From positions 21,230,347 to 21,294,346 of the forward strand of contig NC_012873.2 in the NCBI RefSeq assembly GCF_000003195.3: DNA of 64,000 nt, written 5' to 3'. This stretch comes from Sorghum bicolor (lineage: Eukaryota; Streptophyta; Magnoliopsida; Poales; Poaceae). The translations under genes and the position numbers were made by a program. The notes beneath the pieces were generated by a model. It ran no database searches, was not told the origin of the DNA, and saw nothing but the letters and a program-made list of their open reading frames with translations. Position 1 is the first letter of the stretch. Every line of letters begins with the position of its first letter. Of the stretch, positions 1-64,000 are shown piece by piece.

Positions 1-360
1 AGGTGGGCTGAAGCCAGGCACTGGGCCGATGCAAGGAAGAAAGGGGAAAGGGGGCAGGCAGGCCGTGGGGGGGAAAGAGAAATGGGCCGAGCCCAAGGGA
101 GGGAGAGAGGAAATCCTTTTCCATTTTCTGAATTCATATTTTGCTCAAAACTTTTCAAAAGAATTTCTAAAACCAATTTGAAAAGAAAGAGCTTCACTCA
201 ACAAAGTACATGCAGCAGCATGAATGCACATACATGTTTCTAGACCTTATAGTGGATTTTATTTCAATAAAAATTATTTTCTTACTATTTCTCAGTGCTC
301 ACATCAAATATTTAATTCAATTAGCCTATTTGGAAAAAGTGAAATTTTTAGGGTGTTACA
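1..360 (-). mobile_element. LTR fragment H (5' end of an LTR retrotransposon cut by the window edge)
   Basis: On the minus strand this segment begins TGTAACACCC at 360, the terminus of a common class of large plant gypsy LTRs; solo LTR G at 24146 begins the same way. The first 120 bases are purine- and G-rich, the remainder AT-rich. The boundary is sharp: the reverse transcriptase frame of the neighbouring element stops matching exactly at 360. No second LTR or target duplication can be seen because the element runs off the window. Confidence 0.7.
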
Positions 361-2215
361 AACTTGCACAGGACTTACCCACTCACTATGCGGTACAGTA
401 TATATAATCCCCGCATGCAAAAGCTTTAAGACCACTTTCTTTACTACTTCTCTCATCGTATTCCGGAGTCTGCGCTGAGGCTCTCTTGAAGGTATAATTT
501 TTGGATTCGTTGGGATGCAATGAGTGCAAAGGATAGGGCTAATCCCTCTTAGGTCTTGGAGTGAATAACCAAAAGCAGCACGGTGTTTTTCTAGAACAGT
601 TATTAGTGTATAAGTCTCCTCATCTGAGAATTTATCACTTATAATCACAGGATATTTTTTATCATTATTTAGAAAAACATATTTAAGTCCAGAAGGTAGT
701 GGTTTAAGCTCAATAGGAGGTTTAAGTGGCTCTAGTAATTCATCAAGAGGTTTAGGATCAATAGGATCCTCTTCCTCTTCATCGAAGAAGAACTAGGTAT
801 CATCCTCTAAATCAGGTTGACTAAAATTATCGAATTAGGATGTCTTAACCTCTTCTATTGGATCTAATTCAGGAAGGGTTTCTGCTTTAACTTTTACTAC
901 ATGTGTTATAAGTATTGAAAAACTAAATCCTTTCCTAAATTTAATGTCTAATTTACCATTGTGACCTTCTTGAAGAAGTTTTATTATGGGTACTCCAATC
1001 ATTACATTAAAATCCCACACATCAAATATATAGAAATTTAGCAAAATGCGGGAATCATTAATAACAATAGGAAGTGCACTCAAAACTCCTAAGCTAGTAA
1101 TAATGTGTCATGAACAATTCTTTAATAATTTGTTTGTAGGAATTAATGGTATGTCTCTCAAAAATTCTTTAGCAAAAGTATATGACATAATGTTGACTCC
1201 TACAACTGGGTTGTATAAAGCTTCAAAAGGATATAAATCTACTTGCAACTTTATAGCAACTGAGGGTGAATTAAAACGAATTAGTTCAGGGGATTGCTCA
1301 GATTCTATTAACCAATCATCACCCAAAATAAAGATTAATTCCCTTATAGTTTCTCTAAGAAATTTTAAATCATCAGGATGTGAGAAATTAGGACTAAAAT
1401 CCCTAGATTGTTGGGGTTGAATAATCTTACGATAAAATGTAGTGTTACCATAATTATCAAAAAAATCATTCTCAATTTCAAACATCAATTCAGAATTTGG
1501 AGTTATCTCCGTCCCATTAGCTAATTCAACTATAGATTGAGATGAATCAGGTAAAAGTTTATTTTCAGCTAACAAAGATTTTTCTTCTAACAACTCTTCT
1601 TTTTCTTCAGGGAGATCATTTAAAATGTTAGTCAGAATAGTTTTAGCATGATCAACAGTAATATGCATAAATGCTACTCTCGAGGCCAAATTAAGGTATT
1701 CTTGATTTCTATTATTAAGGCCTAAAAGGAATTGTTGTAAAAGCATGGGTTCTGGTAAAGAAAGATTAGGTCCAGAATTTACAAAGCCATCAAAACGATC
1801 CCAAACCTTGTCTAGCAATTCATTGTCTAATTGTTTGAGTCCTATAATTTCAAACCGAAGTTTAGCGACCATTTCTACTAGGAAGAATTTAAGGCAAAAG
1901 TCTTTTTGTAATATATCCTAGTCTACTTGACTATTCCCATGGCAATTATACCATTACTTAGCTCGACCCATTAATGAAAATGGAATGAGTTTCCATCTTA
2001 AAATTTCATCGGCCATGCCCTTAATACTCGGACGCGAACATATCTTCTCAAAATCACCTAAGTGGGAATATGGGTTTTCGCTAAAATTACCAGAAAAAAT
2101 ATGTTCTTGAACTAATTTGATTAGTCTCGTGCGTAGCTCATAGCCAGATGATGTGATAGGTTTAGAAGATTCTTTTGGCTGGACGTACGATCCTCATGGT
2201 GCTCCAGTTGAGATT
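361..2215 (-). pseudogene. Decayed Ty3/gypsy gag-protease-RT, Athila-like (element 1)
   Basis: Reading the minus strand, about 2215-1300 encodes a retrotransposon gag (an ENPYSHLGDF-type motif, then WKLIPFSL), 1250-835 a retropepsin-like region (YNPVVGVNIMS, then a VMIGVPIIKLL stretch), and 648-361 the start of reverse transcriptase, ending at SEWVSPVQV where LTR H interrupts it. Several in-frame stops and frame changes lie in the gag (between 1872 and 2215) and between the protease and RT pieces, so it cannot make a working polyprotein. The RT segment with its GISP motif resembles Athila-type elements. The same gag family occurs in element B at 24.8-25.6 kb. RNase H and integrase would lie left of the window. 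Confidence 0.75.
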
Positions 2216-2294
2216 CAATTTCCATATTTTATGTTTTTTTAAACAAAAGGATAACTATAGACTTAGATAGACTAATGTCAAAATCAGAAATGCT

Positions 2295-3514
2295 TGTTGG
2301 TATAAATTAACTGTACCCTAATAATGATTATAATCAGATTATCCGCAAGCGCACAAATATATACTGATCAGCACTTCACCAAGATCAACCTGGTTCTAAT
2401 ATCGAACCCAAAGGAACAGTAGGTGATTTATGACCTAGCCTATAATTCTTAATCTAAGGGGGATACAATCAATCTAGAAAACTATTGAGAATGAGGAAAT
2501 AACTAATGTACTCTGGTTTCAATAACCGGTAAACTTTGTATTGTATCGTCTTATCGGACAAGTAACCCGAATAGGAGAAGAAACAGAGTAATCTCCAATC
2601 AGGCACCTATAAGCCTATTGATCCTATTAACGGGAAGTGGACTACAGAGGAATCAACATATCTATAAAGTCACCTACGCAAACTACCGCTGTCCGGCTGA
2701 TCAGGGGACATTCACAAGCAACCATAGCCCAGACACCACGTCTACGCTACGAATCACTACTCCGACCTAGGAGCTACCCAAATTGTAGTACTCAATATAA
2801 TATGAGTTGCAAACCAAAAAACGAATACAAACAAGTTGCTTACTTGAATTAGAATGGTAAATAGAAAAGTACCTCAGAACGCAGCTCCAGGCGAGGAAGC
2901 TAAATCTAGATGAATACAACTCCTGAGGAGGCTCCAACAGGTCCGGACTCCTCCGAATCTCTACTCCTCTACTTTAATCTCTTTAATCTCTATCTTGATT
3001 GCTAGCCTAGATCTAGTGGATCTCTATCTAATGCTCTGACTCTTCATCTCTTGATCTAGCCTCCTCCAGGGGTGTCTAGCCTTCTATTTATAGCTTGGTG
3101 GGATCGATACGTGCTATTGGATCAAACCGACTTAACAAGCAGCCAAGATGGCTCCTCCGAGGCGGTCGAGGAAGCTTCCGGAATGGGGGCCAAAACCCTA
3201 GCTATAGGGGGCCAGGCAGTGCTAGGGTGGGGCCGACCGGCCCCACCTTGTGGCCTCTGTCAGTCCCGTTACTTCTGGTGCCTTCTGGAGTATTCCGGAT
3301 CCCTCTGGTGTCATCCTCCATCGCGGATAGGTTTCGTGGTTGATTAGCACATAAATCCCTCTTTTCAGCTCCTTCTGAATTAATCCTTAAAAAATACTAA
3401 ATATGCAAAACTTGTGGAAACTATCAGTGATAATGATAACCCTATTCTTGTAGATATTCATATCTGGTGGAGAAATAAATGCTAACAAATTTTGTAAGTT
3501 AACAGGTGTCAACA
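2295..3514 (-). repeat. LTR of element 1 (5' LTR, minus orientation)
   Basis: Starts TGTTGG and ends GTGTCAACA on the plus strand, giving TG...CA ends, and lies just upstream of the gag in the element's own orientation. It contains the motif ATCCGCAAGCGCAC near its left end, shared with four other LTRs in the window, a minus-strand TATAAATA at 3085-3092, and a GC palindrome at 3226-3247. The primer binding site expected left of 2295 is too degraded to recognise. The right end abuts element A. Confidence 0.65.
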
Positions 3515-3539
3515 CCTTTCTTCTAACTTTCCAATCATA

Positions 3540-4604
3540 CAACATATATGTGCATCAGCTAACTCTTGATCCTTCCAAGACGTTGTTCAAGAACATGCTA
3601 GTGAAAAAGGACCTGAACTTCTGGATCCCCTGGAAGGCTTATCTTTCACCAGCAGTGATGATGACGTTGTCCCCATCCCAGGCAATATTCCAGAAGTTTT
3701 CTCAGGTAACACTACATAGTTGCCGATAAGATAAACTCTTTTCCGTAAACTAACTTATCTTTATGAATCCAGATCTCCAACTTCTTGAAGTCACTTCATC
3801 AGCTATTCCTAGCTCTACCATGGTCTCAGTGGAAAAGGTATGTCAAAACCACTTATTCTTATCTACTAATATCTTCTGATAAACACTAATCTGTTTACCT
3901 TGACACAGGAACAAGTTTCTTCACCTGATCTGCCATTATCCTTAGAGGAATATCTTGATGAAGAACCAATCCTAATCTTAGAAGATACACCTCCAACCAT
4001 ACCTGATCACATCAAAGCTCAATTGCAAAGACTAATTAACCATCTGGAGCTGAATATTTCAACCTTGATTCAGGATGCATCATCTATTAGAGAGATCTTC
4101 AACCAAATAATAAATGATCTCGCTTCCTTCTTGAAAGAAGTGATTCAGTCAGCTGCATTCTTGGAAGCTAATGGCCCTAAATTCTTCAATGCCGAATCTA
4201 GATTAACTGCTCGAGAAGCTTAGAAAAACTCAGCTACCGCCGAAGACCAATGCATCCAAGAAATCCTATCTGTTAAAAAGACAGTTGATCTCCTCAAAGA
4301 ATCCCCTGCCGAAATCAACAAGGATCTGGCTGCTCTTAATGAATAAAGGACACAACTATTAGCTCAGCTGAAGACTGTTGAAGATGCCATCAAACAGAAA
4401 GAAGAAGTTTTATCTCAAATCCCCGCATCTTTAGCCGATCAGAAAAAGAACATGACAACCTTGATGGCGAAGCTTGACAAAATCAAGCAAGACAAGAATG
4501 CCAAGATTCCTAGATCAGCTGAAGAAGACCAACAACAGATAGACGAAATAGATAGCATTAGGCTTTCAGCTTTAAATTCCATTAAGTCTGTTCTAAACAT
4601 GTAA
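3540..4604 (+). pseudogene. 3' exons of the antisense gene of element A (coiled-coil C-terminus)
   Basis: This is the plus-strand remnant of the extra gene that Tat-type element A carries opposite to its gag-pol. Three exons can be read: about 3585-3705, 3773-3837 and 3909-4604. They have a GTAACA donor after 3705, acceptor AG before 3773, GTATGT donor after 3837 and CACAG acceptor before 3909. Intron phases are 1 and 0, the same as at the corresponding positions in element E (44597/44674 and 44762/44835). The last exon encodes an acidic, then coiled-coil-forming protein with in-frame stops at 4221 and near 4344, ending at TAA 4602. The N-terminal half, expected to carry the plant-mobile-like domain, is missing because element 1 abuts here. 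Confidence 0.65.
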
Positions 4605-4964
4605 TTTGAACACTCTCCTTCATTTTATTTTGCATCATGTAATCTTTAGACATAACTTTTATTTACTTACACTCCTTTTCCTTTCAGTAATTATATACTT
4701 CTGTTAAAATCTTATCAGCAATGTTAACTGAATCTAAGAAAAGTAGAATCCCATCGACAAAGTTACCCGATCCACTACTCAGGCCTCCCACAAAGATGGT
4801 TAAGTTGATCAGCTAGGCTCTGCCATCCACGTCCCTAGGATTACGGAGACGTTTTAACTTTAGCTGATCCACTCACCCCAAATTCAAGGAACCGTCTTTG
4901 TGATAGTCGATCCACTTTCTTCAAGAGATTAACTGCATGCCACTTCACCTTCGACTTACCCCAT

Positions 4965-4972
4965 TATAAATA
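4965..4972 (+). promoter_or_regulatory. TATA box of the second antisense gene in element A
   Basis: TATAAATA follows a C-rich stretch and precedes a pyrimidine-rich leader and the coiled-coil ORF starting near 5100. It parallels the TATA box at 42110 that precedes the antisense gene of element E. The assignment rests on motif and position only. Confidence 0.45.
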
Positions 4973-5089
4973 ATACTAGAGCTTCAAGCGTAAAAGTCAC
5001 ACAGTCAGACTTGCATCTTCATCCTTTCGATCTCCAAACCTCCTGCCTTCTCTCCCAGAAACCCTAAGCTTCCAAACAACGGCGGACAA

Positions 5090-5979
5090 TAGAGGCAAGC
5101 GTCCGGCATTGCCTTCCTCATATGAGGACGTGAACTCTGCTCAGCATAGGCATCTGGATAGGTATTCTAACTAATGCAGTTCTTCAGTTAGTGTCATCTT
5201 GATCAACTATTCATTCTTTGTTCTTCTTGTAGCGCTACCCCCAAGTTAATATTGGGGCAGGCCCGAGCCATCCTGCTCCAGCTGCATCAACATCCTCTTT
5301 GCCCCCGACAGCAGTGGCCTTTGAGGAAGCTGCTGCAAGCCAGGCAGCCGAGGCGAGCCAGGCAGGCTCAGAGCTAGTTGGCGACAAAGATGCCGCTGAC
5401 TACGACGCTGTCTTCGGGCACGAAGACGCTGTCTTCCGAGGAGTGCAAGAGGTTCCACCGCTTCCAGGAGCAGCTCAATGCTTTGGAGGCGGTGTTATCT
5501 AACACCAAGGGATCCTTGGCCGAAATCAAGGAACAGTTAGCAGAGTCTGACTCTACAGTCGTCAGTAAGTTCATTCTCTCTGCATCTTTTCAATAGATTG
5601 ACTAATCTGCTGATACATCTGTTTGTCGATCACAGGGTTGCAGGAGCAGTTCAACACCCTCTCCCCCGCCATCTCTGTGGTCACCGGGATGGTGAACGTG
5701 CGCGGGGAGACCCTGGTGGAGCGCCTCTAGGACGTGCCTGATCGCATCCGGGAGATCATGCTCCATGGCGTCCGCTTAGGAGCAGCAGGCACGTTGGCAG
5801 CTGCCTAGCTCCGCCACTGAGCCCAGCTCTCAAAGCACCTTGCTCTGAACTTTGTCGAAGAATGCAACGACGAAGATTTTGATGAGCTGGTGGAGGAGTT
5901 CACCCGCTGTGCCGGTGCAATGGTACAGGTGTCATCATCAATAGACATCATTAGCCGTGTCTTCGACGATGAGGATTAG
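5090..5979 (+). pseudogene. Second antisense coiled-coil gene of element A, decayed
   Basis: Plus-strand exons can be read at about 5380-5566 (motif SSEECKRFHRFQEQLNALEA, strong heptad pattern) and 5636-5979, joined by an intron with a GTAAGT donor and CACAG acceptor. Earlier small exons between 5090 and 5370 are likely but uncertain. The C-terminal part (FVEECNDEDFDELVEEF) ends at TAG 5977 and resembles coiled-coil tails of proteins annotated in grasses as gypsy-type transposon proteins. In-frame stops interrupt the second exon (near 5728 and 5806). It sits between the first antisense remnant and the end of pol at 6332, so element A had two antisense coiled-coil segments where E has one. Function unknown. 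Confidence 0.5.
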
Positions 5980-6331
5980 TTTTAGTTTTTTATTTTTAAA
6001 TCAATGTAAAAACTCCTCTAGATGAATCAAGAACACTGCCCTTGAGGCAGTTTATCCCATTTTGTTTTGATGATCCACTTGTCCTTGCTTTTTCTATGAC
6101 ATTATCCATCGAGGCAATTCTTAACATAATCCTATATGAACAAAAACTTTTCATGATTTTTTGTGCTAAAGTGAAATCTGTGATATCGGCTGTGAAATTA
6201 CAGTTCTGAACACTTCAACAAAATAGACACTGCATAAATCTCTTTAACTGTCCAAAACTCCTAATTTTAAAGATGAAGGCAATACTCACTGTATTGGCTA
6301 TCAAAAAGACTTCTTTGTGCAACTTGATCGA

Positions 6332-9300
6332 CTAAAGCAAATCAACCCAGACACTAGGGTAATACTTCTTAAAATATTTTCCATTAATAGCTCTAGAATA
6401 CTCTTCTCCTCCCAAAATTTCATAAAAGTAAGCATTTCTAGGAGCAACCCTAGTAATCCGATATGGTCCTTCCCAATTAGGTGACCACTTGCCGAATTTG
6501 CTATCCTTAGATCCAATCGGCAAAATTACCTTCCAAACTAGTTCACCTTCATTGAATTTTGATTTTATTACCTCTAATATTTTCTAAAGCCATTAGCCGA
6601 TGAAAATTCAAATCATCCAAATTGTCTAACATAAGATTCTAGTAATCAGTGGCTATCAATTAGTCTTGTGGTGATATCCTTAGAGATCCTAGATTGATTT
6701 CCCATGGCAACATTGCTTCATGTCCATAAACCAATTCATAAGGTGAGCATTTAGTCGACCCACGACAATCCATCCTATAAGACTAGAGAGTTTCACTAAG
6801 TATTGAATGCCACTTCTTTGGATTTTCTCTAATCTTTTAATTTAAAATCTTAATAAGAATCTAATTAGAGGCTTCTCCTTGTCTATTAGCTTGGGCACAA
6901 TAAGGAGATGAGTTAATCAACTTAAAACCTGTATTGGTAGTGAAGTCTTCAAACTCTTTAGATGTAGACATCTTCCCTTGATCAGTTGTAATGGACTGAG
7001 GAACTCCAAATCTGTAAATAATATTTTCTCGGATGAACTCAATTACATTAGCTGATGATGCTACCTTTAAAGGAATAGCTTCCACCCATTTAGTAAAATA
7101 ATCTGTTGCCACCAATACAAATTTAAGCCCTTTACTTGATGATGGAAATATTTGGCCGATTAAATCTATTCACCAACCTCTCAACGGTCATGGTTTCACA
7201 GTAGGATTCATAGCCGATGCTAGAGATATTTGAATATTGCCAAACCTTTGACATTCTTGACATCCTTTATAATATTTGAAACAATCCTCCAACATTGTCG
7301 GCTAAAAATAACCTACTCTTCTTATCATCCACTTCATCTTTTGAGCAGATTTATGGGCACCACAAACTCCTTCATGAATCTCTCCCATCAAGACTTTAGC
7401 TTCTTCTTGGTTGAGACACTTAAGGAGCACGCCATCAACTCTCTTATGATATAGCTGATTATTAAGAAGAACAAATTTAAGAGCCTTGTACCTCAATTTT
7501 CTGGACACTTGTCGTGATGGATTTCTCAAATACTCGATAATATCCTTCCTCCAATCTTCATCAGCAACAACCTCATCGGCTAAAATTTCAACGATTTGCC
7601 GATATCCAGAAACACTTTAAGCTAGGTGATTAGCTTCCTGGTTCTAATTCCTAGGGACATGTTTCATAATAACAGAAGAAAAAGGATTAAGAAGCTCTTG
7701 ACATTCTTCATAATATTTCCTTAGGACATCATCTTTGCATTAATATAGACCGAGTAATTGGTTAATTACTAATTGAGAATCACCAAAAACTTTAATATTC
7801 TCGGCCTTTACTTCATGTAGAAGTTGAATACCTTTAAGAATGGCTTCATACTCTTCTTGATTATTAGTAGATGTCAGTTTTATAGGAATAGCATATTCAA
7901 AACTCATCCCTTGTCGAGAAATCAAAACAATACCGATACCCCCTCCTTGCTTACACGTAGACCCCTCAAAGAATAAAGCCAAAGGGGTTAAGTCCAACAA
8001 TATTACTTCCACTTCTCGATGATGAGTAATGAAATTAGTTATAGCTTGACCTTTAACTGCCTTAGCTAATTCATATCTCAGACCAAATTTTGATAATGCA
8101 AGAATCCACTTACCAATCCTCCCATTCAAAATAGGCATAGATAGCATATGTTTGATTACATCAAACTTGGACACCACCGTGTACTCCGGAGACAACAAAT
8201 AATGCTGAAGTTTAGTGCATGAAAAATACAAACATAAACATATCTTTTCAATGGGATAATATCTAGTTTCTAGATCTAACAATCTTCTACTTAAATAGAA
8301 GGTAACTCTCTCTTTTCCTTCAACTTCTTGCATTAAGGCCGATCCAATAGTATGACCGGCTGCTATGTACAACTTAAAAGGCTTTTCCTTCTAGGATGGA
8401 CTAAAACTGGTGGAGACTTCATGTACTCCTTAATTCTTCAAATGCCTTTTGTTGTTCATTCTCCCACTTGAATTCTTGATCACTCTTTAATTTCAACAAT
8501 GCGGAGAACGGCAAAATCTTAGCTGATAAGTTTGAAATAAACCTCCTAACAAAATTTAATTTGCCAATCAAAGATTGCAACTCAGTTTTTAAAGTTGGAG
8601 GTACTGTCTTACTAATTGCCTCGAAACTCTTCTATCCAACTTCAATCCCTTTTTCATGTACCACGAAACCCAAGAACTGCCCTGCTGATACTCCAAAGGC
8701 ACACTTATGTGGATTCATCCTCAATCCATGCTTTCTAGCACACATAAGAGTTTTCTTGAGATCTTCCAAATATTCTTGATAACCCTTGGATTTCACAACT
8801 ACATCATCTATATAAATTTCAACAATCTTGCCGATGAACTCATGAATGATAATTCATTGCTCTTTGATAAGTTGCACCGGCATTCTTGAGTCCAAAAGTC
8901 ATAACTACCCATTCATATAAACCCAATGCACCAGGAAATCTAAAAGTAGTCTTATGAATATCTTCTTCTGCCATGAATATCTGATTATACCCAGCATTAC
9001 CATCCATAAAACTGATTACTTTGTGTCCTGCTGCTGCATCGACTAACATATCTGCAATAGGCATAGGATAACTATCCATAGGGGTAGCATTATTCAAATC
9101 TCTAAAATCAATGCAGACTCTTACTTTACCATTTTTCTTATACATAGGAACCACACTGGAAATCCATTCAGCATATCGACACTGCCTAATGAATTTTGCT
9201 TCATATAATCGAGAGATTTTTGCTTTAACATCGGCCATTACCTTTAGTTTAATCCTTCTCGGAGCTTGCTTAAAGGGTCAATACCAGGTTTAATTGGCAG

Positions 9301-11700
9301 CCGAAGTTCAACTAACTTTCAATCAAGACCAGGCATTTCATAATACTCCCAAGCAAAACAATCTTTATATTCTTTCAACAAAGCTACTAATTCTTGTTTA
9401 TACTCAGGATCCAATTTAGCACTTACATATGTCGGCCTAGGCTTATCACCATCACCTATATCTACTGCCTCTAGTTCATCGGCTGACATAAATCCTTTGC
9501 CCATCTTGCCTTCATCTTCATTTAAAGCTCTGAGAGCCGACTGCTTCTATCGGCTGTTGATTATTATCAAACACTTTGATGACATATCCTTCATAGACTT
9601 TCCCAGAAAAACTCTCCATGCCTTCAAAATTCCACTCATCTATTCCAGCATAAGAAATACTAATAGAAGAATTAGCTGGAACTACTTCTACATCATCCCC
9701 AATCCAATGATTAAACTCTGATGCATGGTAGATAGGATACAACAATTAGCATGGATCCAATCTCTTCCTAAGAGCAAACTATATGTGCCTTTAGCATCAA
9801 CCACAAAGAATGTAGTAGGAAAGCTATTACTACCAACTGTTCATTCGACACATATAGCACCTTTGGTTACTAAAATGTTGCCACTAAAATCTATCAATGT
9901 CATATCGGTTGGACATAAATCTTCTGTCCTTTTACTGAGCTTTCTAAATGTAGAATATGGCATTAGATTGACAACTGCACCTCCATCGACTAACATCTTG
10001 GTCAATGGCTTCCCATCAATAATTCCTTTGAGATACAATGCCTTTAAATGCAAATGTTTTTCAGGTTTCTCAAAGGTTGCACTCTCTGCTTGAAAAACCC
10101 ACTGAGCCATAGCTATCTCCTCATCTGATTCTACCGCATCATCATTGGCTCTAAATTCAGCAGGAAACATAAAGATAGCAGAAATTTCAGCTGGTGCCTT
10201 ACCTTTCCTTTTATCAACTATCTGTTTAACTTGCCATACTTTACGCCTCTTTTGATGTTATCATCATTTCTTAGACATTGAACCCTCTTTTTCTGCCTTC
10301 TGGTAAGTCCACTTGGGCACCACTAATTTTTCTGCTAGACATATTCTTAATCAACTATTTCTTGATCAGCTATTTCTGTCAAGAGCCAATCCTGAATATT
10401 CTCTATTTTTACACGCCGACTTGTTCTTTCAAAATTCAATCTTTCATGTACAGGTCGACGGTTGACCTTTGCCTGACGATATTCCCGATACTGATCACTA
10501 CACTTAGGACACTTATTGAGAGTCGGCAACTTTAGGCCTTCATTTCAGCAATGTTGAAAGAAAGGACAGTTCCAATGATACTCATTTTCTTCTTGAATTC
10601 TCCTTCTTTCATATTCCTGTTGATACCTCCAATAATCTCTTTCTTGACGCATTTGTTCTTTTTCTTTCTGCCTTTGCCATTTATTCAATAAAATTTTAAC
10701 AGTAGGACATCTACGCATCTCACCATTTTTTGAGGTTTTTGGAATATCTGATCGACTAATTTGTTGATCATATTTCTCTTTCATCTTTTGATAGTTAGCA
10801 GCTGATATTTGTCTTGTAGAGTCTACTGCTTTAGTTTCATTAGCTCTCTCAGAAGTAATTACCTTGAACTTCCCCTTTGGAAAATAGGAAGCAACTATAT
10901 TTGCTGGGAGGGGATGTCCTTCTATACCCATACCACCTTTAGCTTTCTCTAGCCCAATCTTTCCCTTTGTTGATAGCTTGTTGGATAATATCTAAAAATT
11001 TTACAACCATTGGTGTTATGAGTATTAGAATTATTGTATTTACAATACCTTTTCTTCTTAAGCTCTTCAGCCGAAGGGATCCTATGATTTCCTGTCAGCT
11101 TAATTTGCCCTTTCTCCAACCAATAATCAAAGATTTTGTCGGCCTTTGGGATGTCAAAGTTGAATTTCTTCTTTTCTTCTTCTGATGACTTATTCTTGGC
11201 CCATGGAATATACCGAGAATATTTCCACACCCAATACATAGTAGCTACCTCATCATTTTCAACATCCTCATCAGTGCTATCGACTAATTCTGGGTCAGAC
11301 TTATAGCCGACATTGCCTACCTTCTGAGGCCTATCAAAGCATGCATACTTAAACTGAGTTTCCATACTAGATAATTTTCTGGCCAAAGCAGCTAAATTGG
11401 GACAATCAAATCCAATCTTCTATCTAATAGCTAGTATTAGCCCTAAAATTGCAATGCTAACCAACTCAACTTCTGAAAGTGTTAAAGTATACCATTGATT
11501 CCTGACTTCTTTAAACCTCAGTAGATAATGAAGTGTAGACTCATTGTTCATTTGTCTCACATCGAATAAATCTATAATACCCTTTTCCATAACTCCTGAA
11601 TCAAAGTAGTGATGGAACTTGGTTTCCAGATCTTCCCATCCTTCGATAGAATTATGTGGCAGAGATGCAAACCATGAGAATGTCGGTTGTTGACTCTTCT
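6332..11700 (-). pseudogene. Tat-lineage Ty3/gypsy gag-pol, degenerate (element A)
   Basis: Minus-strand pieces occur in normal order: gag core 11845-11420 (TFSWFASLPHNS), gag zinc region 11386-10949 (YCKYNNSNTHNTNGC), linker 10931-10347, retropepsin 10170-9841 (LVDGGAVVNLMP), linker 9745-9319, reverse transcriptase 9238-8840, first and second RNase H around 8372-7740 (FEGSTCKQGGGIG marks the second), integrase zinc domain 7529-7302, integrase core 7115-6861 (TDQGKM) and C-terminus 6523-6332. Stops and indels separate almost every piece. The order and two RNase H domains are the Tat-lineage hallmark, and the proteins parallel element E throughout. The gag N-terminus is missing: at about 11,700 the frame runs into LTR C. 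Confidence 0.85.
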
Positions 11701-11750
11701 TAGCGTCACTACCTAGGATTGTCAGTCCTTGGCATAGCACTAGAAATGCT

Positions 11751-13195
11751 TGTGTGACACCAGAAGTGGCAAACGGTTTTACCGCAAGCGGACGGTGGTC
11801 AATGCAGCACTTCACCAGGAGTATTCCAGGTATCATATTTTCCACGGGGAACGAGAAGTGAATTAACTAGACCAATTGAGTCGTTGGATGATGATCAAAG
11901 GGCTTAGGATTGGGTGGAGAGGTATTTATAGTATTTGGCTTCTGGCTAAGCTATCCTAAGTATACTTGAGAGTTAACTCCCTTCCTACTGTGGCCGATAG
12001 GTGAAAAAGGTGTGGCGAAACACTTCCCTAGGCAGCTTCCATGCAGGCCAACTATTATTTGCAACTTTCCTAACAACACATTGAAGAGAACTCCTAATGT
12101 CCAGCAGAGGCCTATCACGCTTCGCTGTTGGTGTTCTTCAGGTGCGATAAGAAGTCCACAAGGGTAGACTTAGTCTAGACACCACGTCTACACTAATTCT
12201 ATTACTCTAGACCCAGCTAAGGTTTTGAGTACTTCACACAAGGCAAAGCAATGTGCCAGTAGGCCGGTTCTATACTTAAAATAAACTAAGACAGAAAGTA
12301 AATACTAGAAGTACTCAAATGAAAGGCAACTAGAAAGAATACTTACTAGAAGACAAGCATCCGCTGAGGCGCTCGTGGAAGAATACTCCCGACAAGCTGG
12401 GACTCCTTCTTAGGGAACTTCTCACTCTCTTCCCTCTATTCTCATACTAGCTAAGAGTAGCTCTTCCTAAGATACATCATGATTAACTAGGCTCTCTAAG
12501 GGGGTATTTATAGGGGGAGATGGAGTAGGGGCTACTCCAGCGCCACGTCAGCGATCCGCGTGACCTCCCGCATGCACCGTTGGATAAACTGACCTTGGAA
12601 CTACCATATGATCAACGGTTGGGGATTTCCATCACATGTTCATCATGGGGACGTTGGTGGGAGTGAACTGACTCAAGATGGGGCCCACATGTCGGTCGGT
12701 TGACCTACCTAATGACAGGTGGGATAGGTGTTGTCTTCTAGAAGGAACCCCATGTCGGTTTGTGCAAACCTAGTGGCTGGATGGCCCCATAGTGGGGTCG
12801 GTCGACCCCACTTTGGTAGAACCAAAGGTTCATCTTCTGCAGGTGACTTCCTGGTGAAATTCTGAGCATAGTGGTGGTGCTGGGCCCACAAAAGTAGGGT
12901 CGGCCGACCCCATTAATATGCCCATCTTTTGCACATTGTCTCCAGAAGCTCTGAGATTGATGGATGTGAAGTTGGTTTTCCAATTGGCCATTCTGGGGTG
13001 GTAGTCCAACCTTCATATAGAGCTTTTTAACCCTGAAAAGTAGTTGATTGCACACCTGCATCCAAACGATGACATGTACATGTGGAACCAGGTTATTTGT
13101 ACCTAAGTCACTATGTGTTTGGTGATTTTCTTCTAGAAAGAATGTATTGTTGACAGTTTTGACGGGGTAAAAATAGGGCTTATCTACTGTCAACA
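11751..13195 (-). repeat. LTR C, minus orientation
   Basis: Starts TGTGTGACACC and ends CTGTCAACA on the plus strand, about 1445 bp. A minus-strand TATA (TATAAATACC type) lies near 12511, two GC palindromes at 12792-12811 and 12897-12911, and the CCGCAAGCG motif at 11781. To its left at about 11722-11742 is a degraded tRNA-Asp-like primer site followed by AGAAATGCT, as in element B. To its right AGAACCCCCATAG reads as a polypurine tract on the minus strand. The LTR therefore has internal-type sequence on both sides and no target duplication. Confidence 0.6.
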
Positions 13196-14453
13196 AGAAC
13201 CCCCATAGTTAAGTCTTTGCTCGTCCTCGAGCAAAGGTTAGAGGAAGATAACCTATGATTATGACACTTTTAAGATATAAGCAAACACAAATACTACTCA
13301 AGACATATCTTATACAAGTGGGTTATGTGGCACTGTCTAACATATATCCTTAGGATGTTGAAAAAATGGAACAGTTCTCAAAGCAAAGTCATCTTCCCAT
13401 TTTCATATCCTTAGTACTTAGAGTTTTTGATAAATGTTTTAAAAGAAAACACATAGTTCATCCTTACTCCTCTAATAGTACTCTCAAGACACTCAGTAAG
13501 TATAGGATTCCTCACCAAGGCATAACATAAGATTGCCTTCTTTTGTTTCATCCTACATCTATTAGGCTTATGGGGCTCAGGCAGGGGGAAACAAGATAGC
13601 ATACTTTCATTTTATCTATTGTAAAGTCAAAATAAGGATCCAAGGATAAGAATGTCATAATCCTAGATCAAGATATGTAAGTGTGTGAAAAATGATTAGA
13701 ATAGAATGCTCCTATATTTGATAAGATCTCTCTCTCTATTTTATTTGAGACATGGCTAGCCTTGTTTTTTATTTTTTCTTTTCTCTTTTTTTCAAAAGCA
13801 ATGGACCTTCATGTGCCCACCTTTTTTTACTAAGCATACCTTTGTGTCTGATCTTATAACCAATACTTAAAGAGAGAAATTCTAAACCTTAAAACATGGA
13901 GCATCTATATGGTGGAAATGGATGACATGTTTTTGCGTACTTCCAGTGTAGAAGTAGCATATATATGTGGTGTGTGTGTGATCTTGATCTTGGGACTATG
14001 ACATAATTCTCAACTAGGGTCACAAGGATTGACTAAACTCGACACAAGTACAAGTAGCATATATAGAAGGGTTTTGAACAAGGTATGAACATATATGGCT
14101 GTGGTAGGAATTCTCTTACTATCGAGGAGTAAGTGACACTATGGTTTTATGATATTCTCAAAAATAAATCTCTAAGCACTTTGAATAGAAAGGGTATGAA
14201 TCATGAGCTAAGAAGTATATCACAATTGTCAACAACCAAGTCAATATGATATTCCTATCAAGATATGTGACCCACAAGTATAAGCATATGCAAGACTTAG
14301 ACTTTGTGACACTTTTACCCTTTTAATGTCATGAATCATGTCACACTTTTAATGTCATAAATCATATATCCAAGTCTTCTTGTTTTTATTTTTTGTTTTG
14401 TTTTATCTAATAAAGCAAACAATAGACAAAAGTAATAAAAAATGAAAGAACAA
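13196..14453. other. Non-coding internal retroelement sequence next to LTR C
   Basis: No ORF is supported. The stretch begins with the PPT-like AGAACCCCC and a near-palindrome TTTGCTCGTCCTCGAGCAAA, and shares short blocks with the 3' non-coding region of element B (for example GCGTACTTCC...GTAGAAG at 13935 and 16720, and GCTGTGGTAGGA at 14099 and 16905). It continues at 27102 on the other side of element B. Confidence 0.5.
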
Positions 14454-14458
14454 AGGGG

Positions 14459-15714
14459 TGTTGACACTTGCTAACACCACTTGAATACTAGGTTGTCATC
14501 CCCAACATGGAACTAGAGTGTACTATGGTATTTATACGCACACAGATAAATCCGCAAGCGCACGGATACCGTTGTAGGTTTTACCCGGTTAAAGGTTTTA
14601 TCGTATCCACAGGGAAACGGGAGAACTGATCTACGCTCTAACTTAACCTAGATAGATAGGTAGGTGTAAATAGGAAAGATGGTAGAATTGAATACGAACA
14701 ATATTAAAGGTAAGATAACAATGGGTGATAATATGGGAATAGAGAGTAGAGCAATCTAGTATATGGGCGATGGTAGGAGAATAAAGAGGATAACTATGGT
14801 TTCTCTACTTCAGAGGGGTATATCTATGTCTGGGACGAACCACGTAATAAGAATATACCACAAAGGATGCTTATCCATAGGCCGATAAACCCTACCAGTC
14901 CTACTAACGGGAGGTGGACTACAGGGGACCACACGATCCGGCTAGACAAGGGATATCCACAAGTAATCTAGGTCTAAGCACCACGCTTACACCTATACTA
15001 CAACTCTCACCTATAGCGTCCTATAGATTAAAGTACTCAAAAGAGTTGTGAACCAGAACATACATGGATAGTAATTGCATAATGAAATAGAAATAGATTA
15101 CCAGAGTCATCCCATGAGCAAGCTTGATTAGAGCTTGATCATGGCGAAGTACAACTGGAGGAAGAACCGACAGGCCGGCCTCTCCTCCAATCCTCCCTCA
15201 CTCTCCATCTCGCTACTATCTAGATCTACTCTAGTTTAGAGAAGAGAGGAGAGCTCCCATCTCCAAACCCTAGCTTTTGCTCTGTCTATGAATAATGAAT
15301 AAGGATGAAGGGGTTGCCTCCTCCAGGGGCTAGGGGGTCTGCTTATATAGTCCCCTCAAGTGAATCTGGGTCGTCGGATCAAACCGACATTAATCGCACG
15401 GTTTTCCTTAATCCTTTAGGTCGGTGGAGCATAATCCGCGAGACGGAACCTGATCGGTTCCTCTAGCTAGGCGGGCGCCCTGCCCCCGAGTCTGCTAGGC
15501 TTCCCGTTCGTTCCCATGTCTTCTGGAGTCTTCTAGATGATAGAAAATTGCACGGCACGTTAATATCTCTATCTAAACCCGACATGTGGGCCTTTCCTCC
15601 ATATTTCCTGATAACCCCCTACAGAAATAGACAAACACCAAAACTCGTGGAATTCTGTCAGATAAAACCCTAAGTCTAGGTGTCGGTTGCATTTGGATCC
15701 TTTTCTTTATTTAT
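14459..15714 (-). repeat. 3' LTR of element B, truncated at its inner end
   Basis: Matches the LTR at 25753-27096 closely from TGTTGACACTTG to CTTTATTTAT, then departs. It lacks the last ~35 bp including GTCAACA and therefore the PPT junction. Two further internal deletions are visible relative to the partner: about 28 bp near 14930 and about 23 bp near 15470. TATATAAG-type promoter motif on the minus strand at 15342-15349. Confidence 0.85.
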
Positions 15715-18700
15715 CTGAGCAAGGATGGACTCAAGAGTTTCTGCAGTGGTTTCATGCCTTAAAGGTACACATGCGTTCAGTCAAGATCTCATCTCTAGGT
15801 TAGGGTAATCTGTTAAGATTTAAACTTACTCATTTTACCTTTGACCATGGGGCTTGCAACCGTCACTTGTGTCTTGAGCAGTTAAAAGAGAGAACGGTCT
15901 AGTCAAGCGTCATGTCTCTTATTTTTGATCAGCTATAGCTCTGGAGTTTTTATAGATTTTCAAAATAAAACTCAGAGATTCCTTGTATGACTCTCTCTAG
16001 TCTCTCTTTTGTGGTATTTCTAGATCCTTACCAAGGCAGTGATGATATATGCCTTCTCTAAGTATGTGGTATTTGTGGTATGAAGCATAATGATATTGCC
16101 TTCTCTCTCACCCTACTCTAACAAGGTTTTGATAGCTGGAACTCATAGGTGGGAGACAGCTAATACATACTTACAAGACATTTATTGCATAGTCAAACAA
16201 TGGATCTAGAGAAACAAGTCAATAAGTCAAATCAAGATGTGCATGTGTGGCGAATGAATGGTGTATGGTGATGATAGTGATAATGGTGAAAGCAATGGTG
16301 AAAGTCTAATTCTACTTTTGCTCTTTTGAGGGGATACATACCTTTCTTGCAGTTTGAAGCTTTTTGAGGAGAATGAGATGCTCTATATTTTCTTTTTCTT
16401 TTCTCTCAGGTGGGTATCTTGTACCCCTAATTCTACTATTGGACACTTGTCCATCTTTACCTCTCGTCTCACTTTTTCTTTTCTTCGAGGTTCCGGGCAC
16501 TTGCCCCTTTTTATTTCCTCGTATTTTTTTCTTTTTTTTCTTCTCTCTCTTTTTTTAGAGCACTCACCCTCCTGGAATAATGTAGCAAGTCGTAGTAACC
16601 AAAATATCTTGAGCATTTATTTCACAGGGAAAAACAGGAATGGGATAAAGTTTTTGGCTATTCTCTCCCGGATAGGAGTAGAATAATTTTGGGTGAATCT
16701 GGAGATGGAAATGAGTGGATGGATGCGTACTTCCGGAGTAGAAGCAGCATGTATGAGTGAACATGCAAGTGAATCTTGATTTTAACTGTATGACAAGCTC
16801 TTAAGGTTCTACACAGCTTGACCACACTCAATGCTCATAAGCAGTAAAAAAGTAAATGTATGGTTCATAGTCTAATAAGCATGTATATTTAGCTGTGGTA
16901 GGATTTTAAACTCTCATCATACATACAGGAACTCATCATGCAACATTTTAAAGATTTTCAAAGATAAAATTCTCCAGAATTCTAGCATCTCTAGGAACAG
17001 ATAAACAGTAGCTCAACCTTCCCATATCATATCCGTTAATGACTTAGACTTTAGATCAAGTACTCTTCCCACAAGTTCAGGTTTAGAGCAAATCTTAATT
17101 CATAACATTCATGCCTAAACTTGAGAGAGAATTTAATTTTGTGAACTAGTCATGGCAGAGCAACTATTCATCATTTCCATGTGAGAGCTTATCATGAGGG
17201 TTCATAGCAAGCTTTATTTATTTATTTATTTAGCAAACTAAGCAAAGATATATATATATAAGCACAAAATCTTTATTTGGGTTTTTATAATGATGCATCT
17301 TTTTATTATTTGAGTAAAGTATAAACACGAGTAGAAACACTAAGCTGGATAAATGGGGGAGCTCTCCCCCAAGCTGGATTTTGACTTAATTTCTTCTGAT
17401 GTAGCTAGCAGGTGGCGGAGGTGTATTTGAATGTCGGCGGCACCCTGACTGCGATTAGGATGTCCTCCGTCTGCTAGTCTTCTTTGATTCTTGAATTCTG
17501 TGGAGCTCAAATAGACAACAAAGCTTTGTGGAACTGGTTAAGTGTTAGCATAAAATCTCTTTGCCTTTATCATGTTGAGCTTCCTCCTAATAAATTTTAT
17601 TTATTTAGCACGATCATGCACTTATCATTTTTATATTTTTATTGTAAGATGAAAACATATTTATTTTATGCCACCACAGTCAATATACCTATGGGTTTTA
17701 AACCACAAGTCTACTCACGTGGGGCTTTAGATTTTATGATGCAGTGCAATGAACAAATATTTTTGTTTTCTTTTCTAATGCTAATGTGGAAAAGTAAATA
17801 TGCTAATGCAAGTGATGGAATAAAAAAAAGAAAAAGGAATGCAGAAAAGATAAATATGGATAAATACCGATTTTACCTTCTGACAAGGATCCAATGTTTT
17901 AAGTCTTCTGGACAAGACTTCTCACCGTGTTCATTCTTTAGGTGCGTCATCTGATTCAGGTGCGGACCTTGACGTCTGCACCTCTTGATACGGTGTCACC
18001 CATGTTCTTCGTTTGCCCAGCAGTTCGAAGTGTGGCGTTGGCAGCATCCTGCTTAGTGTGTTTGTGCTCGTAGATCTAGGTCCTTCACTTGGTGGAGTCT
18101 AGGAGTTGTAAAACTTCTCCATGTTTCTCAAAATGTGTCCTGCTCATAGAGACAAGGCAGAGATCAAGTGCATGGGTCCTGTTGGTGGAAAACACCAACA
18201 GAACCAAAAGTATATTTATTCTTCTCTATCCTTAAGCATAGGGAGCAAAACAAAGTTGATGCATGATAAGTTCATGAGTGTAGCATTTAAAACATTTGTC
18301 ACATTAGATCGCTCAACCTTATGGAAAGATAATCTATCTATGTATATGTCTTTTTCTTAATATCTTCTCAAAGATTGAATGTGCAACATTTTAGCTCATA
18401 TGATTAGGAGTGTGGGATCACAAAGGTGGAAGGACTAAACATGTTGAATCGATTGGGTTGGTTAACCTAGAGTTGTAAATCATATATGTTTGTCTCTTTT
18501 ATTCATATGAACGCCAGAACCAAAGAGAAGCTTATAAAGTGATAGTCAAGTACCTTAAGATGTTACCTTACTTGAAGAGTGATGGTACAGTATCTCCTTG
18601 TGGAAGCTTTCCTTTCTTAGCGGTTGTGCATCGTGTTTGTGGCACCCTCCATGGATCATCTCTTATGAGCTACGTCCTCCTTGTGTAAATTATTAAACTT

Positions 18701-19454
18701 GATGTGTCTCTCTCTTGGTCTCCATTGTGAGTTTATCTCAGGACTTCCCAGGTTGATATTGAAAGTTTTCCTACAGGGGTTAGTCCAACAAAATATCCAA
18801 TATCTACTATAGAATACTATCAGCTCAAAAATCAACCTAGACACCATGTCTAATTTGATTTAGGAGGGCATTTTAACCTAAGCACCATGCTTAATTTAAA
18901 ATCCCTTGGAAGTGAGATCATCATTCCTAAACTAAGCACCATGCTTATTTAAGAGATAAATGAAACTACTCCAAACCTAGACATATACTAAAGCAAATAA
19001 AGGTAGCATGAGAGCATTTATAGAGATCTACTCAAGTGGAGATGAAGTAGTGTGATTAGTATTTAACAAATTGAGCATGTCTCAAAGGTAAGGACAACCA
19101 ACATAGCAACATGGCAAAGGATATTTTTATGTAAAGTACTCCCCCAAGCTTGAATTTTGCAAAATTCAAGTTTGGATTTAATTGAATGTTGTATGATGAT
19201 CATACCTTGTGCTTGTTGTTTATCCGATCTTCTTGCTCCAATCCTAGAAAGGTTAGTGACAAGAATACCCGAAGGAATATTTTTACAATTATCCTTATAT
19301 GCTCAATACACAAGGTAATGTTGTAAATAATTAAAAGCTCATGTTACGATCTGATCAGTGCTTATTTTAGGACACTAAGCTTGTCTTTGGGAAACCATCA
19401 ATTTATGTCGGCGAAGTGGTTTGCCTTCCAACGCTGACCTATATCAAGATCAAC
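15715..19454. other. Long non-coding internal region of element B
   Basis: No credible gene. The region is AT-rich with T-rich runs (16490-16558), TTTA repeats near 17215-17235 and a short AT repeat near 17250. Blocks recur in 13.2-14.4 kb, 27.1-27.9 kb and around 40.85-40.93 kb (for example ACCGATTTTACCTT at 17865 versus ACTGATTTACCTT at 40903), so these are copies of one retroelement non-coding region. Open frames at 16354 and 17484 are low-complexity chance ORFs. Confidence 0.55.
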
Positions 19455-22400
19455 TCAACGAGATCTGCAATATTTATTATAGGCATATGCATCGACAACC
19501 GCCCTTTTAAAGTTTTTATAAATAGAAAGGAAGAGGGGGTTGGAGATCTCAAATGTGGTGATGTTGGATGTCACAGAACCGACCAAATTATAAGAGTTCA
19601 AGTGCAGAAACGATCGTCAAACAATCAAGTTTCTAAACTTGAGCCCATATAATCCCGGTAGTCAATCGAAATCACGAAGGACTTCAAACCAACTCGCAAC
19701 AAACCAAGATCGTAATAGTTCAACATAAACACAACGAATGTTACATAGTCATTCATTGCCGTCGAAGCGGCACCACATCGGAGTATTAAGTTATTACAAC
19801 ACATGTTCGAAGTAGCGGAAGCAAAATAAGTACACACACTTGTTCAAAGTTCAGTTCACAAGTTTGTTACTGCCAGAGTCTAGGTCATCCTTCCAAAAGC
19901 ATCATAGACGAGAAGATTAGAGAACCGTGCCCAACGGTTAGTCCTCATCCCCAGCGGGATGGAGACAGGTCTTGCAGAAACCGTCATAGAAGATATCATC
20001 TGCAACAGGTGGGAATAAACCCTGAGTACGAGGATGTACTCAGCTAGACTTACCCGTCTAGTAAAACACAAAATACACGAAGGATCATGCAAGGCTGAAT
20101 TTTAAGTGGAGCTGGTTGACTCACCTTTTTGCCCAAAAGCTTAACTTACCACTAAGTCATTTTAAGAGCATCAGATTTATTTATCATCAGCCTACCACTA
20201 GATTAGCACCTGTACTACAACACATCACTTGATTATTCCAAACACTAATAACCATATCAATTTCATCATAGGTTCTTCTTGCTATCATCATTATCATGAA
20301 CCAAGTTTATTAGTGAATGCTACGTTTGCCGCTGCTCTGTCAAGTTCTCACTAACCGGGAGAGATGGCGATTCGAATCGAATTCCTATCCAGCTGGAGGT
20401 TTATTCCTAGCACTCACCCAAGCATCCCCTGCCGGAGAGCCAAAGGGTCACCTTTGGTACGACTCAGAAATCGCGGCTCCGATCAGCGCCGCACTCCCAG
20501 GGCTACCACTCTGCCAGGGAGGTCAGGAATTTTAACTCACCTGCCTTTGGACTTACGCCAATGGTCCCCCGCACACCGCACTTCCTCCGGTAGTGCGCAC
20601 TTTATACTTGCCGGTCTTCCGGCCTGAGTCATACTACTCGGCTTTGCGGTCGGAACGAGTTATCCGGCCAACTAAGTGTCAGGCATGCGTTCAATCATGA
20701 CAAGAGGACGTGCAACGATCGGTCCTTAGCTGCCACAGACGGAGTTACTACACACTTGCAAAACTCCGCCCGGCTTAAGTCAATTTGATCAGGTTCCATC
20801 CACGATAGCACATATAGACCATCGCGACCCGACACAACCCTATATCGCGCGGATGACAGGATATCACCCGACTTCTACCGATTAAAGCATAACTAAGCTG
20901 CTACTCGAACCTAACTCTACAACCAGGGAGGGTAAGTTATCTGGACAAGGATAGAGTAGAATGCAGCAACAGTTTCATCACAACTCCTATACGTAATGCA
21001 TCAATAGATATAACGTATTAAGTAAACTTTCGAAAATAGAGGAGGCTTAAAATGCTCCGGGGCTTGCCTTTCACGAACGATGCCGGCTCGTGACTCGGGC
21101 ACTCAACTTCTTCTTCGGGCTCCTCGAGTCCGGCTTGCTGGACCTCCACCTCCTGGCTGCCTTCCTGGCCTTCGGGGTTCGCTTGGAGCTCGAAGGAAAC
21201 TGCCACGTCCGGTGCACCTATTGCATGCTCGATGAATGAGAAGGTGCACATGCTACAGATGAATGCTTAATAACACAAGCAACTCACTGGACACTCATTT
21301 ACGGAGCAAGAGTTATACTAACTCACATGAATAAACAAGTTAACATAACCCAAGCCTATCATGGCACCAAAGCAGCCAACGACACAAAACAAGTATGCTC
21401 AGTAAATAAATCATAATTATAGATAGGCAGGTCCAACAAACATGAGTAAGGACATTCTGGAAAGCTTAGGAAATTGTCTACAACTCATCTTTAAACATGA
21501 CAGCAAGATTCAAATATTAAACTAGTCATTTTAACAAAGTTCCAGGTTCTGTTCCAGAAAAACAGAGAACCCATATTTCTGGAACCCAACTTGGAACAGC
21601 TATAACTTTTAAACTACTTGGCCAAATGACCTCAAATTTAAACCTCAGTTAGTTCAACAAGTTTAGAACAACTTTGTTTTATACAAGTTTCACAGAAAGT
21701 CAAGTTATCATTAAGCAAAGTTAAATTACTCACTTGCTGTCCAGAACAGCATTTAACCCTATAGTTAATTATTTAATGACATGATCAAAACACAAACCAT
21801 GCCAACCAAATGACTCATGAGCACAAACATATTACAAGGTCACCAGATCATCAGTTGAAAACCCCAAAACAATTACTTAACAAGGCATTTATTAATTAAT
21901 TTTAGATAAGGCATATTTACAAGATATTAGTTAAATTGCTCAGAAAAATCTACAAAAATTACAGAGGCACAAGTATAACATCAGATCACCACCATAAAAA
22001 TTTCAGGACCATTGCATATGCCAAATTAAAGATATGCATTTAACATGTATCAAGGCATTTATTTCATAAATTCATAGACATGACTTATATAGTGTCAAAT
22101 AACAGATTTCAGATTATTTATATCTTAGGAATACCATAAACAAGTTTACCACCAAAATAGAGCACCAGCATAAGCACCAATTATTTTATGTGATTTAATT
22201 AAAGAAACAAGCCATATTTCAAACACAAATTACATATCACAACTGCAGTGCTCCAAAAATCATGCAATAATTATCAGAGCACTCTAATGCCATGCAAAGA
22301 CCACCATAAAATTTTCAGAGCAAACTAATCAGTAAAACCAGAGATATGCATTTATCCATAAATAACAAGATTAAATCCTTAATAAATAATTTCTCAGAAA

Positions 22401-25400
22401 ACATGATTCATTTTATATTTTTATTAAATACTAGCCATCTCTAGAAACAACACAAAATTTGTTTCACAATTTTTGGATCTCAGAAACAGGAGATATGATT
22501 TTTGCAAGAAAGCCAAAAATCAGGATTTTGAATAAAAGAAAAGGAGGGAAAGAGAGAGTCGCTGACAGTGGGTCCCACCCGTCAGGCTCTTCTTCCTCAC
22601 GGCCGAGGTGATCTTCGCCGGCGATTTCTCCGCGACGGCGAGGTCTCCGGCCAAACCCAGGGCATCAACGTGATCCCCAAACCCTAACGACTCGATTGAC
22701 CCCACTTTTGCCGCGGCGGAGCCACCGGAAGGGACTCACCGTCGGCAATGGCGGCTCGGCGGAGGTGCTCGGCGTTACGCCGGAGCCCTCAGGCCGGTAG
22801 AGCGTGACCTAAGGCCTTCTACAGCACCAGCAGACTAGGGTGAAGCTTCCTAGGTACGCGGCTTGGCCTGGATCCCCGTGGAAAGCGCTGGCCACGAGAG
22901 CACCCAACTCCGGCGGAAGCACGGCGGCGCTGCGCACCGTGTCCGGCGACGGAGAACCCGGTAGAGCGTCCACCAGGTGGCGCAAAAGCTCGCTAAAGAC
23001 CTAAGCTACCTCTAGGACCTAACCAAAGATGATGAGAAGCCTCACAACGCTCGGCATTGAGTTCGCCGGAGAAGAGGGTCACGGCGGACCGATTTGGGGG
23101 AAGAAAGAAATGTCGGCTCACCGGTGGGTTTCTCGGCGAGTTAGAGGGTGGAGCTTGGAGAGCGGCTCACGGCGGAGCTTTGGGTGGAGTTTGGTGGACG
23201 GAGACGCAGAGAGGAGCGCACACGAGCTCGCCGGAGTGAGCTCGCGGCGGAGAGCTCGCTGCGGGCGAGGTTCAGGCGAGAGAGGGCGAGGCAGAGCGAA
23301 GTGGACGCGTCCACTCGCTCGGGGCGATGCCGTGGAGGTCATGCACGCGACGAGGGCTGACAGGCGGGGCCAGGAACGGCGTACGGGCGCCAATTGTCGC
23401 CGTTGTGCTGCCGCCGGTCGGCCACGTCGGCGAGCTCCAAGTCGATTCAGAGAAAGCAATGGCCGACTGACAGAGCGACTTCACTGGTGATTATCTCCCA
23501 AACCAGAGCGAATTAGGAGATGGCGTAGTTGACAAACTTGGAGTACTAGGCGAGATCTACAACTTTGTCAACTAGAGCAAAGGCCAGATCGGCCTGGATT
23601 GAAAGATATAGAGTTTCCAAAATCGATCGAGCAAACTGCGAAGCACCCGGGACTTAGAAAATTTTCTAAGTGTGGAAAACAGCCCCAAATCTGCCTTGTG
23701 GGCCATTTTTGAGCTATTTGTGATCATTTTCATGAGATGGCCATAAAACAACTTTTGTTCCTTATAAAATTTGCTACAACTTTGCTGTAGGAAGTTTTGA
23801 CATGCAAACATTTTATGAAACACTTTTTAAAAGCCTAAGCAAAAGAGGTTTCTAGGGCCTATTTGCATAAGTATGCCTTAAGTGATTATTTTGGAGAAGT
23901 GATCAACATGAACATTGTTCCCAAGGTTAAGTTAAGCATAGATAAGCTATTTACCAAGACATTAAGCACAAACACAAGCATTGTTCACCCAAACATAAGC
24001 ATAGGAAGCCTATTTAAGCAATTTAAAACACATTTTTGCAAAGGATGACATGTCTCAAGATAGATGATGATCATGGATGCTTTGAAGGAAAGATGATGCT
24101 CATGCTATGCACATGTTTGATGCAACCATAACACTGGGGTGTTACATTGGAGAGACCAATAGATTGGGAAGATGTTGCATATGAGCATAGAGTAAACGAA
24201 GTGGCTACGAAATAAATTCCATGCTCATTAATGTTAACTTCGTCTCCAATCTGAATGTTCGGAGTTTCGCCTAGATTGGTCTCACCTATGTCCTCTTCTG
24301 TAGTTGAATGAATCTCATCTTCAAAGGGAGCCAAGAACTCACCATTTGAAATTGAGCCAAAGTCAGAATCCATTAAGGCTTCTTCCTTATCCATCCATTC
24401 TACACATTCTAGCCATTTAGAACTTGTGATCAGGAAAGGGGAGGTTTTAGAATTTTCTAAATGGCTTAGCTCTCGTTCTATGACATTACTTGACATGTCA
24501 TCCTCATGGTCTTTATGACTCCTATGGTTTGATCGTCTTGATGGATTGTTAGGATCATCATGAGAATTAAAAGGAGAGGGATAAGAGGGGTCTCTAAGGT
24601 CATCGGATTTAGAATCTGTGAACATGGAAGGGGAGCAGATAGAATCTTCTATATGGTTTAGCTCTCCTTCACTTGATATGTCATCCTCGACTTCTTCATA
24701 ACAGGAACCAGGACATTCTCTAAGAGAACCATTATTGCAAGGATTTGAATTATCCCTGCTTGAAGGTCTCTTATGGAACTAGAAGTCTAAACTTTCAGCA
24801 TCTGAAAGATTTAAGGTCGGAATTCCTTCCTCCCTTGGAGAATTTTGGGGTATTGATGGTTTAGGATCGATAGCTAAAGTTTGGGATTGGAGTGGTTGTG
24901 ATCTGGCTATCGAAACTTCTTCTTGTCTAGGAACTGGTTCTTTCTCTTTCTTAGGGATATAAATGCTAGGAAACTTTCCACTCAATGAATCAATTAAATC
25001 CCTAGCTTCACTAGCAAGTAGGTGATAGAAGGATCCTCTAGAGGCTGTATTCAAGGTTTGCTTATTTTCCCTACTAAGACCCTCAAAGAAGTGAATTAGA
25101 AGAACTTCTTCTGGAATAGAAAGCTTTGGGCCAGTGAGAGTAAGGTTAATAAAGCGGTCCCATGATTTGCCAAGACATTCTTCTTCCAGTTGTCTAAAAG
25201 AAATAATCTCACGCCGAAGTTCTGCCACTTTGTAGATTGGAAAATATTTAAAAAGAAAACTATTATATAACTCCCAATCTGTATGAACACTCCCTACTTT
25301 CAGTTTGTACCAATGTCTAGCTTTTCCTGTTAAAGAGAATGGAAAGAGCTTCCATTTAAGGGTCTCATCGGACATGCCTTCTATGCGAAGGAGGTCACAG

Positions 25401-25594
25401 ACTTGATAAAACTCTCTTAGGTGTGTGTATGGGTTTTCCTCACCTTCTCCCGAGAAAGGTTGTTTTTGAACAAATTCTATGTATTCGGGGTCAATCTCAA
25501 AACTAGATGCTATGATAGGCTTTGAAGATTTTAGTGGTTCGAGATGTGTGCCCGTAGTTCTATGAAATTCATGGATAGACATGTTTGAATTCAT
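19455..25594 (-). pseudogene. Gag-like ORF of element B, split by solo LTR G
   Basis: The frame starts at 25594 and encodes a gypsy gag (FSGEGEENPYTHLREFYQVC, then FPFSLTGKARHWYKL and WDRFINL). One in-frame TAG lies at 24779-24781, after which the same frame continues as an acidic tail to 24147. Solo LTR G enters there; beyond its far end, from 19568, the same frame resumes (ITTFEISNPLFLSIYKNFKR) and ends at TGA 19455-19457. So one ORF of roughly 500 codons was cut by the insertion. The gag family is shared with element 1. No downstream pol is present. Confidence 0.75.
19569..24146 (-). mobile_element. Solo LTR G, 4578 bp
   Basis: Plus-strand ends are TGTCACAG and GGGTGTTACA, and the flanks carry the 5-bp duplication TTGGA (19564-19568 and 24147-24151). 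This is an LTR left alone after recombination between two LTRs, in minus orientation. No internal domain remains. A GC-rich block at about 22540-23500 sits between AT-rich stretches and gives overlapping chance ORFs on both strands. The termini and large size suggest a Del/Tekay-type gypsy LTR; the lineage is a guess without coding sequence. Confidence 0.85.
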
Positions 25595-25726
25595 GATAGA
25601 CCAGAGATCAAGGATTAGATAAAAAGAAAGAATAGCAGAGATAAGGCAAAAGATAAAAGAAAAAGTATATATATATATATATTTAGAAAATGATTAAGCT
25701 TGTTCATAGTCAACTCAGCAACCGTC

Positions 25727-25744
25727 TCCCTGGCAATGGCGCCA
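25727..25744 (-). other. Primer binding site of element B (tRNA-Asp type)
   Basis: Plus-strand TCCCTGGCAATGGCGCCA differs at two positions from the 3' end of plant tRNA-Asp (TCCCCGGCAACGGCGCCA). It lies 8 bases inside the 5' LTR, as expected for a minus-oriented element. Confidence 0.8.
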
Positions 25745-25752
25745 AAAATGCT

Positions 25753-27096
25753 TGTTGACACTTGCTAACACCACTTGAATACTAGGTTGTCATCCCCAGC
25801 ATGGCACTAGAGTGTACTATGGTATTTATACGCACACAGATAAATCCGCAAGTGCACGGATACCGTTGTAGCTTTTACCCGGTTAAAGGTTTTATCGTGT
25901 CCATAGGGAAACGGGAGAACTGATCTACGTTCTAACTTAACCTAGATAGATAGGTAGGTGTAAATAGGAAAGATGGTAGAATTGAATACGAACAATATTA
26001 AAGGTAAGATAACAATGGGTGATAATATGGGAATAGAGAGTAGAGCAATCTAGTATATGGGCGATGGTAGGAGAATAAAGAGGATAACTATAGTTTCTCT
26101 ACTTCAGAGGGGTATATCTATGTCTGGGACGAACCACGTAATAAGAATATACCACAAAGGATGCTTATCCATAGGCCGATAAACCCTACTAGTCCTGCTA
26201 ATGGGAGGTGGACTACAGGGGACCAACGTAACTGTCACCTACGCGGCCTACCACACGATCCGGGTAGATAGGGGATATCCACAAGTAATCTAGGTCTAAG
26301 CACCATGCTTACACCTATACTACAACTCTCACCTATAGCGTCCTATAGATTAAAGTACTCAAAAGAGTTGTGAACCAGAACATACATGGATAGTAATTGC
26401 ATAATGAAATAGAAATAGATTACCAGAGTCATCCCATGAGCAAGCTTGATTAGAGCTTGATCATGGCGAAGTACAACCGGAGGAAGAACCGACAGGCCGA
26501 CCTCTCCTCCAATCCTCCTTCGCTCTCCATCTCGCTACTATATATCTAGATCTACTCTAGTTTAGAGAAGAGAGGAGAGCTCTCATCTCCAAACCCTAGC
26601 TTTTGCTCTGTCTATGACTAATGAATAAGGATGAAGGGGTTGCCTCCTCCAGGGGCCAGGGGGTCTGCTTATATAGTCACCTCAAGTGAATCTGGGCCGT
26701 CGGATCAAACCGACATTAATCACACGGTTTTCCTTAATCCTTTAGGTCGGTGGAGCATAATCCGCGAGACGGAACCTGATAGGTTCATGTAGCTGGGCGG
26801 GCGCCCAAGGGGGAGGGCGGGCGCCCTGCCCCCGAGCCCGCTCGGCTTCCCGTTCGTTCCCGTGGCTTCTGGAGTCTTCTAGATGATAGAAAATTGCGCG
26901 GCACCTTAATATCTCTATGTAAACCCGACATGTGGGCCTTTCCTCCATATTTCCTGATAACCCCCTGCAGAAATAGACAAACACCAAAACTCGTGGAATT
27001 CTGTCAGATAAAACCCTAAGTCTAGGTGTCGGTTGCATTTGGATCCTTTTCTCTATTTATGTGATGATTAAATTTGATACTTAAGGACCGTCAACA
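25753..27096 (-). repeat. 5' LTR of element B
   Basis: 1344 bp from TGTTGACACTTG to GACCGTCAACA. Contains ATCCGCAAG(T)GCACGGAT at 25844-25861, a minus-strand TATATAAG promoter motif at 26669-26676, and a duplicated GGCGGGCGCCC block near 26797-26830. It is about 1.2 kb distant from and clearly related to solo LTR D. Confidence 0.85.
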
Positions 27097-27101
27097 AGGG
27101 G

Positions 27102-27888
27102 GAGTAGTAGTAGCAATCTAGTCAGAAGGCAGGTAGATGTTGAGTGCATGCTGAATTGTGGGTCCAGGGCTCCAAGCTGGGGTCAGCCGACCCCACTTGG
27201 GCTTGCCCATTGTAGCCATTTGAATTCCCATTGTTGATGGTGTACCTCTGCAAGCTTCTATTCCCGTTGGCCATCAAAGAGGGGGTCGACCCACCCCATA
27301 CTTAGAGTAGAATTTGTCAAGCCAACTTTGCCTCACCATGTACTATGTCATGGTGTGTTCAGGAAATTCAGAGACTTAGTTGAGGGATTCACTTGACCCC
27401 ACACGTGGATTCTTAAGCATTCTGAAATCCAAAGACATGGGAAACATCAAGTGCAGGGGTCCTGCTGGTGGCAACACACCAACGGGACCAAGTTGGGTCA
27501 TGGGTAAGTAGCTAAAATCTTATAATCAATTTAACAGGGGAAATTTCAATCTTGTGTACCATGGCATAGAGCAATTTTAGTTCATCATCTTTTAGAGAGT
27601 CAGAAGAACCATGAAAAAGATTGGTAGTAATCTAGAAATAAATTTAGCACAAGGTTGGGTTGTGAATTTTAGAGGTTAAGAGAGTGGAGCAATCATCAAA
27701 ATCTAATCTTGTTAAACCTAGGCATGGTAGTGTCTATGCCAATTGTACAATCAAAGTCACAACCAAGAGAAGCGGTTAGAAGACCCCAAGTACAACAACA
27801 CTCTTGCCCACACATGTGAAATGTTATGAGCCAATTTTAATGTGCATAAAAATTCTTTAGTGAGCACTTCTATACCATGTTTAAGGTA
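27102..27888. other. Non-coding retroelement remnant between B and D
   Basis: No gene seen. It holds the palindromes GGGGTCAGCCGACCCC (27179-27194) and GGGGGTCGACCCACCCC (27281-27297). The block around 27447 (ATCAAGTGCAGGGGTCCTG) resembles 18165 in element B. It is the continuation of 13196-14453 before element B inserted. Confidence 0.5.
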
Positions 27889-29118
27889 TGTTGATATTTG
27901 TTAACGCCATCAGGAAATGATCCGCAAGCGCACGGATATCGGTGAGCACTTCACCCGGGAGGTTATCTAGAGTATCGTATTTATATTTTTACCACTGGGA
28001 GAAAGCGTGCATCTGTCTAACCAAATCTATTGCTACTACCCTTTAGGCTACAAATAATGTGATTCGATGTGAGCGATGTATAGAGAAGACTACAACCGCA
28101 CCCTCGTTCTAACCTTGGTAAGGATGATCTATTGTTCTGTTGGGGGGGCTCACGAAATCTAGACACCACAGAGGATGTTCGATCTGCACCTATAAACCCT
28201 ATCGATCGTGCTAACGGGATATGGGCTACAAAGGTAACTCGGAAATGTCACGTTCCTCGCTACTACCACGGTCTGCCTAGACAGGGGATATCTATGAGTA
28301 TCCTAGCCCAAACACCACGTTTACGCTAGAGATGATTACTCTAAACTCTACGCGAAGAGATCAAAGTAAACTCATAAACCAAAGGACAATAAAACAAAGA
28401 ACTTACTAGAATTTAGAAGTCGAAATACTAAAGAATCCTAGGAGCAAGCCTCGGGTTAGGAGACTTGATCCCGCAGGTACAACCTCGGAGTAGACACCGA
28501 TAGGCCGGGCTTCCTCCGATCTACACCTCCACTCTATCTCTCTCAATGTAGTAGAACTAATTCTACTCTCACATTGGATGCTAAGCCCTATGAGTTTGGA
28601 ACCCTAAGGAACCTCTCTCTCTGAATCCTCTCTGGAAAATATGCTAATGAATAATGAGGATTGCCTCCTCCAGGGGCCAAGGGCCTTGCTTATATAGCCC
28701 TCTCAAATGAATTTGGGCCGTCGGATCAAACCGACCTTGATTGAATGGTTCTCCTTGATCCTCAAAGGCGGTGGAGCATAATCCACGTGATTCACCGTGA
28801 TTGTCCACCAGAGGTGGGCGGGCGCCCAAGGGGGGAGGGCGGGCGCCCTGCCCCCGGGCCCGATCGGCCTCCCGTTCGTTCACGTGGCTTCTGGAGTCTT
28901 CTAGATGATAGAAAATTGCACGGCACGTTAATATCTCTATGTAAACCCGACGTGTGGGCCTTTTCTCCACATTTCCTGATAACCCCCTGCAGAAGTAGAC
29001 AAACACCAAAACTCGTGGAATTCTGTCAGATAAATCCCTAAGTCTGGGTGTTGGTTGCATTTGGATCCTTTTCTTTATTTATTTGATTATTATATTTGGT
29101 ACTTAAGGACCGTCAACA
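27889..29118 (-). mobile_element. Solo LTR D, 1230 bp
   Basis: Plus-strand ends TGTTGATATTTG and GACCGTCAACA, with the 5-bp duplication AGGTA on both sides (27884-27888 and 29119-29123). The right half is very similar to the element B LTR, including the GGCGGGCGCCC repeat and the TATATAAG-type promoter motif near 28688; the left end is diverged. It carries ATCCGCAAGCGCACGGAT at 27920-27937. A sister subfamily of B, reduced by LTR-LTR recombination. Confidence 0.85.
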
Positions 29119-29123
29119 AGGTA

Positions 29124-29346
29124 CTCACCAAAAACCTCCCAAACCAATGGTATTAGAATATCGTTGAATTCTTTAGTCATACCTGTGCGGTCCACAAGGG
29201 CCGGGTCGAGGATGCTTATATGGCTGAAACTGCTCTCCTTTAGGTTGTTGAACTTGATAAGCTCTTCCGGTGTTAATATGAGTTCATTCTTCAGGCTCCA
29301 TTGCTCTTGGAGGAGGTTTGTAGAGCACCACTTGATAGTGACTCTC
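29124..29346 (-). pseudogene. Short gag/ORF1-like remnant, possibly Athila-type
   Basis: One minus-strand frame is open for about 68 codons and contains TPEELIKFNNLKESSFSHIS followed by DPALVDRTGM. That resembles the N-terminal portion of Athila-type retrotransposon ORF1 proteins by recollection of the pattern only. It is cut on one side by solo LTR D and on the other by copia element F. No start or stop of its own is visible. Confidence 0.35.
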
Positions 29347-31315
29347 TGAAAGCCCTAGTTTGGTTTTGGATAATTGATGAAACCCTAGTACTAACCTCTA
29401 TACTAAGTGTGTGTAGACTTAATGAGGTTGGTACATACCATGTGATGGAGCATGTAATGATCATGGTGATGATGGTGATGACCACAAGATGATCAAGTGC
29501 TCAACTTGGAAAAGAAGAAAGAGAAAAACAAAACCCTATGGAGTTCAAGGCAAAGGTATTGCTTAGGGTTTTGGTTTTGGTGATCAAGACACCATAGAGG
29601 GTGTGATCACATTTAGGATAGATAGCCGTACTATAAAGAGGGGAATTCTTTGGCTAAGCGGTTATCAAGTGCCACTAGGTGTCATTGTTCATGTGCATGC
29701 ATTTAGAACCTAGTGAGCTAACTTAACTCCTTCAAAGAAAATGATTGTGAAAATGCTAACACACGTGCACGCTCGTTTGGTACACACGTTGTGGTGTTGG
29801 CACACTTTGATAAGGAGGTGGAGTTTCAAGAGTAGAGAGAGGATGGGTTCCTCTCTCCCTCCCGCCGAGCTTGCGAGGCGGGATTCGGCGCTTTTCGAGA
29901 AAATGAAGTGCATATTTTCTATTGCGCCGGTGGGAAATTTGGAGAAGTCGTGGGAGTGTTTCTCGCTGAGAAAACACTCACCGGACGCTGGCTCAGAGGC
30001 ACCGGACGCTGTGTCTGAGCGTCCGGTGTGCAGGCTGCCTGACTCGGTTAGGGTTAGGCACCGGACGATAGGCACCGGACGCTGGCTTGAGCGTCCGGTG
30101 GTTAGCGTCCGGTGTGCGGGCGTTTTGCGACCCTCTCTGCGCATGGGTCCGGTGAGCACCGGACGCTGAGGGTGCGTCCGGTGGCTCGCGTCCGGTGAAC
30201 ATGCAAGTTTGCGGAGCTCTCTGCGCATGAGTCCGGTGTGCACCGGACCGTCCGGTGCTCACTTGCTCAGCGTCCGGTGCACTGCAGGTGACCGTTAGAT
30301 TCTGACACGAGCGTGACACGTGGCTGACGTTGGAGCACCGGACGCTGGTGTTGAGCGTCCGGTGCCCCTTTAAGAGCGTCCGGTGACCCCGTATTTCGCC
30401 CAGTGAAAGAGCCAACGGCTCTATTTGTTTGAGGGGCTATAAATACGTGTTTGGCTGGCTTGGGGCTCATACTCTTGGCATTCTAACATACTTGACATCC
30501 TTGTGAGCCTAAGCAAACACCTCCCACTCATCTCCTTCATAGATTATACATCTTTGTGAGATTGGGAGTGATTCCAAGTGCATTTGCTTGAGTGATTGCA
30601 TCTAGTGGCACTTGGGGATCGTTCTAGCTGCGGTTTTCTTGTTACTCTTGGTGGTTGCCGCCACCTAGACGGCTTGGAGCAGCGGAGGAGGATTGGCACG
30701 AGTTGGTGATTGTTCGTGGCCATCTCCCGGTGATTGTGAGGGGTCTTGTACCTTCCCCGGCGGAGAGCCGAAAGGTAACTCTAGTGGATTGCTCGTGTCA
30801 TTGAGTTACCTCACTTGTGGGTAGGTTCTTGTGGTGTCCTAGTGAGGACGAGGTTCGTGCTACACCTCTTAGCCACCGAACCACCAAGTGTTGGTCGACA
30901 CAACGGGGACGTAGCGTGCCGGCAAGCACGTGAACCTCGGGAGAAAAATTGTGTGTCTCCATTGTGATTGTTCATTGGATTTCTCCCGGTGATTGGACTT
31001 CATATTATTGATTGGTTCATCCCCCCTACGCGGCGGTATAAAGTTCAAACCATCTCTTTTACATTCCCGCAAACTAGAGTAGCTTACTTACTTGTATAGA
31101 AACTTTAGGTAGCTTTCTAGTGTAAGTAGTGACATAGCTCTTGTGTGCCTAGTGATTATATCAACTAGAATTGTTGGATAGGTGGCTTGCAAACACCCCA
31201 TTAGAGCTAGAGCAAAAAGCTTCGCTTTGTTATTTACTAACCTCTTGCTCTAGTGGGTTTGTAGAATTTTTAAATAGGCTATTCACCCCCCCTCTAGCCA
31301 TATTAGGACCTTTCA
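29347..31315 (+). repeat. 5' LTR of element F
   Basis: TGAAAGCC...GGACCTTTCA, 1969 bp. U3 contains 18 copies of CACCGGAC or its complement between about 29979 and 30388, a CACGTG box near 30316, and the TATA box TATAAATA at 30438-30445. Confidence 0.95.
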
Positions 31316-31317
31316 AG

Positions 31318-31329
31318 TGGTATCAGAGC
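31318..31329 (+). other. Primer binding site of element F (initiator tRNA-Met)
   Basis: TGGTATCAGAGC, two bases after the LTR end, is the standard complement of the plant initiator methionine tRNA 3' end used by copia elements. Confidence 0.95.
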
Positions 31330-31374
31330 CGTGGTCACCGTTTGTGAAGGCTTAACAACCTCGGTGCTCAAATT

Positions 31375-33459
31375 ATGGCTCAAATAGTGTTCAACCATGT
31401 TGGGGGCAAACCACCGTTCTTTGATGGCACAAGCTCTTTTGACTATTGGAAGAGAAAAATGAAGATGTACCTTGGATCAGTCAATGATAGAGTGTGGGAA
31501 GTCACGGAGAATGACTTTGTGATCCTTGACCCCGCTAACCCCACCGACAATGAGAGAGCAAACAAGCAATGCAATACTATGGCTCTCAACACAATATACA
31601 ATGGCATTGATTCAAAGGTGTTTGAGCAAGTCAAAGATCTTGAGAAGGCTAGTGAAGTGTGGACAAGGCTTGAAGAAACATATGAGGGCACTACAACGGT
31701 AAAAAGTGCCAAGTTGTACATGCTCAAGGACAAGCTTTCAAACTTCAAGATGAAGGATGATGAGTCAATCCCGGAGATGTTCTATAGGCTCCAAGTCATC
31801 ATCAATGATCTCAAGGGCCTTGGTGAGAAAGTGAAGGATGAGGACTTCATTCACAAGTTCTTGATGTGCTTGCCCAAGAGGTTCAAGACATTGAGAACAA
31901 TCATCTTTAGAGGTGGATTGACCGGTGTATCTCCAAATGAGGTACTTGGAGATGTCATGACCGAAGATCAATACAATGACAATGATGATGATGAGGTCAT
32001 GAAGAAGGATGATGATGACAAGAAGAAAAGGAGTGTAGCATTCAAAGCTAACTCTTCATCCAAGAGCAAGAACAAGGGCAAGGCCAAGAAGGAAGAATCA
32101 AGTGATGAGGAGTGCTCCAATGATGACAGTGATGATGAAGCACTAGCACTCTTCGTCCGCAAGTTTGGCAAGATGATGAAGAAGAAGGGCTATCACACAA
32201 GAAAGAGAAGAGATCACTTCAAGAACAAGGAGCATGTGAGGCTATGCTATAAGTGTAAGAGCCCCGATCATATTGTGGCGGATTGTCCTTACAATAGTGA
32301 CAATGATGAGCATGATAAGAAGAACAAGAAAGAGAAGAAAGAAAAGAAAGAGAAGAAGATGGTCTTCAAGAAGAAGAAGAAGGGTGGATCCTATGTTGTG
32401 ACATGGGATAGTGATGCTTCTTCGGATGATGATTCTAGTGATGATGACAAGTCATCCAAGAAGAAGGCGCTTGCAAGCATTGCTATCAACAACAAGCCAT
32501 CACTCTTCGACACTCCTTCATGCTTCATGGCCAAGGGCCACAAGGTACAATATGATGAGAGTGAAAGTGAAAGTGAACATGAACATGATAGTGATAGTGA
32601 TGATGAAAATTAATTCACTAATGAACAACTCATGGACATGTTAGAACAAGCCGATTCTCTCATTCAATCTAAAAACAAGAAGTGCAAAGAATTGGCCAAG
32701 AAGTTAAAAGCTCTTGAGCAATCCTTTGATGAGCTCAATGCTAATCATGAGAGGCTAGTGGAAGCCCATGAGAAGCTTGGCAAGGCTCACACCAAGCTTG
32801 AGAAAGCTCACTCCTTGTTGTTAGAAGAGAACAAGGAAAAGGTTGTTGTATCATGTGATGTGGGCACAACATGTGACTTAATTAAAGAATCACCCAACCC
32901 ACCTATTGTTGTTGCCACTAACTCTTCATGTAGGCCTTCATCCACCACCATCAACTCTACCTCTACTTCTAGTGTTAGTGTCATTTGTGATACCTCACTA
33001 AAGGTTGAGAATGAGACTCTCAAGAGAGAGGTGGATGAGCTCACTCACGCCCTAGGCAAAGCCTATGGTGGTGAGGCCCGCTTGCTAAAGTGCTTGGGTA
33101 GCCAAAGGTTTTCTCTCAACAAAGAGGGATTAGGCTATACCCCCAAGAAGGGCAAGAAAGCCTTTGCAACTCACAAGCCTAGCTTTGTGAAGAGCAATGG
33201 TCGGTATTGCAACAAATGCAAGCTAGTTGGGCACCTAGAGCATAATTGCAACAAAATTAACAAGAACAAGAAAAATGCTAATGTACCTTACATTCCTTTT
33301 GATTCTTGTTATGTGCTTACCAAGGGTGAGAAGGGTGTGCATGCTAAGTTTGTTGGTACACCAATTGTGGGTCCAAAGAAGAAGGCCATTTGGGTACCAA
33401 AAAGCTTAGTCACTAACCTCCAAGGACCCAAGCAAGTATGGGTACCTAAGAAACATTGA
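31375..33459 (+). pseudogene. Gag of copia element F, one internal stop
   Basis: ATG at 31375 opens 412 codons: a UBN2/DUF4219-type gag core (residues about 10-200; PPFFDGTSSFDYWKRKMKMY), a Lys/Asp/Glu-rich tail, and a CCHC zinc knuckle CYKCKSPDHIVADC at residues 291-304. TAA at 32611-32613 ends it. The same frame continues without shift from 32614 to TGA at 33457-33459, encoding a coiled coil (LKALEQSFDELNANHERL) and a second zinc knuckle CNKCKLVGHLEHNC (33208-33249). A single-codon change most simply explains the break, so the whole is one gag-type protein of about 694 codons split by a stop. Gag coats the RNA genome inside virus-like particles. Confidence 0.85.
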
Positions 33460-33471
33460 TTTGTTTTGTAG

Positions 33472-36400
33472 GTAAACTATAAAGCCGGAGGAAGGCATTG
33501 GGTGCTTGATAGTGGGTGCACACAACACATGACCGGTGATTCAAGAATGTTCAATTCAATCAATCAAAATGATGATCATGGTGTTGATAGTATCACATTT
33601 GGTGACAATGGCAAAGGCAAGGTCAAAGGGCTTGGTAAAATTGCTATATCTAATGACTTGAGCATTTCCAATGTGCTACTAGTAGAGAGCTTGAACTTCA
33701 ACTTGCTATCTGTAGCTCAACTTTGTGATCTTGGTTTCAAATGCATATTTGGAGTTGATGATGTAGAGATCATAAGTGTAGATGGCTCCAACTTGATATT
33801 CAAAGGCTTTAGATATGAGAATCTATACTTAGTTGATTTCAATGCTAGTGAAACTCAATTATCAACATGCTTGCTCACTAAATCTAGCATGGGTTGGTTA
33901 TGGCATAGAAGGCTTGGTCATGTTGGAATGAAACAATTAAACAAATTAGTCAAGCATGATCTTGTTAGAGGCTTGAAAGATGTCACATTTGAGAAAGACA
34001 AGCTTTGTAGTGCATGTCAAGCCGGAAAACAAGTAGGCAACACTCATCCAAAGAAGAGCATCATGAGCACATGCAAGGCATTTGAGTTGTTGCACATGGA
34101 TCTAATTGGACCAACCACATACACAAGCATTGGTGGAAATAAATATGGATTTGTGATAGTGGATGATTTCACAAGATATACATGGGTATTCTTTCTTAGT
34201 GACAAGAGTGATGCTTTTGCAACCTTCAAATCATTTGTCAAGAGAATACACAATGAGTTTGAAACAACCATCAAGAAAGTAAGAAGTGACAATGGGAGTG
34301 AATTCAAGAATACTAGAATTGATGAGCTTTGTGATGAATTTGGCATTAGGCATCAATTCTCGGCCAAGTACACTCCACAATCAAATGGTCTTGTTGAGAG
34401 GAAGAATAGAACCTTGATTGACATGGCAAGATCAATGTTGAGTGAATACAATGTGAGTCATTCTTTTTGGGCCGAAGCAATCAACACGGCTTGCTACTAT
34501 AGCAACCGACTCTATTGTCACCCAATGATGGAGAAGACACCATATGAGCTCTTGAATGGAAGAAAGCCCAACATTGCATACTTTCGGGTTTTTGGTTGCA
34601 AATGCTACATATTGAAGAAAGGCACTAGATTAAGCAAATTTGAAAAGAAATGTGATGAAGGCTTCCTGCTTGGTTACTCCACTACTAGCAAAGCTTATAG
34701 AGTGTGGAATTTGGCTAGTGGTACTCTTGAGGAGGTGCATGATGTTGAGTTTGATGAAACCAATGGCTCTCAAGAGGAAGAAGAAAATCTAGATGATGTG
34801 AGAGGCACTCAATTGGCTGATGCAATGAAGAATATGGACATTGGTGATTTAAGGCCTAGAGAGGTGATTGATGTTGAAGATGATAAAGATCAAGTGCTTC
34901 CTACCTATAATGTGCAAGCTAGTGGTTCTCATGACCAAAATCAAGCTAGTACAAATGGTACTCAAGTGCAAGATCAACAAGCCAGTACATCATCTCATGA
35001 TCAACCAAGTGCAAGCAATCAAGTGCAAATACTCCAACCAACAAATATTGCAAGAGATCATCCATTGGACCATATCATAGGTGATATTCAAAGAGGAGTG
35101 CAAACTAGATCAAGACTAGCATCATTTTGTGAGCATTTCTCCTTTGTGTCTCACATTGAGCCAAAGAAGATTGATGAAGCATTGAGAGATGTTGATTGGG
35201 TTAATGCTATGCATGAAGAGCTTAACAATTTCAAGAGAAATCAAGTATGGGAGTTAGTTGAGAGACCTAGTGATCATAATGTCATTGGTACTAGATGGGT
35301 CTTTCGCAACAAACAAGATCAAGATGGGATAGTTGTAAGGAACAAAGCAAGATTGGTAGCACAAGGTTACACTCAAGTTGAAGGTCTTGACTTTGGTGAA
35401 ACATATGCCCCGGTTGCAAGATTGGAAGCAATTAGGATCTTGTTGGCCTATGCTTGTGCTCATAACATCAAGCTATACCAAATGGATGTCAAGAGTGCAT
35501 TTCTCAATGGCTATATCAATGAAGAAGTATATGTTGAGCAACCTCCCGGTTTTGAAGATGACAAGAAACCCAACCATGTTTACAAGCTAAGAAAGGCATT
35601 GTATGGTTTGAAGCAAGCACCTAGAGCATGGTATGAGAGATTGAGAGATTTCTTACTCTCTAAAGGTTTCAAGATGGGCAAGGTTGACACCACTCTCTTC
35701 ACCAAGAAGATTGGCAAAGACTTGTTTGTGTTGCAAATCTATGTTGATGATATTATATTTGGATCAACCAATCAAGAATTTTGTGAGGAGTTTGGCAACA
35801 TGATGGCTAATGAATTTGAGATGTCAATGATTGGAGAGCTTAGTTACTTCCTTGGTCTTCAAATCAAGCAATTGAAAAATGGCACATTTGTTAGTCAAGG
35901 CAAGTACATAAAAGACATGCTCAAGAAGTTTGGTATGGATGATGCAAAATCAATTAGCACACCAATGGGAACAAATGGAAGCCTAGACAGTGATACAAGT
36001 GGAAATATGGTGGATCAAAAGTTGTATCGGTCCATGATTGGAAGCCTACTCTATGTGACCGCATCAAGACCGGATGTCATGTTTAGTGTATGCATGTGTG
36101 CAAGATTCCAAGCCTCACCAAGAGAAAGTCATTTGAAGGCAACAAAGAGAATATTGAGGTACTTGAAGCATACACAAAATGTTGGTTTGTGGTATCCCAA
36201 AGGTGCAAAGTTTGAACTTGTTGGATATTCCGATTCGGACTATGCGGGATGCAAAGTTGAAAGAAGAAGCACATCGGGCACATGTCAACTATTGGGAAGA
36301 TCACTTGTCTCATGGTCATCCAAGAAGCAAAATAGTGTTGCATTATCAACCGCCGAAGCGGAGTACATTGCGGCCGGTAGTTGTTGTGCACAAATCTTAT

Positions 36401-36693
36401 GGATGAAGGCAACATTGAAGGATTTTGGAATCAACTTCAAACAAGTGCCCTTGCTATGTGACAATGAAAGTGCCGTGAAGCTCACCAACAATCCGGTTCA
36501 ACACTCAAGAACAAAGCACATAGATGTCCGCCATCACTTCATAAGAGATCATCAACAAAAAGGGGACATTTGCATTGAAAGTATAGGCACCGATGATCAA
36601 CTTGCCGACATATTCACCAAGCCACTTGATGAGAAGAGGTTTTGCAAGCTAAGGAATGAATTGAACATACTTGACTTCTCAAATATGTGTTGA
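33472..36693 (+). CDS. Pol polyprotein of copia element F
   Basis: Open with no stop for about 1073 codons, in the same frame as gag but separated by TGA 33457 and TAG 33469; no ATG lies before the protease. Order: aspartic protease ([12 protein letters not shown]), GAG-pre-integrase zinc region ([13 protein letters not shown] ... CSACQAGK), integrase core with [15 protein letters not shown] and GLVERKNR giving the D, D and E residues, reverse transcriptase ([19 protein letters not shown]), and RNase H ([36 protein letters not shown]). All catalytic motifs are present, so the enzyme set appears intact. How pol is expressed past the two stops (readthrough, splicing or internal initiation) is unknown. 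Ends at TGA 36691-36693. Confidence 0.92.
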
Positions 36694-37830
36694 TGCACCC
36701 CCACTTTATGACATGCCTCTCCTTCGAGCAAAGCAAGGTAAAATTGATTGACATGTCATCCATCTTTGCTAAGGGCTTGGTTAGTGCATTTAGTCATTCC
36801 TTACATGTCTTAGGATCATTCATGAAAATCAAATGAATTTTATGCTTGTATGGTACCACTATTGCTTTTTTGCTTGACTTGATCTAGTGGTAGCATATGA
36901 CATGTTTGTGGGCTTGCAATCCTAGTGTTTGATCTAGAATATGAGCTATAAGTGTTTAACTCAACATGGTACAAGATAACCCTTATTTGGAGGTGTGAAG
37001 AAGCTTGTCCTTGGATCAAACCGAGTTAAATATCTTAGGCAAGTAATCTAGATTGGACCAATTTGGTAAAATGATCTCACTTCACATGGTTTCACACTAA
37101 CCTTTCTAAAATTTGAGCTCACCTTTTGTGGTCTTTGATGACAAAGGGGGAGAGAATTTCCCAAAGATTAAAAGAAAGGGATCAAATAAAAGAAGGTACC
37201 ATGATAAAAGAAGGGGATCAATTAAGATGATAAAAGAAGAGGATCAATTAAAATTTTTTGAAGCACACAAGTAGGGGGAGCAAGCTCATAAACTTGTATG
37301 TTGCATTTGTATGTGCATCACATATGGTTGCTTGCATTTGCATTTAGCTTTAGAAGCTTTCTCTCTGATACCTTGCTTGTGTGGTGTATGCTAGTTATAG
37401 GTTTGCTTGATAAAATGAAGAACTAGCATACATAGGTAGTGTAACTAGACCTTTATTTGCTTCACAAGTGATACTAGAACCTTGTTTATAATGTTGATCT
37501 CACAGGGTGTTCTAGTTTTGTGAATGTCTAGTTACTAATGGTGCTAAGGATGGTATACATTGGCAACTCCGATTGGTATCACGCTTCAAAGGTCTATTCT
37601 TTACACCTTAGCATCATTTGGTAGAAATTGACTCATATATTTCCTATTCAAGCATATGTGCAAGCTTTCAAATCCAAACTCTTAGCACATATGTAGGGGG
37701 AGCAATTGCTACCAATATGGGTTTATGAAACTTGTCCATAACCTTTGCACATGGTAAAATGCTTGGGCAAGCAACATGAATCCTAGAAAATTTTATTGAA
37801 AATCTTTGTAAAAAGGGTTGTCATCAATTA
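36694..37830 (+). other. Non-coding region between pol and 3' LTR of element F
   Basis: About 1.1 kb with no ORF of note. SIRE-type elements often have an env-like ORF in this position; none is seen here. AT-rich with several AAAGGGGGA-like purine patches (37141, 37271, 37693). Confidence 0.7.
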
Positions 37831-37846
37831 CCAAAAAGGGGGAGAT
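37831..37846 (+). other. Polypurine tract of element F
   Basis: CCAAAAAGGGGGAGAT directly before the 3' LTR start TGAAAG, the usual copia arrangement for priming plus-strand DNA. Confidence 0.9.
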
Positions 37847-39815
37847 TGAAAGCCCTAGTTTGGTTTTGGATAATTGATGAAACCCTAGTACTAACCTCTA
37901 TACTAAGTGTGTGTAGACTTAATGAGGTTGGTACATACCATGTGATGGAGCAAGTAATGATCATGGTGATGATGGTGATGACCACAAGATGATCAAGTGC
38001 TCAACTTGGAAAAGAAGAAAGAGAAAAACAAAACCCTATGGAGTTCAAGGCAAAGGTATTGCTTAGGGTTTTGGTTTTGGTGATCAAGACACCATAGAGG
38101 GTGTGATCACATTTAGGATAGATAGCCGTACTATAAAGAGGGGAATGCTTTGGCTAAGCGGTTATCAAGTGCCACTAGGTGTCATTGTTCATGTGCATGC
38201 ATCTAGAACCTAGTGAGCTAACTTAACTCCTTCAAAGAAAATGATTGTGAAAATGCTAACACACGTGCACGCTCGTTTGGTACACACGTTGTGGTGTTGG
38301 CACACTTTGATAAGGAGGTGGAGTTTCAAGAGTAGAGAGGGGATGGGTTCCTCTCTCCCTCCCGCCGAGCTTGCGAGGCGGGATTCGGCGCTTTTCGAGA
38401 AAATGAAGTGCATATTTTCTATTGCGCCGGTGGGAAATTTGGAGAAGTCGCGGGAGTGTTTCTCGCTGAGAAAACACTCACCGGACGCTGGCTCAGAGGC
38501 ACCGGACGCTGTGTCTGAGCGTCCGGTGTGCAGGCTGCCTGACTCGGTTAGGGTTAGGCACCGGACGATAGGCACCGGACGCTGGCTTGAGCGTCCGGTG
38601 GTTAGCGTCCGGTGTGCGGGCGTTTTGCGACCCTCTCTGCGCATGGGTCCGGTGAGCACCGGACGCTGAGGGTGCGTCCGGTGGCTCGCGTCCGGTGAAC
38701 ATGCAAGTTTGCGGAGCTCTCTGCGCATGAGTCCGGTGTGCACCGGACCGTCCGGTGCTCACTTGCTCAGCGTCCGGTGCACTGCAGGTGACCGTTAGAT
38801 TCTGACACGAGCGTGACACGTGGCTGACGTTGGAGCACCGGACGCTGGTGTTGAGCGTCCGGTGCCCCTTTAAGTGCGTCCGGTGACCCCGTATTTCGCC
38901 CAGTGAAAGAGCCAACGGCTCTATTTGTTTGAGGGGCTATAAATACGTGTTGGGCTGGCTTGGGGCTCATACTCTTGGCATTCTAGCATACATAACATCC
39001 TTGTGAGCCTAAGCAAACACCTCCCACTCATCTCCTTCATAGATTATACATCTTTGTGAGATTGGGAGTGATTCCAAGTGCATTTGCTTGAGTGATTGCA
39101 TCTAGTGGCACTTGGGGATCGTTCTAGCTGCGGTTTTCTTGTTACTCTTGGTGGTTGCCGCCACCTAGACGGCTTGGAGCAGCGGAGGAGGATTGGCACG
39201 AGTTGGTGATTGTTCGTGGCCATCTCCCGGTGATTGTGAGGGGTCTTGTACCTTCCCCGGCGGAGAGCCGAAAGGTAACTCTAGTGGATTGCTCGTGTCA
39301 TTGAGTTACCTCACTTGTGGGTAGGTTCTTGTGGTGTCCTAGTGAGGACGAGGTTCGTGCTACACCTCTTAGCCACCGAACCACCAAGTGTTGGTCGACA
39401 CAACGGGGACGTAGCGTGCCGGCAAGCACGTGAACCTCGGGAGAAAAATTGTGTGTCTCCATTGTGATTGTTCATTGGATTTCTCCCGGTGATTGGACTT
39501 CATATTATTGATTGGTTCATCCCCCCTATGCGGCGGTATAAAGTTCAAACCATCTCTTTTACATTCCCGCAAACTAGAGTAGCTTACTTACTTGTATAGA
39601 AACTTTAGGTAGCTTTCTAGTGTAAGTAGTGACATAGCTCTTGTGTGCCTAGTGATTATATCAACTAGAATTGTTGGATAGGTGGCTTGCAAACACCCCA
39701 TTAGAGCTAGAGCAAAAAGCTTCGCTTTGTTATTTACTAACCTCTTGCTCTAGTGGGTTTGTAGAATTTTTAAATAGGCTATTCACCCCCCCTCTAGCCA
39801 TATTAGGACCTTTCA
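37847..39815 (+). repeat. 3' LTR of element F
   Basis: 1969 bp, about 11 differences from the 5' LTR, identical ends. TATAAATA at 38938-38945; the CACCGGAC array at about 38479-38888. Confidence 0.95.
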
Positions 39816-39820
39816 CTCTC

Positions 39821-40931
39821 CCCTTCCTCCAACCTCTCATGGCTTTTTTTATTAGAGTGGTGAGAGCTTTGAGAACAGCTCTCACCCCCTTTGAACTTCT
39901 AGAATCAGGAGAGGAATGCTTTCTCCATTTTCCTACACAACACAGACAACCAAACTTTTTCCTACTTCTACTCCTATGCAAGACTAAATATTTTTTTTGT
40001 TTTTGAAAGGCAACTATTCTAATCTTGAGAAATAACTTGCAACTAAGAAGAGAGAAGAGGGATTGTGAGCTCGAGATAATTTTGGTGGTTTTTGGTGTGG
40101 AATTGAGCTCACAATGCATGGGTATTTATAGGGGCAGAAGGGCAAGCGGTGAACACCCCGATGTGGGGGTCAGCCGACCTCCCCATAAGCACTATGTTTC
40201 AAAATTTTGAATCATGATAGGGAATCTTGCAACATATATGAACTCTTTTCTAGAGATTAGCCGATGTAGGGGTCGACCGACCCCTACCCTAAGCACTTTA
40301 GCACTCTAAATGATGTGGCATTAAGTGTTTACTAAAGTAAAGGCTAGGCGTGGACAAGAAGTAAAGTTCTTTTATAAGATTCCCTTGCCTAGTGCTATGT
40401 GAAAGAGAAAAGATGACTTGCAAAAGTGGAGATATGCTTAAAGTGGTTGTCAGTGATCATGACAGCATTAGAGCATGTCTAGGAGACCACTTTGCACGTT
40501 TAAGCTGGTGCATAGGTCCCAAACGAACCATTTCTTTTTAAACTTTGGCTTGTGTGTCATGCATGGGATTCTAAAGCAAAGCAAATGGGAGATAGCAGAC
40601 TGCCAAAAGGGCAAGTCTTGGGGTCGACCGACCCCAACTTAAAAGCTCCAGGAGCATCCAAGTGCTGACCTCGACACATTGCATCAAGCCAAAGTGAAAG
40701 ACTGCAAGTGGGCCCAATGGTGGGGTCGGCCGACCCCACCTCTAGGCGATCCACAAGTCAAAACTGTATTGCATGTTGTTCTCAAGATTTTAATTTATTA
40801 TTCCTAAGCATTTTGTCGAAGGGAAATATGCAAAACTAAACTAAGCATGCAATTGGAAGGGAAATGCAAGAATTGAAATGCAATGAGTAAAGATGGGATA
40901 AGTACTGATTTACCTTATCAGCAAGGGCTCC
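39821..40931. other. Retroelement remnant between F and E, LTR-like
   Basis: No gene. A minus-strand TATA-like TATAAATACC near 40122-40131 and four GC palindromes (40164-40184, 40268-40285, 40620-40635, 40722-40737) make it resemble the U3 part of an LTR such as LTR C. The last ~130 bases resemble internal non-coding sequence of element B (17.8 kb). It is the continuation of 29124-29346 before element F inserted. Confidence 0.45.
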
Positions 40932-41626
40932 TGTTGATGCAAAACTGATCTGCAAACACAAAGGGCTAATACCCGATTCAAATGCTAAGGCGTGCCAGCC
41001 GATTTGACCTTGCTATCGGCAAAGGTGATAACTCGAATACTTTAGTCCTGACAACAGCGATGCGCCCGGATGTCACGGCTAAGAGGTACTCACGCGGAAC
41101 TTGAGAACACGCCGAGCTTAAGTCGACGAATTCCTAAGAACTCGTAACAAAAGGAAAAGTATGACGAAGTCGTCGAAAAGTAAATGCTGGAATATGAGTA
41201 AAAACGTGTGTTTGATTCATTGATTGATTTTTTATTACAAGGCCCTAGGGTCTATATTTATACCCTGCTCAAAGAGCTACAACCAGACACGATTAGAATT
41301 CGAATTCCAAATTACACGGAATCCGTATACAAAACGATGCAAATAATTAAGGAAATAACAAAACTATCCCTCGTGACAAACCGAAACTCCTCCACATAAC
41401 GACCGGCAGCTTCCGGACTCCCTCTTTGCATCATCGGCAGACCCTTTGCCATAGTCATCGGCAAACTTTCTTATCTAGCCATCGGCACCATATTAGTGCC
41501 TGTGGACTTAGTCACGTTCAACTTCTCCCTCATCGGCAACCATCCTCATCGGCAACCCACTTTGTAAACATCGTACTGCCACCTTATCCTGCCATCCTAG
41601 ACACGTGCCCAAAAACGGTGTCAACA
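40932..41626 (-). repeat. 3' LTR of element E
   Basis: TGTTGATGC...GGTGTCAACA on the plus strand, 695 bp. Minus-strand TATA TATAAATATA at 41253-41262. Five differences from the partner at 52611-53305. Confidence 0.95.
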
Positions 41627-41640
41627 TATGCCCCCCAGTT
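41627..41640 (-). other. Polypurine tract of element E
   Basis: Minus-strand AACTGGGGGGCATA directly before the 3' LTR start TGTTGAC. Confidence 0.8.
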
Positions 41641-42109
41641 TCGGAGTATAAAACTATTAATGCTCCGAAATTCTCTACAGTAATGATGCCTTTTCCCGCA
41701 ATTAATGCTCCTAATCTGGTAACCGACAACCTCAATCTGAACAACTCTGATCCTATTCCTCCGCAGATTCCTCGAAATCCCCAACCTCCTAAACGGGCAT
41801 TTTTCTCAGTCGTACATCGGCAACAATACGGTTACAAAGATCTGTCGATGTTCTGACTAGGATATTCGCACAAACGGTTACTTCCCCTCTATCCGCCCAT
41901 CGGCAATATGACCGTTATAGAATATTGCCGATGGACCGACCAGGAGATCTCGCACAGTAAAATATCTTCAGATAATGACCGCTTCCCGTCAAATCACCTG
42001 CACAATCCCTGGATTACCATGCGAACAGTTACCATATCCACCTGAGTACCCTCGGATTTCTCGGATGCGGCAAGGAGATAAGTCGGATTTGCCCTTGCCC
42101 ATTTTGTCC

Positions 42110-42117
42110 TATAAATA
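42110..42117 (+). promoter_or_regulatory. TATA box of the antisense gene of element E
   Basis: TATAAATA preceded by GTCC and followed by a pyrimidine-rich leader, 150 bp upstream of the ATG at 42267. It points opposite to the LTR promoter. Element A has a similar box at 4965. Confidence 0.6.
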
Positions 42118-42266
42118 GTTCCTTCTTGGGTACTCCTTCCCCATCACACCATTCTACTACCCAACTTTACTTTTCCAGCGGCGGCGCCACCAAAAACTCC
42201 TAAGGTCTCCGACAAGTACCCCTCTTCACCAACTCCGGCGCCTTCACACGCTTCCTTCGCAGCAAG

Positions 42267-45200
42267 ATGGCCGTCGGGTTCGTCGTCCCTGAGGTCAAAT
42301 CTCCACCTCGTCTTCTGTATTTTTCTTCATATCCCTGTTCACTCGCATTTCATTTTACTGAACATCTTCCTTTTCTTTCCTCTTTGTATTTCTTTTTACG
42401 CCCAAAATCACTAGGAATTGTCCAACAAAATTGTCATCCCCACCGATCAACCACACCTTCAATGTCTCGGCCCTCTAGGGGACCCAGATCTAACTGACCT
42501 TATCAACGCAGAAACCAACAGGGTCCCCTTCAGAGCCGAAAATTTTTCCTTAGATCTGTGGAAGGACACCTTCCGCTCTTGGCCCAGCCCAACTGTAGGG
42601 TGGAAAGACTGGTTCTTGAGGGTCAGCAACTCTAATGAAGTTCAGTGGGGTGAAAGGAATCTAGCCCAATGCATTAGATTGTCCATTGCCGATATGCATA
42701 GGAACGAGTCACTGCTGATAGCTGCATCCTACTTTTGGTCAGACACCCTCAATGCTTTTGCCTTTGGCCACGGCCCTGCTTCTCCTACTCTTGCCGATGT
42801 AGCCATGCTTACTGGTCTAGATATATCTTCTGCCGATAGCACCCACTTTTTTGATACTGCCCCTAGTGCCAAAGTGGAGACAAGCGCTATCGGCGGTTGG
42901 TCGGGGTACATTCAGAAGTACCATGGGAAAGGATCTGTCACCATAAAGGAACAAACCACCTTTCTGAACATGTGGCTGGACAAGTTTGTATTCTGTGGTC
43001 GATCGGCAGGACCGACTTCTGTCTACCTATCGGCAGCAGAAAGACTGGCTAACGGTGGCCGATTCCCTCTCGGCCGATACTTGCTTGGCGCTGCTTACCA
43101 CCTTCTCCATCTAGTAGCCCAGAAACTTCTGCTCGGCCAATCCACTGGCAACTTGGGAGGCCCCTGGTGGTTTGTCAACATGTGGCTCAATCTGCATCTG
43201 CACAAGCGTCTCAACTTCAACCTGTTCACACAGCGTTTCCCAAGAGATATAGCTGAAAACCATGTATTGGGTGAAGAGGAATCGGCAACACGCGCCCCCT
43301 TGAACTTTGGCGAAGCTGTCAAAGTTCTGCCTGGTTCAGGGGGTAATCCGGATCAGATCGGCCGATTTTTCCAGACTCTGTATGAGGGTTTGACCAGAGA
43401 CGAACGACCATGGTTGGCTTATGATGACCCAGATAGCATGCTCCCTCTGACCTTCAATCCATTTGATGAAGCTCTCGACAGGGACAATGAGGTGATGATG
43501 GCAATTGTGACTCCCAGAATCATTCCAGTGAATTTCTTTGGTAGCACAAAAACCTCCCCTCAAACTTACGAATTTTACAATCCATCGGCATTAGCTCGCC
43601 AGTTAGCTTTCGGCCAGTTGCCGATTGCACTTCCTTATGCCGATGTGATAAAACCTAGAGAAACTATCAACAACCTTCTTGAGTGGACTCGAGCAGCCCA
43701 ACTACCACCAAACGCCGATATAGATGTAGATCTGTCAGAATAGGTTCCGGCTGCTTTTATCACTCAGGCATACAAGTCATGGTGGGCAGAATGGAAAGAG
43801 CATCTATTCTGCAGATCGGCACTTTCATACCGCGGCATGATTGACTCCGAATACGAAGTTCCCGATGACACTGTAAGTAACTCAAACCAACGTTTCATTT
43901 TCTCAATATTACCTCCATCGGCAGCTTACCCTTGTATTCCTTTTGCAGGTTGACAATATTCCTCCATTGGTTAGCAGGAGTGGCAGGCCGATCGACTTGT
44001 TTCCATCAGGCCCGATTTCCTCAATCGGCCACAATGCTCCCACTCTAGCTTCCATCGTGCATCGGGGTGTACGCCTCAGGAAAGTCACCACCAGAAGAAC
44101 CCAGACATCACCCACGGTTGCTGTTCCCACTCTTGCGCGGGCTTTCAAGGCAATTTGTCAAATCTTTTCCTTTATGCTGACTATCTTTATATCGGCTATA
44201 TTTATGCTTATAAACTCTTGTTCATTATTGTAGCAAACCGGCGCATCGGCGAAAGCCAGGTGTGAGAGTACCGATGCCCCCCAGTCTAGCCAACCCAAGA
44301 GAAAGGGCACCACGGGTGCTAAGACTGGAACAAAGCGCCAGAAGGTAGCAACTCCCCCTCCTCCTCCGGTATCTCCAATTTCGGTGGAGTCTTCTCCTTC
44401 TTCTCCAGAAGCCCAGCCACAGCAAGCACCATCTCCCCCACCTATGCAGGAAGCACCACAGATAGAAGAACCCCAACAGGAAGGATCTCAAACAGAAGAT
44501 ACATCAGCTGACATGGGTGAACAAACAACTGGCCCGGTGGGTCCAGTTATACCATCGGCAGTTCTCCCGATTCAGACAACCGTTGTCCCTCCTCCAGGTA
44601 ACATACTTTAACATCTTCGCTACCGATGAACTTATTCTTATTTAGTCTCACAACTCCTTTTGTCTTCTTTCAGTTGATATCGTTCCATCGGCAATCTCAG
44701 CCGATCAACCTGTAGCTCCATCGGCACTTCTCAGTCAAAGGCAAGAGATCGCCTTGAAGCAAGTAAGTCACCGTTTACCGTTAGCACTATTTGCCGATTC
44801 TCTGAGTATGAGCTAATTTTGCTTTCCCTCCCAGGAACAAGATTCTCCCGATAGCCTGTTCTCCTTCGCCATCGATCTCTCTGAAGAAGAAGGTGAGAAG
44901 CAAGCTCTTCTCAGACGGTCGGCATCACATCGGCAGAGATCAGGGTCAGGCTGGAAGAATTGTCAGCTCTCCTTCACCAGGACACAGCGCAATTGGTTGA
45001 TGATTCCGACCCTACCAAGACCCTGTTCAGAACTCTCAGAGGCCAAATCCCAGCCGATGTTGAAGAAATCCTGTTCCAAGCTGCTCATCTGGAGAGTCGC
45101 CAGCTGCAGTACCAATGAGCTTCTCGGCGGCTTGCCGATAGAGCCGCTCAGACTCAACTCTCCGATGAAATGAGGAAAGAGAAGCTTTTGACCGACGAGA

Positions 45201-45528
45201 AGCACAAGAACATCGGTATCCTGAGATCTTCTGGAGACGCGCTGAAGCAGAAGATATCCGATCTATTGGCAAGAAAAGAATCCCTGTTGGCGGAGCTCAA
45301 GGAAGTAGAGAACGCTCTGTCCCAAGCCCAACAGGAAGAGAGCCAATTGCCAGAGACCATCAGGCTTCTTGAGCACGAGCGAAATGCTCATGGTCGCAAA
45401 GCACTTCAACTGAAGAAGAAGCTGAAGCCGATAGAAGGTTCTGCCGATGATGACATCAAGGAGATAGAAGCAGCCAACCAAATTCGGCTACGCGCTATAT
45501 CGGCAATCCAGACGCTGCTTAACACATA
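42267..45528 (+). pseudogene. Spliced antisense gene of element E: plant-mobile-domain-like plus coiled coil
   Basis: Predicted exons: 42267-42293, 42415-43872, 43949-44149, 44234-44597, 44674-44762 and 44835-45528; phases fit at every junction. Exon 2 encodes a region resembling the plant mobile domain (LLIAASYFWSDTLNAFAFGH, then TLADVAMLTGLD). Exon 4 is Ser/Pro/Gln-rich with a basic KRK stretch, and exon 6 is a long coiled coil. Damage: in-frame TAG 43741-43743, a frame change between about 44835 and 44940, and TGA 45117-45119. The intron after 44149 uses GC instead of GT. The gene runs towards the gag-pol 3' end, with stop codons only about 155 bp apart. Related domains occur in host proteins of the MAIN/MAIL type and in Tat-element extra ORFs; the role here is unknown. 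In-frame decay means this copy is probably not functional. Confidence 0.75.
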
Positions 45529-45682
45529 GAGTTTCCATCGGCATTGTATCTGCGCTTTCCTGCTTCCTCAGCTTTTAGTCTAGCCGATAGGACTGTTATC
45601 GGCACCTAAACTTTTGAAACACCAAGTCTTGTCCCCAAGCATTTGGATCCAGCCGATAGCAGTGTTATCGGCACCTAAACTT

Positions 45683-48600
45683 CTATGCATCGACCCATAT
45701 ACTGGGGTAGTACTTCTTTAAATATTTGCCGTTTAATGCTCTGGGAAATTCAATTCCTTCGAGGGTTTCTAGAATTTAGGCATTACCAGGAGCCGATCGA
45801 CTTATTCGATAAGGACCCTCCCAATTAGGAGACCACTTTCCAAACTTCAAACTTTTGGTCCCAATTGGTAAAATTAGTTTCCATACCAAATCCCCATCGG
45901 CAAACTCTTTAGCCTTCACTTTCTTATCATACCATCTAGCAACTCTCTTCTTATTTTCTTCTATACTCATTAAAGCTTTTAACCGATGCCCTGCTAGATC
46001 GTCCAATTCATCGGTCATCAACGTGGCATAACCAACGGAAGTTAATTGATCTTGAAAAGATAATCGCCTAGATCCAGCCTTAATTTCCCAAGGCAACACT
46101 GCATCATGTCCATACACCAATTGATAGGGTGATACCTTGGTCGATCCATGACAAGCCATCCGATAAGACCACAATGCTTCATTTAATAATGTATGCCACC
46201 ACTTAGGATTTTCTTCAATCTTTCGTTTAATAAGCTTGATAATTCCTTTGTTAGACGCTTCGGCCTGCCCATTGGCTTAAGCATAATAAGGAGAAGAATT
46301 CAACACTTTAATTCCCATACCGATTGCGAATTCATCGAACTCCCCCGATGTGAACATGGTGCCCTGATCGGTAGTAATCGTTTGGGGAATCCCAAATCGG
46401 TAAATAATATGCTCCTTCACAAAATCAATCATATTGGCCGATGTGACTTTCTTCAAAGGAATAGCTTCAACCCACTTAGTGAAATAGTCAGTGGCAACTA
46501 GAATGAACTTATGCCCTTTGCTAGATGGTGGATAAATCTGGCCGATCAGATCGATGGCCCATCCCCGGAACGGCCAAGGCTTTATTATAGGATTCATAGC
46601 CGATGCGGGTGCTCTCTGGATATTACCAAACTTTTGACAACCTTGACATCCCTTGAAATATTTAAAACAATCTTCAAGTATGGTTGGCCAAAAATATCCA
46701 TTCCTTCGAATCATCCACTTCATCTTAAAAGCTGACTGATGCGCTCCACACACTCCTTCATGGATTTCCCCCATCAAACTTCTAGCTTCATCATCACCCA
46801 AGCATCGGAGAAGAATTCCGTCGATAGTCCGATAATACAATTCATTTTCAAGGAGCACATACTTGGTTGCTTGAAATCGAACCCGTCTTTCAACTTTTTT
46901 GGATGGATCTTTTAGATAATCAATAATTTCTTTCCTCCAATCACCGGCACCGACTGCCGATGTCACATTAATCATTGGCTGATATCCCGAGGCATGCTGA
47001 GCTAACCGATTAGCGTCTTCATTATGCAATCGGGGAACATGCTCCAATCGGAAATCCTTGAATTCCTTTAACAGTTGCATACTTCTCTCGAAATAAGTTA
47101 TGAGAACTTCACTTCGGCATTCATAGCTTCCGGCCAATTGATTTATAACCAACATAGAATCCCCGAATATTTCAACAGCATCAGCACGAACTTCTCTTAA
47201 CAACTCCAATCCCTTGATCAGAGCCTGATACTCAGCCTGATTATTTGTTGATGTGGCAACAATCGGCAAGGAAAACTCATACTTCCTCCCCTTAGGGGAA
47301 ACTAATACAATGCCGATTCCTGCCCCCCGGTCACAGGTAGATCCATCAAAGAAGAGCGTCCAGGGTACAATTTCCAAGGTTTCCACTAGACCGCAATGCT
47401 GAGTCACAAAATCGGCCATAATCTGCCCTTTGACAGCCTTAGCCGATTCGTAACGCAAATCGAACTCCGACAGCGCTAAAATCCATTTACCGATCCTACC
47501 ACTCATAATCGGCATAGATAGCATGTATCGGACCACGTCATCTTTGCAAACAACAGTGCATTCGGCCGATAACAGGTAATGTCTCAGCTTGATACATGAA
47601 AAATATAAGCATAAGCATAGTTTCTCAATGGCCGAATACCTGGTTTCAGCATCAATCAACCTCCTACTCAAATAATAAATTACCCTTTCTTTTCCTTCAA
47701 ATTCTTGAACTAAAGATGAACCGATAACCGATCCATCGGTAGATAAATACAATCTGAAGGGCTTCCCTTGTTGAGGTGGAACTAGAACTGGAGGGTTTAC
47801 TAGATACTTCTTGATTTCATCCAGAGCCAACTGCTGTTCTTCTCCCCAAATAAACTCTTGATCGGCTTTCAATTTAAGAAGAGGACTGAAAGCACGAATC
47901 CTACCAGACAAATTCGATATAAATCTCCTGATAAAATTTACCTTGCCGATCAAGGATTGGAGCTCGGTTTTGTTGGTAGGGGCCACTATTTTATTGATGG
48001 CATCAATAGATCTTCGACTAATTTCAATACCCCTCTGATGTACCATGAAACCAAGAAACTGCCCTGCCGATACACCAAATGCACACTTGTTGGGATTCAT
48101 CTTCAATCCATGCTTCCTTGTGCACTCTAACACTTTTTGTAAATCGGCAAGATGCTTTGAGAAATCTCCAGACTTAACCACCACATCATCAATATAAATC
48201 TCCACGAGCTTGCCGATGAACTCATGAAATATAAAATTCATAGCCCTTTGATAAGTAGCACCAGCATTCTTCAACCCAAAAGTCATGACTATCCATTCAA
48301 ATAGCCCAACATGACCAGGACACCTGAATGCGGTTTTTGGAATATCCTCCTCCGCCATGAATATTTGATTGTAACCTGCATTACCATCCATGAAGCTGAT
48401 GACCCGATGACCAGCCGCAGCATCAACCAGTAGATCGGCGACAGGCATTGGGTATCCATCCATCGGCGTAGCTTTATTGAGATTCCTGAAATCAATGCAC
48501 ACCCGAAGCTTCCCGTTCTTCTTGTAAACCGGAACAACATTGGAAATCCACTCGGCATACCGACACTGCCGAATAAACTTAGCTTCAATAAGTTTGGTGA

Positions 48601-48916
48601 TTTCGGCCTTAATATCCGGTAGAATGTTAGGATTACATCGGCGGGCTGGTTGCTGATGTGGCCGAAATCCAGACTTGATGGGTAACCGATGTTCAACAAT
48701 TGATCGGTCTAAACCAGGCATCTCGGTATAATCCCAAGCAAAGCAATCTTTATATTCCTTTAACAAACTAGTCAATTGTTGCTTACTCTCAGGATCCAAT
48801 TTAGCACTAATAAAAGTAGGCCTAGGCTTATCACCACTACCTATATCTACTTCTACCAAATCATCGGCCGATGTGAATCCCTGGCCTAATTTTCCATCAT
48901 CGGCGAATCTATCCAT
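45683..48916 (-). pseudogene. Pol of element E: RT, two RNase H domains, integrase
   Basis: The frame from 48916 encodes RT (VPVYKKNGKLRVCIDFRNL, YIDDVVVKSG), the original RNase H (around IYYLSRRLIDAETRYSAIEK), a second archaeal-like RNase H (LFFDGSTCDRGAGIG, NNQAEYQALIKGL, IFGDSMLVINQL) and integrase (zinc domain ending GCQGCQKFG; WAIDLIG and TTDQGTMF for the first two acidic residues). TAA at 46277-46279 falls just before the segment with the third catalytic acidic residue; the frame continues to a second TAA at 45776-45778 and ends at 45683. The first stop fits a CAA-to-TAA change. Element A gives the same order. The copy is inactive as it stands. Confidence 0.88.
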
Positions 48917-51900
48917 TAAAAACCGTCGTCAGAACCGACTGCTTGGATCGGTGGGATCTCATAATCGGCAACTTTGAGAAAATCTTTCTCCCAAACTTCT
49001 CCTGAAATGCACCTGGTCCTTTCGTAAGTATCCGCTTCTGCCGATGCGATAACATAAGAAGAATCTCCTGGGACAATCTCAATCTTGTCACCTACCCACT
49101 GAACCAAGCATTGATGCATTGTAGATGGGATACAACAATTGGCATGAATTCAATCTCTTCCCAATAATAAGTTGTAAGCACCTTTTCCGCTGATCACGAA
49201 AAAAGTTGTCGGCAAGGTTTTGCTGCCGATGGTCAACTCTGCACATATCGCCCCCTTGACTGGAGACACGTTTCCTTCAAAATCTTTGAGCATCATATCG
49301 GTCTTGGTCAAATCTTGATCCCCTTTCCCAAGCTTCCGATATACTGCATACGGCATAATATTAATAGCAGCTCCACCATCAACTAGGATCTTGGTCATTG
49401 GCTGCCCATCAACCCTTCCTTTGAGGAACAGAGCTTTAAGATGCTGCCTCTCGTCATTGGCAGGTTTCTCAAAGATAGCCGTCATCGGATCCAGAGCCAA
49501 CTGAGCTATCTGATCAGAAAATTCCAACTCATCATCACTGGCTGGTGCAAGAAACTCCATCGGCAACATGAAGACCATGTTGACGCCTGCCGATGGACCT
49601 TCCCTCTTAGTGTCTGACGGCTGCCGACTTCCAGAGTTCTCTCCCTTGTTTAGCTCTTCTTGCCTTTCACGTTGCAATCTCCTTTTCTGTGTTTTGGTTA
49701 ATCCTCCAGGGCACCATGGAGGAAGTGGCCTTTGCCTTGCCGTCGGGCGTCGGTTCTCCCTTGACTCCATACGATGCGTGTTAGCATCCCTGCAAAATAT
49801 GAATTCATCGGGAACCCGCGCATCAGCCATTTCCTCGAGCTCTTCTTGGTTCCTGGGAAAATGCTGGACACGGTCACTAAGTCTGTCGTGCCCACTAAAT
49901 CTGCCCCCCAGCCGGTCATGAACTGACACCCTTCCTCTGATCGGCCCATTAAATCGCCGTTCATCATCATGATAATGCCGATCGATCCTATCGTACCGAT
50001 CATAACCGTTGCACTCAGGGCAGTCTCTGACGGTAGGAAGCTTGATATTTTCCTCCCAACAATGGATGAAGAATGGACAATTCCAATGATCCCTGTGCCG
50101 ATTCCACTCCTGTCGGCGTCTTTCTTCTTCCCGTCGATAATCTTCCTGCTGGCGCCGATACCGATCTTCCCGTTGTTGCCATTTTTCTCGAGGCCTTCTA
50201 TGAGTTATGACGATACCAGATCGAGGAAGCCTTCCTGAGCTAGTTCCTTCCTGGACCAAGCCCTTACTTCTTGCATCGGCAGTAGTAACTTGATGCTGAG
50301 GATCTACCGATGCACTCTTCTCAGCTGTCTCCGATGTTAAGACCTTAGCCTTCCCCTTAGCATCCAACATGTTTGTCGGGAAAGGATGTTGGTCTATCTT
50401 CAACGGCTTCTGGGCTTTGGAACTGTCAAACTTGATTCTCCCTGACTCTATAGCCGATTGCAGCTGCTGTCTGAATACTTTGCACTCGTTGGTGTCATGG
50501 GAAGTTGCATTATGCCACTTGCAATATCTCATCCTCTTCAACTCTTCTGCCGATGGGATCACATGGTTAGGTGACAGTTTGATCTGACCTTCCTGAAGTA
50601 GAAAGTCAAATATCCTATCAGCCTTAGCGGTGTCAAAAGCAAACTTCTCTGGTTCCTTCTGCCCAAAAGGACAAGACATCGGCTTCTTGTTTTTTACCCA
50701 CTCTGCCAAGCCGATTACTGGTTCTTCATCAGAATCTGAGCTTGTTGCTTCATCGACAAATGACACTTTCCTATTCCATGCTCTTTTAGGCTCGAAAGGC
50801 TTGATGTCTTGATCAGAAATCCTCTGCACCAAATGACTTAAACTTTCGAACTCCTGAGAGGCATACTTATCCCTGATATGTGGCAACAAACCCTGGAAAG
50901 CCAAATCGGCTAGCTGCCGATCATCCAGAACCAAGCTATAGCATTTATTCTTGACCTCTCGTATCCTCTGCACAAAACCCTCAACCGACTCATCATTGCG
51001 TTGCCTCAACTTGACCAAGTCGGTGATCTTCTTCTCATGAACCCCCGAGAAGAAGTATTTGTGGAATTGCTTCTCTAGATCGGCCCAAGTAATTACTGAG
51101 TTGGGAGGTAATGATATGAACCAAGTAAAGGCCGATCCAGACAATGATGATGAAAATAGACGAACCCTCAATTCGTCCCTGTTACCAGCCTCTCCACATT
51201 GAATGATGAACCTGTTGACATGCTCCATGGTTGACGTATCGTCCTGCCCGGAAAACTTTGTAAAATCCGGTACCTTGTACCGATGTGGAAGCGGGATCAA
51301 ATCATACGCGGGAGGATACGGTGTCCGATAAGAATAAGTGTTGACTTTGGGTTTTATCCCAAATTGTTCCCTCATTACTTCAGCAATCTTATCGGCCCAA
51401 TATGCATCGGCATCTTGCCGATGAGGCGGCTGCGGATCTGGCACTTGGTGGCGAACCTCCACGTGTCTGTTCGGGACGTGATCTGCACGGAACATTGTAT
51501 TGATCACCTGTCCTCCAATCTGCGGACCACCAAACTGCTGTCCACCGATTGGCTGTCCTCCGAGTTGCTGTCCAAAATTCATTGGCTGGTTGGGAATCCC
51601 CTGACCTTGGAACCCGGGATAGACCTGCCCTTGCTGGAACCCTGTAGTCTGGTAACTCTGCTGGGGCGATTGTGGAAAGGCTTGCTGTCCAAGCCATCCA
51701 TTATTAGCGTTCATCGACATAGGTGCTGCCGATGATTGGTAATTGGGTACCGTCGTTGAATTGACATACCCCGACTGGGCCATAGACCTCTGTTGCATCA
51801 GCATTGACTCTGCCGATGCGTTGGGCATCTGGAACATTGAATCTTGAGGATTTCCAGTGTGAGGCCTTGCAGTAGTAGTTGTGGTATACCGAGGACTCTG

Positions 51901-52638
51901 GTTCACCGGCGCATTGGGAGGTGCCGATGTCATAGGAGTTTTGCCCCTCATGTCAGTTATTTGTGATGTTCCCGGCGTCAACTCTGGAGGCATACCGTAA
52001 CCCCACCAGTTGGGAGGAAGAGTCAACCCTGACATTGCCGATGCCAACATATCTGTTGTCAGTTTATGCTGCCCAACTGAAATTTGTGGGTTGGTTGTCA
52101 TCGGCATAGATAGTGCACCAGTAGTCCCCGATGTACTTGGAGGGACGGCAGATTGTGCACTTGCAGTCGTCAAGGCAGCCGATGGAGCCGTGACCTCTGG
52201 TGCCGTTGGCTGATGATGGGAGGGGCCCACATAATCTGGTGGGATTTGTCCTTCCTTGAAAGTTCTTGCCACGGCATTGAAAACCGTATTAGACAGTACA
52301 CCAGCTTGGTTAATCAACGCTCGATTGATGGCATTGTCAACCATATCTTGGAGCTTGCCAGGATTGGCGTCAAAGGTAACCTGCCGTGGTGCCGGCAGTG
52401 CATCTTTCTGGACCACTTCGCCGCTCCTGTTTATGCTGAAAGACCTCAGGCATTGCTGCTTGAACTCTTCCATGGCTTGGGCAATAGCTTGCTTCTGCTC
52501 ATCCTTGAGGTTGGCCTCCGTCACGGGGATGACGTTCTCTTGATCGAGGTCAGAGATCGATATGTTGATCTTGATCTTGAATCCTGTCCCACCGGGCGTG
52601 CCAAAAGATGTGTTGATGCAAAACTGATCTGCAAACAC
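48917..52638 (-). pseudogene. Gag-protease of element E
   Basis: An open frame of 1162 codons from ATG 52638 to TGA 49150-49152. Order: Gln/Pro/Ser-rich N-terminus of about 400 residues, retrotransposon gag core (SGSAFTWFISLPPNSVITWA), a CKWHNATSHDTNEC zinc-like motif, an Arg-rich linker with CPFFIHC and CPECN, and retropepsin with the active-site motif LVDGGAAINIMP. The TGA fits a Trp codon changed to stop; the frame then runs on to TAA near 48917, where the RT frame takes over with a shift. The first ATG lies inside the 5' LTR and the frame stays open across the primer site, so the real start may be further in. Gag forms particles and the protease cuts the polyprotein. Confidence 0.85.
52586..52603 (-). 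other. Primer binding site of element E
   Basis: Plus-strand GTCCCACCGGGCGTGCCA, i.e. TGGCACGCCCGGTGGGAC in the element's direction, seven bases from the LTR end. It has the CCA-ending form of a tRNA 3' end; I do not assign the tRNA. Confidence 0.75.
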
Positions 52639-53305
52639 AAAGGGCTAATACCCGATTCAAATGCTAAGGCGTGCCAGCCGATTTGACCTTGCTATCGGCA
52701 AAGGTGATAACTCGAATACTTTAGTCCTGACAACAGCGATGCGCCCGGATGTCACGGCTAAGAGGTACTCACGCGGAACTTGAGAACACGCCGAGCTTAA
52801 GTCGACGAATTCCTAAGAACTCGTAACAAAAGGAAAAGTATGACGAAGTCGTCGAAAAGTAAATGCTGGAATATGAGTAAAAACGTGTGTTTGATTCATT
52901 GACTGATTTTTTATTACAAGGCCCTAGGGTCTATATTTATACCCTGCTCAAAGAGCTACAACCAGACACGATTAGAATTCGAATTCCAAATTACACGGAA
53001 TCCGTATACAACACGATGCAAATAATTAAGGAAATAACAAAACTATCCCTCGTGACAAACCGAAACTCCTCCACATAACGACCGGCAGCTTCCGGACTCC
53101 CTCTTTGCATCATCGGCAGACCCTTTGCCATAGTCATCGGCAGACTTTCTTATCTAGCCATCGGCACCATATTACTGCCTGTGGACTTAGTCACGTTCAA
53201 CTTCTCCCTCATCGGCAACCATCCTCATCGGCAACCCACTTTGTAAACATCGTACTGCCACCTTATCCTGCCATCCTAGACATGTGCCCAAAAACGGTGT
53301 CAACA
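52611..53305 (-). repeat. 5' LTR of element E
   Basis: 695 bp, TGTTGATGC...TGTCAACA. Minus-strand TATA TATAAATATA at 52932-52941, placing transcription start about 300 bp before the inner LTR end. Confidence 0.95.
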
Positions 53306-53310
53306 GCTCC

Positions 53311-55250
53311 ATATTTTAGGTCCATAGAGCAGGACCTCTCCATCTTATTTATTGCTTGGGTGCCTCACATGGCCCTGGAGATATGGACCAAGATCACACC
53401 ACCTCTTCATATCTAGCTAACACGGCTGCATCCTTTGATCTCATGTTGAGCTAGTTATCGGTTTAGATCTTATTTGTAAGGCTGCATTGCTTCAATCTCT
53501 TGGAAGAAATTGATTTAAGCTAGTTATCGGCTCTACCAGATTGGCAAGTTAGTAGATTCATTAAGTTACCAATATTGTTCGTATTTAATAATTTATTTTT
53601 TATAACAATATTTTGCTCAATCGAGATCTAACAGGTTAGATTAAGCTTTAACTTTGTTAATTCCTAAGTCATCCTGACGAATTGCAACGGATACTAATCA
53701 TTATTAGATTAGTTGATCATATTTACATCAACTAGTGTGTTGATCTTGATTGTTACGTGTTGTGTCTTCGAGATGATTATTTAATCCTAATTAGTCTAGA
53801 ATTAGGATAAGATTTAGGTTAATATATTTGTTATCGGCTATATTTTTAAACCCCACTGACAAGTTTATTAGGTTAAGCTTTACTAGATCCAAATTTGATC
53901 ATGATAAAATAAATAGATCTCGTTTGTGCTTCATGGATCCTGTATCAGCTAAATAGCCGATCCAATCATACTTCGATGAATAGCACATGCAAATAGATTT
54001 GATTCCGATATTAAATAAACTACTAATATGTGTTGAATTTATTGAAACCCGCTGGCCTCTATACCAGGTGAATATGAATTTAATGCATTTATGAAAATAA
54101 CTTATTAAGACCGCAGGCCTTGAGATCAGTTTTAGTAAGTTATCATTAATTTAATAAATGAAAAGGATAAATATGTATAAGCTATCTTTTCTCATACAAA
54201 CCATGTATCGACTAATTTGTCGATCCAGTTACTTTCGCTTATAATAAGATCATGCAACCTGCTTTGAAAAGCATTCAAATGAGTTAAGTAATGATACAAC
54301 ATTGTGATGGATCAATGAATAATAAATATCATAATCATCTTATTATTATCGAAGGATTGTTAGGAGTTGATTTTTAGTCAATTTTCTCTGATCTGCGGCT
54401 ATTTTAAGCCATATATTTTGAAACTGTTTGGCAGCAACCGGCAGCTTCTACAATTTGACATTTGCTTTTTTTCTCTAATTATAGGTCAAATTGACTGACA
54501 TGCCGCAGATATAAATCACCAAACTCAGTTCGTGCATTGAGGCTCAGAAGATCAAAGTCTCTGTGAAGACCATTTTCGCGTTGACAATAACTTATCAGCC
54601 CATGTGGCAACAGCCTACGGGCAAGTAAAAATTGTTGGTTGAGCTCATGTTGTTGCCATGGGCGTGTCATAATCGAACAGTGCCGCCGTTGAAACTGACT
54701 GGTGATTCTCATGTTGGACCCAAGGTCATGCCACCATCAGGGAGTGCGTTGTCGACTTGTCGTGTCCAGTTTCTTGCAAATTTGACTTGCTCAGGATGAG
54801 GGCGGCCAACGTCGTTGTCCATCTCGCTATTGATCTGGTGGTCATAGCCAAGAACAAGTTCATGTGGCTCAGGTCATATCCACATCCTCATTGTCCCTGC
54901 CCCCAGCTGATTAAAAATATGTTGTCAATGGAAAATCCTAATGAAAGACCCCTGCTCACATATTCTTTCAGGGTCTTATCTTTGATCACCGATATTTTCT
55001 ATTTGAACATGCATAAGTCGTCATATTACGAAATTGCTGAAATCAAAATCTATACATATGATTTTGGTGATTCCAATCCATAAGCTTTAGCATAATTTTT
55101 ATTATTAGTGCCCAAAGTAAGGTTTTCACATGAACCATGTCTAAAACATACTTGCTCCACCTAAAATTAAAAGAATGTCATCCTAGGTTTAGATTAATTC
55201 AAACTGACTAGGTATACTAAAAGTATGCATTCAGAACAACAAAGCAGATT
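53311..55250. other. Unassigned stretch between the retroelement nest and the SWEET gene
   Basis: AT-rich, with scattered AGCCGATCC/ATCGGCT words that are also frequent in the Tat elements. The only notable frames are a 77-codon minus frame at 54479-54712 and a neighbouring minus frame around 54715-54900 containing EMDNDVGRPHPEQVKFARNW. They look more protein-like than their surroundings but I do not recognise them. No exon structure could be assigned. Confidence 0.4.
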
Positions 55251-55658
55251 GCTTTGCTTCAAAATAATATTTTATTAAAGAAATTTCCAACGCGAGCACC
55301 ATCCTGAAAATGAAAGGAGGATATAGAAACAAGAAATTAAAAAAGGCGGAGCATTAAACGACGGAAAAATCGATCAGCTATGGCGTGCGGAATAAGAAGA
55401 CGCAAGGACCTCCGTCCAGTAACAGCAGTAGTAAGACCAGCAATAAGACTGCAGCAGACGATTATATATCATAAATGTGAACGCAGCAGCGCAGCCCTTC
55501 TTGTGCTGTATATGTTTGGTTATACTAGTAGGATGCAGAATGTAATAGCATTAGAAAGACTACGACAGCAGCATATAAGATGCATATGCATGGATCATCA
55601 TCCCTTGGGGAAGATGCATTGCTTGGTCTTGTCGTCGCCTTCCTGTTTTGATCACTGA

Positions 55659-58600
55659 TCAGTAGGTGTTGCCGTTGTTGTTGGGGGGCGTGGCGTCGGT
55701 GACCACCTCCATCACGGTTCCCTGCTGGTGGTCAGCCTTGCGCTTGCGTGCCTCGATGATCTGCTGGGTGTTCTTGTAGAACATGGCGTACAGGACCAGC
55801 TGACCCAGCGCGAACAACACGCCCAGCCCGTTGGGGATCTGCATGCATGCAAGAATATTGCATTATTAGTCATTCATCATCATCAATCAGCAGTACACAT
55901 ACATAACGAGAAATAAAAATAGCGGAGATTGACTGTAGGTAGGCGGCGAGTTCGGTCAGGATGCAAGAACCAGTTGGATGCAGAGTACAAGTGTACTGGT
56001 TGCCTGATCCAAGGGGCATCAAGCGGAGGAGTCCTACAGGATACAGATAAGACGGTATCGTGTACTACTGTTGTCGAGTACCGTGCCCACGCCTTCACAT
56101 TCAGTCGTCACTCGTTAGATGCAGAAGATAGAACGGACATATGTACAGGCGCGTAGGTCCATGGATCCACCACATCCACGACCTGCGCACCGGCCAATAT
56201 GACGATGCAAAAGCATGAATCCAAGCTACTAGAAGGCGCTGCATTGGGAGTATCGACCAGCAGGTAGCTGTGGACGGACGCCAACAAGATGCCGGAGCCG
56301 GTACGTACGTCGAGACGAGGCAGAGACGCTACTCTATCGGCTGAATGGAGGACGGTGGAGTCATGTGCATGCGTCCAACACGGCATGCAGACCAGGGCTT
56401 GTGTCGTAGGTGTAGTTTGGACTAGCTAGGTGGCCCCTGCTGTGCTTTGAAAAGTGAAAAGTTTTCGGTACTATAGCATTTTCGTTTGTTTGTTACAAAT
56501 ATTATCCAATCATGGACTAACTAGGATCAAAAGATTCGTCTCGTGATTTACAGTTAAACTGTGTAATTAGTTTTTGTTTTCGTCTATATTTAATGTTTCA
56601 TGCATATGCGACAAGATTTGATGTGATGGGGAATCTTGAAAGCTTTTTGGTTTTCAGAGTGAACTAAACAAGGCCCCTATTTGGTTTCAAGTGATATTTT
56701 TTATCATACATCAAATCGAATGTCCAGACCCACATATATCCAAAATTTTAAAAATTTACAAGATTTCTCGTCAGCGAATCTTTGAACATATGCATTGAGC
56801 ATTAAAATATAGTTAAAAAATAACTAATTACACAGTTTACCTGTAAATCGCGAGACGAATTTTTTGAGCCTATTTAATCTATGGTTGGACAACGTTTGTC
56901 AATTACAAACGAAAGTGCTACAGTGTGAAACTTCAAAAAATTTTTGCATCTAAACAGGCCTTAGACACATACATGAAGTACTAAATAAATATTATTTGCA
57001 GAACTAAAGAAACAGCTAAAGAATAATTAGCAAGACGAATATTTTAAGTCCAATTAGTCTATAATCAAACAGTAATTATCAAATAAAACGAAAATTCTAG
57101 GGTAAGACTGATTGGCACTGTTCAGTTGTTCTCCGATGGCGACGTTGCCATCGTCTCAACCGACGACCGCAAGCACGCGGACAAGCGCTCGCTCGCTACA
57201 GCAGGAGTGGAGAAAGCTAAAGAAGCTAGCCAGCATGCCACGTCGGTTGTGTCCGTCGCGTTGATCTCAACCCGCGAAGGGCTCGGTGGGGGCGGCCGCG
57301 GCCGCCTGCTGTGTGGATGTGGGAACGCGCGCGTGCGCCATGATTTGGTGGGTGCCGCGCGCGACAGCGACGCCGCGTGCGCGCGCTACAGGCGCCGCGA
57401 GAATTGGCAGGAGCCGGCTGTTGCTGCATGTATTTGAAGCAAAGGCCTAGGACGGTAGGGATGGGGGATACATGGGTCGATCCCAGCTTGGTCTTCGATC
57501 TAGTCTCGTAGCCTTAACGCCAATTTTAGGTGTCACACATAGGTTAACCTAGCTCACTATTAAAAGACTGTCATCTCTCGCTTATTACCATAATAGATTG
57601 TATGGGTGCCGCACGCGACAGCGACGACTTGTGCGTGTGCGTCTGAACGGACTGATAAGTTGGGTTAGGTTGGAGCCTCGGCTGCCGCTAATTAAGCTTG
57701 ATGTCATTCCAACGTTTTCGACCAAAGGCCTATGGCGAGGAACTTTGACCTTACAGCACAACTATGGTCTCGTAGTAGTGGGACCGAGCATCTCCAACAT
57801 ACTAGGTAAAATTATATTCTAAAATACAAGATTTAACTATTTTGTAAAATAAAAAACTCATAAAAAACGTAGCATTCCACAATAGCCTTTGTATGGATAA
57901 GCAGTGATGATGACATGTTATCTATGGCTAGCGAAGCGAAAGTCTAGGGTTAGCAAACTTGCTATTTTAACAAACTAGATAGCACAACTGTTGGACTTTA
58001 AACTTTACTTCAATAATCTAAAAATAGCCTATATAAGATAGATACCATATCTATTGGAGTTACTCTTACGCACAACTATGACCTTTGATGACAATTTTTT
58101 GTCCATGCTCATATTCTGCATGATGAATCCGGTGGTTATACAATATTGGTACCATACAACATTGTGGATGTCGTGGCCTCAGAGATACACTTTGTCGGTC
58201 TCAAAAGAATGTTGTCCTAGATTTAGATTAAATTTAACTTTATTAGTTTTTATCTAAGACCGCAAGGATAAACATTATTAAATCTTATCTTAGAATGTTA
58301 TCATGTAGAATTGATATCAATATTATATCTCAAATAGATTTATCATAATTTTTTTATTATTTATTTAGTCATACTTATTATGTATCATAAGTATTAATAT
58401 TTTTTATATATAATTAGTCAAAATTAAGATCAATTGACTTCTTGAAAAATGAGAAACCATTTATTTATGGATTGCCCAACAAACCTGCTTGCATCCAAAA
58501 ACCCCCTTGTCAATTTCCACCTAAGTTAAGCATGCTGACTTGTCCACGGTCAAAAAACTGTCCAGATTCCCACTGATGTACTAGCTAGAGATGCTGAGCT

Positions 58601-60624
58601 AGTCCTATAATGCTAGATAAACAAAACTGAATGTAAAATTTATCCAACAGGTTACTAGCAGTAGTTGCTTACGGTGATATAGACATCAAAGCGGATGAGC
58701 GCGTAGGCAGTCCAGCAAATGCTATTCGCGAGGGAGGCCAGGGACAGGAACAGCGGCATGTATTCCACGCTCTTTGTCTCGATCACCATTTTCTGGCCAA
58801 TCATGCAAAAAGACACACACACAGCACGAAGGAAAAATCTTTAGTATCATATCGTCATGAGTAAATCATGGACAAAATCACGACATGCATGTGAAAGAAA
58901 ACTGAACCAATACCTTCAGCAATGATGACAAGGCATGAATTAATTGCATGAATGCACCAAAAGAAAAAAAAAACCAAAGCACTAGTATTTTTCGAAATTA
59001 ATCGAAGGAAGTCTATTGGTTCTGCATAGTATACTGTATACTTGATAACAGCTGTGAAAGGCATGCGTCTGTGTCTGGTTTGTTTATTCTAATCTCCAAT
59101 AAATAAAATCTCCGTGAGCAGTCAAATGAAATAAAAAATGACCAATGGCATGTTCGTTTCCTATGCTACATTCCAATAATCAACACCAGTGATTTAATCA
59201 GGCAGTTCAGAAAAAACAAATCGTTATTGCCTATTAGGAACACACCCACAGCTACAATATAATACCTTGCTCCTTGAGAAGAATAAAATTCTCTTACAAT
59301 GCAATATAAATGCTAATAGCTAGATTAAGTATACAATGTATTTTATAGTGTATCTCTTTGGTGTCGATCACAAATATTAATATTCTTTAATTTCGATAAA
59401 GATAATTTAACTAAAACATGACTAAATATTAACTAGTAGCTAGTATAGCATTCATTACGTACGTACCATGACAGAGAGCGGCGCGGCGTACATGCCGGTG
59501 CCAAAGAAGACGGAGACGATGCCGACGACCATGGACCTACGCTCGTGCGTATGCGCCAGGCTGAGCACTAACGCGGCCAGGGCGACGACAAAGGCGACCT
59601 CGGCGGCGAACAGGAGGACGACCTTGCGGCGCACCGCCCCCGTGGAGCAGAGGATGAAGAGGACGACGTAGGAGAGCTGGATGAGCATGCCGGTGCCGTT
59701 GATGGTGACCACCAGCATGCTGTGCGGGTGCACCACCGGCAAGCCGTACACCACCCACATCATGCAGTTAAGCAGCGTCGCCACGTACGGGATCGGCGAG
59801 TACTGCTCCACTGCACGCTTCTTCCAGATGCCGACGAAGGTGGGCCTGCACGTATTTGATAATTTATTTATTACTAGTGTGTTTGTTTGCGCAAAGTCAA
59901 TTGTGAGATTAATTTTCTCTTTAGTATGTATATATGTAGATATAATACAAAAGAATGAGGAGCGGAATTAATGGATTCTCTTACACCGGGGAGAGGAAGA
60001 GCACAAGGGCGGTCCCATTGCCTGCAACAGCGTAACACCCACAAAAAAGAAATTAGCTAGTGGATTCTTCCAGTTTTGGTTCAAACTACTACTTGCACTG
60101 GTACGTAGTAGATCCAAATTCAAAATAATAGATCGAGTTGGACATGAAAGCTCGCTCGTGACAAGGATGAACTAACCATCTATAACGTCTTTGGGATTGG
60201 GCGCACCAAAGACAAAGCAAAAGAAACCCGTAGAAAATGACTGATACATTCGGCTGTTAAGGTATGATAGATAGTTCTATTGATTGATTTGCTGTTAGAG
60301 AAAAATACTATTGAATAACTGATAGATTCGGCTGATAAGCTCAAGCGAATAAGCTTAAATCGAGAAGGATAATGCAACGAAAAGGAAGTTCGCTGGAATT
60401 GAAAAAACAAGGGCAGGCCATGATGGCCCGGAGGAGCGAGACCGTGCTGCAGCTACCGTTGCCGCAGTGAGTATGTTCGTATGGTATATGTTCATTCATC
60501 AAAGTTGTCACAATAATGAAAGAAAGGGACCGGCCGGCATGCAGCGACCATGGAACATACGCGAGGGATGCGTGGACTCACCGATGACGCCGATAGCCGT
60601 ACGGATGGTATCCTTGGAGACCAT
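55659..60624 (-). CDS. SWEET4: SWEET sugar transporter, SWEET4-like
   Basis: Five exons on the minus strand: 60624-60582, 60021-59985, 59845-59467, 58792-58673 and 55838-55659. All introns are GT-AG, phases are consistent, and the product is 252 residues, normal for the family. It has two MtN3/saliva repeats (about residues 8-95 and 129-213), hence seven predicted membrane helices, and a hydrophilic tail (IIEARKRK). N76 (VTINGTG), W180 (CWTAYAL) and N196 (IPNGLG) match the sugar-pocket residues of Arabidopsis SWEET1. The start [15 protein letters not shown] and [20 protein letters not shown] match grass SWEET4 as I recall it. SWEETs are facilitators; clade II members mainly carry hexoses across the plasma membrane, and SWEET4 in maize and rice supports grain filling. 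An AATAAA-type signal near 55268-55273 would give a ~390-base 3' UTR. The 2834-bp last intron holds MITEs. Paralogue number is not certain. Confidence 0.93.
56433..56675 (-). mobile_element. MITE 1 in SWEET intron 4
   Basis: On the minus strand it starts GGGGCCTTGTTTAGTTCAC and has the familiar grass MITE core ACTAATTACACAGTTT and CGAGACGAATCTTTTGA. The right end AACTAAACAAGGCC matches the usual terminal repeat; the left end (GGCCCCTGCTG) is diverged. Confidence 0.75.
56671..56962 (+). mobile_element. MITE 2 in SWEET intron 4, inverted relative to MITE 1
   Basis: Runs GGCCCCTATTTGG... to ...GCATCTAAACAGGCC, with core blocks ACTAATTACACAGTTTACCTG and GCGAGACGAATTTTTTGAG that are the same family as MITE 1 read from the other strand. 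Its left terminus overlaps the right terminus of MITE 1. Confidence 0.75.
56963..57105. repeat. Third, truncated MITE-like copy
   Basis: Contains AATAATTAGCAAGACGAATATTTTAAG and ATTAGTCTATAATCAAACAG-type blocks of the same superfamily, but without recognisable ends. Confidence 0.5.
57120..57660. other. GC-rich, partly duplicated insert in SWEET intron 4
   Basis: Strongly GC-rich at 57126-57437 in an otherwise AT-rich intron. GGGTGCCGC(G/A)CGCGACAGCGACG at about 57350 recurs at about 57604, and CAAAGGCCTA recurs at 57442 and 57723, so a segment of about 250 bp was duplicated. Open frames on both strands are explained by base composition. It may be a captured gene fragment; no parent gene recognised. 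Confidence 0.4.
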
Positions 60625-60771
60625 GGTCGGTGGCGCTAGCGAGCTTTGCTTTGATTTGGCCGACTGATCGGAGAGATAGCCGGCCGGTCGTCGTCGACTG
60701 GCAAAGCTAGGTAGAGAAATGTAGTGCTCCTGCCGAGTGACACAGGAACAAGCTAGGCACCGAGGGGGCCC

Positions 60772-60779
60772 CTTAAATA
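60772..60779 (-). promoter_or_regulatory. Candidate TATA box of the SWEET gene
   Basis: Minus-strand TATTTAAG, about 150 bp before the ATG at 60624, followed by a short leader. A CT-rich tract (about 60835-60880, TCTCGCTCTCGCTCTCGCT) lies just upstream. Only position and motif support it. Confidence 0.45.
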
Positions 60780-60884
60780 GAGGTAGGAAGCACCCTTTGG
60801 TGGACCTATCACGCGGCCGATTTCTACAGCTCCGTCTCTATCTCTATCTGACTCCTCTCTCGCTCTCGCTCTCGCTGCACAAAA

Positions 60885-61790
60885 CACATGATACCACGGC
60901 ATATCTCTCACTCAGACGTACTCTAGCTGGTGGCGTCTCCTCCTCCTCCGCGATATCATGCTTGTAACTGATCTCTATCGCTAACGTGCTGGACCCCGCG
61001 CCGGCTCAGGGACGAAATGTCGTGGACCTTTTTATAGCAATCCTCTTGTGATTTTCCTCTCCTCTCTCGGTGCCATTTTATTTATTTCCTTGTAGTATGC
61101 TACTGTATTTAATTGCTTCCGACTTCCTTGATCATGTTGTCTCGGCGAAGCCTCTTCGCGTATATATGTACGTGTGTCGTGTACATCTGGTGGATGATAT
61201 ACGTACAATCTTTGTGGCACTCGAGTAGGATCCGTGGTAACTGATCGAGGCCTTCACATGGCGAATCCACGACGTTGATGCGATAGTATAGATGGGGGAA
61301 TGCAAAAGGCAAGAGGAATGATATATATGTACCAGCAGTTAGCCAGTTACACATCATCATCATTACTTCAACCTGTTTAAGTAATATATATACGTAGTAT
61401 GTAGCTGCAACGTACCCATGGTTTCCGTATGCGTGGGCCAGACTGCATGCCACGAGATAAACCTTCGTTCCTTAGTTGACTTTTTGGCTATCTTTTCTAG
61501 GCACATTCTTTTTTTCAAAAAAAAAAAAAATCTTTCGGTAGCTGTTTGCGGACCGAACATATACACGCGCATCCAGAATTGTACTATATGAAAAAGCTTT
61601 ATATCCACAACCCCTCTAGGGACGCCATAACATATACGCGTCTGCAGTAGTAATACTATAAATATATTATATTGACGTGCGTATATAGTAAAACGAAAGT
61701 AGCACTGCTGCATGTTCGGGTATTAGCATCAGTCGAGAAGGGCTTGTTGCCCTGGTTCCCGAGCCAGTGCTGCCCTTCCGAGACTAAAGG
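60885..61790. other. Upstream region of the SWEET gene
   Basis: No gene seen. The stretch contains several ATATATA runs and a 13-A run near 61518-61530; open frames here are short and not protein-like. It probably includes the distal promoter, bounded on the left by the hairpin repeats at 61797. Confidence 0.5.
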
Positions 61791-61796
61791 CCCACC

Positions 61797-61943
61797 CTTT
61801 AGTCCCGGTTCGGGGAACCGGGGCTAAAGCCCCCGGCCCCTTTAACACTGGTTGGTAATACCCACCGGTGTTAAAGCGTTCTGCCGTTGCCATGTTGCAG
61901 GACCCTTTAACACCGGTTGGTATTACCAATCGATGTTAAAGGG
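61797..61943. repeat. Three hairpin repeats, subterminal repeats of a CACTA-like transposon
   Basis: Three imperfect inverted repeats follow each other: 61797-61829 (CTTTAGTCCCGG ... CCGGGGCTAAAG), 61840-61876 (CTTTAACACTGG ... CCGGTGTTAAAG) and 61903-61943 (CCCTTTAACACCGG ... GATGTTAAAGGG). Such TTTAGTCCCGGTT-type hairpins are typical of ends of grass CACTA elements. No CACTA terminus was found, so the end is missing or diverged. Confidence 0.55.
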
Positions 61944-62585
61944 GTTCTTTTTTTTTCATTTCTTCGGTTCCGTTTATTGTTTTTATATAATAATAATAAT
62001 AGTTTTTTCAATACATATTTTATGTTGATACAATAATATATATATTACACGCATATTAAGCATATATAAATGAAAATTATAGGCTTAGCTTTATAATTAA
62101 GCTTTGCCTATAATAAAATGAATAGGCCACATCAAAAATTAAATAGATATCTAAAAAGATTTATATATAGTTTTATAAGTACAAAATTCGTAACACATAT
62201 ATACATAGAGTTTTTTCTCTCAATGTCTAAAACCGATACAAAAGATCATCGTTGTTTGGAATAAGAGTTTCGTTGCCGTTGAAGTGAAACTCGCCGTTTG
62301 GATTGATCACTTGCTCGCGGAGAAATCCTCCTATCGTCTCACGGATAGCTTTGATTCGGTCTTTTTGCATGACCTTTTCCCTCAACCACTCCGTCTTTAA
62401 TTTGAAATAAATAAAAAAGGTATTAGTTATCTAAGTTATTCAATATAATTTAGGAGATAATGAAAAGAGACATGTAACATACTCTAAGCGTCTCTGTGGG
62501 TGTTTGACTGACTTGTGCCATTATGAATTTGCACATGTAATATGCACATAGGTTGTTCCCCCATCTTGTCATAAACACCACTGTA

Positions 62586-62587
<2 letters not shown>

Positions 62588-62664
<77 letters not shown>
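62588..62664. repeat. (AT)n microsatellite
   Basis: Uninterrupted AT dinucleotides for about 75 bp, inside an intron of the Ulp1 pseudogene. It generates the repetitive Tyr-Ile frames on the minus strand. Confidence 0.95.
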
Positions 62665-62665
<1 letters not shown>

Positions 62666-63185
62666 CACTATATATATATAAAATATTCACGACCACGACA
62701 ATAAGAAGGCTAAAAGTTAGCGAAAGTTTGCTAGCTAGTAAAACTTACTTGTCGATGAATTATGTTAAGCGGCGCTTTACGACCACTGAGATGTTCACGG
62801 TCAATAAATCTTTCCCAAACCCTACACACGGCCATTGTGGATCATGAACTAATAATTACAGAGTCATATTATGTTATTCTTCTAGCTGAGATCCACATTA
62901 CGTAGCTTTGAATAATCTTTGAATAATGTTTACCATTTGTTGATAATTTTCTTGTGGTTTTCTCATTGAGTTAAAGATTATCAACTGGTTCTTGGGAATT
63001 TCAATGACCATGAGTATCCAGTGAAAGCTGTTTACACATATATATAGTCAGGCCTATATATAACTATATAAAACTTGTCTCGAGTAATAATAAGTAAAAT
63101 AAAATGTGCATGCACTTAATAACTATATAACTCACTCGAAGTTGATGGGGAAGAGTATTTTTTGTTTTTCTTTTTGGTTCACAAA

Positions 63186-63294
63186 GAACCTCATAAGATT
63201 AGTGCAGACTTCTGTATCATGAGATGCTGTCCACACTGCCTGTAGAACCTCATAAGATTAGTGCAGACTTCTGTATCATGAGATGCTGTCCACA
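63186..63294. repeat. Tandem 50-bp duplication, 59-bp period
   Basis: Copies at 63186-63235 and 63245-63294, beginning GAACCTCATAAGATTAG and ending GATGCTGTCCACA, are identical by eye and separated by CTGCCTGTA. The duplication lies within a coding exon of the Ulp1 gene. Confidence 0.9.
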
Positions 63295-64000
63295 ATATAA
63301 GGCTCAACGAACCAAATACTATTGTCATTTCTGATTCTGAGCTCTCTCATTTGGTGCTTGCATATATACATACAAATCCTAAGTGTGTAAGGATTATATA
63401 CATATAATTAAAGAAGGTAGAAGTTTAATAAAAATAAAGAAATACTTACAGACAAAAGCAACTGACAAGAAATTTGTCGAGAGCGTCGAGGTGACATAAT
63501 TGGCGTAATTCTTCGAACTGGACGTATATGAGGTCATCTCCACGGAAGTAGCGATGTTGTCTAATACGAACAGAAATCCAATTATCTCCCCTTTAGACGC
63601 CTCCATGCATCACTTGATTATTGCTAACATTTGTGTGCTGAGCTCATGTAAACGCTGAGGGTTGAATAGACTCCTGCCCGGTTCATATCTTGCCCTCCAC
63701 TGATCAACTACCTCAGCTTTTTCAAATGTTTGACATCCAATAATGGCGGCAATGTCTTCAATATTTAAACCCTTCTGTCCAAAGTAATGCTCAAGCGAAT
63801 CTAGCTCAGACAACGCTAAAGATTTCTTTGGCATCAAGTCTTCATTTGAACCGTATTGATTTGGCACAATCAAAGGCGGCACCGGTTTTGATACTTCTTC
63901 GAGCTGTGGGACCCCCTTTCCTACTCTCTTTCTAGGCTGTGAAGACTTGACCAAAGACCGCTCATAGTGTGAAAGTGCTGGCTTTTTTGTGCTTCTTGCT

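What the first reader, a model, noticed from the sequence alone, without database searches (positions are those of the whole stretch)
42110..45528. Spliced antisense gene with its own promoter inside a gypsy element, with intron positions and phases conserved in a second element
Seen: in E a TATA box, six exons with phase-consistent junctions, and a plant-mobile-domain-like plus coiled-coil product on the strand opposite gag-pol. In the degenerate element A (3585-4604) the last introns have matching donors (GTAACA both times), the same phases (1 then 0) and homologous exon starts (GAACAAG). Known: Tat-lineage elements such as Grande and Retand carry antisense extra ORFs. Inference: the element maintains an intron-containing, separately transcribed gene, perhaps to counter host silencing, since PMD proteins of the MAIN/MAIL type affect transposon silencing in Arabidopsis.
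Basis: partly seen in the sequence, partly recalled or inferred. Interest (0 to 1): 0.75.

Follow-up and report, generated by a model that had tools for sequence, protein, structure and literature searches.

The report
Spliced antisense gene inside a retrotransposon
A family of jumping DNA in a grass genome (probably sorghum) carries, on the strand opposite its own replication genes, a six-exon gene with a promoter-like signal that evolution has kept, although the copy in this window is itself broken and what the protein does is not yet known.

Summary
Element E (40932-53305, minus strand; 695-nt LTRs with 5 differences, 5-bp target duplication) is a Tat-type Ty3/gypsy element with a + strand gene between pol and the 3' LTR: TATA, ATG, six exons. 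Exon 2 is a plant mobile domain (PF10536, 7e-16), exon 4 carries a bipartite-NLS-like motif, exon 6 a coiled coil with a sub-threshold DUF1409 match. In database relatives, exon matches end and restart within one residue of the predicted sites in 64 of 75 junction rows. One protein (P0276) crosses junctions 4 and 5 with both introns gone; 8 of 8 genomic loci of its family that I checked keep them. Between two families of this genome dN/dS is 0.06-0.28 by exon, against 0.10 for integrase. Element A shares the last two intron positions and phases. Antisense ORFs, an own promoter and gypsy-encoded PMDs were known; I did not find the conserved multi-exon gene described. Transcription and the anti-silencing role are untested.

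The parts
40932..53305 (-). Element E, Tat-type Ty3/gypsy element; LTRs 40932-41626 and 52611-53305 (695 nt each, 5 differences), target duplication GCTCC on both sides
42110..42118 (+). TATA box (TATAAATAG), 484 nt inside the 3' LTR edge
   Evidence: CCTATAAATAGTT in 47 of 49 family copies; identical TATA in 2 of 3 second-family copies, one change in the third
42267..42293 (+). Exon 1, start codon and MAVGFVVPE
   Evidence: relatives P0009 and P0013 read MAxxFxVPE, then a variable intron 1, then exon 2
42415..43872 (+). Exon 2, plant mobile domain (PF10536 at residues 84-264 of the 442-aa open stretch); broken here by an in-frame stop at 43741-43743
43949..44149 (+). Exon 3; followed by an intron with a GC donor
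44234..44597 (+). Exon 4, Pro/acidic linker with a bipartite-NLS-like motif KRKGTTGAKTGTKRQK
   Evidence: a basic bipartite pattern in 28 of 34 relatives, 25 of them at this place; the 34 were picked by a pattern that itself asks for a short basic run
44674..44762 (+). Exon 5 (33 nt shorter here than in the 29 other copies aligned)
44835..45529 (+). Exon 6, DUF1409-like stretch and coiled coil, to the stop codon; frame broken near the start and in-frame stop at 45116-45118 in this copy
45776..48928 (-). pol: RT, RNase H, second RNase H, integrase; in-frame stop at 46277-46279 in this copy; the frame ends at 45776, convergent with the antisense gene
49150..52644 (-). gag-protease ORF (stop to stop), 221 nt apart from pol
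3585..4604 (+). Element A remnant of the same kind of gene: exon 4 tail, intron 4 (3706-3772), exon 5 (3773-3837), intron 5 (3838-3908), exon 6 (3909-4604, with two in-frame stops)

Best explanation
[quoted passage not shown] Shown: exon and intron structure and its conservation, splice-site and TATA conservation, purifying selection on the reading frame, one sequence with two introns precisely absent, breakage of the window copy. Inferred: transcription from that TATA; that the antisense orientation is why introns persist, because the genomic RNA carries only the reverse complement of the splice sites, so reverse transcription copies the introns; and that the protein enters the nucleus and acts in trans on expression or chromatin of family members, most likely by engaging the host PMD/PP7L silencing machinery or its targets.
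For: Junctions: 64 of 75 junction rows within one residue of prediction. P0276 joins exons 4-5-6 with both introns gone, while its exon 6 is 97-99% identical to many loci of this genome and 8 of 8 checked loci of that family keep the splice sites of introns 4 and 5 and an 80-nt intron 5. Selection: between-family dN/dS 0.13 (3' part of exon 2), 0.18 (exon 3), 0.28 (exon 4), 0.09 and 0.06 (two parts of exon 6), over 152-392 cross-family pairs; integrase C-term 0.10, exon 6 in the two wrong frames 1.75 and 1.76. Of 49 copies, 47 keep the TATA and 25 are open wherever covered; 86 of 95 scored copies have no stop in the PMD piece. NLS-like pattern in 28 of 34. Element A shares two intron positions and phases. 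MAIN/MAIL1 silence TEs, in a complex with PP7L (PMC5418596 and PMC7156037, passages).
Against: No RNA reads could be examined; P0276 is a single contig of unknown molecule type, and two other proteins that join exon 5 to exon 6 (P0296, P0299) are annotation gene models. Within the E family, exon and intron diversity are alike, exon 4 has pN/pS 0.62-0.66 and its shared variants look near neutral (27 of 42 amino-acid changing). Introns 2-4 differ between families by 0.18-0.21, less than dS of exons 2-4 (0.29-0.36). Three of 49 copies have lost the GT of donor 2 and at least two more lack it by deletion. Copies were picked by similarity to exon 2 or exon 6 and pairs are not independent. The DUF1409 match is below cutoff. 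The PMD model is poor (mean pLDDT 64) with no PDB match, so no biochemical step is shown.
Confidence: 0.62

Rival explanations
1. The gene is real and spliced, but the protein serves the replication cycle (nuclear import of the pre-integration complex, or RNA handling) rather than host silencing.
For: NLS-like motif and coiled coil; nuclear Grande GENE23 and the analogy with retroviral accessory proteins in PMC7264820 (parts 1-2 of 3 read); constraint in the range of integrase.
Against: The nearest domain relatives with known roles, MAIN/MAIL1, act in silencing (PMC5418596, passages). Nothing here tests either role.
Confidence: 0.3
2. The conserved product is the antisense RNA: its main role is to form dsRNA with genomic RNA or to interfere with convergent pol transcription.
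For: The antisense gene and pol are convergent, with stop codons 246 nt apart; the dsRNA role is discussed in PMC7264820.
Against: Purifying selection acts on amino acids in the spliced frame; the two wrong frames of exon 6 give 1.75 and 1.76.
Confidence: 0.08
3. Exons are separate ORFs or degraded remnants and the splice structure is a fitted artefact.
For: This copy has three breaks in the gene; two published surveys count single ORFs only (PMC6317226 passages, PMC11963269 text).
Against: Introns 1, 2 and 4 are not multiples of three yet exons on both sides are constrained; intron 3 is not a stop-free 84-nt stretch in any of 8 second-family copies; positions and phases of two introns recur in element A; P0276 lacks both introns exactly.
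Confidence: 0.04
4. P0276 is a processed DNA copy rather than RNA, so the only direct splicing evidence concerns a rare past event.
For: Its molecule type is unknown; the genome-wide junction pattern search did not complete; one search scored only 129 of 8298 candidates, and one of its hits reaching into exon 5 (G000:C7:55123772-55124512) could not be fetched.
Against: The two longest hits (L032, L033) keep their introns, and the unfetched hit has 91% identity, as expected if only its exon 6 part matches (inference). A processed copy would itself require splicing of the antisense transcript.
Confidence: 0.3

Closest known systems
Maize Grande gene23 (antisense accessory gene; as described in PMC7264820, the original paper not held)
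   Same: Antisense, between pol and 3' LTR, own upstream promoter, nuclear protein
   Different: PMC7264820 reports no clear domain similarity for such proteins and, in the parts read, mentions no introns in gene23. Sequence not on hand, homology untested
Retand lineage antisense ORFs with TRP28 (PF04195; PMC11963269)
   Same: Tat clade, long pol-3'LTR region, antisense coding
   Different: No PF04195 match in the E pieces scanned (exons 2, 3, 4, 6); PMD instead; five introns rather than a single ORF
Ogre elements with PMD (57% of Ogre elements, PMC6317226)
   Same: PMD; gag-protease and pol as two ORFs with a gap (221 nt here, 274 on average there)
   Different: Ogre's known intron lies in gag-pol, sense; here five introns lie in the antisense gene. 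RT placement not tested
PMD-A clades of gypsy-encoded PMDs (PMC5418596)
   Same: PMD encoded by gypsy elements of angiosperms
   Different: The passages read describe phylogeny, not exon structure, orientation or promoter; the authors did run a gene predictor (Fgenesh) on surrounding sequence, so multi-exon models may have been made
MAIN / MAIL1 host PMD proteins (PMC5418596, PMC7156037)
   Same: PMD family
   Different: Host genes of clade PMD-C that silence TEs; the element's gene adds an NLS-like linker and coiled coil
DUF1409 in Oryza gypsy consensus sequences (PMC9289625)
   Same: DUF1409-like stretch in exon 6
   Different: Reported there as a separate non-canonical domain; here it lies in the last exon of a PMD gene, below Pfam's cutoff

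Membership tests
Tat clade of Ty3/gypsy (Ogre/Retand part) | Second RNase H domain between RNase H and integrase | tested here: met
   RT_RNaseH 387-488, RVT_3 526-645, rve 785-881
Tat clade of Ty3/gypsy (Ogre/Retand part) | Placement in a reverse transcriptase tree | not tested
   no named reference RTs on hand
Retand lineage | Antisense ORF with TRP28 (PF04195) | tested here: not met
   no PF04195 in exon 2, 3, 4 or 6 pieces at E up to 1
Ogre lineage | gag-protease and RT-RH-INT as two ORFs with a gap | tested here: met
   221-nt gap
Ogre lineage | Primer binding site complementary to tRNA-Arg | not tested
   PBS region printed, not matched to tRNAs
PMD (PF10536) | Pfam gathering score | tested here: met
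   58.7 bits against 34.9
DUF1409 (PF07197) | Pfam gathering score | tested here: inconclusive
   17.1 bits in E, 21.7 in A, cutoff 29.2. Most of the 120 listed relatives carry PF07197 as a precomputed domain, but two of them rescanned here also fell below the cutoff (16.1 and 13.8 bits)
Grande gene23-type accessory gene | Antisense between pol and 3' LTR | tested here: met
Grande gene23-type accessory gene | Active own promoter | not testable with these tools
   TATA sequence conserved; no RNA data
Grande gene23-type accessory gene | Nuclear localisation | not testable with these tools
   only an NLS-like pattern, 28 of 34
Grande gene23-type accessory gene | Sequence homology to gene23 | not tested
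   gene23 sequence not on hand

The most novel reading that the evidence does not exclude
Grass Tat-lineage elements keep a five-intron nuclear gene by placing it antisense, and its PMD protein competes with or captures the host MAIN/MAIL1-PP7L silencing complex, a plant retrotransposon counterpart of a viral silencing antagonist; the orientation rule (introns persist when antisense to the genomic RNA) would predict more hidden spliced genes in retroelements.
Probability: 0.15. Interest if true: 0.85.

Novelty: new variant of a known kind. Interest (0 to 1): 0.52.

Why it matters
A December 2025 review (PMC12786077, passages) says plant LTR retrotransposons generally lack introns, naming Ogre and EVADE as exceptions, and two surveys of extra ORFs count single ORFs (PMC6317226: at least 250 codons; PMC11963269: at least 600 bp). 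A conserved gene with five introns would be missed or cut to its largest exon by such surveys. If the gene is expressed as predicted, it ties a gypsy-encoded PMD to a complete protein with a nuclear signal and coiled coil, and makes the question whether host PMD silencing proteins derive from, or answer, a retrotransposon protein directly testable.

Tried and rejected
Intronless copies in this genome: one search gave two long hits (L032, L033) that looked contiguous; the alignment showed both keep introns 4 and 5, so I dropped them, also from the family comparison. A third hit reaching into exon 5 (G000:C7:55123772-55124512) could not be fetched and stays unexamined. A hidden intron inside exon 6 to explain its frame: rejected, listed relatives read straight through there. 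Intron 3 as coding (84 nt and stop-free in 48 of 49 first-family copies): unlikely, 0 of 8 in the second family. In-frame dN/dS of single introns (0.33-1.36 by intron and frame) is too noisy to use either way. Structure: the PMD model is weak, Foldseek found nothing at E <= 0.001 in PDB, and a profile search of PDB sequences found nothing at E up to 1. One scan of viral contigs found no relative. An antisense-RNA-only role: disfavoured by frame-specific constraint. Literature: the listings and the papers opened from them showed me no multi-exon antisense gene in a plant LTR element; the two most relevant subscription papers (Gomez-Orte 2013, Steinbauerova 2011) are not held, so a report there cannot be excluded. 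The junction-pattern search of the genome did not complete.

Full report
What the window is. The tool places the window at G000:C4:21230347-21294346 of a 709-Mb assembly.

The element. E is bounded by 695-nt LTRs (40932-41626 and 52611-53305) with 5 differences in 695 (0.7%) and a GCTCC target duplication on both sides. On the minus strand it has a gag-protease ORF and, 221 nt on, a pol ORF with RT, RNase H, a second RNase H and integrase. The second RNase H between RNase H and integrase marks the angiosperm Tat clades Ogre and Retand (PMC6317226, passages). With a rate of 1.3e-8 per site and year (recalled) the insertion is about 0.3 million years old.

The gene. Exon 2 holds the plant mobile domain; exon 4 a Pro/acidic linker with KRKGTTGAKTGTKRQK; exon 6 a coiled coil with a DUF1409-like stretch (weak: 17.1 bits, cutoff 29.2). 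Four introns are GT-AG; intron 3 is GC-AG, with GC in 57 of 57 copies checked (49 of the first family, 8 of the second).

This copy is broken. Exon 2 has an in-frame stop, exon 6 a frame break and a stop, and integrase a stop. Intact copies exist: 86 of 95 scored family copies have no stop in the PMD piece (the window copy counts among the 86, since its stop lies just past the piece), and 25 of 49 are open through all exons as far as each locus reaches (exon 6 is covered for no more than 600 of its 694 bases in 30 of 57 loci of the two families). The claim that the element keeps the gene is therefore about the family.

Are the introns real? In the 352 database proteins listed by the three searches I located each exon of E by local alignment. 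Over 75 junction rows (3, 19, 26, 20 and 7 for introns 1 to 5; one protein can give several) the exon match ended and restarted within one residue of the predicted site in 64 (3, 17, 19, 18, 7). Exon identity is mostly 55-90%, while the sequence between, usually 23-43 residues, varies freely. P0276 (306 aa, one 1457-nt contig) runs through junctions 4 and 5 with nothing between but the one residue of the split codon that phase 1 predicts at junction 4. Its exon 6 is 97-99% identical to many loci of this genome. Eight of eight loci of that family checked keep the splice sites of introns 4 and 5 and an 80-nt intron 5; L031 was also aligned through both introns. That fits a spliced transcript, or a processed copy, which also needs splicing. 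P0296 (sorghum) and P0299 (Miscanthus) also join exon 5 to exon 6 but are annotation models. Most rows are unspliced reads of genomic DNA: 3 of 3 at junction 1, 19 of 19 at junction 2, 25 of 26 at junction 3 (the other is P0299, unclear there), 19 of 20 at junction 4 (one of them, P0292, with a deletion), 4 of 7 at junction 5. So splicing of introns 1-3 has no direct support here.

Splice sites in copies. Among 49 E-family copies GTAAGT at donor 2 is kept in 41, the weakest site; three have lost its GT and at least two more lack it by deletion. The other donors and the acceptors are kept in 46 or more.

Is it under selection? Between the E family (49 copies) and a second family (8 copies), mean dN/dS is 0.13 for the 3' part of exon 2, 0.18 exon 3, 0.28 exon 4, 0.09 and 0.06 for two parts of exon 6 (dS of the last is saturated at 1.29). 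With 20 of the 49 copies the four stretches repeated give 0.14, 0.19, 0.27 and 0.06, integrase C-term gives 0.10, and exon 6 in the two wrong frames 1.75 and 1.76. Introns 2-4 differ by 0.18-0.21 (less than dS of exons 2-4, 0.29-0.36) and intron 5 by 0.51. Within the E family exon and intron diversity are alike (0.7-2.7% against 1.5-2.9%), as expected for young copies. Within-family pN/pS is 0.14-0.20 except exon 4 (0.66); with 20 copies the 3' part of exon 2 gives 0.32 and exon 4 0.62. Variants shared by two or more copies change the amino acid in 2 of 17 cases in exon 3 and 12 of 46 in the exon 6 coiled coil, against roughly 7 in 10 expected under neutrality, but in 27 of 42 in exon 4: exon 4 is close to neutral within the family. 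Copies were picked by exon 2 or exon 6 similarity, so those exons are biased; exons 3 and 4 are not.

Promoter. CCTATAAATAGTT is kept in 47 of 49 E-family copies and the TATA in 2 of 3 second-family copies, the third with one change. In that comparison identity to E is 79-82% from TATA to ATG and 77-79% in intron 1 against 89-90% in exon 2; the stretch from LTR edge to TATA is 83-94% identical, so the TATA is not an island of conservation. This is sequence evidence only.

Element A. Introns 4 and 5 of A have the positions and phases of E (exon 5 of 65 and 89 nt, both 2 modulo 3), with coiled coils 25% identical and a DUF1409-like match in A too (1.7e-4 but below cutoff). So these two introns predate the split of A and E.

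How it works. The introns are in the antisense gene, so the genomic RNA carries only their reverse complement and would not lose them by splicing; this explains how an intron-bearing gene survives retrotransposition (inference). The product has PMD, NLS-like motif (28 of 34 relatives, 25 at the same place; the 34 were picked by a pattern that favours basic runs) and coiled coil, pointing to a nuclear, probably oligomeric accessory factor. MAIN and MAIL1, host PMD proteins, silence TEs and form a complex with PP7L (PMC5418596, PMC7156037, passages), and clades PMD-A1/A2 are encoded only by gypsy elements (PMC5418596). That makes action on the host PMD pathway the leading guess, not a result.

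What is known. Antisense ORFs between pol and 3' LTR, an own promoter and nuclear protein in Grande (PMC7264820, parts 1-2 of 3 read; original not held), TRP28 in Retand (PMC11963269, parts 1-3 of 5 read), PMD in gypsy elements (PMC6317226, PMC9289625, passages) and DUF1409 in Oryza gypsy consensus sequences (PMC9289625, passages) are all in print. I found no paper describing the multi-exon structure (search; listings and the papers named), but two key subscription papers could not be read.

Noticed in passing
4965-5980: Between A's coiled-coil exon and its integrase end lies what looks like a second + strand gene: TATAAATAA, short coding stretches with candidate introns; three pieces scanned gave no Pfam match above cutoff.
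   Followed up: partly
44150-44233: Intron 3 has a GC donor in 57 of 57 copies checked in this genome, while 21 of 26 database rows read V after exon 3, consistent with GT.
   Followed up: partly
48929-49149: A 221-nt gap separates the gag-protease and pol ORFs, like the Ogre gap known to be a partly spliced intron.
   Followed up: no
46277-46279: Integrase of E carries an in-frame stop although the LTRs differ at only 5 of 695 positions.
   Followed up: partly
related protein P0296 (contig the size of C8): A sorghum gene model named HSP70 BIP3 contains exon 3, 5 and 6 pieces of this gene fused to an HSP70 part: exon capture or an annotation artefact.
   Followed up: no
31348-36693: A copia-type element with long open gag-like and 1073-aa pol-like ORFs lies on the + strand (type judged by eye).
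   Followed up: no
45570-45682: Two direct repeats of about 45 nt (87% identical) just past the antisense gene's stop.
   Followed up: no
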